Shown: in pieces, positions 1 to 64,000 of the stretch | Layout of the letters: the number at the start of each line of letters is the position of its first letter | Numbering within the stretch: the stretch's first letter is position 1 | NCBI RefSeq assembly: GCF_921293095.1 | Contig: NC_060252.1 | Coordinates: forward strand, 5,270,001-5,334,000 | Length of the DNA stretch: 64,000 nt | From: Ischnura elegans | Lineage: Eukaryota; Arthropoda; Insecta; Odonata; Coenagrionidae | Direction of reading: 5' to 3' | The notes under the pieces: generated by a model | Databases searched by the model: none | What the model was told of the DNA's origin: nothing | Seen by the model: only the letters and a program-made list of their open reading frames with translations | Program-made: the position numbers and the translations under genes

Positions 1-364
1 TACTTTGTGTACTTTACGTTAGAAGCTAACGATACACTCAAATTTGCTACAAAATAAACACACATACCAATAAGATATATATATACGTACACATATGTGA
101 GTATGTGTGCTCTCGCTCACAGTGACCTGTGAGCATGCATGTGGTGGGAAGACTGAAAGCCATACAGTCTCCGTTTGATTGTGTTTCATGTAATGTCTAC
201 ATAAATGTACATTTATTTGTTTATGTTACCATGACGAAGTTTGTTCTGTTTATCATATTGTTATATCTTTTCTGTGCTGTGATTAAAATCATGAGAGAAA
301 AAAGTGAATAGATAATAAAAGGAGTAAGAAAGTGAATAAGAAGATACAATGTGAAAAATAATTT
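1..364. other. AT-rich sequence, no gene recognised
   Basis: This stretch contains only short open frames, the longest about 60 codons and low in complexity. I see no motif or repeat that I can name. Confidence 0.5.
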
Positions 365-1000
365 TTATTTTTAGGGTAAATTATTTTTTTACATTAACCC
401 TCAATAAGGGTTGATTATTATGGGTTGAAACACCTTAAAATTATTTTCCAAACAAAAAAAATAATTATACATATAATTTAAACTAAATTTTACTCGTATT
501 TAGCTTTAAAAAATAATTTTTTAAGTTTTAGCTTTTAGGGGTAGTTTTCACCCCTAAAAAATAAAAGGCGCCCTTCGGCATAGTATAGATTTTGAAGAAG
601 GGGGAATGATTAGTCTAATCCCAAATATTTATGCAAATCGATTCGGTTTGAAAAAAATTTTTAAAGGAGGTATGATTAGTATAAACACAAATTTTTATGC
701 AAATCGATTCAGTTTGAAAATTCTTTTTTACATTAACCCCCAATAAGGGTTGTTTATTATGGGTTGAAACACCATAAAATTATTTTCCAAACATAAAAAA
801 TAATTATACATAAAATTTAAACTAAATTTTACTCGTATTTAGCTTTAAAAAATAATTTTTTAAGTTCCAGCTTTTAGGGGTAGTTTTCACCCCAAAAAAA
901 TAAAAAGCGCCCTTCGGCATAATATAGATTTTGAAGTAGGGGGTATAATTAGTCTAATCCCAAATTTTGGTGCAAATCGATTCAGTTTGAAAAAATTGCA
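365..1000. repeat. Tandem duplication, about 339-bp unit, just under 2 copies
   Basis: The word ACATTAACCC begins at 391 and again at 730. The following 270 or so bases match closely in both units, including GGGTTGAAACACC, the AGCTTTTAGGGGTAGTTTTC block, CGCCCTTCGGCAT and GCAAATCGATTC. Both units are AT-rich and show no long open frame. The copies differ by scattered substitutions, so the duplication is not very recent. It may be two units of a longer satellite that is cut off here. Confidence 0.8.
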
Positions 1001-3280
1001 AGGTTTTACACTTTTTTGAGCTTCATTTCCTGGACTAATAGGTTGTACGAGCGAATATCTACTTCTTCGCGCTCGCATTCGAAAATTAACGTAATCATTT
1101 GAAATACGGTTATCGCTTACGTAAGTACGGATTTACGTAAGTCGAGACTTACGTAACTTGGGGGATGCCTGTAATAACCTTTAAGAGCTATAACTAACCA
1201 GTTAAACCGAGTGTAATTCAACATTTTTACATCAACATTTCAACCATGACGACTTAACTAACTGAACAATGACATGGAAGGACATTCCAATTAATTACAC
1301 TCATCCATCACTGGAGTGCTGGATGTGATAAAACTATTATCCTAACCAGAATGACATTAGTTAATGTATACAACAAGATGTGGTGCAATAATGGACCACA
1401 GGATACATCCCAAAATTGCTTGATTGATATCACAGTCCGGAGTGCATATTATCCAACATTAATTGTCCAAATCTGAACAGTTCATTCAAAGAAATTTCGA
1501 AATTTTCAAACAAGACTAATGCCCTTTGGACTATAATAGCTATTATCTCAAAGGAAACAAAATTAAGGGCACAACAAAATATTTAAGAGTAACACATTGC
1601 AGGAGTGAAACAAGGCATAGTAAATCCAGCGATGACAACTTCCAGGATATGAAGTAATTAAGCAAGGTGAGGAGTGTGCCTTGCCACGTGGAGACCCATG
1701 AACCACAGGGGGTTTAGGGACATCAACACTCCACCGGAGGAAAGTAAGAGAAAAGAAATGGTATTAGTAGCCTGTACTGGAAATCGTGCAACACAAATCA
1801 AGCAAAGGGGATTTATTTAGACTACTTTAATTTAAGGTATCAGATTCATATTATAAACATTTTTATTAATAGAGAAAGTATATTTTGTATTTTTACTTTA
1901 TATTTACTTTGTACGTGTTTCTTTTTTATATGAAAAATTTCAATTGATATACAAATTTTTTTAATATACATACAAAATACATTAAAAATGATCATTAGCA
2001 AAACAACTTTCACTATTTTTATATTAAAGCATATTAGAGAACATTAACTCATTTCTTGAAAATTGAATTATCTTCATTTAGCTTTAAATAAGAATTAACA
2101 AGGGGAGAGATTCAAAATAATGGGAATTAAGGTGCTGAAAAGGAAAAATATTAGTAATAACAAATTACAGGTAAAAATATAAATTACAATAAAAATTTTC
2201 TTTACAGTTAATTGGCAATTAAAGAGCTAAACCTATGCAATGTGCTGACAAATTCTATAATGCTTTTGCATAAATAAAATTAGTTCAAAAGTGTCACCTT
2301 AGTGTTCAGAAAAGAAAACCATTTAAATAGAATACCACGAAAATATGGTGTAAGTGAATCCCTACTTCCTCTAAAAACCACAAATGAATCTTAAAAAGAG
2401 GCCTAACTTCAGAGCCAGCAAGAAAAGAGGAGTCCAGTAGCCCTACCTAATACCCATGCATTTAAGTGTAGACTCTTCAATTCCTACTGAACACTGAAAA
2501 CTATGAGCACAGAGAGGATTTGCGACAACACAGCCACACTAAGAAGTATCCAAGGATCATTTCAAAAGATCCAAACTCATCCAACCTACCAACCTATTGA
2601 AGAGTGAGATCCTCTGCTTGGGTAAATGTTGATGATATAATAAGGGTAAAATAGAAAGGCTTTACGTTCAACTAAATATCTCCCTCCAAAATACTTACAG
2701 ATATTTCTATAAGTGCAAATTCTCTATCGCCCACAAAAGCCAAAATCAAATGGGAACAAACAGACAATGGTACATTGGAGAACCATGCATCAACTCCAAA
2801 AGTGACCTAACCTGAACTTGAATGACTAAATCCTGAGAATCAATACTTAATCACATTAGTACACCATTTGCCACTCATCCCATTCCCACTCCATTTCAAC
2901 TTGAGGGCCCTACGTTGAGCACAACACTGGCATAACCTATTTGCCAGTGAAGCAGTTCCTAGATCATGCAAGGAGAGGAGACGAAACCCTACCACAACAC
3001 GGCAAGGTCCCTCGGAGGAAGAGCCTCTGCATTCCATCGACGATCCCACGATGCACACGAATTACCACTTAAGAACACCAACACACAAACAACCCATTCA
3101 CACTCACAGGAAAAATTGAAAATGGAATATGCACTGAACACTAAACACCAATCTTCTGTGAAGGCAAACAGGCAGTAGTAATGAGGATCAGTATGGAAGC
3201 AGCCACAGGAACACTTTGGAGGGCAGTGTAAGTGTTATTGAAGTGTAAGACATATGCACCTTAATTACACAATGTAAACA
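1001..3280. other. No recognised gene
   Basis: Around 1110-1155 the word TACGTAA occurs three times in a short CpG-containing patch. The rest is AT-rich, with short open frames such as a 70-codon frame at 2966-3178 that show no known motif. I see no splice-bounded exon that I would defend. Confidence 0.4.
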
Positions 3281-3766
3281 AGTCCCTAAGCTGCCAGCAT
3301 TTTAATTAATACCACCTAACATTTAGTGACCCAGGCAGCCACTTATCACTTCCCAAGGCAACGGCCTATTCTAGGGAAGAGCCCCTAAGGTGCTAGCATT
3401 TTAATTAATATCCCTAACATTTAGTGACCCAGGCAGCCACTTTTCACTTCCCAAGGCGACGGCCTATTCAAGGGAAGAGCCCCTAAGGCACTAGCATTTT
3501 TATTAATATCCCCACCACTTAGTGAACCAGGCAGCCACTTTTCACTTCCCAAGGCGGCGGCCTATTCAAGGGAAGAGCCCCTAAGGCACCAGCATTTTAA
3601 TTAATATCCCTACCACTTAGTGACCCAGGCAGTCACTTTTCACTTCCCAAGGCGACGGCCTATTCTAGGGAAGAGCCCCTAAGGCGCTAGCATTTTAATT
3701 AATATCCCTAACACTTAGTGACCCAGGCAGCCACTTTTCACTTCCCAAGGCGACGGCCTATTCGTG
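3281..3766. repeat. Minisatellite, 98-bp unit, about 5 copies
   Basis: The word AGCATT recurs at 3296, 3395, 3493, 3591 and 3689, giving a period of 98-99 bp. Each unit carries TTTAGTGACCCAGGCAGCC or a close variant, then CACTTCCCAAGGCGACGG and GGGAAGAGCCCCTAAGG. Units differ by a few bases each, and the last unit is cut at about 3766. No protein-coding logic is visible, and the spacing is not a multiple of three. Confidence 0.9.
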
Positions 3767-4200
3767 GAAGGAATATATTGAGCTTATATATTATTATGTG
3801 TGTATCCCTGAATTGATGTGAATGTTATTTGTTTTTAGGTCAAATACTAACCTGAAATAAAGAGAATGTTATTAATATATCTTTCAAGTTACTTTCTTTT
3901 ATATTACCAATCCTGTTATTTTTCTTATGTTAAACAATTTCAACATACTTTCTGATTCTAGGTAACTGTAATTCTATTACATTTTCATATTCTTCATTTT
4001 TTTAATTATTGCATCGTTTAAGCTTTCATTCATTACACACCCCATTTTTCTGTAATTCACAAAATCACAAGTCATTTTGTTATATTCAATGACAATCCCA
4101 AGAATAAATATAAAAGAAATGTTTACTTATGAAGGAGCAAATGAGTAATATCCTTGCGTTTCATAATCTAAAGAACATGGTAGCATAAATTATCTCTCTC
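3767..4200. other. AT-rich, no recognised gene
   Basis: No motif or long open frame is seen. If the exon at 4201-4316 is real, this stretch would hold its 3' untranslated region, but no clear AATAAA is visible on the minus strand. Confidence 0.35.
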
Positions 4201-4316
4201 CTATGATGACAGGAAGACAGTGGTCACACCAATCTGATGCATGCCCAACTCCTTTTCGCCGAAGATGCTTTGGATCACAAGTAGCTGAGCAGCAGTTCTT
4301 AACCACCAATACTTTC
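4201..4316 (-). CDS. Candidate terminal exon, product unknown
   Basis: On the minus strand a good acceptor (pyrimidine-containing tract, then TTGCAG) lies immediately before 4316. Two reading frames stay open through the exon. One ends at TAG 4201-4203 and reads KYWWLRTAAQLL and so on. The other is cysteine-rich (NCCSATCDPKH, then ASDWCDHCLP) and continues slightly past 4201. I cannot tell which is used and do not recognise either. The base composition is distinctly more coding-like than the flanks. No partner exon is identified, and the gene could extend to the right through a long intron. Confidence 0.3.
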
Positions 4317-4837
4317 CTGCAAGGAAGGACAAATAATTAATATAAATTAGTTAGAAATGATATCTTGATATCAATATTCTAAGGACATTGACCGGAAACC
4401 AATACACAATATTTTCAATCAAATATTTGGCATCACTTTTTGATGCTATATGCGAAACGATTTTGTTATCTTTGCTAAAAACGTGGCTGCAGTCCACCGG
4501 AAAATGGTTATTTTATTACAAAATCATTATTTTTCATCGCAGAAACACTTTTCAAAGATGTCTTGATTGCTTGATTGGCAGGAGTGCAATGAAAACTCAT
4601 TTTTCGATGATCGGATTGATTGGTTGATTTTCAAATTGCAGTCCGAGCGGTCAGTTTTCGGGAGGGAGGCCCCCCTGCTGGCTTTTGGCAAAGCTTTTCA
4701 ATGCTCATATGCTATGTAATGTTTAATTTAGAGTCAAAATAAGAATCTATTCTTAATTAATAAAACTACTACCAACTCCTAATATGGCGTCGCTACTGTA
4801 TTCCTCCACACTTCATATCTTTTCGCACACACTTATT
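4317..4837. other. No recognised gene
   Basis: A 79-codon frame at 4388-4627 shows no recognisable motif. A short GC-rich patch near 4660 (GGGAGGGAGGCCCCCC) resembles the ends of the MITEs elsewhere in the window, but it has no visible partner end. Confidence 0.35.
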
Positions 4838-5000
4838 AGCGGACATTGACATGCTTTGTATGTGCTTCGTCGACAGACCGTACGTGGATCGTATCCATTG
4901 ATGAAAAGAGACTAAGCGGCATAGTACCCCTGCAGTCAATGAATACTATCTAGATACACATTAGATACTGGGGGTGCTGTGCCATCTGGTATTTAATGCA
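4838..5000 (+). repeat. Dispersed repeat, inverted relative to a copy at 19265-19425
   Basis: The segment has GCGGACATTGACATGC, then GCTTCGTCGACAG, GGCATAGTA and TGTGCCATCTGG in that order. The reverse complement of 19265-19425 carries the same landmarks in the same order (GCGGACATTCACATGC, CTTCGTCGACAGGCC, GGCATAGTATCC, TGTGCCGTCTGG). This is an interspersed family with two diverged copies here. I see no coding content and cannot place its class. Confidence 0.7.
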
Positions 5001-5925
5001 TCCCTACAATAATTAATGATGATGTGACAACTGCACTTTGTATTACTGGAAATGATAAGTGATATCCTCCTAGCACCCATCATCACGTTGAGGTTTCGGC
5101 ACTCTTTCTATGGTTGCACCTCGCCTATCACAAATTACACAGACTTACTCTACTTTCCTTCATTTCAGTGGGAATGATTAATAAAAGGGAAATATTTGAA
5201 ATAAAAACAAAAAAGTCATTTCTAACTAAAAACCACAAGCAACGCCTATGATGCAAATAAAATGCTTAAACAAGAGAAAAAAATTCAAAGTAGATGCAAG
5301 AATAGAGTAGTACATTTCCTCGCTACAGTCCAGAGTTGTCCAATGGAAGTTAAAAAAGGAGGCAAGGAGAACCCTGCACAGTTTGAAAACAATCGCTGTC
5401 CCCTTAACGTACTTCACACCCTTGCCTAGTCATACAACGTTGTCACTTACTATTGGGGGGGGGGGAAAGTATCCCAACAAAGTTTGTACCACCACTATTG
5501 CTCCGTTGGATAGTGGGTTTCCTTTCCAGTGGGTTGTTATTCTTTGGTCAGTGAGGGAAATTCAAACAAGGCAACCCATTCCCTATCTTTGTTATCCAAA
5601 TACGCGACTGACTACCGAGTCTCCCACAACCCAAGAATTGAGGCATATTCGATGCCATCATGTGCGCACATTGGGAACGCTCCTCTGAATTTTCCTTAGC
5701 CTACCTCGACGAAACGACAAAAATCACTACGGGCCATAGCAAGTTTTCTGTTAAGGTGAACAAGACAGAAGATTTAATGGGCCACGTATTTGAATGCATT
5801 TGATTTTGAGGAAACTTTAGCTTTTCCGAAAGAACTGCCGTGCACATTGCCAGAACTGTTTTTCTTTCGATCGAGAAGGATATGTTCCTATCTTGATTTA
5901 TGATGTCTTTGTCAGCAGGCGAAAG
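5001..5925. other. No recognised gene
   Basis: A G10 homopolymer sits at about 5455-5464. A 101-codon frame at 5383-5688 spans it but has no recognisable domain. Homopolymer length may be unreliable here. Confidence 0.35.
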
Positions 5926-6150
5926 GGATGAAAGTTGTTAGCTTGTTGGAGGCAGGCTTAACAGCAGTGGAAATATTGTGAAGGATGAATAAAAATTGAA
6001 GTACCGTGTACTACTCAGAGAAATGCAACAGGGAGGGTAATGTCGAGGCATTGAAAAATCAGAGAAGACCTCCTCCTGAGAAGTGACCGATTAGGACCGA
6101 GGTGTACAACCGTAGATGTTGATGCTGACATATAATACATCGAAGTGCTG
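5926..6150 (+). pseudogene. Degenerate Tc1/mariner-type helix-turn-helix fragment
   Basis: Read in one frame with several stops, the segment gives KVVSLLEAGLTAVEIL, then a stop, RMNK and STVY, followed by REGNVEALKNQRRPPP. This resembles the N-terminal paired-like DNA-binding region of Tc1/mariner transposases: a helix with LLEAG, then an xTVY recognition helix and a basic GRP-like linker. Stops interrupt it at several points and no catalytic region follows in register. The call is a family resemblance from memory, so confidence is modest. Confidence 0.4.
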
Positions 6151-7360
6151 ATGACATTTCGCATGTAATAAAATGAGAGATATTGTCCCATGTGAAGTGT
6201 GAATTCATTGGAGTAAATTTTTCTTCCTTCATTTTTTTGTCCACATTAATTTAGATATTTTTATTTGACCCTCAAATATTGTCTAAAGTAATTTGACACC
6301 AAAATGTCATGCATTGTTTAAATTTTACAAAATTGGTCTTCAATTAAATTGAAAAAAAGTGAGATATCAAATTACAGAAAATAAGTTTTTTCCACTGGCT
6401 AGGAAAATATAAATGTTAATTTTGTTTTAAGATTTATGGAATTGACCTCGAAAATTCTGTCTCGTCAATTAAATTTGTAGCAATCAAGTGCATATCATTG
6501 AGGAAAATTTCAGTCTCAATTGACGCACTAAAACCTTTTAAAAGTGATAATTCTTTGGGTATCACAGGTCAACATAGATTTTGTTCTGGAGACGCTGTTG
6601 ATGATCTCCAACGTACTTTTCGCGCTGATTCCGAATATGTGCCTAGATTCTTTTATCACATCTAGTTTATTTAGGATAGCTTAATGTATGCTTTTGCTTT
6701 TACAAAATTTAATTCATTTATATATCGTGATAGCATGAGCAAGTGAAAATAAAACTACCCTGCCAAAACATGTTGTCCTACGATGTCACGTATTCCTATC
6801 CTGTCAAAATATGTTTCCAATTGTAATATCCTATCGTTTTGTCCAAAGCAATGCTGACTCAGCTGCCACTTCACATCAGCATGTGAGCAGCTGTCGGTAT
6901 GTGAAGATGTTTGTTTTCCCTGAAGACAGTTTAAGAATTTTGTTGCTCGCAGGATATTACAGCTTATTACAATGTAATCGCTGAGAAGTGGCTTGGCTTT
7001 AATCAGGCCTAGATGGTGCGTGAACCATCCTGATGACTCTTTTTATGTATAAAGTGAAATTACTTTTAAGGCTCAAAGGCGGAAAATTACTCCCTTTTTC
7101 AGATAGTGTTATAAGCTTTATTTCGGCTGCCTGTTGGGCGGGCAAGATAAAGGATGGGCTCCCCACGTGTTGTGTGGCGCCAGTGTAGGGCTTCTTTCTG
7201 GTTGGACTAAGGGACAACGTCATAAGGAATTTGGTAGATCCTTTTTCAGATTATTATTTTTGTTGAAAAAAATAAAAGGAATTACACTGAAGTCAAAACA
7301 CACAGGAAAATATCCAGACAACTTTGAATACTACCGTTCCTTTACTGCAAAAATTAACAA
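6151..7360. other. No recognised gene
   Basis: AT-rich DNA with short frames. The end of this block may contain the degraded N-terminal part of the pseudogene that starts near 7361, but I could not align it. Confidence 0.35.
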
Positions 7361-8660
7361 GTGCCGGAACCAATGGAGTATGTTAACCATAACAAAGATT
7401 CGGAAAGTAATCAAGAACGTCATAAGGAAGGATTCGAAAACTCGGAGGACCCAAATTATGGACAGAGTACATCTGATGGACCTCATTTTCTAATGCAACA
7501 GAATTTAAATGATCTAGTGTACCATTTAAATTTTATCCAAAATGCAGGTTAAAATCTTAGGACCACAATTAAAGGGTTTGAAATTGCTGGATCCAAATAA
7601 GAAACTTTTGATATCTTGATCTCGCCATGACAAATTTGAATTGGTTTTTTCTCCAGAAAACTATTTGCCTTTTATAATGATGTTCTCTCTGTTATGGATA
7701 CTCTTACTTTTGAATTCTACACATACGATTAGCATTTTTTCATTTATTCCTCATAGGTTATTTTAAAGGCTAATCTCTTACATACTGGCAATGAGCTCCC
7801 ATAAATAGCGTAAACTCATGAAACTGAAATAAAAGAATCTTTACGACAATATGCAGTTACTTTTAGAAAATAAATCACAACCAAAAATATAATTGGAAAA
7901 TTTGTGGCCACTTAAAATTGGAATTTTACTAGGCTTACAGTTTAGCTGCACAAAATGTTGATGCTTCATCTGCGAGTGGGATATCAGAGACAGAAAAAAA
8001 TGTACTTGAAATAAAAATTGTCCCGTACACAAAGAGTTGGTTCCTGGGTCCAAAAATGTCCTTTCTCAGACTTTGGTCGATCCAAAAAGTAGTCTTTTTC
8101 CACCTCTGCATATTAAGTAATGATTTTTTTAAAAGTCATGGACAAAAATGGTGCTGGTTTTACTTATCTGAAACAAAAAGTCCTTCAATTAAGTTCGGCA
8201 AAGATCAAAGAAGGAATTTGTATTGAGCCACAGATTAAGGAAATGCTGAAGGATTCGGAATTTCAATAGCAATTGAGATCAACGGAAAAAAGCACGTGGA
8301 ACACGTACAGAAATGTATCTGAACATTTACTAGGAAATATCATGGCTGAAAATCATCACGGTCTGGTGGCTAATCTAATTAAATCGTACCAAAAAAATTG
8401 ACTGCAATACGAAGTTAAAAATTAATTTTTTCGACTCACTCCTTGCCTTTTTCTGCCAAACCTCAGTGCTGTTAGAGATGAACACAGTGCGTGTTTTTAC
8501 CAAGATATTTCACATTTGAAAAAAAAGTACCGTGGAAATTTCAGCAACATGTTAGCAGATTACTGATGGACACTGAATTAGGACAGTTTACCAGATGCTA
8601 AATATACGAGAAAATCCTATGAAAGTACCCTTTTTTCACATTTTTAAACCACAATTTATT
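7361..8660 (+). pseudogene. Degenerate copy of an uncharacterised, arthropod-expanded protein family
   Basis: Across several frames the segment shows, in order, HFLMQQNLNDLVYHLN (7470s), WKICGHLK-like and LGLQLS-like pieces (7890s), FPPLHIK (8097 region), AKIKEGICIEPQIKEMLKD (8200s), LLGNIMAENHHGLVANLI (8320s), AVRDEHSACFYQDISHLKKK (8470s) and a frame-altered MLADYCW-type end (8550s). From memory these match, in the same order, a family that is repeated in many insect genomes (landmarks DLNDL, LPPLHIKLGLMKNF, GAVSDEH, FHQDI, MLADYCW) and that has no assigned function. Several frameshifts and stops make this copy dead. Its multicopy nature suggests a mobile origin, but I cannot name the transposon class. 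Confidence 0.65.
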
Positions 8661-11079
8661 TGTTTATATATCCTTGAATCCTTATTTATTCCGGTTGTCC
8701 TAAAGAAACTAGAAGTGATAAATTGATTGAGCCCAGATTTGGAATTAGGACGAAAAGCACCTCTATAATCACCCAACGACATCTCTAGGACAGAAAATAA
8801 GTTTTTTTTGTCCACCAGTGTATTTAGAGTAATTCCTGATGCTCAAAACAGCTCCAAACCATTGCTGGCTAGATTACGTCTAGCGAATATTTGTCCCGTA
8901 AATTTTTAAAAACAAGAAAATGAGGCAGTGGAGATGGGCTTTTAGTGAATTTTATTACAAGTGCCAGAGTAGGTACGAAGAAGGGGACGGAAAGGAGGGT
9001 TAGAGGAAGATAGCGGGTAAAAGGAAGGCACAATTCCCGAGGATATTGAATGCGCCAACATTCTAAAGAGGAGTACGAAATACCTTCAAGTCTCTGTTCA
9101 AGGCAGGCAAATTCAGTCTCGACCTTGGAGGCTAAATATAGACCATATTTGAATTTCCCTCGTCTCATTCCAAGGATTATACCATTATACGCCGTTAAAA
9201 AGGGAATCCATTCTCCTGCGAAGAGATGGTGGCGGCATAAACTCTGTAGTGACACTTTTCCCCCCATAGTACATATTAAGAACTGAAATAAGCCTGAGCC
9301 ATCAAAATAAGCCTTTTCTTCGAATAACCAAAGCAGGGGATTCTTCCTTTGGGCCCTTCATGCTCGTCTCGTCCCTTCAAGGTCCTTTATTCACGTCCCT
9401 TCTTTTGTTTACATGTGAGGTGGGCGTTTCCCTTTCTTACCTGGCAACCCTTCCCCCCAACTAGACCCGTCGTGTCTCTCGGCGGCTGGACTGTAGGCAA
9501 AGACAGCTTACGACACATGCACCTACGTTATTTTTCCACAGAAGACCTACATAATAGATTTAATATTTTTTTCACCTTTTCATACACGCCACTTCAATGT
9601 CGTCTTATATATTATGAAAATAAACAGTAATCCAACACGATCTCCGAAATTCCAATTGCAATTATGGTCGTTTTCCCAGGTGATACAATCAAATACATGA
9701 TGTGATTCGGGCTACGCAAATCGCCTTAATCGTCTAGACGCAAGTTTCCTCTCGTCATTCACGGAAGAGTAAAACCTTTTCAACCGTCATTTGCTTCAGA
9801 ACACCACTAACAAAACCGAAATGCACACGATACCACGACGTGGGGCACACCAGCAAATGCGAGCAATGTAATAACATCGAAATATCCAAAACAGCAAATG
9901 AACTCACTGTGCCTGACTAACGCAGAACTCAAACAGTGCGGCCAGATGAGACAGAAGGTACAAAAAAGCAATGCATCAAACATTTGTAGGCCGCGCCTAG
10001 AACACAGGGGCTCGCTCGCGACTTTAATGTATCCTATGGGAAACAAATAAAGACTGAAATTTGTGTTAAGCTATAAAATTTAACGTAACACATTTAATGA
10101 TTTAATCTTCAATCTAATTTCAGTATGAAGGCTGACGCGCGACCAGCCAGTGCCGACTGGCATCGACCTCACACTGACATACAGGAAATATTCCACTGGG
10201 GTCACTTTAAATTAGTTTGAAGCAAATCTTTACTCACCGATTCATATATATGATCGAAGGCCGCAGCAGGATGGCTGATGGCAGTTCATGCGAAATGTTC
10301 CTCCTGTCTGCAGCAATACATTGAAGCTTAAACGGAATCAAACAACTGAGGTCGATGACCCAAATAAGGATCGCCATGTAGTCTTCTTAATAAGAAGATC
10401 ACGTATTGTGGGCGACTATTTCATTTGTCTCCCACCATTCCGTCAATACTTCTCTTCTCGACTTGTGACTGAAAGCTTTAGGTTGGTGAAAATAGGCCCC
10501 CAGACCACGCAATAGCTTTCACGAAGCAAAGAGTGTTCGTTTTGGACAGAAGACCTGTAAATGAAAAAAAAAACACTTCATGAACGACAATGCAAGAAAG
10601 AATAAAATTAAAACGTCCATTACACGTGGCGAATACTTTTTTTCTATCAAATGCTCAAATTACTTCATGAATCCTCAAATATAAGGAAAAAACTCACCAC
10701 ACACATTTTCCCGAAGTAATTCAGGTCTCTCCGTTTCCACCGAGGCAATCAGAGGAAATTAAGCAGCGAGCGGCGCAACAATTTTAAGTATCGGCCGAAC
10801 GTCGGTACAGCAGAAATCTCGCGGAAATCATTATCTGCAGTTTGACACCGTGGAGATATCGCGAAATGACGTCTGAAGAAATACTCTTCCCAACGAAGTT
10901 TCCTTTCTAACGGCAGCGTCCCACGTGCTAGTTTCCGCGATCAAATTACGCCAAGGAATCTCATCAAGACAATAATGGACATTAATTTCACATACATCTG
11001 AAAATATTAGAAAGACGATATTAAAAATTATCTTAACATATATCATAAATAATTACCACGACATTTCAAGAATAACTAC
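8661..11079. other. No recognised gene; locally CpG-containing
   Basis: Open frames of up to 132 codons occur on both strands at 8869-9286 and neither resembles a known domain. From about 9350 to 10880 CpG is more frequent than in the flanks, which could mark an old promoter or first-exon area, but I see no start codon with a good splice donor to support a gene. Confidence 0.35.
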
Positions 11080-11109
11080 ATCCCTGACAAAAATAAACTC
11101 CACCATGGT

Positions 11110-11550
11110 GGGTACAGGAAGGGTGGCATCCTTCATGGTGGGTAGTTACCCTTGCACAACCCACGCCCTACCCACCATTAAGGGTAAGGGAAGGAGAGAA
11201 AAATCCTTCGTGTACCCTTCCTTGGAACTCCTTCCCTTACCATCCGTGTACCCTTCCTCTACCCACCATTAAGGGTAAGGGAAGGAGAGAAAAATCCTTC
11301 GTGTACCCTTCCTTGGAACTCCTTCCCTTACCATCCGTGTACCCTTCCTCTACCCACCATTAAGGGTAAGGGAAGGATAGAAAAATCCTTCGTGTACCCT
11401 TCCTTGGAACTCCTTCCCTTACCATCCGTGTACCCTTCCTCTACCCACCATTAAGGGTAAGGGAAGGAGAGAAAAATCCTTCGTGTACCCTTCCTTGGAA
11501 CTCCTTCCCTTACCATCCGTCAACCCTTCCTCTACCCACCATTAAGGTAT
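11110..11550. repeat. 91-bp tandem array, about 4.8 units
   Basis: The word CCCACCATTAAGG starts at 11171, 11262, 11353, 11444 and 11535, an exact period of 91. Units are almost identical. A single AGAG to ATAG change marks the third, and GTGTA is replaced by GTCAA before the last. Each unit contains GGGTAAGGGAAGGA and its near-complement TCCTTCCCTTACC, so each can form a hairpin. The array is the left subterminal part of the element at 11080-12565. Confidence 0.9.
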
Positions 11551-11554
11551 AAAA

Positions 11555-11769
11555 AGTATAAGTATAAAAACACAATCATTTTCCTTCATAATAGAAATCA
11601 AAATATTGAAAAATAATGAATTTAAAAAATATTTCTTTGACTATTGAAGGTTTTTCGATTATGAAAAGTGTTTGAATAAGTTGAATCCCATTATTTAGTA
11701 TCCTATTTTTCAAAACTTTTCCCACCTGGTTTTGGACCCCCCCAAACGAAATTCCTGACTACGCCACTG
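11555..11769 (-). mobile_element. Truncated hAT-type MITE
   Basis: The right end reads GAAATTCCTGACTACGCCACTG, the same terminus as the complete copies at 13168, 15014, 16122 and 31514. The interior (TATTTTTCAAAA, TTTTGGACCCCCC) also matches. The left end is missing where the 91-bp array begins. It therefore appears to have inserted into, or been captured by, the larger element. Confidence 0.7.
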
Positions 11770-12040
11770 TACACTATAGTTTCTGTAATTGTGTGAAAAA
11801 AGCTCATTTAGAAGTTCTTCCATTCACGTTTTAGGATGTAACCTATTTGTGTGGCTGACAATGAGACATCGCTAGAGTGATGTTCAGTATTAGAATGCCG
11901 ATCTTATTTTCTGAAACGAAATAGGTGTGGTAGAAAAAAGTCACAGCTTTCTTCCACAAAGGCCCGGGTGCGATTCTCATCTTAAGATTTTGTAGTATAA
12001 GTTCCGTTGAGAAACTAGTCACGGACTAGAGATTTTAACA

Positions 12041-12112
12041 ACCTCGATAGCCGAGGTTGTTTAATCAGCCCGTGCTCCAGTAATATGTAGGTCCTGGGTT
12101 CAAGACCACGTT
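12041..12112 (+). other. tRNA-like sequence with A-box and B-box words
   Basis: TAGCCGAGGTTG at 12048-12059 resembles an internal Pol III A box. GGTTCAAGACC at 12097-12107 resembles a B box, at a spacing close to that of a tRNA with a long variable arm. I cannot fold a complete cloverleaf, and the T-stem does not pair properly. This may be an eroded tRNA or the head of a tRNA-derived SINE captured inside the TIR element. Confidence 0.25.
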
Positions 12113-12244
12113 AAGGCTAACTTTTTTTATGCCCTATAACTTTAGAAATCACTGTTGCAACTCATCCCCATTCGTTTAATTTAGTTTATTAGCGATTTTT
12201 TTAAATTTTTATGTTAATTTATGGATTTTTAGTTTTTATTTTAT

Positions 12245-12535
12245 CCTACCCTTCATTGAGGCTGGCCAAACCCTTCCCGTACCCTCCAGGAAGGAGAGGG
12301 CGTACCCACCAATGTTCTAAAATACCCTTCGTGTACCCTTGCTGAAGGGTACAGGAAGGGTACACTTATCCTTCCTGTACCCTTCATCGAGGCTGGCCAA
12401 ACCCTTCCCGTACCCTCCAGGAAGGAGAGGGCGTACCCACCAATGTTCTAAAATACCCTTCGTGTACCCTTGCTGAAGGGTACAGGAAGGGTACACCTAT
12501 CCTTCCTGTACCCTCAATGGAGGGTAAACCTCTCC
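12245..12535. repeat. 131-bp tandem duplication, 2 copies
   Basis: GAGGCTGGCCAAACCC starts at 12258 and 12389, a period of 131 bp. The units are near-identical through GGAAGGAGAGGGCGTACCC and CTTGCTGAAGGGTACAGG. It forms the right subterminal part of the element at 11080-12565. Confidence 0.85.
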
Positions 12536-12565
12536 TCAATGGAGGAGTTTATTTTTATCAGGGAT

Positions 12566-13159
12566 CTTATTGTTAATGCGTAACTAAAAATAGTGTCATG
12601 CACTCGTGTGCCCAATCAAATAAAAAGCACTACATACAGTCCATAATACTCACCCAACATGATAATTTGCGGCCTCACCATACCGAATTCTCATCCTAGG
12701 AGAAGCGCGAGCTCAAATCCGGAACTCATTTTCGATACCTTTTAATCTACAGCATTAAATCAACCACGCAAGCCAATTATATAAACGCTGAAACAACCTA
12801 ATCATCAATGCACTACGACAAATTTGTGCTTCTGTAACTATAAGAGACCACGGAGGTAAAGGTTAGTGAACCTAGGACGGCCACCAAAGTAAATCCAGTG
12901 AAAGAATGCTCTCGACGGAGGGCCAGTATAGTACGATCTCAACAGAAATGCACAGGCAATATGACTGACGTTTTTGCAAGCTGCGAAATTTATATGGTGG
13001 TTCAGGGGCGAGAGGGGAGGGGTACGAGAAGCCGTCTGTTCAGGGGGTTCTCCCCCACTCCACCTCTCCTCTCCCCCACCTCCTTCCCGTTCCCTGCTAC
13101 GCAGACCTCGTGAACTAGCGAGGATGCGGATTCGGGAGTCAGATAGCGCAGCCACGTGG
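12566..13159. other. No recognised gene; polypyrimidine patch
   Basis: A CT/GA-rich low-complexity patch at 13010-13100 creates long open frames in several phases on both strands (71-128 codons). These look like composition artefacts rather than genes. Confidence 0.4.
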
Positions 13160-13167
13160 GACAGAGA

Positions 13168-13412
13168 CAGCGGCGTAGTCAAGAGGGGGGGAGGGGTCCG
13201 GAGCCCCCCAAACATAAAACACATTTTCCTTCACAAAAGGAAATGAAATATTTATTTTAAGTTTTTAATTAAGTTAAGCAAATTAAGTTTTTTTTTCGAT
13301 TATAAAAAGTGTCGTAATTAGTTTAAAACCCAGTACCTGATACCCTATTTTTCAAAAAAGTTCTCCCTGGTTTTAGAACCCCCTCCGAACGAAATTCCTG
13401 CCTACGTCACTG
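13168..13412. mobile_element. hAT-type MITE, 245 bp, with perfect 8-bp target duplication
   Basis: The ends are CAGCGGCGTAG and CTACGTCACTG. GACAGAGA flanks it on both sides (13160-13167 and 13413-13420). An 8-bp duplication together with CAGNG...CNCTG ends is diagnostic of hAT elements. There is no coding capacity. The family recurs at 11555, 15014, 16122 and 31514. Confidence 0.9.
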
Positions 13413-14100
13413 GACAGAGACTACAACGACCGACTTCCAAGTACATATAACTAAAAATGGCTGGTCACGCTAAACGTGCTTCAAAAATCGATGTAAACTT
13501 TGGAGGTCTTCCGAGCCTTCTTTCAACAATTATTTCAAAAGTCAAACCATTTCTGTTCTTGAATTTCACACATCAAGTCGGCTCATAATTTAAGATTTTT
13601 TTATCCATTTCCAACCTAAAGACACCTTACGTCAACCCTCCATTAATTGACATCCTCCAGGTGTAATGATAGACTCTTTACAGAATTGTATATAAATATA
13701 ACCTTCGCCTTGGTCAAAGAAAACGGGAAAATGGAGGGTCATAGATAATTTTACACCTTAAATCTCTCGCGTAAGTGACTCCGGATGTGTAGTGGCACCT
13801 TGATTGAGTGCTCCACTACATGCTACATGGAAAACGGCACTTTGAGGGAGTTAAGTGTTGGGGGAGACGAGATCTTCCTTCCCCCGAAATAGACATTAAA
13901 TCAAGAATCACATTCTGAATTAGTGCCTATGATTGGCGAGGGCATTGCCGCTGAATGCAGTCGTCATCGCCTGTGAGGGCTCGAAGCGGAAATTTTGTCA
14001 CTATTGACTGCATTGGCGGATAAACATGGGAGTGTTCTTCTTACCATCCTTGGGGGGGGGGGGGGGGGCGCCCGCATTACCAAAAATTGCAGAACCACAA
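13413..14100. other. No recognised gene
   Basis: A G16-G18 homopolymer lies near 14051-14068. No gene or repeat recognised elsewhere in this stretch. Confidence 0.4.
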
Positions 14101-14765
14101 TAGGGTGGTTTCCTATTATTTTTTTATTGCCTGAATCGAAAGATTATTACACCTGGAGTACGTATTTAACGCTTTTAGATTTTTAAATGACAATATCTAT
14201 TTTTCGCGATTAAATGAAAAGTGAAAATTTTCAAGCGCGCGAAAACGCGACGCTCAAGTATGAATGCCAGGAAATATCTCCGTACGTCGTATTTCTGGTT
14301 CCCCCTCCCGCCCGGTGAGGTGACCCTGAGGCGAGGCTTAGCGCTGATACGTCGCAGGCTGCCAGCGGGTAGCTGAGTACCTTGCTGAATGGTAGCGCTT
14401 GGCTTAAAAAAGGTTTATTAATACCTTATCAAACGAAGAAAACTTTCCGACCTTAGCCAGTTTTAATAGGTGATTATTAAGACATGTTTCCCTGAGCTCT
14501 GTGCCTCATGCATGCATTGGTAACCTCAGACGATGTATAACTCCTATCCTCTCGCGTAGAAACTAGGTCCCTGTGACGTCACGTGGAGTGGAATCGCATG
14601 GGCGCCAATCTGGCCTTTTTCAAATGAGGATAAAATATGACCCTTGCCATTCGTCTAAACCGGTATTTCAAAAACCAAATAATTTGTGTATTATGAATAC
14701 ACTAATGGTGGGTAACGAATCGCAATCAATGCCTTTCGTTTTCTTTGATGAAGGAAACTACCCTA
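14101..14765. mobile_element. TA-target MITE, copy A (about 665 bp)
   Basis: The ends are TA-GGGTGGTTTCC and GGAAACTACCC-TA, an inverted repeat beginning directly after a TA dinucleotide. Two further copies lie at 28686 and 45972, sharing internal blocks such as CTGAATCGAAAGATTATTAC, TTTCAAGCGCGC, GAGTACCTTGCTGAATGG and TGGTGGGTAACGAATCGC. TA target duplication points to the Tc1/mariner/pogo group. There is no transposase. Confidence 0.85.
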
Positions 14766-15005
14766 TTGTCACATTTTTATATCGTAAGATGACATTGCCT
14801 TGTATAAGTGTATAATTAGTTTAAATAAAAATTTCTAAAACTTTGCATGTGACTTGATAACTTTTTCATTTCGATAAAAATAAAGGCAGCTCAAGATATT
14901 TTTTGCGCCCCCTCCCACTGGAGTTTTTTCCGTCTGTTTCCGCTACTGGGCGCCTAGCCACGATGCTTCTGCTGAGGAGGGGGACCACTAGCCTAGGAGC
15001 ATACG
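14766..15005. other. Short unassigned spacer
   Basis: No feature is seen between the TA-target MITE and the following hAT MITE. Confidence 0.4.
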
Positions 15006-15013
15006 TCCTATGC

Positions 15014-15249
15014 CAGTGGTGTAACTAGGATTATGCCTTGCGGGGATGGGATGACCTTGGAGGGGAAAATTTTTGAAAACTGAAATGCCTGAATGTACAT
15101 TTTAGATCATTTCGCACTAAAAATTTAAATTCAAGCAGATGCAGCTTATATATTTCAAAACTAGGCAATATTTTTAAATAAATTTTTTATTTATCTGAAG
15201 GTTTGGGGGGGGGGTCTATACCCTCATCCCCCCCATAGGTACGCCACTG
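15014..15249. mobile_element. hAT-type MITE, 236 bp, with perfect 8-bp target duplication
   Basis: CAGTGGTGTAACTAGG opens the element and GGTACGCCACTG closes it. TCCTATGC is present on both sides (15006-15013 and 15250-15257). It belongs to the same family as the copy at 13168-13412. Confidence 0.9.
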
Positions 15250-15434
15250 TCCTATGCCACTCCACTTTTCGATAGGTATAGTTTGATTTCATAATTTCTC
15301 AAAATTACGAACGGTGAATTTTGTATCCATAATTATACAAAGGAAATGTGCAGCTGACTTATCTCTCAGTCCAAATAAATCGCCTGGTCCAAACGAAATC
15401 TCTTCTCGCGTAAATAGGGCAGTGATTCCTTACC

Positions 15435-16112
15435 TTTTTCCCGAATTTTTTTTCCGAATCCATTTTTCCCGAATAACCTTTTTCCCGAAACCCTTTTCTC
15501 CGAAACATTTTTTACCGAACACCTTATTTCCCGATTGTATAGAAAACAAGCTATTTATCGTAAAATTCAACAAGTGGGACTCCAAGTCCCTTACAATGAC
15601 CCAACAGATAGAACCCTCAAAACGACAGTTCATATGATGGCAGCTTTAACGTTTGTTCCTGTTGAAGACGTTGAAACAACTTTCGAGCTACAAAAGCAGG
15701 TTATGCAACATCAAATAATGCATCTGAAGGTTGGAATAACCGTTTTAGGTTACTTGTCGGGAAAAACCACCCGGAAGCCAAAAAAGAAATGGTACGACAT
15801 GCACGAGAGGCTGAAATCGGTTGTAGAAGAATATGAAGATTACAAGAACGATAGGAATTTTCTTGAATTTCTTAGAGCTATCGCGCACAATATAATTTTC
15901 TAAAAAAAATGTATTTTGTGTATGAATATATTTGGTTATGAAAAATATGAACTCATTTTTATACAATCAAGAAATCGGTGTTCGGTAAAAAATGTTTCGG
16001 AGATAAGGGTTTCGGGAAAAAAGCTTTCGGGAAAGAGGACGCGTTACGATTCGGGAAAAAATTCTTTCGGGAAAAAGGTCGTCGGAAAAAACGATTCGGG
16101 AAAACGGTCGGG
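15435..16112 (+). mobile_element. MULE-type DNA transposon fragment with iterated inverted ends
   Basis: The left part (15435-15536) and the right part (15967-16110) are inverted copies of an irregular array of the word TTCGGGAAAAA (written as TTTTTCCCGAA on the left). Between them lies a transposase-like reading frame (15535-15903). Long, internally repetitive TIRs around a MULE-like protein fit a Mutator-group element reduced to a fragment. It sits inside the RT gene of a CR1-like LINE. I could not define a clean target duplication; only TACC is shared at the two edges. Confidence 0.65.
15535..15903 (+). pseudogene. MULE transposase C-terminal fragment
   Basis: The 122-codon frame reads IYRKIQQVGLQVPYND, then MAALTFVPVEDVETTFELQ, a pattern I associate with the region after the DDE core in MULE transposases (Q-x-x-G-L-x-x-Y near the start, then a hydrophobic ALxFVPxxDVxxxF segment). 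A lysine-rich tail and FLEFLRAIAHNIIF close the frame. The catalytic DDE residues are absent, so this is a remnant only. The start codon at 15535 is probably not meaningful because the frame runs out of the repetitive TIR. Confidence 0.6.
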
Positions 16113-16121
16113 TACCTAGAG

Positions 16122-16386
16122 CAGTGGTGTAGCCAGGAATTTCGTTCAAGGGGGGGAGTCCAAAAGTAGGGGGGAACATTTTCAAAAAAGCAGGGTACCT
16201 AGTAGACGGTTTGAAACTAATTTGAACTCTTTTGATAATCGAAAAGACTTCATTTGTTAAAGAAATATTTGGTATATTCATAATTTTTCAATATTTTGTT
16301 TTCTTTTATAAAGGAAAATCATTGTGCTTTTATATTTCGGGAGGGGTCCGGACTCCCCGGACCCGCCCCCCTTGGCTACGCCACTG
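16122..16386. mobile_element. hAT-type MITE, 265 bp
   Basis: The element begins CAGTGGTGTAGCCAGG and ends GGCTACGCCACTG. Flanks ACCTAGAG (16114-16121) and ATATAGAG (16387-16394) match at six of eight positions, a decayed target duplication. It lies between the MULE fragment and the resumed LINE reading frame. Confidence 0.85.
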
Positions 16387-17952
16387 ATATAGAGAACTAG
16401 CCTCAGAAATTTCACCCTTCTTGCAGTTAATATTAGGTAAATCCATTAAGCAATACGAAATACCTAAAGACTGGAAAATTGCTAATGGAACGCCAATATA
16501 CAAAAGTGGAGACAAGGAACAGCCGTCTAAATACAGACCAATATCTATAACGTCTATCTCCTGCAAAGTCTTTACACATATCGTAGTCAGCTCAGTAATG
16601 AAACACCTAGACGCGCAAAACTTGTAAATGAGAACTCAACATGGATTCAGGAGAAGTAGATCATGCGAAACTCAGTTAGCGCTTTTCGCCCACGATATTT
16701 TAGTCTCCGGGGAAGACAACATTCCAGTAGACGCGATTTTTCTTGATTTCAAAAAGGCATTTGATAAAGTACCCCACGGAAAGTTAATAATAAAACTGAA
16801 ATATTATGGCCTGGATGAAGATGTCATTTCCTGGATAAGAGAACTTTAGTGCGACCGCGTGCAAAGAGTAGTATTAGATGGTGCAGTCTCCAACGAGATT
16901 ATAGTCACTTCTGGCGTCCCTCGGGGTAGTGTCATATGCCCACTCCTAATCCTTCTTAATATAAACGACATTGGTGAAGTAGTACTCAGTAAGCTACGAT
17001 TACTTGCTGACGACGCTGTAGTTTACAGAGAAATCCGTTCCAGTAAAGATAGGGATAAACTAACGAATGACCTTGCTGCTATTCAAGCGTGGTGCGATGC
17101 ATGGCAGTTAGAATTAAATTTGAAAAAATGCATATCAATGAATTTCTGGAAGAAGAATAACGCCCCACAACGTAGCTACAACATTCGGGGTACCCAATTA
17201 GAGACAGTTGAATCCGTGAAATATCTAGGAGATAGACTCGATTATGATCTATCGTGGAATAAGCATATCCGGTAAGAGGAATTAACGGGTCATGCTAATC
17301 GTAAAATGGATTTTGTTAAAAGAATATTAGGAAAGTGCGACGACAAAGTGAGAGGAATTAGCTACTTCTCCCTCGTTAGACCCCATTTAGAATACGCTGC
17401 CAGTGTTTAGGACCCGCATGAAAAAGGCTTAATAACAGAGTTAGAACGCGTGGAAAGAAGAGTTGCCGGGTATGTGAAAGGTCGTTATGATAGTCTTGTT
17501 AGTGATACTGAAACTCTGGGGAGGGGGGTTATCACCCAAAACCCCCCTCGCTGCGCCAATGATGATAACGGCAGCGTTGGAACTCGTAAAATAGATTAGA
17601 TGACTTGTAGTGTACTCTACTCACCTATGTAACACTTAATGCATGTTTCTGATTTTTATTATTATTTATAACAGCACGTGGTAGTATAATTTGCTAGTAT
17701 GCGTTACGTTTTTTGGACCGTGTGGTGTGCATGTGGGAGTCCAATTACATGCTGTATGCTGGTGAAGGATCACCCCCTGCCAAACACCCTAGAGGTGGCT
17801 CGTAGGGTGTTACTTAGATGTAGATGTAGCGCTCATCACAAAATAGATATTGTCAATGATAATAGCATTGCTGGTGGAGATTGTAAATCGGTTAAATATC
17901 TACCTCTCCTTCGATACGAATTTATTCTGGTGATATTACGTTAACTGCTGGG

Positions 17953-18303
17953 CAGAGGCGCCGACTTAAAAAAAATATTGGGGGGCCCATATCGGAGGTC
18001 TTGCTCCGGGAAGAGGTTAAATTCAAAGTGTATCGCAGCACCGAAACACTATCATGATTCATACCACTTGTTTTAAGTTAACCTGCGCACTACCTTATGG
18101 TTTGTTTTAACACATTGTTGAATTTATTTTAAAAGGTAACTATCGTCAAGCATGGGAAATAAAAAATACCAATATATTTTTGTGATTTCACAAAGCATGA
18201 TATAACTAAATTATTTTCCTGAATTATTGAGGGGCTCCGCCCCCCCAAACGAATCTTTGAGGGGGCTCGGGCCCCCTCAGGCCCCATGGAGTCGGCGCCA
18301 CTG
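17953..18303. mobile_element. hAT-type MITE, 351 bp, second family, perfect target duplication
   Basis: Ends are CAGAGGCGCCGAC and GTCGGCGCCACTG. CTGCTGGG flanks both sides (17945-17952 and 18304-18311). The interior has GGGGGCTCGGGCCCCC near the right end. The copy at 28098 is related at the left end. Confidence 0.9.
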
Positions 18304-18311
18304 CTGCTGGG

Positions 18312-18566
18312 TGTGGAGGGGATTGCGCTGTTGCAGTGGCTATTGTGTTGGCCTCCGACCCTGTTGGTCTACATTCAAATCCTGGAAGTGCCACAGAATT
18401 ACGGAGTGTGACCTGCTTGGGTGCTTTGTGCTTAATATGCAGCGCGACGTTGAGTCTGTCCCCTTGGCGCCTAAAGAGCAGGCAATTGCCGTCGCCGGGT
18501 TTCCCTCCAACCATTTTCCCTCATGACGCAACAACGTCACCCGTCCACCGCCTCTTCCAAATGGCC
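18312..18566 (+). other. Possible tRNA-derived SINE remnant
   Basis: CAGTGGCTATTGTGTTGGCC followed about 40 bases later by CATTCAAATCC resembles Pol III A and B boxes. Open frames of 66-99 codons overlap on both strands here and look like shadows of GC-rich repeat DNA. The tail is not defined, so this is weak. Confidence 0.25.
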
Positions 18567-18574
18567 CATACCAT

Positions 18575-18847
18575 CAGGGGCGCAGCTAGGAATTAAGGCA
18601 CAACTAGACCTGGGGTGTGTGGTATACCCGCTAGATTAAGCGGGAGGTGCGGGGTCCGTCCCCCAGAATTTTTTTAAGATAAGTGGTTAAAAATGGTGAG
18701 TTTTATGGCTTTCTGAGGGATATTTTATTAATCCTTACACTTTTCTATAAGTTTATTAATCAAGTGAGGTAAAATGCATTTAACCTTAAAGTTTCTGTGA
18801 GCTCTAGGGGGGGTTTATCCCCCATAACCCCCCTCGCTGCGCCACTG
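18575..18847. mobile_element. hAT-type MITE, 273 bp, third family, perfect target duplication
   Basis: Opens with CAGGGGCGCAGCTAGG and closes with CTCGCTGCGCCACTG. CATACCAT is present on both sides (18567-18574 and 18848-18855). Relatives lie at 30160-30463 and 32421-32708, with a stub at about 17521. Confidence 0.9.
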
Positions 18848-18855
18848 CATACCAT

Positions 18856-19264
18856 AGGTCTTGAGGGTTGTGGTTGTGGGGTGGGGGCTCGAGGTTGTGG
18901 GGTCCGCCACGTGGTTGGAGGATTGAGACAGCGCTGCAAGAGAAAAACGCCGCCATAACAGTGTTATCAGAGGTCCCTGGAGGAATGGGCAAGGGCGGTG
19001 GGGGTGGGGTAAGGGAGAGGAGTATCCAAGACACCAGTGCAACTTCCTATGCCCGCCGTAAAATTTTGGTGGCAGGTTTTTGAGGCTGCGGAATTTTAAC
19101 GAACTACGAGCGCTACTTGTCGTCTACCCATGCTTTGTATGTGGCTCGGTAAGTTCACGTGTGTTTAAGCGAGTTATTTGCACTTGAAAAACTATTTAAT
19201 TGAGTTCTTCAGCGTTTTTTTGTAATTCTAAACGCTAAAGTAATTCACTGTGTGGATTTCACGG
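18856..19264. other. No recognised gene
   Basis: A G-rich patch at 18870-19010 gives open frames on both strands that have no recognisable motif. Confidence 0.35.
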
Positions 19265-19425
19265 GTGACCCAGACGGCACAGAACCCTCCGTATCTAATT
19301 CGTATGTACATAGTACCCATTGACTAAGGGGATACTATGCCGCTCCGTCGCTTTTGGTCAATGGATAATTTCCATTCGCGGCCTGTCGACGAAGCGCGTA
19401 CGCAGCATGTGAATGTCCGCTACTA
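19265..19425 (-). repeat. Dispersed repeat, partner of 4838-5000
   Basis: The reverse complement shares the landmarks GCGGACATT, CTTCGTCGACAG, GCGGCATAGTA and TGTGCCGTCTGG with 4838-5000 in the same order. The two copies are diverged by substitutions and small gaps. Confidence 0.7.
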
Positions 19426-19595
19426 AGCACGTACGATTGGATACGAAGCGCGCAGGAACACGGCACTCAGGCTAATCTCAATCGATTAGGTCGAAATTAG
19501 ATATATCGTAACTCGCACGATCGAAAAATGTATCGAACGCAACACAATCGATAGCTACCGACCGTAGCGAGAACCTTGATACGAATCATTATGAA

Positions 19596-19681
19596 TTGTA
19601 AGTTCTCAATAGGTAAATAACACCACATCATGGTAATTAGAATTCATGATATAGTATTATTTACCCATTGAGAACTTACAA
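19596..19681. other. 86-nt imperfect hairpin
   Basis: TTGTAAGTTCTCAATAGGTA onward to 19620 pairs with 19657-19681 over 25 bp with one mismatch. Inside it, ATCATG (627-632) pairs with CATGAT (645-650). The size and form suit a small MITE or a microRNA-like precursor. There is no flanking duplication that I can define and no evidence of expression. Confidence 0.6.
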
Positions 19682-19689
19682 AACTTATT

Positions 19690-20455
19690 CGGCCACTTAA
19701 ATAACTGCGAAAAATGAGAATCTCAAGGCTAATTCACGCATCCCCAGCATCCAGCATTCTTAAGTGGCTCGTACTTACTTGGAAACCTTGAGATGTTAAT
19801 AAGAGTAAATTCTTATTGATTTTTACACTAAATAAGACATCACATAGCCCACGAGCATTAAAAAGCTTACCCTAAAGCCTGACGAAATAAAATTTTTAAA
19901 TAAAAATTGCCGATGAAACAGGATTGCTGACACATCTGCTAGTATGATCGAATTCATCAAAATGGAAGCAAAAATTAACGTATAGTTCAGTCTCAGCTAC
20001 TAAAATTTACCCATATCAGGCGCTAAAGCATTTGAAAAATTATTTGGGATGAGTAAAAGTCTCTAGGTCACTGCAGTAAATGTATCAACCTATTAAAAAT
20101 ATGAAACTCCTGCCAAATCACCAGCATAAACACTTGTAAAATAAAACATGGTATCTCTTAGATCACACCTCCGATTTTATACTTACTTTGCATGAAGTCA
20201 CCACCACAAGAAATTTTAAAGAGGCAGGAAAGAAAAAACCCACAGAAATACAATACATATATTATGTATTTTCTATTGTCGACCACAATAATATTTCCAA
20301 TTTTCTCTTCTATCCCACATCTAATTTAGCGAAACAATTACTCTTATTCTCTTTCGAATAGAAAATTATTTAAAAGAGGACTGGTCGATACATAAAAACT
20401 ATCTTCAATACTTTCTCCGATGAACGTCCACTATCACAGCATCAACTTGCACAAA
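19690..20455. other. AT-rich, no recognised gene
   Basis: No long open frame, repeat or motif is recognised. Confidence 0.4.
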
Positions 20456-20611
20456 TCAAATCCACATCCACAAATATGTCACTTCTGCCACAATGTCTGT
20501 CTTCTTGGCGACAGGTAACAGTGAAGCAATGGTACCTTCCTCCAATCTGGGCACCTTCAATTCAGCAAGAATTTTCTCCTCGTCTTCTCGTCCAAGGCCA
20601 CAGATTATTTT
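20456..20611 (-). CDS. Candidate terminal exon, product unknown
   Basis: On the minus strand the frame KIICGLGREDEEKILAELKV continues through VPRLEEGTIASLL and AKKTDIVAEV to a TGA at 20456-20458. The sequence is charged and protein-like, unlike the AT-rich flanks. An AG acceptor (GATATCAG) lies directly before it, though its pyrimidine tract is weak. It could equally be a fragment of a processed pseudogene. I do not recognise the protein. Confidence 0.3.
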   Translation of the reverse strand, partial: KIICGLGREDEEKILAELKVPRLEEGTIASLLPVAKKTDIVAEVTYLWMWI

Positions 20612-21616
20612 CTGATATCACAAGGTGCGATGTGAAGCTCACACACCTAAAATTAATAAATAATAAAATACCATGTAACTTATTAGGTCAAATCATTTCC
20701 AATTTTTGGTATTTCTCCATGAGAAATCAAATTACTAGGCTCGTAAATATAGTAAATATTTGTATGCCTGATATTTTTATTGTTTTAAACTATAGCATAA
20801 GATAATTTGAAATGATGAAAGCCGACGTGTAATACACCATAGGGCAAGCTAAGAAGCAATATTTGATCCTATAAACTTGGCAGCAACTAAAATGCAAGAA
20901 TTTTCAAAAGAATTGCTGCTACAATATTTTGAATCACCATTTTTAGTACTGAACAGTACTATAGTACTTCAGTACTGAATAGTTCGGGATGTTGATGCAT
21001 CACAGTTTTTCGTAGGGGTGAAATGTTTTCTTCTTATCGCCCAAATGCACTTCTTCTTCAACTCAGGATCTTTTGGAAAGCTAAAAACTTGAACCATGTC
21101 CCGGAGTTTCCATTACATCCCGACAATACACGAAAGGCACTTTTAACAAAAATATCTCACAAACACGTTTCTGAAGCCCAGTGAATGAAATTAAAGAATA
21201 AGGGAAACTTCACCATTACCAGACACTCTATTTTTCACAAACTTAACCACAAAAATCCCTGAAATGTGGTGAGACGTGACGTAAACGATGCGATCTCCAA
21301 CGGCTTGTGAAGGCATGTGATCTTTCTAGGAGGATATGGCACGATGGCACCAGATGGCACCACCCGCGAAAGAAAATAGTCCCAGACCGAATACAGTTTT
21401 ATCGATGAGATACAATTTTATCGATGCATATGAATTTGCCAGTCCTCTTGCATCTTTTTTCGTCATTAAAGGAAATAAAGAAACAAAACCTTTTTAGTAA
21501 CTTCCTAAGCGCGATTTTTGTATCTTGATGGTCCACCCTCGTATTCAGGTACGAAAACTTCCTGTGCCGTCTGGGGAGGGAGGAGCTAGTTCGCTTAATT
21601 TTCGGCGATATTTGAA
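20612..21616. other. No recognised gene; possible upstream region of the THAP gene
   Basis: At 20947-20980 the word AGTACT is arranged as a near-palindrome of about 32 nt. The stretch 21280-21600 directly precedes the THAP start codon and would hold its promoter and 5' UTR, but I see no clear TATA box. Confidence 0.35.
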
Positions 21617-22111
21617 ATGCCACGAAGCTGTGTCGCACCAGGGTGTACTGAGGGGTATGGCTCTAAAAAGTCTACCTTCTCATTTTTCTCTGCTCCCAAA
21701 GATCCTGTTAAGAGGAGTAAATGGCAAGCTGCAATACCAAGGGTAAACTTTGAGTTGAAGGCAGGGTAGGTACTGTGTGAAAGGCATTTCATGCCCCACG
21801 ACATCGTCAGGAAGAAGCAGTTGAAAGATGGCAATGGCAAAGTCGTCAAGGAGGTAAGTAAAGGCCCAGCTTAAATAAAATAATTTCATTAGTATCAACG
21901 AATATATTTAATGGGTTATTTCGCGATTTCATTATAGGTGGAATGTAGATGTCCTAAATTGACTGATGACGCTATTCCTGTGCTATTTCCGGGTTGTCCA
22001 CTCAACTCTGCTCTCGTGCTTGTGTTCCAGCCCCTGTTGGACTCATACACTCAGCCAGTAGCGGTCTTTGCATCAAGGGGCTCAGTCAAGGGAGAAACCC
22101 GTAACATGTAA
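21617..22111 (+). CDS. THAP-domain gene or pseudogene, two exons
   Basis: Exon 1 (21617-21853) starts MPRSCVAPGC and reads on to SFFSAPKDPVKRSKWQAAIP and later CERHF. These are the C-x4-C, the invariant W and the C-x2-H of the C2CH zinc module that defines THAP DNA-binding domains. It ends at a strong donor, GAG/GTAAGT. After an 84-bp intron with acceptor ATTATAG, exon 2 (21938-22111) reads VECRCPKLTDDAIPVLFPGC. DDAIPVLF matches the AVPTIF box that follows THAP domains. TAA is at 22109-22111, or exon 2 may splice onward. An in-frame TAG at 21767-21769 breaks exon 1 between the tryptophan and CERHF, so the copy is either a pseudogene or has a sequencing or allelic error. Confidence 0.8.
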
Positions 22112-22434
22112 TTTTATTACCTTGTGATTGACTGATGTTTGAATGTTCCCTATTTACAGATTCATCTGTTTATCAGCAATATCTGTTAAGAAAATGACTT
22201 CAGTATGTTTTCGGTGCCAAAGTGGTGTTATATTAAGACGGTTCATCTGTGGAGAAAATTATTGGAGATAATTTTTCGTGTGGCAGTGATGTTCTTTGAT
22301 AGGTGCCAGTAATGACTCAGATTGGAAGATTTTTATGTCGTGAATTGGAAACTTAGCCACAATGAATGTGCAGATAAACTTTTAAGGGACGAGGTCATCG
22401 CAATACATACATACTTAACCCTTTTATGGAGTTT
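22112..22434. other. No firm feature; possible further THAP exon
   Basis: A fair acceptor (TTCCCTATTTACAG) ends near 22160, which could lead to another exon of the THAP gene, but the frame after it is short. Confidence 0.3.
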
Positions 22435-22934
22435 CCCAGTGAGAAATGGGTGGTGGAATCCACATGGAACCCACGTGGAATCCACGTTGAGTGGTGGATA
22501 TTTGGTGGTGGTGGATATTGAGTGGTTGGACCCACGTGGAATCCACGTTGATTGCAAGTGGATTTGTGGTGATTATCATAAAATGTTAAACAGAATTTCT
22601 AATTTGTGGAACTTAACTCTCTGGTGACATTGCGTCATTTATCATCCTGAAACCACGCTAGTTATGTGAAAATGTATCGCACATTCTATTTGTATATAAT
22701 TCGTGGAAAGGCCGCCATGAGAGCACATGAAAAATCGTATACACATATATAGAAGGTTTAGATATAGAGTGGTTGAGGTTTTAATGGTTTTAGGACAGCG
22801 CCAACTGCTGTTTTAATTTTTCCACCAAATTTCCACGTGGGTTCCACGTTGATTCCACGACCAAAAACACGTGGTATCCACGTTAATTCTCCACGTGGGT
22901 TCCACGTGGATTCCACCACCCATTTCTCACTGGG
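22435..22934. mobile_element. 500-bp element with 44-bp TIRs rich in CCACGTGG
   Basis: 22435-22478 (starting CCCAGTGAGAAATGGG) is the inverted copy of 22891-22934 with a single mismatch. CCACGTGG and CACGTTG words are repeated inside both ends. It has no coding capacity. CCC ends are compatible with piggyBac, but the flanks (TTT on the left, TTAC on the right) are not a clean TTAA, so the class stays open. Confidence 0.85.
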
Positions 22935-23590
22935 TTACCACTTCCCAGTATTGAGAAGGTCACATTGTTCTCTTTATTTGTTCAATCTATATCTACACAT
23001 GTTTCAAAGGTATCTCCAAACCTGAATAAATTACTTAAATGCAGAGGGTATTTACTTCTTTTAATTTTGAACCAAACCTTTAATAAGATAGAAATAATGA
23101 ATTTATTTTTAGTATAACTCTCTTCCATTACCTAATTGAGAAATTTGTACTATTCCTCTGTTGTGACAAATATTTAGGTAATGTATCGTGTCATTTACGT
23201 AAACATCACCTTACCGTGATGAGAATCCGTTCGCTTATGTCGTAGATAATCTCCAGTATCTATTCCATTGCTTCAAGGCGTACTTTGCAGTTACAAGTTC
23301 GTAGCCTAAGGTAGAGACATACCGGCATATAATTCGCAATATTAATGTACAGGAGTGTTAGAATCCCTGCGTAAGCTCATACAGTTTACAATAAAGAATG
23401 GTTATTTAATTTAAAATAATAAGATTTGGCTTTATATCTCTGGAATCCAACATATTCTCCACAGATCTTTCCTTAATTTACACGGGTTTCAATGCCCTAA
23501 CGACGTCTGCCAGGGTTAAGGACAGGTGCTGCCATTAGTTCCGACTTTCACCGCGGCCTCAAAAACATGCCACTTTTTTCTCGGGAGTAA
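22935..23590. other. No recognised gene
   Basis: Ordinary AT-rich DNA that forms the left flank of the large inverted repeat. The 5-bp target word CAGCG follows at 23591-23595. Confidence 0.4.
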
Positions 23591-23595
23591 CAGCG

Positions 23596-26500
23596 CACAG
23601 TGGGCTAGAATCGAAAAAAGCTGGCCAAAACCTCAAAATCGATTTTTTTGAGCTAGGAAATTCAAACTTCGCATACACATTCTCAAATAAATTGTGCATA
23701 ACTACCCAGATTATTTTGGTCCTGTGTTTTCACTTTAACAATATATCTGAGGTCAAAGTTGAGCAAATTTAGCGAAAAACGACCACCCTCGATTTTTTCT
23801 GAAAATTGCCGATTTATCCTCGTGCAGTGGTTTTATAAATAGTTTTATCGACAAAACTGTTGTACCATCTTAATTGACACTTCTTATTCTTTCATTTGAA
23901 GGGTTTTTAAAGATTTGTTTCATCAATAACCATAGATACATAACAAAATGGCGGAGCCTGTTTTCAACCCATTTTTTTACATAAACGTAGAAAAAAAGTA
24001 GACATTGTCACCGGCTTACACTAAGTAACTTATATCATGTCGTTCTTTGAAGCTTCTATATTTTGAATCTAAAGTCAAACCTTGCACCAATTTGCAACCC
24101 CGAATTTTAAATAGTTTTTTCGAACGCACGGACGACTCCGGTTCTGGCCGGTAGCGGCGGAGAGTACGGCGACGCGGCAAGCGGGGTGATGCAATAAGGT
24201 CTCATTCACTTTTATATGTGGATAACAGACATATTAGTGACAGAAAATAATCACCAGAAATTAAAATTTATAAATATTGCTACGAATGACTCTCATTATG
24301 CAATCGCTGGGCACTGCAAGAGGTGCACTGAAAGGTTTCCTTCTTTGAGTGCATTCCATGGAAAATGGACTTAAATCGCGTGCTTAAAGTGTGGAAACGG
24401 ACTCTTTTACTAACTAATAAACGTTTTAACATTAACAGATAATATATTCCTTAAACGTGATGGAAAATGGCTCAATACAGTACTTCATTTTGCCGAATTT
24501 TTCCAAATCAAGTACTGTCTTGGTGCTTGAAGAGTTCATTATTCTTATCCAGTAAGGTTATTTAATTTATATTCTTGATTTAAAGCAATTAATAACTATT
24601 CCTTATGCAGCACAATTTACATGTTGCTCTAGTTTAGCCAGTGCAGATGGACGTCAATTCATTTTTTCAGGGTTGTATCGAGAGAACGACTAGGAGGAAA
24701 ACGAATGCAAAAGGAAGATACAGTGACCATCCTCTGAGGCAAGAAGAACTCTTGCTAAGTGGATAAAATGCAACCCCGAGTATTATGTTATGTCAGATTA
24801 AGAGGCCCTCTCACTAAGTAATTGTGTCCATGCAGCTCACAAAATTTCGGTGCAAGGGTCTTCGAAAATCTGAAATGCCAGGGATATAATATTAACCCCA
24901 GCGATGAGAGAGTGACGCGAGTATATGACTTCATTTACCCGAGTGAAATTATTGTAGCAGAGGTTATATAAGAAGTTTCCAAAAATGGTTCTGCATCTTT
25001 CTGCGACTCGAATCTTAACGTACATTTCCACAGATCCAAGTTTCGCGTCGCATATAAAGTGCACTTAAATTTGCAAACACGGCTTTGACAGCAGTTAGGA
25101 CATGCGCAATATAATCACACGTGGGAACGAGGGCCTATGTCTCATGAATTATTGCTCGTGAGCACCTTTGTGCATTCTTGTTTAAGTAAAAAATGCTGTT
25201 CCTTAGGCCAAGCATGAAACAGGCACGAGTATTCAAAAGTCATCACAATTATTCTAGATTTCCTCTCCAAATAATTTAATTTTCTCTCTCTCACACTGAC
25301 GCTTTAAATACAATTATGGTATGCCACCAACCGTACATAAGGTCTTCATTCAAGGAGCTGACATTGCAAAAGAGTCCATTCTTAATTGCGACAACTGACA
25401 GGGGAAGCGATATAGGCACGGTATAAGGACATGAGAAAGTTCCGTGAACGGTTGACTAGAAAAATGACACGAGTGGCCACAAATAGGGATTTACTCCGAA
25501 GACAACTCCTAATGTCATAACTGATAATGATAAAAATTACGCCAATTAAACTGGAAGATACACACAGCTTGCCGAAAAATGTAATGGATCTGTTTTTGAA
25601 AAAGGAAAACAATGCTTTAGCTCAGACAGTGAAAGTGAAAACAACACACAAAAAGACACAGAAAACATTTTTCGGCAAGCTGTGTGTTTCTTCCAGTTTA
25701 ATTGGCGTAATTTTTATCATTATCAGTTATGACATTAGGAGTTGTCTTCGGAGTAAATCCCTATTTGTGGCCACTCGTGTCATTTTTCTAGTCAACCGTT
25801 CACGGAACTTTCTCATGTCCTTATACCGTGCCTATATCGCTTCCCCTGTCAGTTGTCGCAATTAAGAATGGACTCTTTTGCAATGTCAGCTCCTTGAATG
25901 AAGACCTTATGTACGGTTGGTGGCATACCATAATTGTATTTAAAGCGTCAGTGTGAGAGAGAGAAAATTAAATTATTTGGAGAGGAAATCTAGAATAATT
26001 GTGATGACTTTTGAATACTCGTGCCTGTTTCATGCTTGGCCTAAGGAACAGCATTTTTTACTTAAACAAGAATGCACAAAGGTGCTCACGAGCAATAATT
26101 CATGAGACATAGGCCCTCGTTCCCACGTGTGATTATATTGCGCATGTCCTAACTGCTGTCAAAGCCGTGTTTGCAAATTTAAGTGCACTTTATATGCGAC
26201 GCGAAACTTGGATCTGTGGAAATGTACGTTAAGATTCGAGTCGCAGAAAGATGCAGAACCATTTTTGGAAACTTCTTATATAACCTCTGCTACAATAATT
26301 TCACTCGGGTAAATGAAGTCATATACTCGCGTCACTCTCTCATCGCTGGGGTTAATATTATATCCCTGGCATTTCAGATTTTCGAAGACCCTTGCACCGA
26401 AATTTTGTGAGCTGCATGGACACAATTACTTAGTGAGAGGGCCTCTTAATCTGACATAACATAATACTCGGGGTTGCATTTTATCCACTTAGCAAGAGTT

Positions 26501-27651
26501 CTTCTTGCCTCAGAGGATGGTCACTGTATCTTCCTTTTGCATTCGTTTTCCTCCTAGTCGTTCTCTCGATACAACCCTGAAAAAATGAATTGACGTCCAT
26601 CTGCACTGGCTAAACTAGAGCAACATGTAAATTGTGCTGCATAAGGAATAGTTATTAATTGCTTTAAATCAAGAATATAAATTAAATAACCTTACTGGAT
26701 AAGAATAATGAACTCTTCAAGCACCAAGACAGTACTTGATTTGGAAAAATTCGGCAAAATGAAGTACTGTATTGAGCCATTTTCCATCACGTTTAAGGAA
26801 TATATTATCTGTTAATGTTAAAACGTTTATTAGTTAGTAAAAGAGTCCGTTTCCACACTTTAAGCACGCGATTTAAGTCCATTTTCCATGGAATGCACTC
26901 AAAGAAGGAAACCTTTCAGTGCACCTCTTGCAGTGCCCAGCGATTGCATAATGAGAGTCATTCGTAGCAATATTTATAAATTTTAATTTCTGGTGATTAT
27001 TTTCTGTCACTAATATGTCTGTTATCCACATATAAAAGTGAATGAGACCTTATTGCATCACCCCGCTTGCCGCGTCGCCGTACTCTCCGCCGCTACCGGC
27101 CAGAACCGGAGTCGTCCGTGCGTTCGAAAAAACTATTTAAAATTCGGGGTTGCAAATTGGTGCAAGGTTTGACTTTAGATTCACAATATAGAAGCTTCAA
27201 AGAACGACATGATATAAGTTACTTAGTGTAAGCCGGTGACAATGTCTACTTTTTTTCTACGTTTATGTAAAAAAATGGGTTGAAAACAGGCTCCGCCATT
27301 TTGTTATGTATCTATGGTTATTGATGAAACAAATCTTTAAAAACCCTTCAAATGAAAGAATAAGAAGTGTCAATTAAGATGGTACAACAGTTTTGTCGAT
27401 AAAACTATTTATAAAACCACTGCACGAGGATAAATCGGCAATTTTCAGAAAAAATCGAGGGTGGTCGTTTTTCGCTAAATTTGCTCAACTTTGACCTCAG
27501 ATATATTGTTAAAGTGAAAACACAGGACCAAAATAATCTGGGTAGTTATGCACAATTTATTTGAGAATGTGTATGCGAAGTTTGAATTTCCTAGCTCAAA
27601 AAAATCGATTTTGAGGTTTTGGCCAGCTTTTTTCGATTCTAGCCCACTGTG
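23596..27651. mobile_element. 4.06-kb fold-back element with Transib-like termini
   Basis: The left arm (23596-25582) and right arm (25665-27651) are reverse complements over 1987 bp without net gaps: every paired landmark that I checked sums to 51247. I found only scattered mismatches (for example near 24074 and at the inner edge). The element starts CACAGTGGGCTAG and ends CTAGCCCACTGTG. CAGCG is duplicated at 23591-23595 and 27652-27656. CAC-A/T-A/G-TG termini with a 5-bp GC-rich target duplication are the known signature of Transib transposons, the group related to RAG1. No transposase is seen; the longest frame per arm is about 75 codons. It is best read as a non-autonomous fold-back member of Transib or a related group. 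Confidence 0.8.
25583..25664 (+). other. 82-bp unique centre of the fold-back element
   Basis: This is the only non-duplicated part of the element. It is A-rich (AAAGACACAGAAAA and similar) and lies inside a 112-codon frame at 25527-25865 that simply runs through the hairpin turn. No motif is recognised. Confidence 0.8.
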
Positions 27652-27656
27652 CAGCG

Positions 27657-28040
27657 GCTTGATCCAAGACATCGCTCCTCAAAAACAACCAACGGAGAAC
27701 GATGAGGTGAAGGGGGGGCATCGGGAAGGGAAGGAGGCATTGGAAGGGGGGGTGAGGAGAGAGGGAAGACGATAGTTGGCAAACGAAGGGATGACGTCAA
27801 GCGAAGAATGCCGATGTCTTCCGAACACCTCCGATCGTCTCTTGGTCGCACCCAGGGGAGGTCTGGGATGAGTCGGGGCCCTCGGCTGGGATGACGGGGC
27901 CCTGCTTACCGGCTATTCGGGGGCCCAACCCCTGAAAAGGTTTGGAATGCATGCCGCGAAACGGATTTTGACTCTATTCTGGCTCTTAAAAACTAAATAA
28001 AGGTTAATAAAAAAGGAATTTTAAAAAATAATTCTAAAAT
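27657..28040. other. No recognised gene; GA-rich patch
   Basis: 27700-27780 is GA-rich and gives spurious open frames on both strands. Near 27860-27930 GGGGCCCTCGG-like words recall the ends of the dispersed repeat at 28041-28670. Confidence 0.35.
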
Positions 28041-28670
28041 TTAATAATGTATTATGGTTCTATTATCTATTAAGTGAATTGGTCCTTGAAACTGCACCAG
28101 TGGCGCCAACTCCATGGGGTTTGAGGGGGCCCGAGCCCCCTCAAAAATTCGTTATGGGTGCAGGAAAAAAATGTGTCAGGTTTTTCGATTTTCCCTGGAG
28201 TGCCCAGATATCGAGATTCGAGTTATCAGGGTTATAATTTTGATCATATGGCGCTTCTAAAATTCTTAAAATACTTAAAACTCACTACTTATAAAATTTC
28301 CCGGGGCAAGATCCCCGATTTGGCCCCCCCAATAACTTTTGTAAGCCGGCATCCCTGAACTGCACTAAAATATAAAAGACCTCTAAAATAATTTTTTCGA
28401 ATGACCCTTTCCATATAGTATCAGGTTTTCTTTTATCTTCTAACACCATAACTTAATTTTTTACGTAATATTATTACGCTATGTTTTACATAGAGCAACT
28501 ACTTAATGAAAACGTTAAATTTTATAATTGCAAAAAGGTTATCTGAGCCTTTTTTATTACACCATTCATATACGCTTCTACATAGACGCGAGCGTTGTGG
28601 GGGCCCCTGAGGCCCCCCGGGCCCTCGGCGGATGCCAATCAGCCGACCTGGCCACACCGACCCTGACCGC
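28041..28670 (-). repeat. Dispersed repeat, same family as 55340-55680
   Basis: Its reverse complement matches 55340-55680: GGCTGATTGGCATCCGCCGA, CGCTCGCGTC, AATAAAAAAGGCTCAGAT and GTGCAGTTTCAAGG appear in the same order. The copy here is interrupted by a hAT MITE at 28098-28357. Confidence 0.7.
28098..28357. mobile_element. hAT-type MITE, 260 bp, nested, perfect target duplication
   Basis: It begins CAGTGGCGCCAACTCC and ends GCCGGCATCCCTG. AACTGCAC lies at both 28090-28097 and 28358-28365. Removing it restores continuity of the host repeat, whose copy near 55600 has no insertion at the equivalent place. Confidence 0.9.
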
Positions 28671-28685
28671 ACTCATGAGCTATAA

Positions 28686-29338
28686 TAGGGTGGTTTCCTA
28701 TTATTTTTTTATTGCCTAAATCGAAAGATTATTACTCCTGGAGTACGTATTTCGCGCTTTTAGATTTTTAAATGACGATATCTATTTTTCGCGATTAAAT
28801 GAAAAGTGAAAATTTTCAAGCGCGCAAAAACGCGACGCGTAAGTAGGAAAGTCCGTGCGACGCATTTCTGGTTCCCCCTCTCTCCTTGTGAAGTGACCTT
28901 GATCGAGGCTCTGAGCGCTGATAGGGCGCAGGATGCTAGCGGATAGCTGAGTACCTTGCTGAATGGTAGCGCTTGGCTTAAAAAAGGTTTATTAATACCT
29001 TATCAAACGAAGGAAACTTTCCGAACTTAGGTATTTTTAATGTGTGATTATTAAGAGATGTTTCCCTGAGCTCTGTGCCTCACGCATGCATTAGTGATCT
29101 CGGACAATGTAAAACTCCTATCTACTCGTATAGAAACTAGGTCCCTTTGACGGCACGTGGAGTGGAATCGCATCGGCGCCAATCTGGACTTTTTCAAATA
29201 AGGTTAAAATTGACCATTGCCATTCGTCTAAACCGGGATTTCTAAAACCAAATAATTTTTGTATTATGAATACACTAATGGTGGGTAACGAATCGCAATC
29301 AATGCATTTCGTTTTGTTTGATGAAGGAAACTACCCTA
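28686..29338. mobile_element. TA-target MITE, copy B (653 bp)
   Basis: Ends TA-GGGTGGTTTCC and GGAAACTACCC-TA, with the same interior blocks as the copies at 14101 and 45972. It is somewhat closer to the 45972 copy in the segment with GTGTGATTATTAAGAGATG. Confidence 0.85.
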
Positions 29339-30159
29339 TTGCTCCCTCTTCAGCAACTCCCATCGCTTCGGCCAAACTTCAAGTCCCTGTAACATTGCAT
29401 GCATCAGCGGAGGATCCTTGTGCGGTGGAAATTATAGCTCATCTATCACTAATACTCAAGCGGATTGATTCTCTCGCATAAAATTCAGGGCTCTGAGGGC
29501 AGCAGTTCCTTTCCCTCGCACTTCGAAAACTTTTTAACCCGTCTGGATGCCCCTAAAAAGCATTCTTGAAGATCGAGGTGGCGGAGAGTAAAAAAACTGC
29601 CCCTCCCACCTTGAATATATAAAATTCTCACGCCTATGGCTAAGTCTGGGCTGAGCTCTACCCTCACCTACCCAAACCAAACTTCGGGTGCAATATCTAA
29701 GGGTGGGTGTAATTTTTTTATTAGAAATGCAATGAAGTTTGATTGACGTAAACAACTAAACCTAACCTTGCATTACTTTGCTCCTCCCTAAAGATATATT
29801 CCACGTAGGATGATAGCGACGATACCGCAAGGAGGGGAGGGGGCGGAGGAACGATGCATGAAATGCATTCCTCCCCCTCCCTCCCTTCCCTCATCACGCA
29901 TGCAACTGCAGTCATCCCCATCTGCTGGAAGGGGGAGCGCTCGATGCAAGGCTCTCTTAGGAATCACTCAGTCAAATGGGACCCGGGCAAAGACGCTCGA
30001 AAGTGCGAGGCGAATACTGCGACGCAAAAGCGTCCAAGTTGCTTGCTATCACTGAGTGCGATAGACCACGACGAATTCCGCTAGCAAGGAAGTCGGTCAC
30101 GGAGAGCAATTTCCCCGCTTCCCCAAACTCCCGGTATTAGTTGCACGTAAGCCCCTTCC
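29339..30159. other. No recognised gene
   Basis: At 29830-29895 a purine-rich then pyrimidine-rich stretch (GGAGGGGAGGGGGCGG, then CCTCCCCCTCCCTCCC) can form a loose hairpin. Overlapping open frames on both strands here reflect composition. Confidence 0.35.
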
Positions 30160-30463
30160 AGCCTTAATTCCTAGCTGCGCCCCTGGCTTCCGGCACAACT
30201 AAAGCTGGGGTGTCTGGGGGTGTGGCCTACCTGTCAGGGTAAGCGGAAGATGCGAGAGGGCCCTCCGCCAGAAAAAAATTAAGATAAATGGTCAAAATGG
30301 TGAGTTTTACGGCTTTCGTTGGGATATTTTATCAATCCTTACACTATTCTATAAGTATTGTTAATCCAAATAAATGAAATGCATTAAATTTAAAAAATTG
30401 ACTAAGTTCTGGGGAGTGGGGTGGGGGTTTATCCCGCAAACCCCCCCTCGCTGCGACACTGCT
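30160..30463. mobile_element. hAT-type MITE of the GCGCAGC family, left end rearranged
   Basis: The right end CCCCTCGCTGCGACACTG matches the family at 18575 and 32421. At the left, the terminal block appears in the wrong orientation: CCTTAATTCCTAGCTGCGCC is the reverse complement of the normal opening, and the normal interior (GGCACAACTAAAGCTGGGG) follows. This looks like a local inversion of the left TIR, or two abutting copies. Confidence 0.65.
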
Positions 30464-31505
30464 TGTTTCCAGCTATAATTTTCATTATCGCTTTTTTTTC
30501 TGGCTTGAAATAATAAATATCACTGTGTTATATAGACTCCTTGCTTATATATACACTGCAACTACAGCAACAGAATATAAACTTTCGAAATTTAAAACAA
30601 AAAAGAAAAACAACTCCAACTGTGTCGCGCAAAAAGTATTCGGACAAATGAACTTTTATATTAAATTAAGTCGATGGGTCCGGGGATGGAAAATCCATCC
30701 TTCTTTTTCCACCAATTGGCAACGTCCCTGAAACCATCGCTGACATCGTCTATTCAGCCAATCAGAACGCACGGCTGCTAAAAGCCATTTAAAAAATTCA
30801 TTTTGGATTTTAACAGAATGAGAGTTTTAAATACAGGAGGCGACGGAAGAAGCGATGGAAACAGAGACATCGGAATGATCGTGTGAATCAAAATAAGATG
30901 GGCCAATGATCGATCATATATTTGGTCCATTTAAAGTAGGGTGGTCCTTATTTTAAAAGGTTTTCTAATTTCTTTTTAAACCCTAGCCTTGTCCCATTTG
31001 GCTAGAAAATAATTCGTGTGAAAATTTATTGCATGAAGATCACAGGAAATCGTGATCCCAGTGCAAGTTTCGAACTTCAGGCATTCCGAGGGCTTCCGAG
31101 TCCCTATCGTAGGATATTTTTCTTTGAAAACACCAGCTCGACCCGAAAGAGGTAAACAAACGTCCGCCATTAAGTTGTCGGAGTCGCAAAGGCATGTTAT
31201 CCGGCCGTGGTGTCACACCGACCGGTGGCCAATCGTAATCGCTAGGGGGCGGTGTACGCCCTTCCGGACGTAACGACACCGCAGGCGGAGTCTCACCGCA
31301 TGCTGTGAGCCGTTCGTAATAAGCCCCTTGAAGTGTTATCATTCGCGATCATGATGAATGAGAATGTGATAAAATTCTTCGCACTGAACACAATTCATGC
31401 CTAGGATCTCAACTAACACGTTATGGTCAAATTATATCAATGTAAAAAAGCTTGCTAATAAAGCGAGCGTTCTTACGCAACTGCAGTAGATATTGATTTT
31501 TAGTA
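30464..31505. other. No recognised gene; CpG-rich patch
   Basis: 31150-31340 is CpG-rich and carries overlapping open frames of 73-100 codons on both strands without a recognised domain. It could be a promoter region or an unrecognised repeat. Confidence 0.35.
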
Positions 31506-31513
31506 CCTACGTA

Positions 31514-31756
31514 CAGTGGCGTAGCCGGGATAGTTTCATTATATTTCGGGGGTCCGGACCCCAATCCCGAAATATCATAATTTACAAAATATTTCTTAAA
31601 CAAATGAAGTATATTCGAAAGTATGAAAAATGTTAAAATTTAAAAATGTACTATGAAAAGTGTTAAAATTAGTTTAAAACCCATTAATAATAGCACCCTG
31701 TTTTTTTTCCTCTCTGGTTTTGGACCCCCCGAACGAAATTCCTAGCTACGCCACTG
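31514..31756. mobile_element. hAT-type MITE, 243 bp
   Basis: Opens CAGTGGCGTAGCCGGG and closes CCTAGCTACGCCACTG. Flanks CCTACGTA (31506-31513) and CCAGCGTA (31757-31764) match at six of eight positions. It belongs to the same family as 13168 and 15014. Confidence 0.85.
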
Positions 31757-31764
31757 CCAGCGTA

Positions 31765-32412
31765 GTATTCAGTGAGCATTATATATTCCTCTTAAGCTTA
31801 GAAAGGGAAAATGCAGTCACACCTTATTTAAAATTCAAAACTTAGGTTGAGTAATTAGGTTAATTATATACATTCCTGTTCCTGTACATGGCTTTCACAA
31901 CAATCGTTTTGAATCGGTTGTTAAAGTCTATCTATGTCACGCGGGGGTTCTGTGTTCAATGCTTCACATGAACCTAAAAGTTCGATGTATTTCAATAGAA
32001 AATGTTTTTAAGAAAACGTTTATTTCAGTGCGGTATTTGTTTTGGGTATTTTTCGGACATTCCTGATGATAATGCCACTCTCGGATTTTTCTATCGTTCG
32101 TATGATTTTTTACAGCGACACGTTATACATTTCTAGTGAATCAAGTCAAGTATCTTTCATTTCTGTCGGTTTACACTGTTCCCCAATATTTTTATTATTT
32201 ATTGGTTTCAATTCCATTGCAGATGGCCACTTTTACCATTTTTAACCAGAGTCATATTTTACGCGCATTTATTTATTCATTCACTTATTTATTAGTAAGT
32301 TTTTTTTAATTCCAAAAATCTATTACATGCACAACAACCGCGTGATTGCCTGCTGATACCGATGCAATTGGTAGGGGGAGGAATTTATTCAATCAGTCGA
32401 CCTCATGGCTCG
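31765..32412. other. No recognised gene
   Basis: A 67-codon hydrophobic frame at 32042-32245 has no start context or splice support that I can defend. Confidence 0.35.
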
Positions 32413-32420
32413 ACTCCAAC

Positions 32421-32708
32421 CAAGGGCGCAGCTGGGAATTAAGACTAGGGTGGGTTTTAGGCACAAAATACTGGGGGTGTGGAATACCCGCCATGGTAAG
32501 CGGGAGGGCACTCATTTAGAAAATTTTCAAGATAAATGGTTCAAATAGTGAGTTTTACGGCTTTCTGAGGGATATTTTATCAATCCTTACACTATTCTAT
32601 TAGTAAAATTAATCCACTTAAGTGAAATGGATTAAAATGAAAAATTTCTCTGAGCTCTGGGGGGGTTTATCCCCCAAACCCCCCGCCCCCCCCCTCGCTG
32701 CGCCACTG
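32421..32708. mobile_element. hAT-type MITE, 288 bp, GCGCAGC family
   Basis: Opens CAAGGGCGCAGCTGGG and closes CTCGCTGCGCCACTG. Flanks ACTCCAAC (32413-32420) and ACTCCATC (32709-32716) match at seven of eight positions. Confidence 0.85.
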
Positions 32709-32716
32709 ACTCCATC

Positions 32717-33099
32717 AGTTACAGCGTGAACTGAAATTGGCCTGCGTGCTATCTGGTACCTCAGCTGATGTGTGATACCCGATTCAAGTGACTGATATTC
32801 TGTGAAAGATCCGTGGTCGAGGGGAAGAGGGATTGTGGCCTCACCTGGGACAGGTGCAATAAAAACCCAAAGTCAAGCGAAGTCCGTACATGATGGTGGA
32901 CTAGTTTCAGATCACCTGCATCATAGGACGATTTCCAATACTGTGAGTAATTACCTTAGTTTTTTTCGCTTACCTCCATACTTCTGTCCATTTGTACATG
33001 TATTCCAGACAATAGAACTTACATTTATTGATAACAAGGACTACTCCTTCGATCACGCTAAATTACATGCCATCATTCACACAAATATATTCACCTAAT
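32717..33099. other. No recognised gene
   Basis: A 98-codon frame at 32802-33098 has no recognised motif. Its C-terminal part runs into the start of the CATTCACAC repeat. Confidence 0.3.
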
Positions 33100-33700
33100 C
33101 ACGCAAAATCATTCACATTACAGCGTCTAATTCATTCTAAAGAACACTCATGGAACTAAATCAAATACCTTCATTCAGCCTTAGTTATATACTCTCAGGC
33201 ACAAAAAAAACATAATTTACTCTTACCAGTTAAATTCTATTTACCCTCAACCAGACTAAACTACATGCTCACACTACACTAATTTAAGTACACTCATTCA
33301 AACTGATAAATATATATGTAATGCCATCTCACTAACTTCCATTCACTCATTCACACTTTAATATACACTCTCATTCATTCTAAACTACATTTTCATCGCA
33401 CTTTTTACATGCTCGCATTCACACTAAAAAATATATTGATACAAGTAACTTAGGCACACTCATTCGCACTTAATGTAATCCCATTCACACTAATTACAAC
33501 ACACATTGCACTAAATTACATACACTAAAAATACATAATATCATCTCAATGATTTACATGCAATGATTCACAATTAATCAAATACGCTAATTTATACTGA
33601 AAAACACCCTCATTACCATAAATTAAATGCTCTAATTCGTGCTAAAAAATACAATGTCAGCTTCCTAACTTTCATACACTCATTCACACTGCATTATAAA
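33100..33700. repeat. Degenerate CATTCACAC minisatellite, left block
   Basis: The words CATTCACAC, CACTCATTC and TACATGC recur at irregular 20-40-bp spacing throughout. No unit is exact. The same motif resumes at 34930-35960. Confidence 0.7.
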
Positions 33701-34540
33701 TTACTGCAAATTGGTCAAGGATAACGTAGAGAGGAAATAAAAATACGAACTTTTGAGAATTTATTTCTCACAGAAATGCATAAAATTAGTTATCATTAAA
33801 AGTAAAATACAATTAAATTGACAAATTACGAATTTAAATAACGTTTCCAGGAATTATAAAATATATGTAATATACAATTCATAATTCTCGCTTTTGAAAG
33901 TTACCCATGAAAGTATATATTTTATTGAAAATAACAAGACCAAAAAAAAACAGAAAAACAAATAATACAATGTTTCCGCAACGCAGATATAAAAAAAAGG
34001 AATTTGAAATTATTATCTCCGTCGTTAGACATGCATAAATACAAATGTTTAAATTAGCTAATGGCGCCTCATTGAATTATATTGATGAAAATAAGGAAAA
34101 CACTGACATTGAATAATACCAAGTGCATTGGTTTTTGTCGGCGAAGATAATCAGTTAAAATTAGGAATCTAAAATTATTTTTTCCTCCAATAAACACATG
34201 AATAATGTAGATAATTACCACAGTAAATTATGGCTCTTTGATTATTTAATAATGTGATTATGTAATAAATATGACTAATATATATGCAATGTATTCTGTA
34301 AGGCCTACATAGTATAAATGGGCAGTTTTGATTTTTTCCGCAGAAAGAATGAAGTAAAGAAACACTCGGAGTGAAATGTTGGTAAATCATAGAATTATAT
34401 TGTAAATAAAAAGGTTTACACACTCAAAACAATTTATTGCACATTGAATTGAAATACATTATATTACGGGCTAATTTAACCATAGGAATCAGAAATTATT
34501 TATGGCATGGAATTCAATTGATATTTAAAAAAAAAAGAAA
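33701..34540. other. AT-rich interruption of the minisatellite
   Basis: The CATTCACAC motif is absent from 33720 to about 34920. The stretch is very AT-rich. If the exon at 34548-34865 is real, this would be the intron downstream of its donor on the minus strand. Confidence 0.4.
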
Positions 34541-34547
34541 CACTTAC

Positions 34548-34865
34548 AATTACGACAAATATAAATAATATAAAAAATATAAACGAATTCGTATACACTT
34601 CGATACAAAAGTCACCAACTGCATTAGCCAGCGGAAAGTCATGCGCTAAAACTAGTTCACCAATTTTAGATATTGAAATCATCAAAGCAGTTTGCATAAA
34701 CTCATTGAACTCGACAAATGCTAAAAATGAAAAACCAGCAGGTAAACTGCCGAGCAAAATATGAAAGTTTGTTTTAAATAACCATGGCAACCTCGTTGAA
34801 ACATGACTGTCCGCTGTTACACCCCCTCTCCACGTTGAGGACGCAGTTGGATTTGAGGGGGACAT
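34548..34865 (-). CDS. Candidate exon encoding a partly hydrophobic protein
   Basis: A minus-strand frame starts with ATG at 34865 (MSPSNPTASSTWRGG) and reads through TRLPWLFKTNFHILLGSLPAG and SISKIGELVLAHDFPL to FIFFILFIFVVI, a likely membrane segment. A good donor, ATT/GTAAGTG, lies just after (34541-34547). The composition is clearly less AT-rich than the surroundings. I do not recognise the protein. An upstream non-coding exon or a different start is possible. Confidence 0.35.
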
Positions 34866-34929
34866 GCACTACACTACCATCTACTCTACCCAAGTTCTGC
34901 GATAGAAACAAGCACTACTTCAGCCATCC

Positions 34930-35960
34930 CATAAAATGGCTTCCTCCAATGTAAACTAAATGTCACTTTCATTCACACCAAATATATTAAACCTTCATTC
35001 ACACTCAGTAACACAAGGCCATTCGCAATAAACAAAATACCATCATTCACACATACAACATACGTCATTCAAACAAAATATACCCTCATTCATAGCAAAT
35101 AAAATACCTCATTCACACGAAATAGCATAATTTTATCAATGTAAATATCATACTTAATTCACATCATAAAGCATTCCACATTCACACGAAATAACATACC
35201 TCATTCACATCACATAAGACACCACATTCAGACTATATAATATAACCACATTCACACGAATATTATACCACATTCACACGAACAATATACCTCATTCATA
35301 GGAAATAGCATACATCATTCAGACTAAATTATGTACCCTCATTCATTCGAATAATATATCACATTCACACGAAATAGCATACATCATTCAGACTAAAGGA
35401 TATACCCTCATTCGTTCGAATAATACACCACATTCACACAAATAATATACCCCATTCACACAAACAATATACCTCATTCACAGGAAATAGCATACATCAT
35501 TCCGACTAATTAATATACCTTCATTCACACGAATAATATACCTCAGTCACACAATATAACAATTCACATTCACACGAAAAAACACACATCATTCGCATAA
35601 AAAAACTACTTCATTCACACGAATACCATACTCATTTTTACTATATTACACCCTCATTCAAACGAAGAAAACATACCTCATTCACATCATACAACATCCC
35701 GCATTCACACGAAATAGCATACTTAATTCGCACGAAATAGCGTACCTCATTCAGACTTCTTAAAATACTATCATTCACACCAAGTAACAACGTCATTCAC
35801 AATAAATAACACACACTCATTCACAGTAAAGCACGTCATATAACCCACACGTACTCATTTACTCTCATACAAATATACCAAATACCATTCTCACATTCAC
35901 ACATAATCCCATTCTCCCATACAATATAAATCTCATTCACTCATTGACACAAATTGAATA
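34930..35960. repeat. Degenerate CATTCACAC minisatellite, right block
   Basis: Dozens of CATTCACAC words alternate with GAATAATATACC, GAAATAGCATAC and similar linkers at roughly 20-40-bp spacing. A partial higher-order repeat is visible at 35280-35480, where CATACATCATTCAGACTAA and ACCCTCATTC recur. Confidence 0.8.
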
Positions 35961-38900
35961 AAATTTATCAAAAAATATAAAAAGGCGAATACAATTGAAA
36001 TAGACAAAAACTATTAAAGAAATTATAAACTAAGTCTTCAGTCTTCGGATCGCCGCCATTCTTCATCTCTTGAGTCTTCAAATGGGTCACATGTTCCCAT
36101 TGTGTCTTCATCACTTCTCAGCCTATACAATTCGTTTCCTTCTTCATATCGCCGAGTTCCTCAGTCACTTCAATTGGTCAATGTAGAGGCATTCCACGTT
36201 AATTATATTCCTAAATCTGCTTCTTCAAGATCCTGTTGAAAAACAAACATCCAATGTACTCAACAATGAGGTAGAAAGGTCTCCTTGTACGGCATAAACG
36301 TTATTATTCTTCACATAACCAAGTGGAAAAATTAAGAATATAATTGAAAGTAAAAAAGGGTTTGACTCACATGATTAAGTTCTATAAATAAAGGAATGGA
36401 TGTCGAAATAAAAAAAAACTTATTCAGTGTCGTCGCTGAATATTAGGTCCTTGCTAAAAATTTGGTATTATCTAAAAGGATTATTTTATCATTCATGAAA
36501 AAATCAGCAAAACGAAGACAAGGGTAAAAAAGGTCTACGAAAAGTATTTGAATAAACTAATTTTTATCTAATGGGGCTGGTAGGATATCTTTTACTAAGC
36601 GTAAAAAATATACTCTCAGGATTAAATAGAAATGGATGGCACCATGAGAGGGGAAAATTCAGCTGAAATATTCAATTATGCCCCAAGCCATTAGGGTCAA
36701 TATGATAGAGTAGCAAATGATATTAACGTACGCAAGGATTAACTGACATTTTAACAGCTAGAAAAATATATAAAATGCACCTGTCAAAATACTGAACAAC
36801 AAAACATGAACCATACCGATTGGAAAAATTAAGATTCACTGTTACAGGATGGAAAAATATGATAATCAAAACATTCTGATGATAATATTACAAAAAAATC
36901 AAATATCATTAAAAAAAGACGCATAAAACAAAAGAAAGTGAACATCCTGATACTTCCAAATTTTACTTGTAGTCTCGTTAATGGCGTGAGAGTCAATTGA
37001 ATCAAATTAGATTTTTTGCACGAAATTTATTTTACCTTAGAACATGTGGTATAAATCATCATCTTGGATCAAATGGATACGAAAAATATGGCTTTCTTGG
37101 AGTGAATATTAATTTTTCATTTTTCAGCCCCAGGATTAGTGCTTTTACTATTCTTCGTTAAAAATCTCTGGAAACCATTATAAATGCACTACATGATCAT
37201 TTATATTTTGCCAAAAATTAGATACTTTGAGAGGTGCTATAAAATATTTTCCTGACCTGCTTTACTAAATAATATTAATTTTTATACGTTATTTACAGTT
37301 CTATCGCACATAGTTATTACCCTTCATGTGATTTAAAAATAATAAAATAGAGTCATACTATTTTTTATACATTATGTGTTTTATGGCACCGTTAAAGAAA
37401 TTAATGCCAAATGAAGCTACAATGAAACCTCTTCCCAACCACAACAAAAGATCGATTAATGGGCACCTTTAAATATCATTTACGGAAAACAGATAGACTT
37501 TTCGGCTCAGCATTCCGCGGAAATAGATTCTCCAGATCAAATCACGTATACAGTATTCGTCATTCTATTTTGGGAAAGGTTAAAAAATACTACCGGAAGG
37601 CTGGACGACGGTTGAGAATTAATTCTCCATCGATGAATAGCGGAGGGCGACTATAAAATCACGCACGACACTGGTTTAGCGAAAAATATTTTTTTAACTT
37701 CCGAAACATCGAACTGAAAATTTCAAGAAAACAGAAAAGCATGCACTTGATGATCAATTTTTAAAGGCTGCCGATCTTATTAACAAAAATATGGAAAAAC
37801 AATGAGCAAAAATAGGACAGTTTAATAAAAATTCGTAGGTACTTTTTATTCGGTCAACGCTCATTTTAGCAGGAATTAATTCAGCTGACAGGAATACTAC
37901 CAAACTTATGCTGAACTGGATTTCGGATATCCATCCCGACTGGATGAATAACTATGGTACCTATTGACGGTAACCGTAACTGATATTACGGAGAAATCTG
38001 AAGAATGATTTTAATTCTATTTCAATTATTGTAATTTCGTTATTTAATTCTCCTTTCCATACACTCTAAAAAAAACGGCAAAAATTGAGGAAATTATAAG
38101 GTCTCCGAATAAAAATCCGCCATTTCCTGGAACACTTGTCTCGTTCCAAAGGTATCCGATCAACTGCCATATACCACAACGAACTAGTCCAAAAAAAATA
38201 ATATTACCGCATTTAACCAGGATAAAAGAAATTTCTTCCACTTTTTAAAAAATATTCACACTTTTAATTAACTAACGGGCACACAGAAAAAGCGGAATGG
38301 AATGATTTTCTTACCTTTTGTGGTTAACTATCCTGTGAAATATCGCATTCCGGATTAGCGTGATTTTTCCAACGGCTTCCTACCCACATCTTCCAAGATC
38401 AAATGACCAGCAGCTGAAGAGAGAGAAATGGGAATTGAATTTCCTCCGTGGATTCACATAAGCTCCATGAAAATGCACTGAGATTTATTGGGACGCAAAA
38501 AAACACTTTATATGCAGCCGTGTGCTAATTGTAAGTAACGGCATAAAAAGCGCGTGTCTTACCTCTTCACGAAAAATTAAAAAGGTGATTCATTTCGATA
38601 GAGAGGAATGATAATATAAATCTAATTTTCAGGGGAATATGGAGAAATTTCTTCAGAGTGGTTTACTAAGTTATTGAATAAATGGTGACCTGAAGCCTGA
38701 AGACAACTTACACCTATGTTTCAAAGCATTAAACTGAGGTCTGTGAAAAATAGATTTTAAGTTATTTCCATTGGATCACTATGTAGGCAACAGTATAAAT
38801 GTTATCTACGCATTCAAAGCTATTCAAGCTTACTCAACACAAATAAAAAAGTTATGTTCCGAAAATAACTACTTTAGGAAATTTTTTTGGGTAAGAGTCA

Positions 38901-39018
38901 AATTCATTAACAAGGAATGGAAAACATCTTGAATATGATTCATGATTCAACAGATTAATGCAGTGAATGCGAATTCAAACGCTCTTAAGAAAATTGAAAA
39001 AAAACTGATTATATTCAG
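35961..39018. other. Mostly AT-rich, no firm gene
   Basis: One weak signal is a minus-strand acceptor (TTTTTCAACAG) at about 36237 followed by DLEEADLGI and a stop, then an acidic open stretch down to 36045, which could be a terminal exon with 3' UTR. Frames of 65 codons at 37459 (+) and 38044 (-) have no recognised motif. Nothing else is seen. Confidence 0.3.
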
Positions 39019-39142
39019 GAATCGTGGCATGCGAACGTGTGTCACACAAAGACGTTTAAAAAAGGATGAATTTAAATTTCTTTTTAAGCAAGGAGAACAA
39101 AAGATGTCTTCTTTTAATGGCGCAGAAATGGCAAGAAATGAG
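39019..39142 (+). CDS. Candidate internal exon, product unknown
   Basis: Acceptor TTATATTCAG ends at 39018 and a consensus donor GAG/GTAAGT begins at 39143. The 124-bp segment is open in the frame NRGMRTCVTQRRLKKDEFKF, then KQGEQKMSSFNGAEMARNE. It is rich in K, R and E, as coding DNA often is. I do not recognise the protein and see no partner exons. The open frame also runs upstream through the acceptor to an ATG at 38942, so an unspliced first exon is an alternative. Confidence 0.4.
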
Positions 39143-39655
39143 GTAAGTATCCCAAATGGTATAATATGCATCAAAAAAAAATGTACAATCATTCGGATAC
39201 AGTAAAAAGAGGATTAAAATTTAAAAAATAACCAACTGAAAACTAAGTTGAAACAGTAATTGGTTGTCGAGAACTCATATTGAGTATAACTGTATAACAG
39301 TTTATTATTCAAGCTTCGATTTCTAGAGCGACTTCAGTTTTAATGGTACTCGGCACGAGAAAATAGAAACAGTTACAATTTGATTCGGAAACTTAGCAGC
39401 AAATAGGTTCATGGGAAACACTTACGTTCACCCGCCCACCAAACGCAATTATATCACCCTCATAATGTGGTAAAATATAAACATAGAAACAACATTCATA
39501 AGAGCAAAAGAGAAATGTATTTTAAAACTTGATTCTTACCGATCTCCATATGAAGAAATTCCTGGTTCATTTTCTCACGTCCCATCTTCAGTTAACTGAT
39601 TGTCTCAATCTTCAGACGTCTTCATAGCTTCGGCCACGGAAAAATCCTGAGCCTA
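39143..39655. other. No recognised gene
   Basis: On the minus strand a short ATG frame (MGREKMNQEFLHMEI) ends at a GTAAGA donor near 39540, a possible tiny first exon. Support is weak. Confidence 0.3.
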
Positions 39656-41837
39656 GGGAGAGAGCGGGTTAGTACATACAAGATAAATAAATGACCCTTC
39701 CCCCAAGGAATAGCATACGCTCCACTACAATATACGGGAAGTCACCATTACACAAGGAGGAAATCACCACTTTTCCATCCAAGTGACACAGTTCCAATCC
39801 CATACACTGCAATGGTTTAAAGCGCATGCCAGACCTCGGCTCGACACAAAAAAAACTAAAATTAACGCAAGCTAAAAATCCTAGCCTTACTCGACGCAAT
39901 CATCACGGCCCTAAAGGCCCAAAAGCTAACCTAGTTTTGAAGCTGGGGTCCTCTTCACGTGAAGTTCTGATGACCTAATCCTGGGGAGAGAGGGAGAGAG
40001 TACATACAAGGAAAATAAATAACCCTTCCCCCAAGGAATAGCATACGCCCCACTACAATATACGGGAAGTCACCATGACACAAGGAGGAAATCACCACTT
40101 TTCCATCCAAGTGACACAGTTCCAATCCCATACACTGCAATGGTTTACAGCGCATGCCAGACCTCGGTTCGACACGAAAAAAACTAAAATTAACGCAAGC
40201 TAAAAATCCTAGCCTTAATCGACGCAATCATCACGGCCCTAAAGGCCCAAAAGCTAACCTAGTTTTGAAGCTGGGGTCCTCTTCACGTGAAGTTCTGATG
40301 ACCTAATCCTGGGGAGAGAGGGAGAGAGTACATACAAGGAAAATAAATAACCCTTCCCCCAAGGAATAGCATACGCCCCACTACAATATACGGGAAGTCA
40401 CCATGACACAAGGAGGAAATCACCACTTTTCCATCCAAGTGACACAGTTCCAATCCCATACACTGCAATGGTTTAAAGCGCATGCCAGACCTCGGCTCGA
40501 CACAAACAAAAACTAAAATTAACGCAAGCTAAAAATCCTAGCCTTACTCGACGCAATCATCACGGCCCTAAAGGCCCAAAAGCTAACCTAGTTTTGAAGC
40601 TGGGGTCCTCTTCACGTGAAGTTCTGATGACCTAATCCTGGGGAGAGAGGGAGAGAGTACATACAAGGAAAATAAATAACCCTTCCCCCAAGGAATAGCA
40701 TACGCCCCACTACAATATACGGGAAGTCACCATGACAAAGGAGGAAATCACCACTTTTCCATCCAAGTGACACAGTTCCAATCCCATACACTGCAATGGT
40801 TTACAGCGCATGCCAGACCTCGGCTCGACACAAAAAAAAACTAAAATTAACGCAAGCTAAAAATCCTAGCCTTACTCGACGCAATCATCACGGCCCTAAA
40901 GGCCCAAAAGCTAACCTAGTTTTGAAGCTGGGGTCCTCTTCACGTGAAGTTCTGATGACCTAATCCTGGGGAGAGAGGGAGAGAGTACATACAAGGAAAA
41001 TAAATAACCCTTCCCCCAAGGAATAGCATACGCCCCACTACAATATACGGGAAGTCACCATGACACAAGGAGGAAATCACCACTTTTCCATCCAAGTGAC
41101 ACAGTTCCAATCCCATACACTGCAATGGTTTACAGCGCATGCCAGACCTCGGCTCGACACAAAAAAAAACTAAAATTAACGCAAGCTAAAAATCCTAGCC
41201 TTACTCGACGCAATCATCACGGCCCTAAAGGCCCAAAAGCTAACCTAGTTTTGAAGCTGGGGTCCTCTTCACGTGAAGTTCTGATGACCTAATCCTGGGG
41301 AGAGAGGGAGAGAGTACATACAAGGAAAATAAATAACCCTTCCCCCAAGGAATAGCATACGCCCCACTACAATATACGGGAAGTCACCATGACACAAGGA
41401 GGAAATCACCACTTTTCCATCCAAGTGACACAGTTCCAATCCCATACACTGCAATGGTTTAAAGCGCATGCCAGACCTCGGCTCGACACAAACAAAAACT
41501 AAAATTAACGCAAGCTAAAAATCCTAGCCTTACTCGACGCAATCATCACGGCCCTAAAGGCCCAAAAGCTAACCTAGTTTTGAAGCTGGGGTCCTCTTCA
41601 CGTGAAGTTCTGATGACCTAATCCTGGGGAGAGAGGGAGAGAGTACATACAAGGAAAATAAATAACCCTTCCCCCAAGGAATAGCATACGCCCCACTACA
41701 ATATACGGGAAGTCACCATGACACAAGGAGGAAATCACCACTTTTCCATCCAAGTGACATAGTTCCAATCCCATACACTGCAATGGTTTACAGCGCCTGC
41801 CAGACCTCGGTTCGACACAAAAAAAACGAAAATTAAT
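39656..41837. repeat. Satellite array, 329-bp unit, 6.6 copies
   Basis: The word GAGAGAGGGAGAGAG or its equivalent starts at 39656, 39985, 40314, 40643, 40971, 41300 and 41629, giving a period of 328-329 bp. Units are nearly identical: AGCGCATGCC versus the same with small changes, AACTTCACGTGAAGAGG and GGCCCTAAAGGCCCAAAAG are present throughout. The first unit is the most diverged and the last is cut at about 41837. The minus-strand open frames of 66-90 codons that repeat once per unit follow from the sequence repetition, and I see no evidence that they are translated. Confidence 0.95.
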
Positions 41838-42024
41838 CTTCTTGAGGTCCTCTTCTCTTGTTATCTTCTCTTCTCCTCCTAAATTTGGAGGACACACGGA
41901 CGACGCACGAAATAAAACGAAATTTTCGCTCAATCGCGCAACGCATCGCATAAAACGCAATGTTTTCACGCATATCGTATCACTTCTTTTCTTCGAGCTC
42001 ATATTGTTGACTTCTCTCTTCCAC

Positions 42025-42880
42025 ATTCTCCTGTAATATGGCTGGTTAGTGCACATGGACATGAAATACAAGTTTGCAATTCACCCAAAAAATGCATCAC
42101 TAATCAAACAAATCATATTTACACATTAAATTTGCTCCACATAGTACCTTTATGCATGCTAACTTAATTTTTGTATTTTGGCCTTCTTTGTTCACATTTT
42201 GGTACCTTTTTTATGCTTGGCGACTTTTAAATATGTGAATTTTTTCACCGTGTGTTTTTGTGTATTTAGTGTTAACGAGAATTCTCATAGGAAGACCCAT
42301 TTATATTATGAGCCTCTACCATAAAATAACTTCATCTCATCCGCTTTTACCATGAGCTGAATTCAACTCATACCCCATTAGACCAGTTGGTCCCTCTTAT
42401 AAAAAATATCAGAGAGAGACCTTATGTAACCTTCATACCTTGATATATACATTATCTTGTAATAGGGCTGGTTAGTGCACATGTATATATAATATACAAA
42501 TTCAAAGTCACCCAAAAAATGAATCACCAACAATGAATACTCTATATACCTCAATATAATACCTTTATCCATGTCAACTTAAGTTTTGTATTTTAGACCT
42601 AATTTGTGCACGTTTTGATACCTTTTGTATTTATGGCGCCTTTTTTTCAAGTTTTCTCTTTTCACCACGTGTTCTATTGTACTTTGTGTTATCGAGAATT
42701 CTCATAGGAAGACCCATTAGCTTTTTGAGTCTATAACCATATAATAACCTCATCGGATCCGATTTTACCGAGAGCTGAACTCAACTCATAGCTTATAATA
42801 CCAGCTGGTCCCTCTTGAAACACACTCATCAAAGAGAGACCTCATGTTACCATCATACCACGGTATATACCATGCTAATT
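42025..42880. repeat. Tandem duplication, about 426-bp unit, 2 copies
   Basis: GCTGGTTAGTGCACATG begins at 42041 and 42467. GAGAATTCTCATAGGAAGAC, TGAACTCAACTCATA-like and TGGTCCCTCTT blocks follow in both units. The copies are well diverged and non-coding. Confidence 0.8.
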
Positions 42881-44219
42881 AGCTTCTCTTCCGATGAATT
42901 GTTTGGAAAGACACAACATATTAACGGTATTATATAAATCACCGAGTTATATAAAAATAAAACCTCAGCAATGAGCACCGTTCAGCTCATCACTGAAAAC
43001 CTCTCTTTGGGAGGAGATCCATCTGCCGCAGACACACCTTCCGTAGTCATAGAAACATGCTGTATCTCCTTCATTGTGAATCCTCCATTTTGTCAGCTTT
43101 CTGTTTGCTTCGGAAAACTGCACGATCTTTTTAATCCTGAGAAGCAGTTTCTGTGTTCACCCTGAAAAAGATAAAAAAATTATTATTGTAGTTTTGAAGT
43201 TTATTTTTAACATATCGGTGAATATCAATATTAATTAATACATTTCAGTTATATGCCAAATGTTTATTGCCATTTCATGCTACATATTTACAAGTTCATT
43301 TCTTTTCGTTATTTGTACGTGTTCTCGTAATTTTAGTTAACTACATAGATTGCTGTATCCATCAAACAATGGAAATAGTCAGGATAATGGAAGACGTTTC
43401 CACGCCCATTACGTAATTATTTCATCCGTTGGCTTGTTATAACTCTATTTTTAAAATCTTATAATAACGCGTGGTAAGAATATAATAATAGCACAAATTT
43501 TTACAATAGTTGTATAAGGTTTCTTAGGGAAAATAAAAGTTTATCGTGTGATTTGTCTAACAAAATATATCACCGTAAGTAATTTATGAAAGTGCACGAG
43601 TCATTCATTTTTCCATTGCAAAAAAATATTAATTCTAATTATCAATCCATTTTCAAAGCGCTATTGATACCTAATAATTAAAACATAAATGGTACACTAT
43701 TTTGTATGATATATATTAATATGTATACATTTTTTTCGCTATGGCTTTAGAAGATCTTTCAGGGAAAATTAAGGTTATTTCCATGTGCTGTAAAACAATA
43801 TCATTACTGAAATTAATTTATAAAATTATACGTGCATTTCAACCTTTCATTGCAAAAAATGTTGAAAACAACGTAATTATCGGAGTGGCCACGCGGATGG
43901 CTCCTCCGCGCGCGGGCGGTCCGCACTCATGTGTGCCTAAGATTCCATTTAAGTCAATGGAAGCTTCAGTCATCAGTAAATTATGTCAGTATACTACGTC
44001 AGATTAAGTCAAGTTCAGTCGTTGCCCTAACGACAGATAGAGTCAAGATTAGGTGAGGCCCGAAGTTGAGATTTTTCGGTCGACGAAAGTCAGAGGCAGG
44101 AGTTTGCATATGGAGGCCCTAAACGGTAGTTTATAAGCATTTTGAGAACCGGATGAATGAATCGCGGAAGGAAGGAAAGCGGTCGGCCGGGTCCCTGGGA
44201 AAGTGTGTCGTAGGGGAGA
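42881..44219. other. No firm gene
   Basis: Around 42965-43160 the sequence is less AT-rich. On the minus strand an acceptor TTTTTCAG near 43165 is followed by an ATG frame (MKEIQHVSMTTEGVSAADG), which could be a 5' exon. Frames on the plus strand here are unrecognised. 43741-44007 has an 88-codon frame with no known motif. Confidence 0.3.
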
Positions 44220-44221
44220 CT

Positions 44222-45090
44222 GGGTCCGGTTGTGACAATTTTCATTTAATCGCCCTTAGTTCTGTTAGTAGGCTACTAAGCTCAACAAAGAGTGCTTCTT
44301 AATGTGATTTGTATATAAATACACATTTAAATATTGAATTTGCATCCCTGAACACAATTGTTAGGTCATAGGAGCAAGTTATAAAAAAATTAAGTATCAT
44401 AACCGACCACACTCCGAGGGCGGTTGTGACAGGATTCAAAAATACTCTAAAATGGTCTGAAATCATTTAAATTGCAAGAAATGGTTGACACAATGTAGCA
44501 TAATCTTCTTTCAGAAAACATTGAAACTTAACATCAAAAGAAATAAAATCTGAGAACACTTTAATCATTTGCAACTAATAAGGCAGTATAGCATCTAAAA
44601 TTATTATGTCACTCTTCACATATACTATATAATTAATACATCAGTCTTCATAAACAATTAGTTGCGAAGTTGAGTAAGTATTTCTATATACACTTTAAAG
44701 GCATTCTATCGAAATACAAAGTCCATAAGGAGATAGTCCAAAATAAATGTCCGCGCTGCGTATTTTGATGGCTGCTGCTGTTGTTCTGCCTAAAGGCGAT
44801 AACACTTGGTTTTCATACACATGCTGACAATGCTTTCATTTTCACCTGTACCAGGGCTATCGCGTTTACGAACATATCTTAGTAAAGGCATGCGATTTAC
44901 TCTGCGCATTACCTCAGCTCTCTGTAAAGAGGTTTCTCGTTTCAATTCTTTGTAACCGTATCCATAGTGCAATATGCCACAATATTCTCTTTTAGTCATT
45001 CTCACGCATATTCTGGGCATTGAAAACAAGAAAAAAACAGCTTCGGCTTGTGTCACAACCGTACCCTAGAGGAATGTCACAACCGTACCG
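44222..45090. mobile_element. Element bounded by inverted CGGTTGTGACA motifs
   Basis: CGGTTGTGACA occurs in plus orientation at 44227-44237 and 44421-44431, and in minus orientation at 45051-45061 and 45075-45085. The outer ones are preceded by GGGTC or GGTA, as GGTNCGGTTGTGACA. An 88-codon minus frame at 44790-45056 contains a basic MPLLRYVRKRD stretch that could be the start of a transposon protein, but I cannot assign it. It is probably a degraded DNA transposon. Its exact ends and target duplication are not resolved. Confidence 0.5.
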
Positions 45091-45859
45091 ATAACACTTT
45101 CCCGCAAAAAAAACAAACGCAATGTCGATACGGAATGACTTCCTAACAAAGGGATCGCAGCTATTGAACGAGGAATGTCTATCTTATATCGAGGAAAAAT
45201 ACTCACATTTCGATCTATATTCTCGTAACAAAAGTCATGAAGGAAATCGAACAAAAATATTTACTTTTGACTGTTAAAAACCAATATGGGTCCCTGCTAG
45301 CGATTACGGGGCGCAATGGCTGACGCAATACTGTGACATAGGTTCAGATGGGCAAGCTGCTCCTCTATCCCCTTGTATAGTCCTCTATTCCCAATAGTTT
45401 TGCTAATACGACGACTGTCACTAATAAGACATAAACGCATAAATCCATTTATACCAGCCATCTTTCTCGATTCCCTATAGTATTATTAGCTTAAAACTTG
45501 GCGCCACTCTGAAAATCGAAAGGATTTTATATAATACACCCAAATTAGTAAACTCCTGTATTTCAAATACAAAAAAAATATTATCACTATTTTCTCTGAG
45601 GTAAAACGTATGTGTGTCTTCCGCCAGGCAGCCATTCCCCTAGGTAACAGAGTGAATTCCACGATCGCGGTACAAGCAACTAAAGGCCATGACGCATGTA
45701 TAAAAAAATGGGAGGCCATTCGGCGTGGTCGGGAAGGATAGTGACCACAGCTGGACCCAGGAATACACGCTCACATGATTGGAAAAAGAACAAAGCAGGC
45801 ACGAAGAATGGTATACATATGCAATAGTAAACAATGGAAAAACGATTTCCGTAGACATA
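45091..45859. other. No recognised gene
   Basis: Ordinary sequence with short open frames on both strands. No motif recognised. Confidence 0.35.
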
Positions 45860-47060
45860 TCGCGTCCGGGATCAGCTTATACTCCGCTCCACAAAATTAT
45901 TGTTTACATCAAAAAGGCCATCAATAAAATCAAAGAGAAGGCTTCAAGAGACAATGTCCAAGGAGAAACAATAGGGTAGATTCCTATTATGTTTTATTGC
46001 TTAAATCGAAAGGTTATTACTCCTGGAAATATAAATTTCACACTTATAGATTTTTAAATGACGATATCTATTTTTTGCTATTAAATGAAAAGTGAAAAAT
46101 TTCAAGCGCGCGAAAACGCGTCGGCTAAGTAGGAATGCTGGGAAAACGCAGTGTGACGTATTTCTGGTTCAAGCTGTCGCCATGTGAGGTGATCTTGGGG
46201 CGAGGCTTTGAGCGCTGATACGACGCAGGCTGCTAGCAGGTAGCAGAGTACCCTGCTCGCAGGTAGCGCTTGTCTTAAATAAGGATTATTATTCCCCTAT
46301 CAAACGAAGGAAACTTTCCGAACTTAGGTATTTTTAATGTGTGATTATTAAGAGATGTTTCCCTGAGCTCTGTGCCTCATGCATGCATTAGTGATCTCGG
46401 ACAATGTAAAACTCCTATCTACTCGTATAGAAACTAGGTCCCTTTGACGGCACGTGGAGTGGAATCGCATCGGCGCCAATCTGGACTTTTTCAAATAAGT
46501 TTAAAATTGACCATTGCCATTCGTCTAAACAGGGATTTCTAAAACCAAATATTTTTTATATTATGAATACTCTAATGGTGGGTAACGAATCGCAATCAAT
46601 GCCTTTCGTTTTCTTTGATGAAGGAAACTACCCTATTAGTGGCAATGCTGCGATTTGATGATTTGCGGACGAAATAGAAGTCATAGCTGGGACAAAGAGG
46701 GAATTGAAGAAGACCAATAAGTATGGAAAGGATATTGGCAATAAATCAGCTACAAATCAATAAAAAGAAAACTAAGATATGAAGCAAAGGAGAAGGGACG
46801 AGAAAAAACATTTAAGTAGGTCAGCAAAAGATGGAAGAGCTGAAAAAGTGATGCTTCCTCAGAAGTTACCGAATCACAAGCGATGAGCGAAGGAAGAAAA
46901 AATAGCAGAATAGCGCAGGCGAAGCGGGCATTCTACGCACGAGTGAATCACCTTGCAGGCGTGGACGTTGTCAGAAGCAGATAGGCACTACGTCCCAGTG
47001 GAATTATTAGAAATTTGGAGTTGCAGAAGAATGATGAATATGAGATGCATAGAGTTTATA
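45860..47060 (+). pseudogene. Degenerate RTE-like reverse transcriptase, split by a MITE
   Basis: VYIKKAINKIKEKA (45905) and QGETI (45958) match the RT region just before the catalytic box of the better copy at 53406-54721. After the MITE, AMLRFDDL (46646) matches its MLRFADD box with one residue lost. SYRITSDERRKKK-like and AKRAF-like remnants follow near 46870-46930. Stops and frameshifts are numerous, so this copy is old and dead. Confidence 0.7.
45972..46635. mobile_element. TA-target MITE, copy C (664 bp), nested in the RTE remnant
   Basis: Ends TA-GGGTAGATTCC and GGAAACTACCC-TA. Joining the flanks across a single TA restores the RTE reading QGETI-LVAMLRF in frame, which supports TA as the target duplication and shows that the insertion post-dates the LINE. 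Confidence 0.9.
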
Positions 47061-48057
47061 TTTATAATCAAATGGATCAATTGGGAATTCCACTGAAAAT
47101 GAGTGATTATGCGATGAAAAAATGTCCTCCACACCGGAAATTGCAGAGAAGGTAGTTCTTGTCTAACCTGCGTATTATTCGTAAATTACACTTGGAAAAT
47201 CGTATAATAATCTTGCGCTCGAAACGACCCATCTCCATGTTGGCTGAGCGGGACGTCCAGTAAAAAATACGTTTGCGAGGTGCCAGTAGACTATTTTCAC
47301 TACTTTTAGAAAAACCTATGTATCTCAGCACAATTTATTTTTTCATAGCTTTATATGTTAATTTCATCATCAGTCATGTGAAATATTAATCCTGAATTAT
47401 TGACAGGTTTAAATAATGCATGCATTCTGGAAGATGCAGCACAGTCTTGACAAACAGCGCTTACTTTTTCATCCACCTCAACTACGGCGATTTCCACAGT
47501 GTAAGATTTTTTGTCTCACTTTATGTTCTGATGTCACCTTAACCCCAACAGTGCAAAGGCTCAAATTTATTAACAGCTGAGCCTAACGAAAGGCTGAAAC
47601 ACCGTATGTCTCCCTTTCAGACCTTAGGAACGCTAACTAAATCGGCGTAGAATATGATCCGTAGTATTCCTCCAAAACGTTCACTTCACATATTCCAATA
47701 GTGCAATAAGTACACACTAAAAGCAATGAGCAAATGCCAGTAGTTAAATGAAATAAAAACCAAGCTTTAGATTACTAGCGAACGAGATTGTTTATTTAAT
47801 TTTTCCTTTATTTCAATTCTGTGGCTTCTCAACTCCGCGCCGAGAAATCTCTATTACTGGAGACGAAATAAGTGACCATTAATTAATCTACCTTCAAAAT
47901 GTTCCCCGAATGCGTCTTTATGAAGTCGGAGTAAGCCATTGCGCAATACACTCACACCGCAAAAACATTTAAACTGTTAACAACTGTTTTTGACTCACCC
48001 TTCAGGTTATGAATCAATATCGTCGTAGTTGTTTGTTATCGTCGTTACTGTTTTGTT
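47061..48057. other. No recognised gene
   Basis: AT-rich DNA without a recognisable frame. This is the left flank of the Jockey-type element. Confidence 0.4.
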
Positions 48058-48212
48058 ATTGCAATGGAGCCGCACCGCACCGGAGTTTTATTTTATACGT
48101 TCTTCTAAGCTCCCAACCAATGGGCTGTCTTCTCAGCGAATCAGGAACGGGGTTGGTTTATATACTATATTTTGCTTCTCAGTTGAAGTTTCAGTCCATG
48201 CATTGCTTTAGG

Positions 48213-49813
48213 TTAGGGTAAAGGGATGTGGGAAGGATGAAGGGCAAATTTAGGGGTTTTATGTTTGGGTTTATTCGGAATTACGCAATTCCAGAGATTC
48301 ATAATTAGCTCATTATTAGTTTTGCCAAGAGAGTATTGAAATTTGTCTATTGCAGATTTTAGGAATGTTAAAATAGGGGTAATTCGTAAGTCTTTTCGTA
48401 TTTGTCTATTACTAATAAACCATGGGGCTCCAATAATTTTCCTGACGATTTTATTTTCGCAAGATTGAATGCGTTTTAAATGGGTGGCGGCAGCATGGAG
48501 CCATACGGGAGAGGCATATGTTAAAAGCGGTTTGATGGATGAATTATAAAGCAGAAGTTTGGTTTTGAGCGCTAGCGGTGAATTAGACTTCAGCAACGGG
48601 AATAAGGCAGCGTATAATCCATTCGATTTCTTGATGCTTGATTGGATATGGTTGGCCCAGGTGAGTCGTTTATCAAGCAGAACGCCTAGGTATTTAGCCG
48701 TGGTGCATTTTGGGATGCGTTTGTTGCCGTAGTAGACATCGTGGCCATCGCCGGCTTTTGGTCTTCTGCTGAAGATGATGTGGTTGCATTTTTGTGCATT
48801 GACGCTAAGCTTCCATTCTGATGCCCAGTCCTCATAGGCATCCAGGTGATCTTGAAGTATATCAGCCGTTTTGTACGGATCGGATCCCTGGTCCAGCAGA
48901 GTGGTATCATCGGCGTATTGATACAAGCGGGTTTGAGGAAGGGAAGGGGTATCATTTACATATAGGTTAAATAGGATTGGGGAAAGGATTGCGCCTTGAG
49001 GGACACCGGAAGAAATGGGTTGGAAAAAGGATGCTGAGGAATTGATTTGGACAAAGAATGATCGGTCAGAGGTAAAAGATTGAATGATTTTGGTAAGGTA
49101 AGGAGGAAGGTTGAGGTCGGTAAGTTTTTTGATTAGGCCCAGGGTCCATACTCGATCGAAGGCAGCTTCAAGGTCGAGCAGCACACAGTGCGAGATTAGC
49201 CTGGAATTGAAGCCAGTAGTGATGTCTTCAACTAGTCGCAGCACTTGATGGGTTGTGGACGTGTTGTTCCGAAAGCCAGTTTGCTCGGGTCGCAAAATAT
49301 TATTGTCATGAACGAAGTTGCGCAGACGGATGTGAATAATTGATTCGAATAGTTTGGAGAAAGTATTTAGTAAGCTAATCGGGCGGTATGAGGACGGTTG
49401 GGAAACCGGTTTATTGGCTTTTGGAATCATGATAACTTTTGCCAATTTCCATGCGGTTGGAAAATATGAAATTTTAAGTAAACTATTGAAGAGCCGGGCC
49501 AAAATTTTAAAGATGGGATTTGGAAGGTTGCGCAATAGGCGGTTACTGATGCCGTCAGGGCCGGGCGTTGATTTCCTCTTCAGCTGCTTGATGATGGCGA
49601 TGATTTCCGCTGGTGTAGTAGAATCAGGTTCCGAAATCGGGCAATGGAGTAAACTGAGCCAAGTTTCGCAGCATTCATCTTCGCGCGGTGACGGGAGATC
49701 ATTGCAAAAACGTTTTTCAAGTAGTTCAGCGAAAATTTGCGCTTTTTCTTCGTTTGTAACTGCCAATCCCGAGGAAGTTTTGAGAGCAGGCGTTTGACGG
49801 CGGGTTTTTTTTT
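48213..49813 (-). CDS. Jockey-type ORF2, reverse transcriptase part (after one frameshift)
   Basis: In the frame one base away from the endonuclease part, the protein continues through AVTNEEKAQIFAELLEKRF, STPGPDGISNRLLRNL, YRPISLLNTFSKLFE, HCVLLDLEAAFDRVW, SSGVPQGAILSPILFNLYV and YQYADDTTLL (the YADD catalytic box), then CNHIIFSRRP and KYLGVLLDKRLTWANHI. It ends LHPSHIPLP at 48213. All RT boxes are present without stops. Taking one base out of the homopolymer would join it to the endonuclease frame, so either this copy is newly inactivated or the base call is wrong. Confidence 0.9.
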
Positions 49814-50898
49814 AGGGCTTTAGCTATGGCCCACATGGTACCATCTTCACCGCGGAGGGATTCGATTTTTGCATTCCAGTTATTTTTCCGTAGTTCTTTG
49901 ATGGCACGCTGAACCCTGTTTCTAAGGGCATTATAAAAGAGACGATCTTCTTGAAGTCTGCTACGCTGCCAGATCTTCCGGGCTGAATTTCGCTGCTGTA
50001 TCGTGGAAATGATGTGAGCTGGAAGGGCTTCGGGATGATTTTTAGGCGGAATTGCGTATGACGCATCATTGCCGGCATCTTGAATAATTGTAGTAAGTTT
50101 TTGGATGAATAAATTCGCTTCCTGGCGAATGGAGATTGGAAGCGCGTTGAGCAGGTGGCAATTATCTCCGACGAGGCAACTAAATTTATTGTAGTTAATG
50201 CCTCGTTTGGAATTAGATGAATTACGCGCCGGAAGACAGTTGACGGTGAAGATGACAGGAAGATGATCTGAAAGTTGATAGTCTATTGCTGCAGAAGGTC
50301 CAGTTGAGGGAATATTTAGTGAAAGTGCTATGTCGAGAATGTCTGAAGAACCGCGATGGGAATTATGCGATGGAGAATCAGGAGCAATTATTTGTAAATT
50401 GCGCCGTCGCTGTAGGCCGAGGAGCATTTTTCCAGCTTTGTTGGTGGTGTTGCAGCCCCAGTTGTGATGTTTGGCATTTGGATCTCCAGCGATGATTGTC
50501 CGCGCTTTCAAAAGGGAGTTTAAATGTTCAATATCTGCTTTTTTCGGCGGTTTCGGAGGACGGTAAGCCGACCATAGATGAATGTCGCCGAGCGTAGTGC
50601 GTATTTTCGCGCCGACGGCTTCGACGGAGGAAGTATTCGGGTTTGGAAGCTGAGAAGACGGAATGGACGATTTTATTAACAGGAGAATGCCGCCGCCTTG
50701 TGCATGAAGTCGGTCTAGACGGTATTGGGAGAAGCCAGGGAAGTACACAGTTTTCTTGTCGGTGAGCCAGGTTTCTTGGAGAAAAGCCGCGTCGCAGCAG
50801 TGCAATTTAATTAATTGTCGAAGCTCTTCTTGCTTTCTATGGATGCCGCAAACATTCCAGTGAAGAATCTTTAGTTGTTTGGCTGGGCGGTTAGCCAT
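49814..50898 (-). CDS. Jockey-type ORF2, N-terminal APE endonuclease part
   Basis: Starts at the ATG at 50898 inside the end of ORF1. Endonuclease landmarks are LKILHWNVCGIHRKQEELRQ (the N of the first box), FLQETWL (catalytic E), YRPPKPPKKADI, GDPNAKHHNWGC (the usual D-x-N box, here with P) and DYQLSDHLPVIF (the SDH box). A linker follows with RKIWQRSRLQEDRLFYNALR. The frame is lost at the T9 run 49805-49813. Past it, the endonuclease frame continues uselessly to 49726. This domain nicks target DNA to prime reverse transcription. Confidence 0.85.
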
Positions 50899-52537
50899 CG
50901 CTCATCAAAGAGAGTGCCATTTGAATAATTCCAGAAATAATAATTTCAGATTTAGGGGAATCAGAGGGAGTAAGGAGTTTTTTAATTAGACCAGATAACC
51001 AGGAAGTCAGTTTTTGTTTGAGGTTAGGTGTGAGGAATGACGAGAGGAGGGAAGAAATACCGTGGTCAGCTGACTGGGATGCAGGAGAGGTGGAAGGTTC
51101 ATTGGAAAGGGCAGGAGGAAGAGTCGGCGGCAGTAGCGATGGAAAGGAATCAGGGGTGAATTCTGGTTGGTTGGTTTGTTGACGGCGATTGCTTCGTAAT
51201 TTTTCTGCGAAACTAATGTAGTTAGGGCACTGTTTGAAGTTGGCGGGATGGTCGCCGGAACAGTTTGCGCATTTGGCGGGGGCCGGTTTGAAATGTTGAC
51301 ATTCTTTGTGGGAATGGTTTTCCCCGCAACGGACACAGCGTGGTTGCATTCCACAAGATTTGTATGTGTGGCCGTGCCTCTGACATCTGGTGCATTGCGG
51401 CGGTCCAGGGGAAGGCCGGAAGGTTTCTATTTTAACGCCAAGGCCGCAGAGATGAGTGATTTTCTTGAATTTTTCTTCATCGGCGGAAGATAGAAGCTTT
51501 AACTGAAATAACGGCAATAGTCGGGCAGGAAGTGGAGGCAGAGTTGAGTTGGGATTTTCTCGTAGTTGGCGTTCGCGGCGTTCTTTTTCTGACTTAAGGG
51601 GCCTAGTGGTTCTCAGCTGGACAATATCATCTACTTCCAATCCTTTCTCAAGAAGAGATTCTTTAATTTCTTCGGTGGAAGTTGCGGAGAGAAGGCCGCG
51701 GACAACTAGGAATGTCTTCTTGTCTTCAGCCAATTGGTAAGAGTAGTATTCCCATGATTTTTCATCGAAAAGTTTAACTAGAGCACGAAAGTCATCAGCA
51801 GATTGGCATTGGACGCGAATCTGTGAGCCGGTGGTGTTGCATACTGGTGGTTTACTAGTTGCAGCGATCATTGCGCGATTTTTTATGGACCATTGAGTTT
51901 GATCCTTGAGAAATATCGGAGGAATGCGATATTTTCGTGAGTTTTGGGGCGCCTGAGGGGCGATAGGTTGACGGAAGGTATTCGAAGGCTGAGGAAGATC
52001 AGCTTCAGACGATTGGCTACGACTACGGCTAGGATTACTGGCATTAGTGGGCTGCAGAGCGGAAGGTTTTGGAAGTAGGTCCTTAAGAGGGCCATTTTGG
52101 GAGACGGGATCTAGCGGAGCAAACCTGTTGCTGGTAGGCACTGGCGGTGGAGTTAGCGGAGGAGAATTAAGAATGAGTCTACGCTTTCTAGTATCAATAA
52201 AACCGTCCTGTGAAGCAGGGGCATCAGCGGATTGCAGTAATGGAAGCCCTAGGATGGCTCTTACATTAGGGTCTTGCAGTTTTTCTATTGGCAAAGTGAC
52301 TTGGACAGTAGTAGATGAATTAGAACTATTATGAACTGAATCTGCAGTGGGAATTACGCTAGGATTAGGAGGAGGAATTGAAGGAGAGGAAGCAATGCAT
52401 GGACTCACCGAGTCCGGAACGGGGTTGGTTGTGACGGGTTGGGGCGGGCTGGCCGGCGGTGATTCCGGTGAGGATCGGGTGTCCTCGTCTTCGGACCAAG
52501 GCCCTTGTGGCTCGGAATTTTGAGATTCCTCGTCCAT
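50891..52537 (-). CDS. Jockey-type ORF1 (gag-like RNA-binding protein), 548 aa
   Basis: I place the start at the ATG at 52537 (MDEESQNSEPQGPW), since the longer frame to 52594 begins only with GTG. The first 230 or so residues are proline- and serine-rich. A PRE_C2HC-type region follows (YSYQLAEDKKTFLVVRGLL, EIKESLLEKGLEVDDI), then three zinc knuckles: CTRCQRHGHTYKSC, CVRCGENHSHKEC and CANCSGDHPANFKQC. This order is typical of Jockey-clade ORF1 proteins, which bind the element RNA. The stop TAA at 50891-50893 lies inside the start of ORF2, an 8-nt overlap (ATGGCTAA). The frame is intact. Confidence 0.9.
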   Translation of the reverse strand: MDEESQNSEPQGPWSEDEDTRSSPESPPASPPQPVTTNPVPDSVSPCIASSPSIPPPNPSVIPTADSVHNSSNSSTTVQVTLPIEKLQDPNVRAILGLPLLQSADAPASQDGFIDTRKRRLILNSPPLTPPPVPTSNRFAPLDPVSQNGPLKDLLPKPSALQPTNASNPSRSRSQSSEADLPQPSNTFRQPIAPQAPQNSRKYRIPPIFLKDQTQWSIKNRAMIAATSKPPVCNTTGSQIRVQCQSADDFRALVKLFDEKSWEYYSYQLAEDKKTFLVVRGLLSATSTEEIKESLLEKGLEVDDIVQLRTTRPLKSEKERRERQLRENPNSTLPPLPARLLPLFQLKLLSSADEEKFKKITHLCGLGVKIETFRPSPGPPQCTRCQRHGHTYKSCGMQPRCVRCGENHSHKECQHFKPAPAKCANCSGDHPANFKQCPNYISFAEKLRSNRRQQTNQPEFTPDSFPSLLPPTLPPALSNEPSTSPASQSADHGISSLLSSFLTPNLKQKLTSWLSGLIKKLLTPSDSPKSEIIISGIIQMALSLMSDG

Positions 52538-52759
52538 CGCGCCGATTGGCGCGTTGCGTCTTGACTCTTTATTCGGTAAAATTTGTCGAAGCACAAGGTA
52601 AAAATATACTCGCGCGCGTAGGCACTAAGTAAAAAGCACGAAATTCGCGGCAACTGTCAGCAGAGCACTCTCTCCGCAATGGCGTCCGGCACAACCATTG
52701 CAATGGAGCGAATCTGATTACTCGTATTCTGACGTCAAAGGGTGTTCTTGTAGCGCGAA

Positions 52760-53060
52760 AGAATTTTGTAATTTTTTTAGAACTTTGAAGCTCTGTAGCA
52801 TCAAGAATATTGTGAAATTGTGAATATTGTCTAATTTTGCATACGTTAATACCTCTAACTTATTTATCTAGACATGCAAAAAAAATTACCTTTTAAATTT
52901 TTTGAGAGCACCCCATTCAGTAGTTTTCGCGAACTTGGAAGCTCTGTAGCGACAAGAATATAGTGAATTATGAAGTAATATTTTGCTTATGTTAATAACT
53001 TTCCCTTAATTATCTACGAATGTAAAAATTACTATTTTAATTTTATGAGAGCACCCGATT
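52760..53060. repeat. Tandem duplication, about 151-bp unit, 2 copies
   Basis: GAACTTTGAAGCTCTGTAGC at 52780 and GAACTTGGAAGCTCTGTAGC at 52931 start units that both end with TTTATGAGAGCACCC or TTTTGAGAGCACCCC. Moderately diverged and non-coding. Confidence 0.75.
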
Positions 53061-53394
53061 GTGTCAGCAACGGATCGTCCAGAATGAATAGATGAGTTCA
53101 TCAAGGGTATAATGAAGAAGAAATAAGCAAATATGATAATAAATATAAGGTGACGTGAGAATGGAGTGGACTGCTGCCCCAACCAATCTTCAGATGGATG
53201 ACTTACGATAACGGTGGAGGACATAGGCGGATTTAGAGGGGTGACGGGGGCACGTGAAATGGTGAGCCCAGAAGCTGAAGAAATAGATCAGATTTTAAAT
53301 ACGTTTCCCATTACGTTCGTTTTGTTTAGTGTATCACAGAGTCTCAATCATTTAATTCCATATTTATAACCTTCATATCAAAATAGTTTATACA
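53061..53394. other. No recognised gene
   Basis: Short flank between the duplication and the RTE insertion. Only shadow frames. Confidence 0.4.
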
Positions 53395-53405
53395 GTACTT
53401 GTTAT

Positions 53406-54721
53406 CATCATCATCATCATCATTGGTCAACAATCCTAGGATTGGTTTGACGCAGCTCTCCACTCTATTCTCCTTTCAGCTAATCTTTTCACACCTACGT
53501 ATTTCTTCTCTTTCCCATCTCTCTTCACTTGTTCCATATATTTTGTTCGAGGTCTTCCTTTTCCATTCTTACCTTCCACTTGTCCTTCGACGATTGTCTT
53601 CATCAGGCCATCATGTCTCCGGATGTGGCCTATAAGGTTGTTCCGTCTTCTTATTAAGGTTTTCATGAGGCTTCTCTTCTCTCCTACTCTTCTTAGGACT
53701 TCTTTGTTACTAACTCTGTCGATCCATTTGATTTTCATCATTCTTCTGTAGCACCACATTTCGAAGGCCTCTATCCTTGCTTTCTCCGCTGCGGTCATTG
53801 TCCATGCCTCACTTCCGTATAGGAGCATACTCCAGATGTAGGATCTTATAAATTGTTTCTTTACTTCCATACTTAAGTTTCCTGCTGTAAGCAGGTCTCT
53901 CTTTTGGTGGAATGCTCTCTTCGCCTGGGCTATTCTGCTGATAATTTCTTTCTTACTTCTCCCGTCACTAGTTATCTTGCTTCCCAAATAACAGAATTCA
54001 TCCACCTCTATCAGTTTTTGCTTCCCTATTTTAATGTTAGTCTTGACTTCTTCTCTTCTGCTGCATACTAAGATCTTGGTTTTCTTTGTGCTTATTTTCA
54101 GTTGATATCTACCCATTACCCTATCCATATTAACTAGAATATTTTTCAAATCCGTCTCTGTTTCTGCTATAACGGCTATGTCATCGGCAAATCTTAGCAT
54201 GCTAATTTTTTCTCCATGAATATTCACTCCCAATGCATTTTCTTTGATTTCATTAATGGCTTTCTCAATGTAAACGTTGAAAATTACGGGTGACAATGTA
54301 CAGCCTTGTCGCACTCCTTTCCTAATTCTTGCTTCTTCACAGCTGGGCCCTGATTTTATCACGGCTACTTGGTTTTTGTATAAACTGTGGATGATTCTTC
54401 TGTCATTATAAAGAACCCCAATTTCCTTTAGGATTCCAAGCATTGTGCTCCAATCCACGTTGTCAAATGCTTTCTCTAAGCCCACAAACGCAATGAACGT
54501 TGGCTTGTTCTTTTCCATTCTCTTCTCTATGAGCAGTCTTAGGGCCAATATTGCTTCTCTTGTGCCTTTGTTTTTTCTGAATCCAAATTGGTCCTCATCC
54601 AAGTACTCTTCTGCTTTTCGTTCTATTCTTCTATAGATGATCCTTGTCAGTATCTTCGACGCATGTGTAGTCAGGCTAATGGTCCTAAAATGTTCGCAGT
54701 TCTCCGCTCTTTTCTTCTTAG
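53406..54721 (-). mobile_element. 5'-truncated RTE-like LINE with target duplication
   Basis: GTACTTGTTAT flanks the copy at 53395-53405 and 54722-54732. On the minus strand the 3' end carries a TGA trinucleotide run (ATGATGATGATGATGATGA, 53404-53425), the kind of short simple repeat that ends many RTE elements in place of poly(A). The 5' end is cut inside the RT domain (RAENCEHFRTISLTTHASKI), a typical incomplete reverse transcription product. Confidence 0.9.
53436..54720 (-). pseudogene. RTE-like reverse transcriptase, C-terminal part, open throughout
   Basis: The frame is open from the truncation point to 53436. Boxes: DEDQFGFRKNKGTREAI, FVGLEKAFDNVDW (LEKAFD with the first catalytic D), RKGVRQGCTLSPVIFNVYI, MLRFADDIAVIAE (FADD box), KTKILVCSR and FCYLGSKITSDG. 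The C-terminal region has LLYGSEAWTMTAAEKARIEA, then RRMMKIKWIDRVSNKEVL and GKGRPRTKYMEQV, as in RTE-group proteins. The endonuclease and the start of RT are missing, so it is not functional although no stop interrupts it. That is consistent with a recent insertion. Confidence 0.9.
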
Positions 54722-54732
54722 GTACTTGTTAT

Positions 54733-55339
54733 ATTTTGTTTTTAATCTCAAATGTGAGGAGACATATCATGTCAGAGTTATTTCCCAATTAATTTCGGCT
54801 ACAATTATTGCATTTTAATAATTTATCAACAAAAATGTTTCCCTCGTGATCTTAGTAAATCAAATTAAGGTGAGACTATATGCTTAAAAGGATATATTGG
54901 TACAATGATGACGCACTTCATTTTATTCAACTGTAACTTGCGACAAAAATACGGAGGTATGATTTTAATTAATACAAAACATAAACGAAGAACTTCACAG
55001 GAAGAACTTCAACCGATAAACGACATGTACCTACACACCCATTACGATCTGTACTCTGCAATTTTTAAAATGGCGGTTACTTGTAATTACGGTTATAGCG
55101 GTGACTCTGCTCCCAAATTGAATCAAACCTTTAAAATCGTTGATACTTACGTTGATACGTCATAAATACAACTTTTTTATCTGATTTGGTGGCATTCCAT
55201 TTCACAAAGTCGAATGCAAATAGTAACTTCCACAGATCCCTTCAGAGGCGTGGAACATTCAAAAAATTTCAAAGAAAGAACCTCAAGCCAATGAACTTCC
55301 CATTTATGCCCATTTTGACCTGTATTTAGCAATTATAAC
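54733..55339. other. No recognised gene
   Basis: Two loosely similar segments (GAACTTC...ACCCATTACGATCTGTA near 55000 and GAACTTCCC...CCCATTTTGACCTGTA near 55290) may be diverged copies of one repeat. No coding content. Confidence 0.35.
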
Positions 55340-55680
55340 TATTGGTAGAGGGGTCAGGTCGGCTGGTTGGCAATCGCCGAGGGCCTTGAGGGCCTTGGGG
55401 GGGCCCCAGAACGCTCGCGTCCATCGTGAATATCATGTATGAAAGACGTAATAAAAAGGACTCAGATTACTTGAACCAAACTTATTTTGCTATCATAATA
55501 TTCTACCTTTTTATTGGTTGCTTTAGTTACAATAAACTCAGTGTAAAAAGATTATATAAAGAAATCGAAAATGTTACTTTAATGCGGTTTTTTAGATTTC
55601 AGTGCAGTTTCAAGAAACAGATTCACTGAATTGATAATAGAACCGATAAACAGATTTTTTTAAATCTTGGTGAAATTCCC
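55340..55680 (+). repeat. Dispersed repeat, same family as 28041-28670
   Basis: GGTCGGCTGGTTGGCA, CGCTCGCGTC, AATAAAAAGGACTCAGAT and GTGCAGTTTCAAG match the reverse complement of 28041-28670 in order. This copy lacks the hAT MITE that interrupts the other. Confidence 0.7.
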
Positions 55681-57284
55681 ATTTTTCATTGTATTTTTTC
55701 TTTTTAAATAATATTATTTGTATTATTATCCGGTTTGAAGAGCCATAATAGCTTCGAAATCCATTTCCAGAGATGCATTCCCTAGAATTTTCCGGGAGAG
55801 GAAGCCCAAATTCCCCCGTGAGATGAACCCCATGATCCCCAGACCGTCCCTATATAGATTTATAATTATTTTAATGTTTACGGCGGTGACTCTGCTTCCA
55901 AATTTAATCAAATAAATTGAATAAAAACGTGAATTTCCTAATAGACGGATCATAGTGGAGGTGTTTCATCTCTAATTCTAAATCGGCAATAAATATGTTC
56001 GTATATTTCTTTTGCGTCCGTATCTTGGGTGAGAAAGCCATAGATCCCTCTTTAAGACATCTTAGAAGACGCGACACCAATACTTGTGCATGACGCTACA
56101 ATCACAAAAGAAATCACAAAATAAATTCTTTCTTAAGGAATTGTGCATTTACGATAGCTCACAACATCAACAGGTTGTGTTTTTTCGCCCAGGGACAAAC
56201 TGGAAGAATCCGTACTGAGAGATTAGTTGGGCATTAGCTAGTCTTCGCAACAATTGACATACACAAACAAATGAAACACAAATTGTAAATGAAAACATAA
56301 TCGGGGAGAAAGTTCTGAAGGCTAAAAACACGCCTATAACATTCCATTTTGACTCACAAGACGAAATTAAAACCAATATTCATCATCACAAAATATGTGC
56401 AATGGCCAGGGGTCCGTATTAGGGGTTGCCAGAAATTAGTATATAACTCTCAATTTAAACAAGGAAGGATATTCGTATTTGCTATAAGTAAGCAGATGCT
56501 GTCAGCCGATTGTAAATCAATATTAATGACCATGAAGGAAATATTATTTTCTCAATGAAATTGAACGATATAAAAGTTGAAGTTACACCCCGTGGACGTA
56601 ATAGAGAAACGCGAATATATACCGGAACGTAATGCTGTTAAGTCAGCGACCCCCACCCTTGAGGCGATCGCTAACTTTTATCATTCTTAGATCACCCTGC
56701 GCGCAAAAAACTTATATTGCATCATTATTCGTAAATCTGAATCAAAACTCATGTGATATCACTCGTCCCACGATTGTATACCTTCGTATACTAATTGGGG
56801 AGAAACAAATGCGTGCCTAAGGCGACGGAAACAGTAATACCACTACTCAAATGTTGAGTATGCCCCTTTGTAATCCTCTCGATTTTGGACTATAACGCAT
56901 CGCAGTTAACAAAGTAAATCTGCGTTCCAACAAAGACGTTTGGCACGATCACTTACCCATACAGAAAATGTCATCAACCTCACGAATACGGAATTAGACA
57001 TAAAGAGATGTATTGTATACTAACCAAAAATATCTACTCCACAAGGCACCGCAATTAACTATGTCACTAATCATGAAATCAATTTCCAAATGGCACGCTA
57101 GTAGCAATCTCATTAGTTACACAGCCTCAATTGATTCTCCCGCCTAGTGTGCACTGCGGGGAGACAGACAGAAAACTCGTCGAATGGCTTCACCACGAAC
57201 ATGTCTTCACCTTCATGCCGATGAAAGAGAATTTTCCTTTAATGCAATTTGGATAGTGTGTGAAACATTACACCCATTCTCATT
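55681..57284. other. No recognised gene
   Basis: Short frames only. A poly-T/TATTATT stretch at about 55690-55730 is low complexity. Confidence 0.35.
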
Positions 57285-57569
57285 CAAAACAAAAGAGGAG
57301 ACATGCTGGCTTCAGGAAGTGTTCTGATCCATGACAACGACCCTCATATCAGCGCTAATGCAGCCCAACTGCTCCTTGAGCAATTTCAGTGGGACATTTT
57401 CGATCATACGTCGTGCAATGTCGACATAGTGCCGCGTGACTTCCATCTTGATACTGAAGTGAAGAAGTGGCTAGGAGGGAAGTGTTTTCAAACGTGCGAT
57501 GATCTTCAGGGCAAAAGAAAATTAATTGAAAGTCATTGGCGGCAACATCCTGTGAAGAAGGTACAGTAA
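57285..57569 (+). pseudogene. mariner-type transposase C-terminal fragment
   Basis: The frame reads MLASGSVLIHDNDPHISANA, LLLEQFQWDIFDH, then DIVPRDFHLDTEVKKWLGGK and CFQTCDDL. HDN-PH and the later D in DIVPRDFHL correspond to the second and third catalytic aspartates of mariner DD34D transposases. The usual PPYSPDLAPSDFHLF stretch is altered at several places. The N-terminal half and the TIRs are not found, so this is a short dead fragment. Confidence 0.75.
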
Positions 57570-58576
57570 AGATTGTCCACAGCCGCGATCAATTCCTCAA
57601 TCGCTGAGGCCATTATGTCGAAAGGACACCAATCAAAGAGTGGTCAATATTTAGCAATAAAATAATAATTTTTAATCAATCGCTTCGTCTTCTGTTCATG
57701 AGCCATAGGTGATCGAAAAGAAACGGCCCTCGGCCTCCATTGTCTTATTTCGTCAGGCTCTAGGGTAGGATTTTTAGCGTTTAAGCCAAAACTTAACAGC
57801 GAATATTTTATTATCGGCATAAATACTTCTCGTTTAACTTCCATAACCTAAGATACGGATACATGTCAATGAATCAGTAATAAAACATTTTCTGTCTTCT
57901 GGAGAACGGTGAGGTTATATCAAACGTGGATTAGACGCAATATTAAGAATCATTTCAGTTTGAAAATATTCTTATTTATGCGTGTGAGTATTTTCTCGGA
58001 ATCCGCAGACCATTTTCTTACTAACTGAGTAAAATCGACACCAATTATCTTTCATTACGGTGACTGAACCAGCGTCGCAGACAGCACCACGGCTACTTGC
58101 TCTGGCGGTAGCACTACAATGAGTGACGTCACACACGCCAGCGATCGGGCCTTCTCTCTAGGTGGCCTCCACACGCATTCAAACACAGTTGAGCATAAAA
58201 GAATAATATTCTTACGACTGACGAGGTCATTTCTAGAATAGTTTCCATTCACGTAGAGAAGGATATCAGTTCTTTCTTTGAGATGCTGTTGTCTCGTGCC
58301 AAGAGGGGTTAGGAGTTGGCCTAATTGAGGATGGATTAACCGATGAGAATTCTCGTTCTATCTATACGTCCCGAGAACATTATTTAATGAAAAACACTTT
58401 AAATCGGTTAATCAATTGAGTTATTTATTGAATTTCATGTAACCACACATGGCACTTTTCTCTATTTCATTCCATATCACTTTTGTGCCCGTTTATATGT
58501 ATTGTGCGTCATTATTTAATGTTTCGAACCGACGAAAGTGTTGGCGTGTTTGCAAAACCATTGCACAAAGTATATA
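57570..58576. other. No recognised gene
   Basis: Short open frames without motif. This is the left flank of the second CR1-like LINE. Confidence 0.35.
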
Positions 58577-59103
58577 CATCTACATAATACCCCGCGAGCT
58601 GTCTAAAAGGCGTGTGGCAGGGGGTGTTAGGACACCAGCCGTTTACAGCTAAAAAAAAAGAAGTGATCTAACGAGGTTGGGACTAGCGTTTATTAAAGTC
58701 CTTTATAGTTCGGGGGAAAAACGAATTCCCATATCTATCCATTCGCCAAAACATCTCTCTTAATTTATCGCTTCTATTGGACCTGGAAATATAAGTGTGG
58801 CTCTAATATTATGCTCTCCGTGTCGCTCTTGAAGATATCTATTCTCAATTGTTCAAGCAATCTAAGTCTAGCGCGCAGCCGCCGAGTCTCCAGCGGCTCC
58901 AAGCCTAATTCACTTAACATCTGCGTAACGCTATCTGTACGCCCGTAACAGTTTTTGACGAACCGCGCTGCTATCCTTGTATTTTATTCAGTTCGCGGAT
59001 TAAGTCTTTCTTCACCGGACACCATGTTCGCTGCATATTCAAGGTGTTGCCGAAGGAGTGCGATATCTTTTACTTTCTCATCCGAAACTTTTCCCACAAT
59101 ACG

Positions 59104-60096
59104 CTAAACGAATCCTAATTTCTTCAGGGCTATGCCACAAATATTCTTTATGTGTGTTCCCCACGTGAGATTCGAGGCTGTAGTAACTCCCAGGTACTTC
59201 ACTTCGTCTGTTTCCTTTATGTTAATACCATCCACTGCATAAACATGGTTAGAGTTGGACGAATTCCGCAAGAAATGCACCGCCATGCATTTGCTCAGAT
59301 TAAGTTCGAGTCCTCACTCTTGGCTCCACATATGAACGTTGTTTAAGTCAGATGATAGAATTTCATAGTCAGAGTGATCACTAATTTCGCGATAGATGAA
59401 AGCGTCGTCAGCAAATAAACGTGTTTTACTGCTAATGCGGGAGCAGAGATCATTAATGTATATAATGAACAACAGGGGGCCGATTACGCTTCCTTGTGGA
59501 ACACCTGATGTAACTTTTACAACATCAGAGCTAATTCCGGCAAGAACTACTTTTTGTTTACGATCTCTGGGAAAGTCGCGTATCCAGTTTACAACTGTTT
59601 CGTTTAATACGCATGACTGTAATTTTTATAAAAGTTTGTTGTGAGGCACAGTGTCGAAAGCTTTCTCAAAATCTATAAATAGGGCGTCAACTTGTCTTTT
59701 CGAGTCACCAGATTTTATAACGTCGTGAAGAAAGAGCGCGAGCTGTGTTTCGCATGATCTACCTTTTCGGAATCCGTGCTGACAGTCATGGAGGAAGTTA
59801 CGTCTGTTCAAGAAAGTCATGATATTGCTAACGATGATATGCTCAAGTATCTTGCCTATAATCGATGTTAATGAAATCGGACGGTAGTTGCCTGGGTCAT
59901 GTCTGTTTCCCTTTTTGAATATGGGTGTAACGCTTGCAATTTTCCAGTCTAGCGGTAACTTCCCTTCGGAGAGTGACTTCTTGAATATTATTTCTAAGTA
60001 AGTTGAGGACTCGCGCGGGTATTCCCTCCGGACCCGGAGATTTACTATTCTTAATCGATGGTAGTTGTTTAGTTATCCCATCACGTTGTATAGATA
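59104..60096 (-). pseudogene. CR1-like LINE reverse transcriptase, copy 2
   Basis: Readable boxes are KSPGPEGIPARVLNLL (60040s), QHGFRKGRSCETQLALF (59775), DALFIDFEKAFDTVPHNKLL (59690, first catalytic D) with a TAA at 59626-59628, KVTSGVPQGSVIGPLL (59505), KTRLFADDAFIYRE (59420, FADD box) and DEVKYLGVT (59200). A frame change lies between KSPGPEGIP and QHGFRK. Apart from these lesions the domain is complete, better preserved than copy 1, and could serve as the family reference in this window. Confidence 0.85.
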
Positions 60097-60210
60097 ACAA
60101 TGTAATGTTTATGCTCTTGGAGTATAGGTCATACCCTATGACCTATACTCCAAGAGCATAAACATTACATTGTTGTTATAATAAGGAAGGTCAGGAGAAG
60201 AAACTTTATT
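60097..60210. mobile_element. 114-bp insertion containing a perfect 79-bp palindrome
   Basis: 60096-60133 and 60137-60174 are perfect 38-bp reverse complements separated by CCC. The insertion is flanked by the 13-bp direct repeat CGTTGTATAGATA (60084-60096 and 60211-60223). Removing insert and one repeat restores the LINE reading EEISIQRDGITKQLPSIKNS in frame. The remaining 36 bp are unique. The class is unknown. The duplication length fits LINE-machinery mobilisation. Confidence 0.8.
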
Positions 60211-60245
60211 CGTTGTATAGATATTTCTTCCATCGATTCCTCAGT

Positions 60246-60695
60246 TTATGGAATGTCTAAATTGAATTCGGTATCGTCAGTAGTGTATACACTTTCGAAG
60301 TGGGAATATAAAGTGTTAGCATTGTCAATATTTTCGGAGACAAGTTTACCATCTTTATCAAATAACGAATCTACGGTTGATTGTTTTCCCTGAAGCTCTC
60401 TCGCGTACGACCAAAAGGATTTCGGATTTTCTTCGAGTAATTCACCGAGTACTTTTTTCTTAAACTTTCGCATTGCAGTTCGCATTGCTTTCTTGGTCAT
60501 TGAGCGTTGTGCAGCGTAACTTTCTTTAGCTTCGAGTTCCTTCGATTTATCACGTGACGTTATGGACTTTCTGTACAAGTTGTATAGTTATCTCTGTTTC
60601 CTAAGTTCCCTTTTGACATCGTTGTTGTACGAGCGAGGTTCCTTATTATCACATTTCAGTTATTGCGGAATATGTTCGTTGATTCCTTGGCGCAG
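60246..60695 (-). pseudogene. CR1-like LINE linker between endonuclease and RT
   Basis: The frame gives ILRQGINEHIPQ, a stop, EPRSYNNDVKRELRKQR, a stop, then YRKSITSRDKSKELEAKESY, FWSYARELQGKQSTVDSLF and FESVYTTDD. This is the usual region between endonuclease and RT in CR1-like ORF2 proteins (a W/Y-x-N-D/E-x basic helix and FW-Y-L). Two stops interrupt it. Confidence 0.75.
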
Positions 60696-60755
60696 AATTT
60701 CTAAGAAATGGCGGTGAATTCTTCTCGGGTTTCCATCCGGGTGAGCTCCATCTCC

Positions 60756-60806
60756 ATCGCTGCCGACGTTTCGATAGAATCCTTTTCTATCGTCATCAGG
60801 GCCGAT
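60756..60806 (-). ncRNA. Hammerhead-ribozyme-like motif of a Penelope-like element
   Basis: On the minus strand the order is ATCGGCC, CTGATGA (60799-60793), an 8-bp hairpin CGATAGAA/TTCTATCG with loop AAGGA, then AAACGTC and GGCAGCGAT. ATCGGCC pairs with GGC-AG-CGAT (7 bp with a 2-nt bulge), giving a helix I. CUGAUGA, the helix II, GAAA and GUC are the elements of the hammerhead core reported in Penelope-like elements. Two deviations exist: the G of GAAA is also the last base of the hairpin, and there is no room for a normal helix III. Activity as a monomer is doubtful. Confidence 0.5.
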
Positions 60807-60847
60807 GATGCCAGTAGGAAAGTGCCAGGTTTATATATCCTCGGTCG

Positions 60848-61369
60848 TTATGTTGGGTCGTTCTGATTGGCGGAGAAAGAGTGCGCTTTTCCCGCCACTT
60901 TCAAAATCGGGTTCCATGCCTTACTTAAGTTGAAACCCTCGTCTCTGTTGAAGTTTTTCTTGGAGAGTCGTATTTCAATTGCCTCCTTGGTGAGGCGATC
61001 CCAGTAGCCGCTGGAGTGGCAGAGCATTTTGGTGTTTTCCCAGCGAATCGCGTGGTCGAGATTGATGGCGTGCTCCGCAACCGCGGATTTCGATGGTTGG
61101 CACAGTCGGAGATGACGCTTATGCTCTTTGATTCGGGTCTCGATCTTTCTTCCCGTTTCACCGATATACTCCTCACCACACTCGCATGGTATGCTGTAAA
61201 CACCAGGCAATTTCAGTCCTGCAGGGTCTTTGGCACGGACTAAGACTTGTCTTAGTTTTTTGTGAGGCAGATGCACTGTCCGTATGTTGTGTTTATGAAG
61301 AATGCGCGAAATCTTGCCGGATACCGTAGAGACGTACGGCAGGTATGCGTTGGCCACCGGTTTCCGCTC
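60848..61369 (-). pseudogene. GIY-YIG endonuclease region of a Penelope-like protein
   Basis: The frame passes ERKPVANAYLPYVSTVSG, KISRILHKHNIRTVHLPHKK, then LPGVYSIPCECGEEYIGETG and RKIETRIKEHKRHLRL, and ends AIEIRLSKKNFNRDEGFNLS, WNPIL. GVY and YIG give the name motif. The R of RIKEH and the E of AIEIRL are the expected catalytic and metal-binding positions. In Penelope-like elements this domain follows the RT and cuts target DNA. The stop is at 60848. Apparent starts near 61357 are meaningless because the frame is the tail of a longer protein. The domain itself shows no stops. Confidence 0.85.
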
Positions 61370-61462
61370 TTCTTCATGTGTCTTCCTTTTTCCTTCAAAG
61401 GACCCGAATCAAAGAGCATAAGCGTCATCTCCGACTGTGCCAACCATCGAAATCGGCGGTGA

Positions 61463-62053
61463 CTCTGTGATCGCTTATACCGTCAATAAAATCGACTTGT
61501 TTTATCAACATAGGATTGCTTACTGCGAAAAGGTCTAATATCTTATTTCCTCTCTTATGCTTATCAACTACTTGGGCGAGAGAGTGATTTGCAAGTATGT
61601 TGAGTAATACCTCGCTGATTTCTCTTTTCCTTGAATTCGGTTTTACAGTGTAAGTATCCCAGTTTATGGATGGAAGATTAAATTTCCCCCGATTACTACA
61701 TATTACACTTATACTCTCTCTCTCTGAGTAAATGCAGATATTTGATTTTCTAGAAGGTACATACTATCGACTTCGGAGTCCGGCGGACTATAAAAAGAGC
61801 AAACATGAATACTCATTTTGTTTCGTTGTTTAATTGTACACCATAAGCATTCTATTTCGTTGTCAATTATTTCGTGGGCGGCGCTCTGTAAATGTGATTT
61901 AAGGGCTATAAAAACTCCGCTACCAGTTCTATTGCGTCGATCGCATCTGTAAATTTTATATTCTGGAGGAAAAACTTCGCTGTCGTTTATATCTTCCGTA
62001 AGCCAGCTCTCTGTCCCCATGACCACGTCTGCGTCCTGAAATATATGCTCCAT
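61463..62053 (-). pseudogene. CR1-like LINE APE endonuclease, copy 2
   Basis: The first part reads DADVVMGTESWLTEDINDSE (the ESWL box carries the catalytic E), YKIYRCDRRNRTGSGVFIAL, ECLWCTIK and CSFYSPPDSEVDS. After a frame break, PSINWDTY, VDKHKRGNKILDLFAVS and FIDGISDHRV (the SDH box) complete the domain up to the Penelope insertion. The first box of the domain (N) is absent, so the copy is 5'-truncated near 62130. Confidence 0.8.
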
Positions 62054-62130
62054 TTCGGCGCGCTTGTTTTTTACGCTACGGCAATCAACTATTTACGCAC
62101 AAAGAGTGAGAATGTTATAATAATTCTTTT

Positions 62131-62571
62131 TGATGCGATTAGATAAATCCATTCCTGCTTAATTCTTTACAAAAACGCTTTCACGGTTCATGAAAACAAT
62201 TATGATGTAAAAAAATTTTGTATTTCAAATTTGATAAACGAAGACAGTTATTGCAAATTGCCAGAAAAATGATGTAGTAGACCACTGAATCAAATAGAAA
62301 AACAATATAAAATGATTTAAATAGTTTCATCTTTTAAGTACTAACACTCAGATTTACTTCCAACCATTAGATCATGGTTTCTTGTTTACATACTCGCTAA
62401 ATATCAATCGACGCAAGTATTTAGGTAAGTTTAACTCAAAAGAACACTTAAGGACTAACAGCAGTTGAAATATACTGCAAAATGGCTTTAAATGGAAGAT
62501 CAGATCATGAAAATAAAATAATAGAGATAGATTGCAGAAAAGATAGGTTCAGAATGTCTTTTTTTCCACGA
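62131..62571. other. No recognised gene
   Basis: AT-rich DNA between two LINE copies of the same family in opposite orientation. Confidence 0.4.
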
Positions 62572-62850
62572 TCAAGAAGAGATTATAACGGCAGCGATAG
62601 AACTCATAAATAGATTGCATGACTTGTAGAGTAGCCTACTAGCCTATGTAAAACTTAATGCATGTTTCTCAATTTTATTATTATTTCTAACAGCATATGG
62701 TAGTACATATTGTTAGTATGCGTGACGCTTTTTAGACCGTGTGGTGTGCATGTGGGAGTCCAGTTGCATGCTGGTGATTGGTCCCCCCTGCCAAACAACT
62801 AGAGGTGGCTCGTAGGGTATTATGTAGATGTAAATATAAATGGAAGTAGC
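62572..62850 (+). repeat. CR1-like LINE 3'-end fragment, copy 3
   Basis: ATAACGGCAGCG, ATGACTTGTAGAGTA, CTTAATGCATGTTTCT, ACCGTGTGGTGTGCATGTGG and GAGGTGGCTCGTAGGGTATT match 17560-17831 in order. It ends with ATGTAGATGTAAATATAAATG. No protein part is left. A severely 5'-truncated copy. Confidence 0.8.
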
Positions 62851-63577
62851 GAGTACTACTAGTAGAAACCGATTGAAAAATTGGAGTAGATATTGAAGAC
62901 TATTACCAAAGCAGATATTACGTGCATCAATCAATTGCGTCAATATTTTTCCTGTTGAATTCTGAGTGGCTTTTGACAGCATTTTTACTTCATAACCATT
63001 TCTGAAGACTATTTATCACCGTCGAAACAAAAAATTTCTCTGTTCTCAAAATATTATAGCGAAGATATATTCAAAAGATTCAAGATCTTCAATATTTAAA
63101 TTCAACTTTGGTAACCCGTAACTCGGAAAAAAGTCATTTAATTGTAATCTAACTTTAGCATTGGATAAGTGCTTATACATATTGCTTCAATAATATGTCT
63201 GATTCAAACGAAGAGCAATAATCAATTTTGTAAAATGGGGGTATAACGGAACATAGGCTTCTTTTTAAATCCCTATGTCCACAACGTTACAAATTAATCA
63301 TCAATAATTGGTAATTAAATCATCAAGTGCTCATACTTAATTTATTTTCTAACCTAAAAAAATGAGTGTTTAAAGCATGCGACAGGTGACGCTGTGGACA
63401 TTAATGTCGACGCCAAAAACTACGAAATTGTAAACGCGACTGAAAGACGGTGTCAATTATGAATCCTTCAAACAGCTGTTGTAATTTTCCATTCTAATTT
63501 ATTCGCTCCACAACTATTTCAATGTTAATACGTCAGTATCAACAATTGTTCTACATGAGAGTTTACTATGCGATAAT
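62851..63577. other. No recognised gene; upstream of a possible promoter
   Basis: AT-rich DNA without recognised frames or repeats. Confidence 0.4.
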
Positions 63578-63609
63578 ATATAAATACCAGAGTGGACACG
63601 GAGTCATAC
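63578..63609 (+). promoter_or_regulatory. Candidate TATA promoter and initiator
   Basis: TATATAAATA at 63578-63587 is followed by GAGTCATAC. If the A at 63606 is the start of transcription, the TATA box begins 28 bases upstream, the usual distance in animals. The ATG of the next candidate exon is 16 bases further. Confidence 0.45.
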
Positions 63610-63621
63610 AGACAATAATTT

Positions 63622-63880
63622 ATGAAACCATATAATATTCCGAAAATAAGGACCCGCACCGTTAAAACTATAAGAGCAATTGGGTGGTGTAGATATTATT
63701 TTAAATCAATACATCCTCACAACGAAGGAATATTGTTCAGTATAAATTATAAATTCATATTATGTATTTGGACAACAATTTCTTACTCCTACACATCTTT
63801 TACCCTGTCTACCCCCGAAATAATAGGCAAAATTCACGATATGATTTCAAGTGATAGACGAATCAAAGTACGTGATACAG
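63622..63880 (+). CDS. Candidate first exon, product unknown
   Basis: ATG at 63622 lies just downstream of a well-spaced TATA/initiator pair. The frame is open for 86 codons (MKPYNIPKIRTRTVKTIRA, then SINYKFILCIWTTISYSYTS, a possible membrane segment, then DRRIKVRDT) and reaches a donor ACAG/GTTAGT at 63880/63881. The hydrophobic middle might indicate a membrane protein such as a receptor, but I cannot assign a family. The gene would continue past the window edge. Confidence 0.4.
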
Positions 63881-64000
63881 GTTAGTCCAGGGTCGTATCA
63901 CAATGCGCAATTGCTTTAATTTCGCAAGAAAAATTGGGTGTGAAAAAATATCTGCAAGATCGCATCCGCGTTTTCTGACATTGGAGAAAAACGCAATCGT

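Follow-up and report, generated by a model that had tools for sequence, protein, structure and literature searches.

Transib elements and long terminal inverted repeats

The RAG1 recombinase is believed to owe its core to Transib, a group of DNA transposons whose members end in the consensus CAC-A/T-A/G-TG. Galileo, a fold-back-like element of Drosophila, belongs to the P superfamily, with a P-type transposase and longer target duplications. HzTransib, at 3518 bp, has terminal inverted repeats (TIRs) described as long and a 5-bp target duplication (PMC1852546), and its cut-and-paste cleavage is known to proceed through a hairpin (PMC6941560). RAG1-RAG2-like transposons (RAGL/ProtoRAG) likewise have TIRs starting in CAC and 5-bp target duplications (PMC7204232). 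The insect Transib MITEs collected in iMITEdb average approximately 482 bp and form its smallest class in terms of bases, with 0.19 Mb over 98 insects (PMC5199201). In Galileo, long TIRs are reported to grow by the inverted uptake of internal sequence, from either side, and the same studies suggest that TIRs of such length become targets for recombination and conversion (PMC3573991, PMC4168063).

The element considered here is a near-perfect palindrome of 4056 bp from the damselfly Ischnura elegans, at positions 23596-27651 of a 64,000-nucleotide stretch (C7 5270001-5334000; this whole stretch is referred to as the window). We consider it likely to be a non-autonomous Transib transposon whose right half was replaced, via gap repair, by its inverted left half. 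Its family resembles HzTransib in having a Transib transposase, as both the relic in the arms and the genome copies match PDB entry 6pqn, which we take to be the transposase of HzTransib (Helicoverpa zea Transib). However, the deduced HzTransib transposase has 489 residues, whereas in the damselfly family the gene is decayed and the TIRs measure 792-825 bp, the window copy itself being a half-palindrome; furthermore, the duplication of HzTransib, GCTCG, departs from the CNNNG pattern of the damselfly family. Transib MITEs are also non-autonomous Transib derivatives, but they are short, while the damselfly family is approximately 3.3 kb long and its exact end occurs more than 1000 times in a single genome. 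ProtoRAG and RAGL elements carry RAG1L and RAG2L, whereas the damselfly relic matched HzTransib only. Galileo, in turn, has a different transposase, and the damselfly family departs from the P superfamily in its Transib relic and its 5-bp duplication; the longest Galileo TIR given in PMC3573991 is 1260 bp, as compared to 1987 bp here, a length that includes most of the recognizable relic.

Structure of the fold-back element

The two arms (23596-25582, forward, and 25665-27651, reverse) are 1987 bp each and differ at only two sites (24063/27184 and 25559/25688), with a centre of 82 bp between them. CACAGTG is present at both termini (23596-23602 on the forward strand, 27645-27651 on the reverse), and CAGCG lies directly outside each (23591-23595 and 27652-27656). 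The arms, the centre, the termini and the outer repeats are all as the first-pass annotation described them, although its span of 23591-27656 took in both target duplications. The arms account for 3974 of the 4056 bases, which makes the element structurally a fold-back, that is, one with very long TIRs forming most of its length; a repeat finder gave the same inverted pair as 2004-nt arms. Within the window, the first 18 bases of the element occur at its two ends only (0.02 occurrences expected, allowing up to 3 mismatches). The window holds 16 CAC[AT][AG]TG starts and 17 inverse ends; when these are paired in inverted orientation at distances of 100-8000 bp, the 5-bp flanks match in one case only, the fold-back itself. 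An end unique to both termini and a sole flank-matched pair exclude a chance arrangement. A search of the window with Rfam at gathering scores gave no match.

Long palindromes are a common class of assembly and sequencing artefact, and the present one might have been produced by read chimerism or by the collapse of a repeat; the inversion joint was found in the window copy only, among the 40 scored of 327 candidates. Against an artefact, however, the outer flanks differ: in the 300 bp beyond each duplication, inverted similarity was not above that of shuffled sequences (82 of 200 as high), which speaks against a palindrome made in a read or in assembly. The palindrome also ends exactly at the family termini, within a matching 5-bp duplication, its arms differ at two sites, and the same architecture is seen in another fold-back, of opposite polarity (see below). 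The matching I. elegans assembly, ioIscEleg1.1, was made from PacBio HiFi reads (PMC9975421). Taken with these points, an artefactual origin is very improbable.

The transposase relic

The inner part of each arm consists of the decayed C-terminus of a transposase, of which only this C-terminal part is recognizable. In the left arm, the relic runs in frame 2 from 25300 to 25395 (RFKYNYGMPPTVHKVFIQGADIAKESIL...) and continues in frame 1 from 25389 to 25556, with the stops TAG at 25413-25415 and TAA at 25518-25520; the mirror copies in the right arm, placed by symmetry, lie on the reverse strand at 25691-25858 (frame 1) and 25852-25947 (frame 2). When the relic frame was compared to the PDB with X at the stops, 6pqn_A (annotated as a DNA-mediated transposase) was the sole match (E-value 1.5e-4), and the relic segment alone matched the 6pqn chain at 1.5e-5. 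The adjoining frame supplies the preceding segment, matching 6pqn over 59-122 (with an approximate query sequence), while frame 2 and the third frame did not match 6pqn as whole queries. RAG1 chains are present in the PDB, but none was matched by the relic in the PDB set at E-values up to 10.

The TAG at 25413-25415 aligns with the last glutamate of EEASEARNK in the solved chain. Glu436 of HzTransib is named as catalytic (PMC6941560), and judging from this alignment the TAG probably replaces its codon. The six frames of the arm had no Transib match in Pfam; a lone DUF5702 row (E-value 0.14) was taken as chance. A tblastn search of the fetched family loci with the HzTransib fragment, at E-values up to 10, returned five short pieces at five loci (E-values 0.002-0.032) and nothing in the window. 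Neither this fragment nor a 20-base query from the element end matched anything in viral contigs.

The relic, the GC-rich 5-bp duplications and the termini, which fit the CAC-A/T-A/G-TG consensus, are those of a Transib element with a transposase resembling the RAG1 core. Symmetric Transib TIRs can have a nonamer-like motif at spacers of 20-22 bp (PMC8355894), and GCCAAAACC is located 21 nt inward of the heptamer, but this match is weak (7 of 9 positions, with a chance of approximately 1% over a range chosen after looking). The first-pass annotation proposed either a non-autonomous Transib-group member or a member of a related RAG-like group. The latter would be a RAGL/ProtoRAG derivative, whose TIRs and duplications would look alike (PMC7204232). 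No RAG2L match was present among the Pfam results for the six arm frames, and RAG2L could have been lost in the course of decay to a non-autonomous copy. On the other hand, the HzTransib chain was matched and no RAG1 chain was, and the HzTransib fragment found 3194 candidates in the genome, the 150 scored having 57-67% identity with it. The evidence therefore points to the Transib superfamily rather than the RAG1-RAG2-like group, and the RAG-like alternative is left with only a minimal probability.

A non-autonomous Transib family

Genome searches covered 1,722,721,009 bases in 110 contigs. The first 100 bases of the element had 1927 candidate places, of which 40 were scored, all with at least 98% identity; two of these 40 matches are the window element's own ends. 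Among 36 stretches fetched, 32 had both ends, three had one end only, and one (L012) was incomplete, with the outermost 147 bases missing on one side. All 32 paired copies start and end in CACAGTG, partly by construction, because the copies were picked by a match starting at the end. The further copies, constant ends and varied 5-bp duplications that the first-pass annotation predicted were thus found: the 5-bp flanks are identical in 31 of the 32 and fall into six kinds once reverse complements are merged (CAGCG 15, CGACG 5, CGCCG 4, CACCG 3, CATCG 3, CGTTC 1), a sample biased towards CAGCG, which was part of the query. The exception, L018, has the unequal flanks CAGCG and CGCTG. Across the genome, there are 1101 exact matches to the 18-bp end (560 + 541), of which 929 (469 + 460) are preceded by CNNNG and 172 are not, where equal base frequencies would give CNNNG once in 16; the reversed pattern, as a control, had 0 matches.

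In length, 27 of the 32 paired copies fall within 3.2-3.4 kb, and the others are 1292, 1490, 2576, 2717 and 5252 bp. The standard copies, of approximately 3.3 kb, have TIRs of 792-825 bp around a single-copy middle of approximately 1.7 kb that holds the transposase relic. In the window element, the stretch that is already TIR in standard copies corresponds to 23596-24420 on the left (forward) and 26827-27651 on the right (reverse). The unusually long TIRs of the first-pass annotation are therefore real as a structure, but they belong to a rare derivative and not to the form of the family.

The gene is decayed throughout. Of the 27 standard copies, all 27 have the TAG at 25413, 26 have the TAA at 25518, and 26 keep the same spacing across the relic frameshift. 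When the genome was searched with the relic, nearly all of the 150 matches scored (of 2954 candidates) start at the frameshift and have stops inside; five run through the frameshift in one frame, with stops still present. As stops and frameshift are common to the copies, the family amplified after the death of its gene and must be moved in trans. Read from sequence, the ordinary copies are thus a non-autonomous Transib family with a decayed gene, amplified after that gene died. Among titles and opening lines of abstracts in the literature outside Repbase and most subscription papers, none was found to describe this Ischnura Transib family.

Transib genes and a possible helper

The scored Transib matches include long open frames of 585, 517 and 385 codons. 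The 585-codon frame, the longest, is 64% identical to the HzTransib fragment and is located in an element of 4524 bp (C8:105835168-105839691) whose ends are CACAGTGGGGC and whose flanks are CGGCG; at its 3' end, the frame stops and is followed by approximately 0.5 kb of AT-rich sequence, then CACTGTG and CGGCG. The 16 bases formed by CGGCG plus CACAGTGGGGC have 124 matches in the genome (control, 0), one of which is the other end of this same element, on the expected strand (C8:105839681-105839696). The C8 end and the window family have CACAGTGGG in common, but only the outer 9 bases agree beyond chance: inward of CACAGTGGG, their alignment is no better than that of shuffled sequences (434 of 5000 as high), and the C8 end has no nonamer-like match.

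The first-pass annotation anticipated an autonomous relative sharing the ends of the fold-back. Transib genes, a long open frame and CACAGTGGGGC ends are indeed present, yet the sharing goes no further than those 9 bases, and no autonomous element with the full TIR of the family was found in the genome. The C8 element shows that the genome contains a Transib combining this heptamer with a duplication of this type and an open frame, and judging from its ends and its frame it is a possible kind of helper for the family.

Homogenization of the terminal inverted repeats

The two TIRs of a standard copy differ by a mean of 0.22% (0-8 mismatches; 27 copies), whereas the TIRs of different copies differ by 2.7%, both compared over 775 positions. 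The TIR strictly nearest to the left TIR is the right TIR of the same copy in 27 of 27 cases, which indicates that the TIRs are homogenized within copies. (A count over 815 bases, which overran some of the 792-bp TIRs and gave 1.0% within copies, 3.4% between copies and 14 of 27 nearest or tied, was set aside.) Alleles private to one copy are found on both of its TIRs in 99 cases and on one in 25. The same private base would hardly arise on both TIRs so often by independent mutation, so copying between TIRs must recur. It may be, and we offer this tentatively as somewhat short of an even chance, that inter-TIR conversion is routine, that the RSS-like ends of each copy co-evolve as a unit, and that fold-backs of both polarities are overshoot products of this process.

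The inversion joint

The left arm of the window copy matches L043, a standard copy, over positions 1-1964, and the right arm matches the same positions read from 1964 back to 1. By local alignment to standard copies, the window copy agrees with them over the whole left arm and for 56 bases into the centre (25583-25638, forward, a single-copy loop), departs at 25638, and, after a filler, continues in reverse from element position 1987 as far as the left terminus. The filler at the joint is 26 bp (25639-25664), or 19 bp if a weak match up to 25645 is family sequence. The spacer may thus be read as mostly the continuation of the left half, plus the filler. A template for the filler was searched for and none was found. 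As another candidate for the spacer, an inverted piece of the TIR subterminus scored 27 against a shuffle maximum of 33, with 3 of 200 shuffles as high, and was rejected. At both arm mismatches the derived base is on the left arm, and 27 other copies carry the base of the right arm. As judged from these alignments, the window copy is a left-half palindrome, in which the right half has been replaced by the inverted left half with filler at the joint.

A fold-back of the right half is present at C4:95232020-95235106 (3087 bp, with CACTG on both sides; its ends and centre were read), and its joint lies between standard-copy positions 1847 and 1687. This right-half palindrome suggests that the process forming fold-backs recurs. 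Neither the window joint nor the C4 joint has long homology.

A half-palindrome with intact ends and a clean target duplication should be mobilizable in trans by a Transib transposase cutting at CACAGTG ends with a 5-bp stagger. The palindrome could accordingly belong to a fold-back subfamily that jumps as a unit, and a TIR-only form does exist (L013, 1292 bp, with CGGCG on either side), just as TIR-only derivatives occur in Galileo (PMC3573991, PMC4168063). However, the 282-base centre query matched only itself among the 40 scored of 327 candidates, and none of 23 end pairs, drawn from the first 100 of the 929 listed ends, spans 4056 bp. A propagating subfamily is hence an improbable explanation.

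Origin of the palindrome

A hairpin made by the transposase was considered as a direct source of the palindrome and set aside, because in HzTransib and RAG the hairpin is formed on the flanking DNA and not on the element end (PMC6941560). Replacement of the right half through gap repair could instead proceed as follows. An ordinary family copy would be broken or excised, and during repair of the gap one end would leave its own TIR and enter the template at the opposite TIR, which is identical but inverted. This end would then copy inward beyond the TIR and on through the left half, and end joining with filler would finally connect it to the other end. As the terminus of the TIR would be kept, the element end and its target duplication would be kept as well. 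Copying that stopped within the TIR would yield homogenized TIRs, and copying that went further inward would yield a half-palindrome. Repair straying into the opposite TIR is the simplest account of these structures, with the gap-repair steps read from the joints.

The palindrome could also have been made by microhomology-mediated template switching at a replication fork, with no cut by a transposase. This process would leave the same trace at the joint as gap repair, the filler and the lack of long homology at either fold-back joint agree with it, and the preserved ends fit both. The repeated homogenization of the TIRs, on the other hand, fits frequent repair within the element, though not uniquely. 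We regard template switching as rather unlikely, albeit with an appreciable share of the probability, and gap repair as the preferred origin.

Implications for Transib elements

The extension of TIRs by uptake of internal sequence has already been published for Galileo. The damselfly family suggests that TIR growth of the Galileo type is not peculiar to the P superfamily. With homogenized TIRs and half-palindromes of both polarities within one large Transib family, the origin of fold-backs becomes testable in a RAG-related system, and the I. elegans genome stands out for its many Transib genes, a few of which have long open frames. If conversion between TIRs is indeed routine, long symmetric RSS-like arms would be a self-maintaining state of a RAG-related transposon.

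Other Repeats in the Window

The window carries a non-LTR retrotransposon on the minus strand (48213-52624), whose three long adjacent frames encode a reverse transcriptase, an endonuclease, and a third product with a sub-threshold match to PRE_C2HC. A second minus-strand reverse transcriptase frame of 430 codons (53436-54728) apparently belongs to a different non-LTR type. A GIY-YIG endonuclease-like frame, also on the minus strand (60848-61408), is accompanied by a 60-bp inverted repeat (61080-61139 and 61401-61460) and flanked by pieces of a decayed non-LTR element; it resembles, and may be, a Penelope-type fragment nested in that element. Further repeats are: (i) a 329-bp unit repeated in tandem 6.7 times, its copies 98% alike (39652-41836); (ii) a dispersed repeat of ~0.67 kb in three copies (14092-14768, 28677-29341, and 45963-46638), blocks of which are 71-93% alike; and (iii) a 500-bp stretch (22435-22934) with 45-bp terminal inverted repeats (CCCAGTGAGAAATGGG), at which a clear target duplication was not found.

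Atypical Copies of the Transib Family and Transib Transposase C-Termini in the Genome

Elsewhere in the I. elegans assembly, a second fold-back of the non-autonomous Transib family (contig C4, 95232020-95235106; fetched as stretches L053-L055) is built of right halves, in polarity opposite to the window element, around a loop of 160 bp, and has CACTG at either side. A TIR-rich derivative of 1490 bp (stretch L018, 5107-6596) has, in place of a direct duplication, CAGCG on one side and its reverse complement, CGCTG, on the other. A third atypical copy, of 5252 bp (stretch L036, 1345-6596), contains ~2.4 kb without family match, placed between family positions 576 and 1012.

Transib transposase C-termini are very numerous in I. 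elegans, with 3194 first-look candidates in the assembly. Among the 150 of these that were scored, several C-termini recur with the same score at many sites, a pattern suggesting that more than one Transib family has been active recently in I. elegans.
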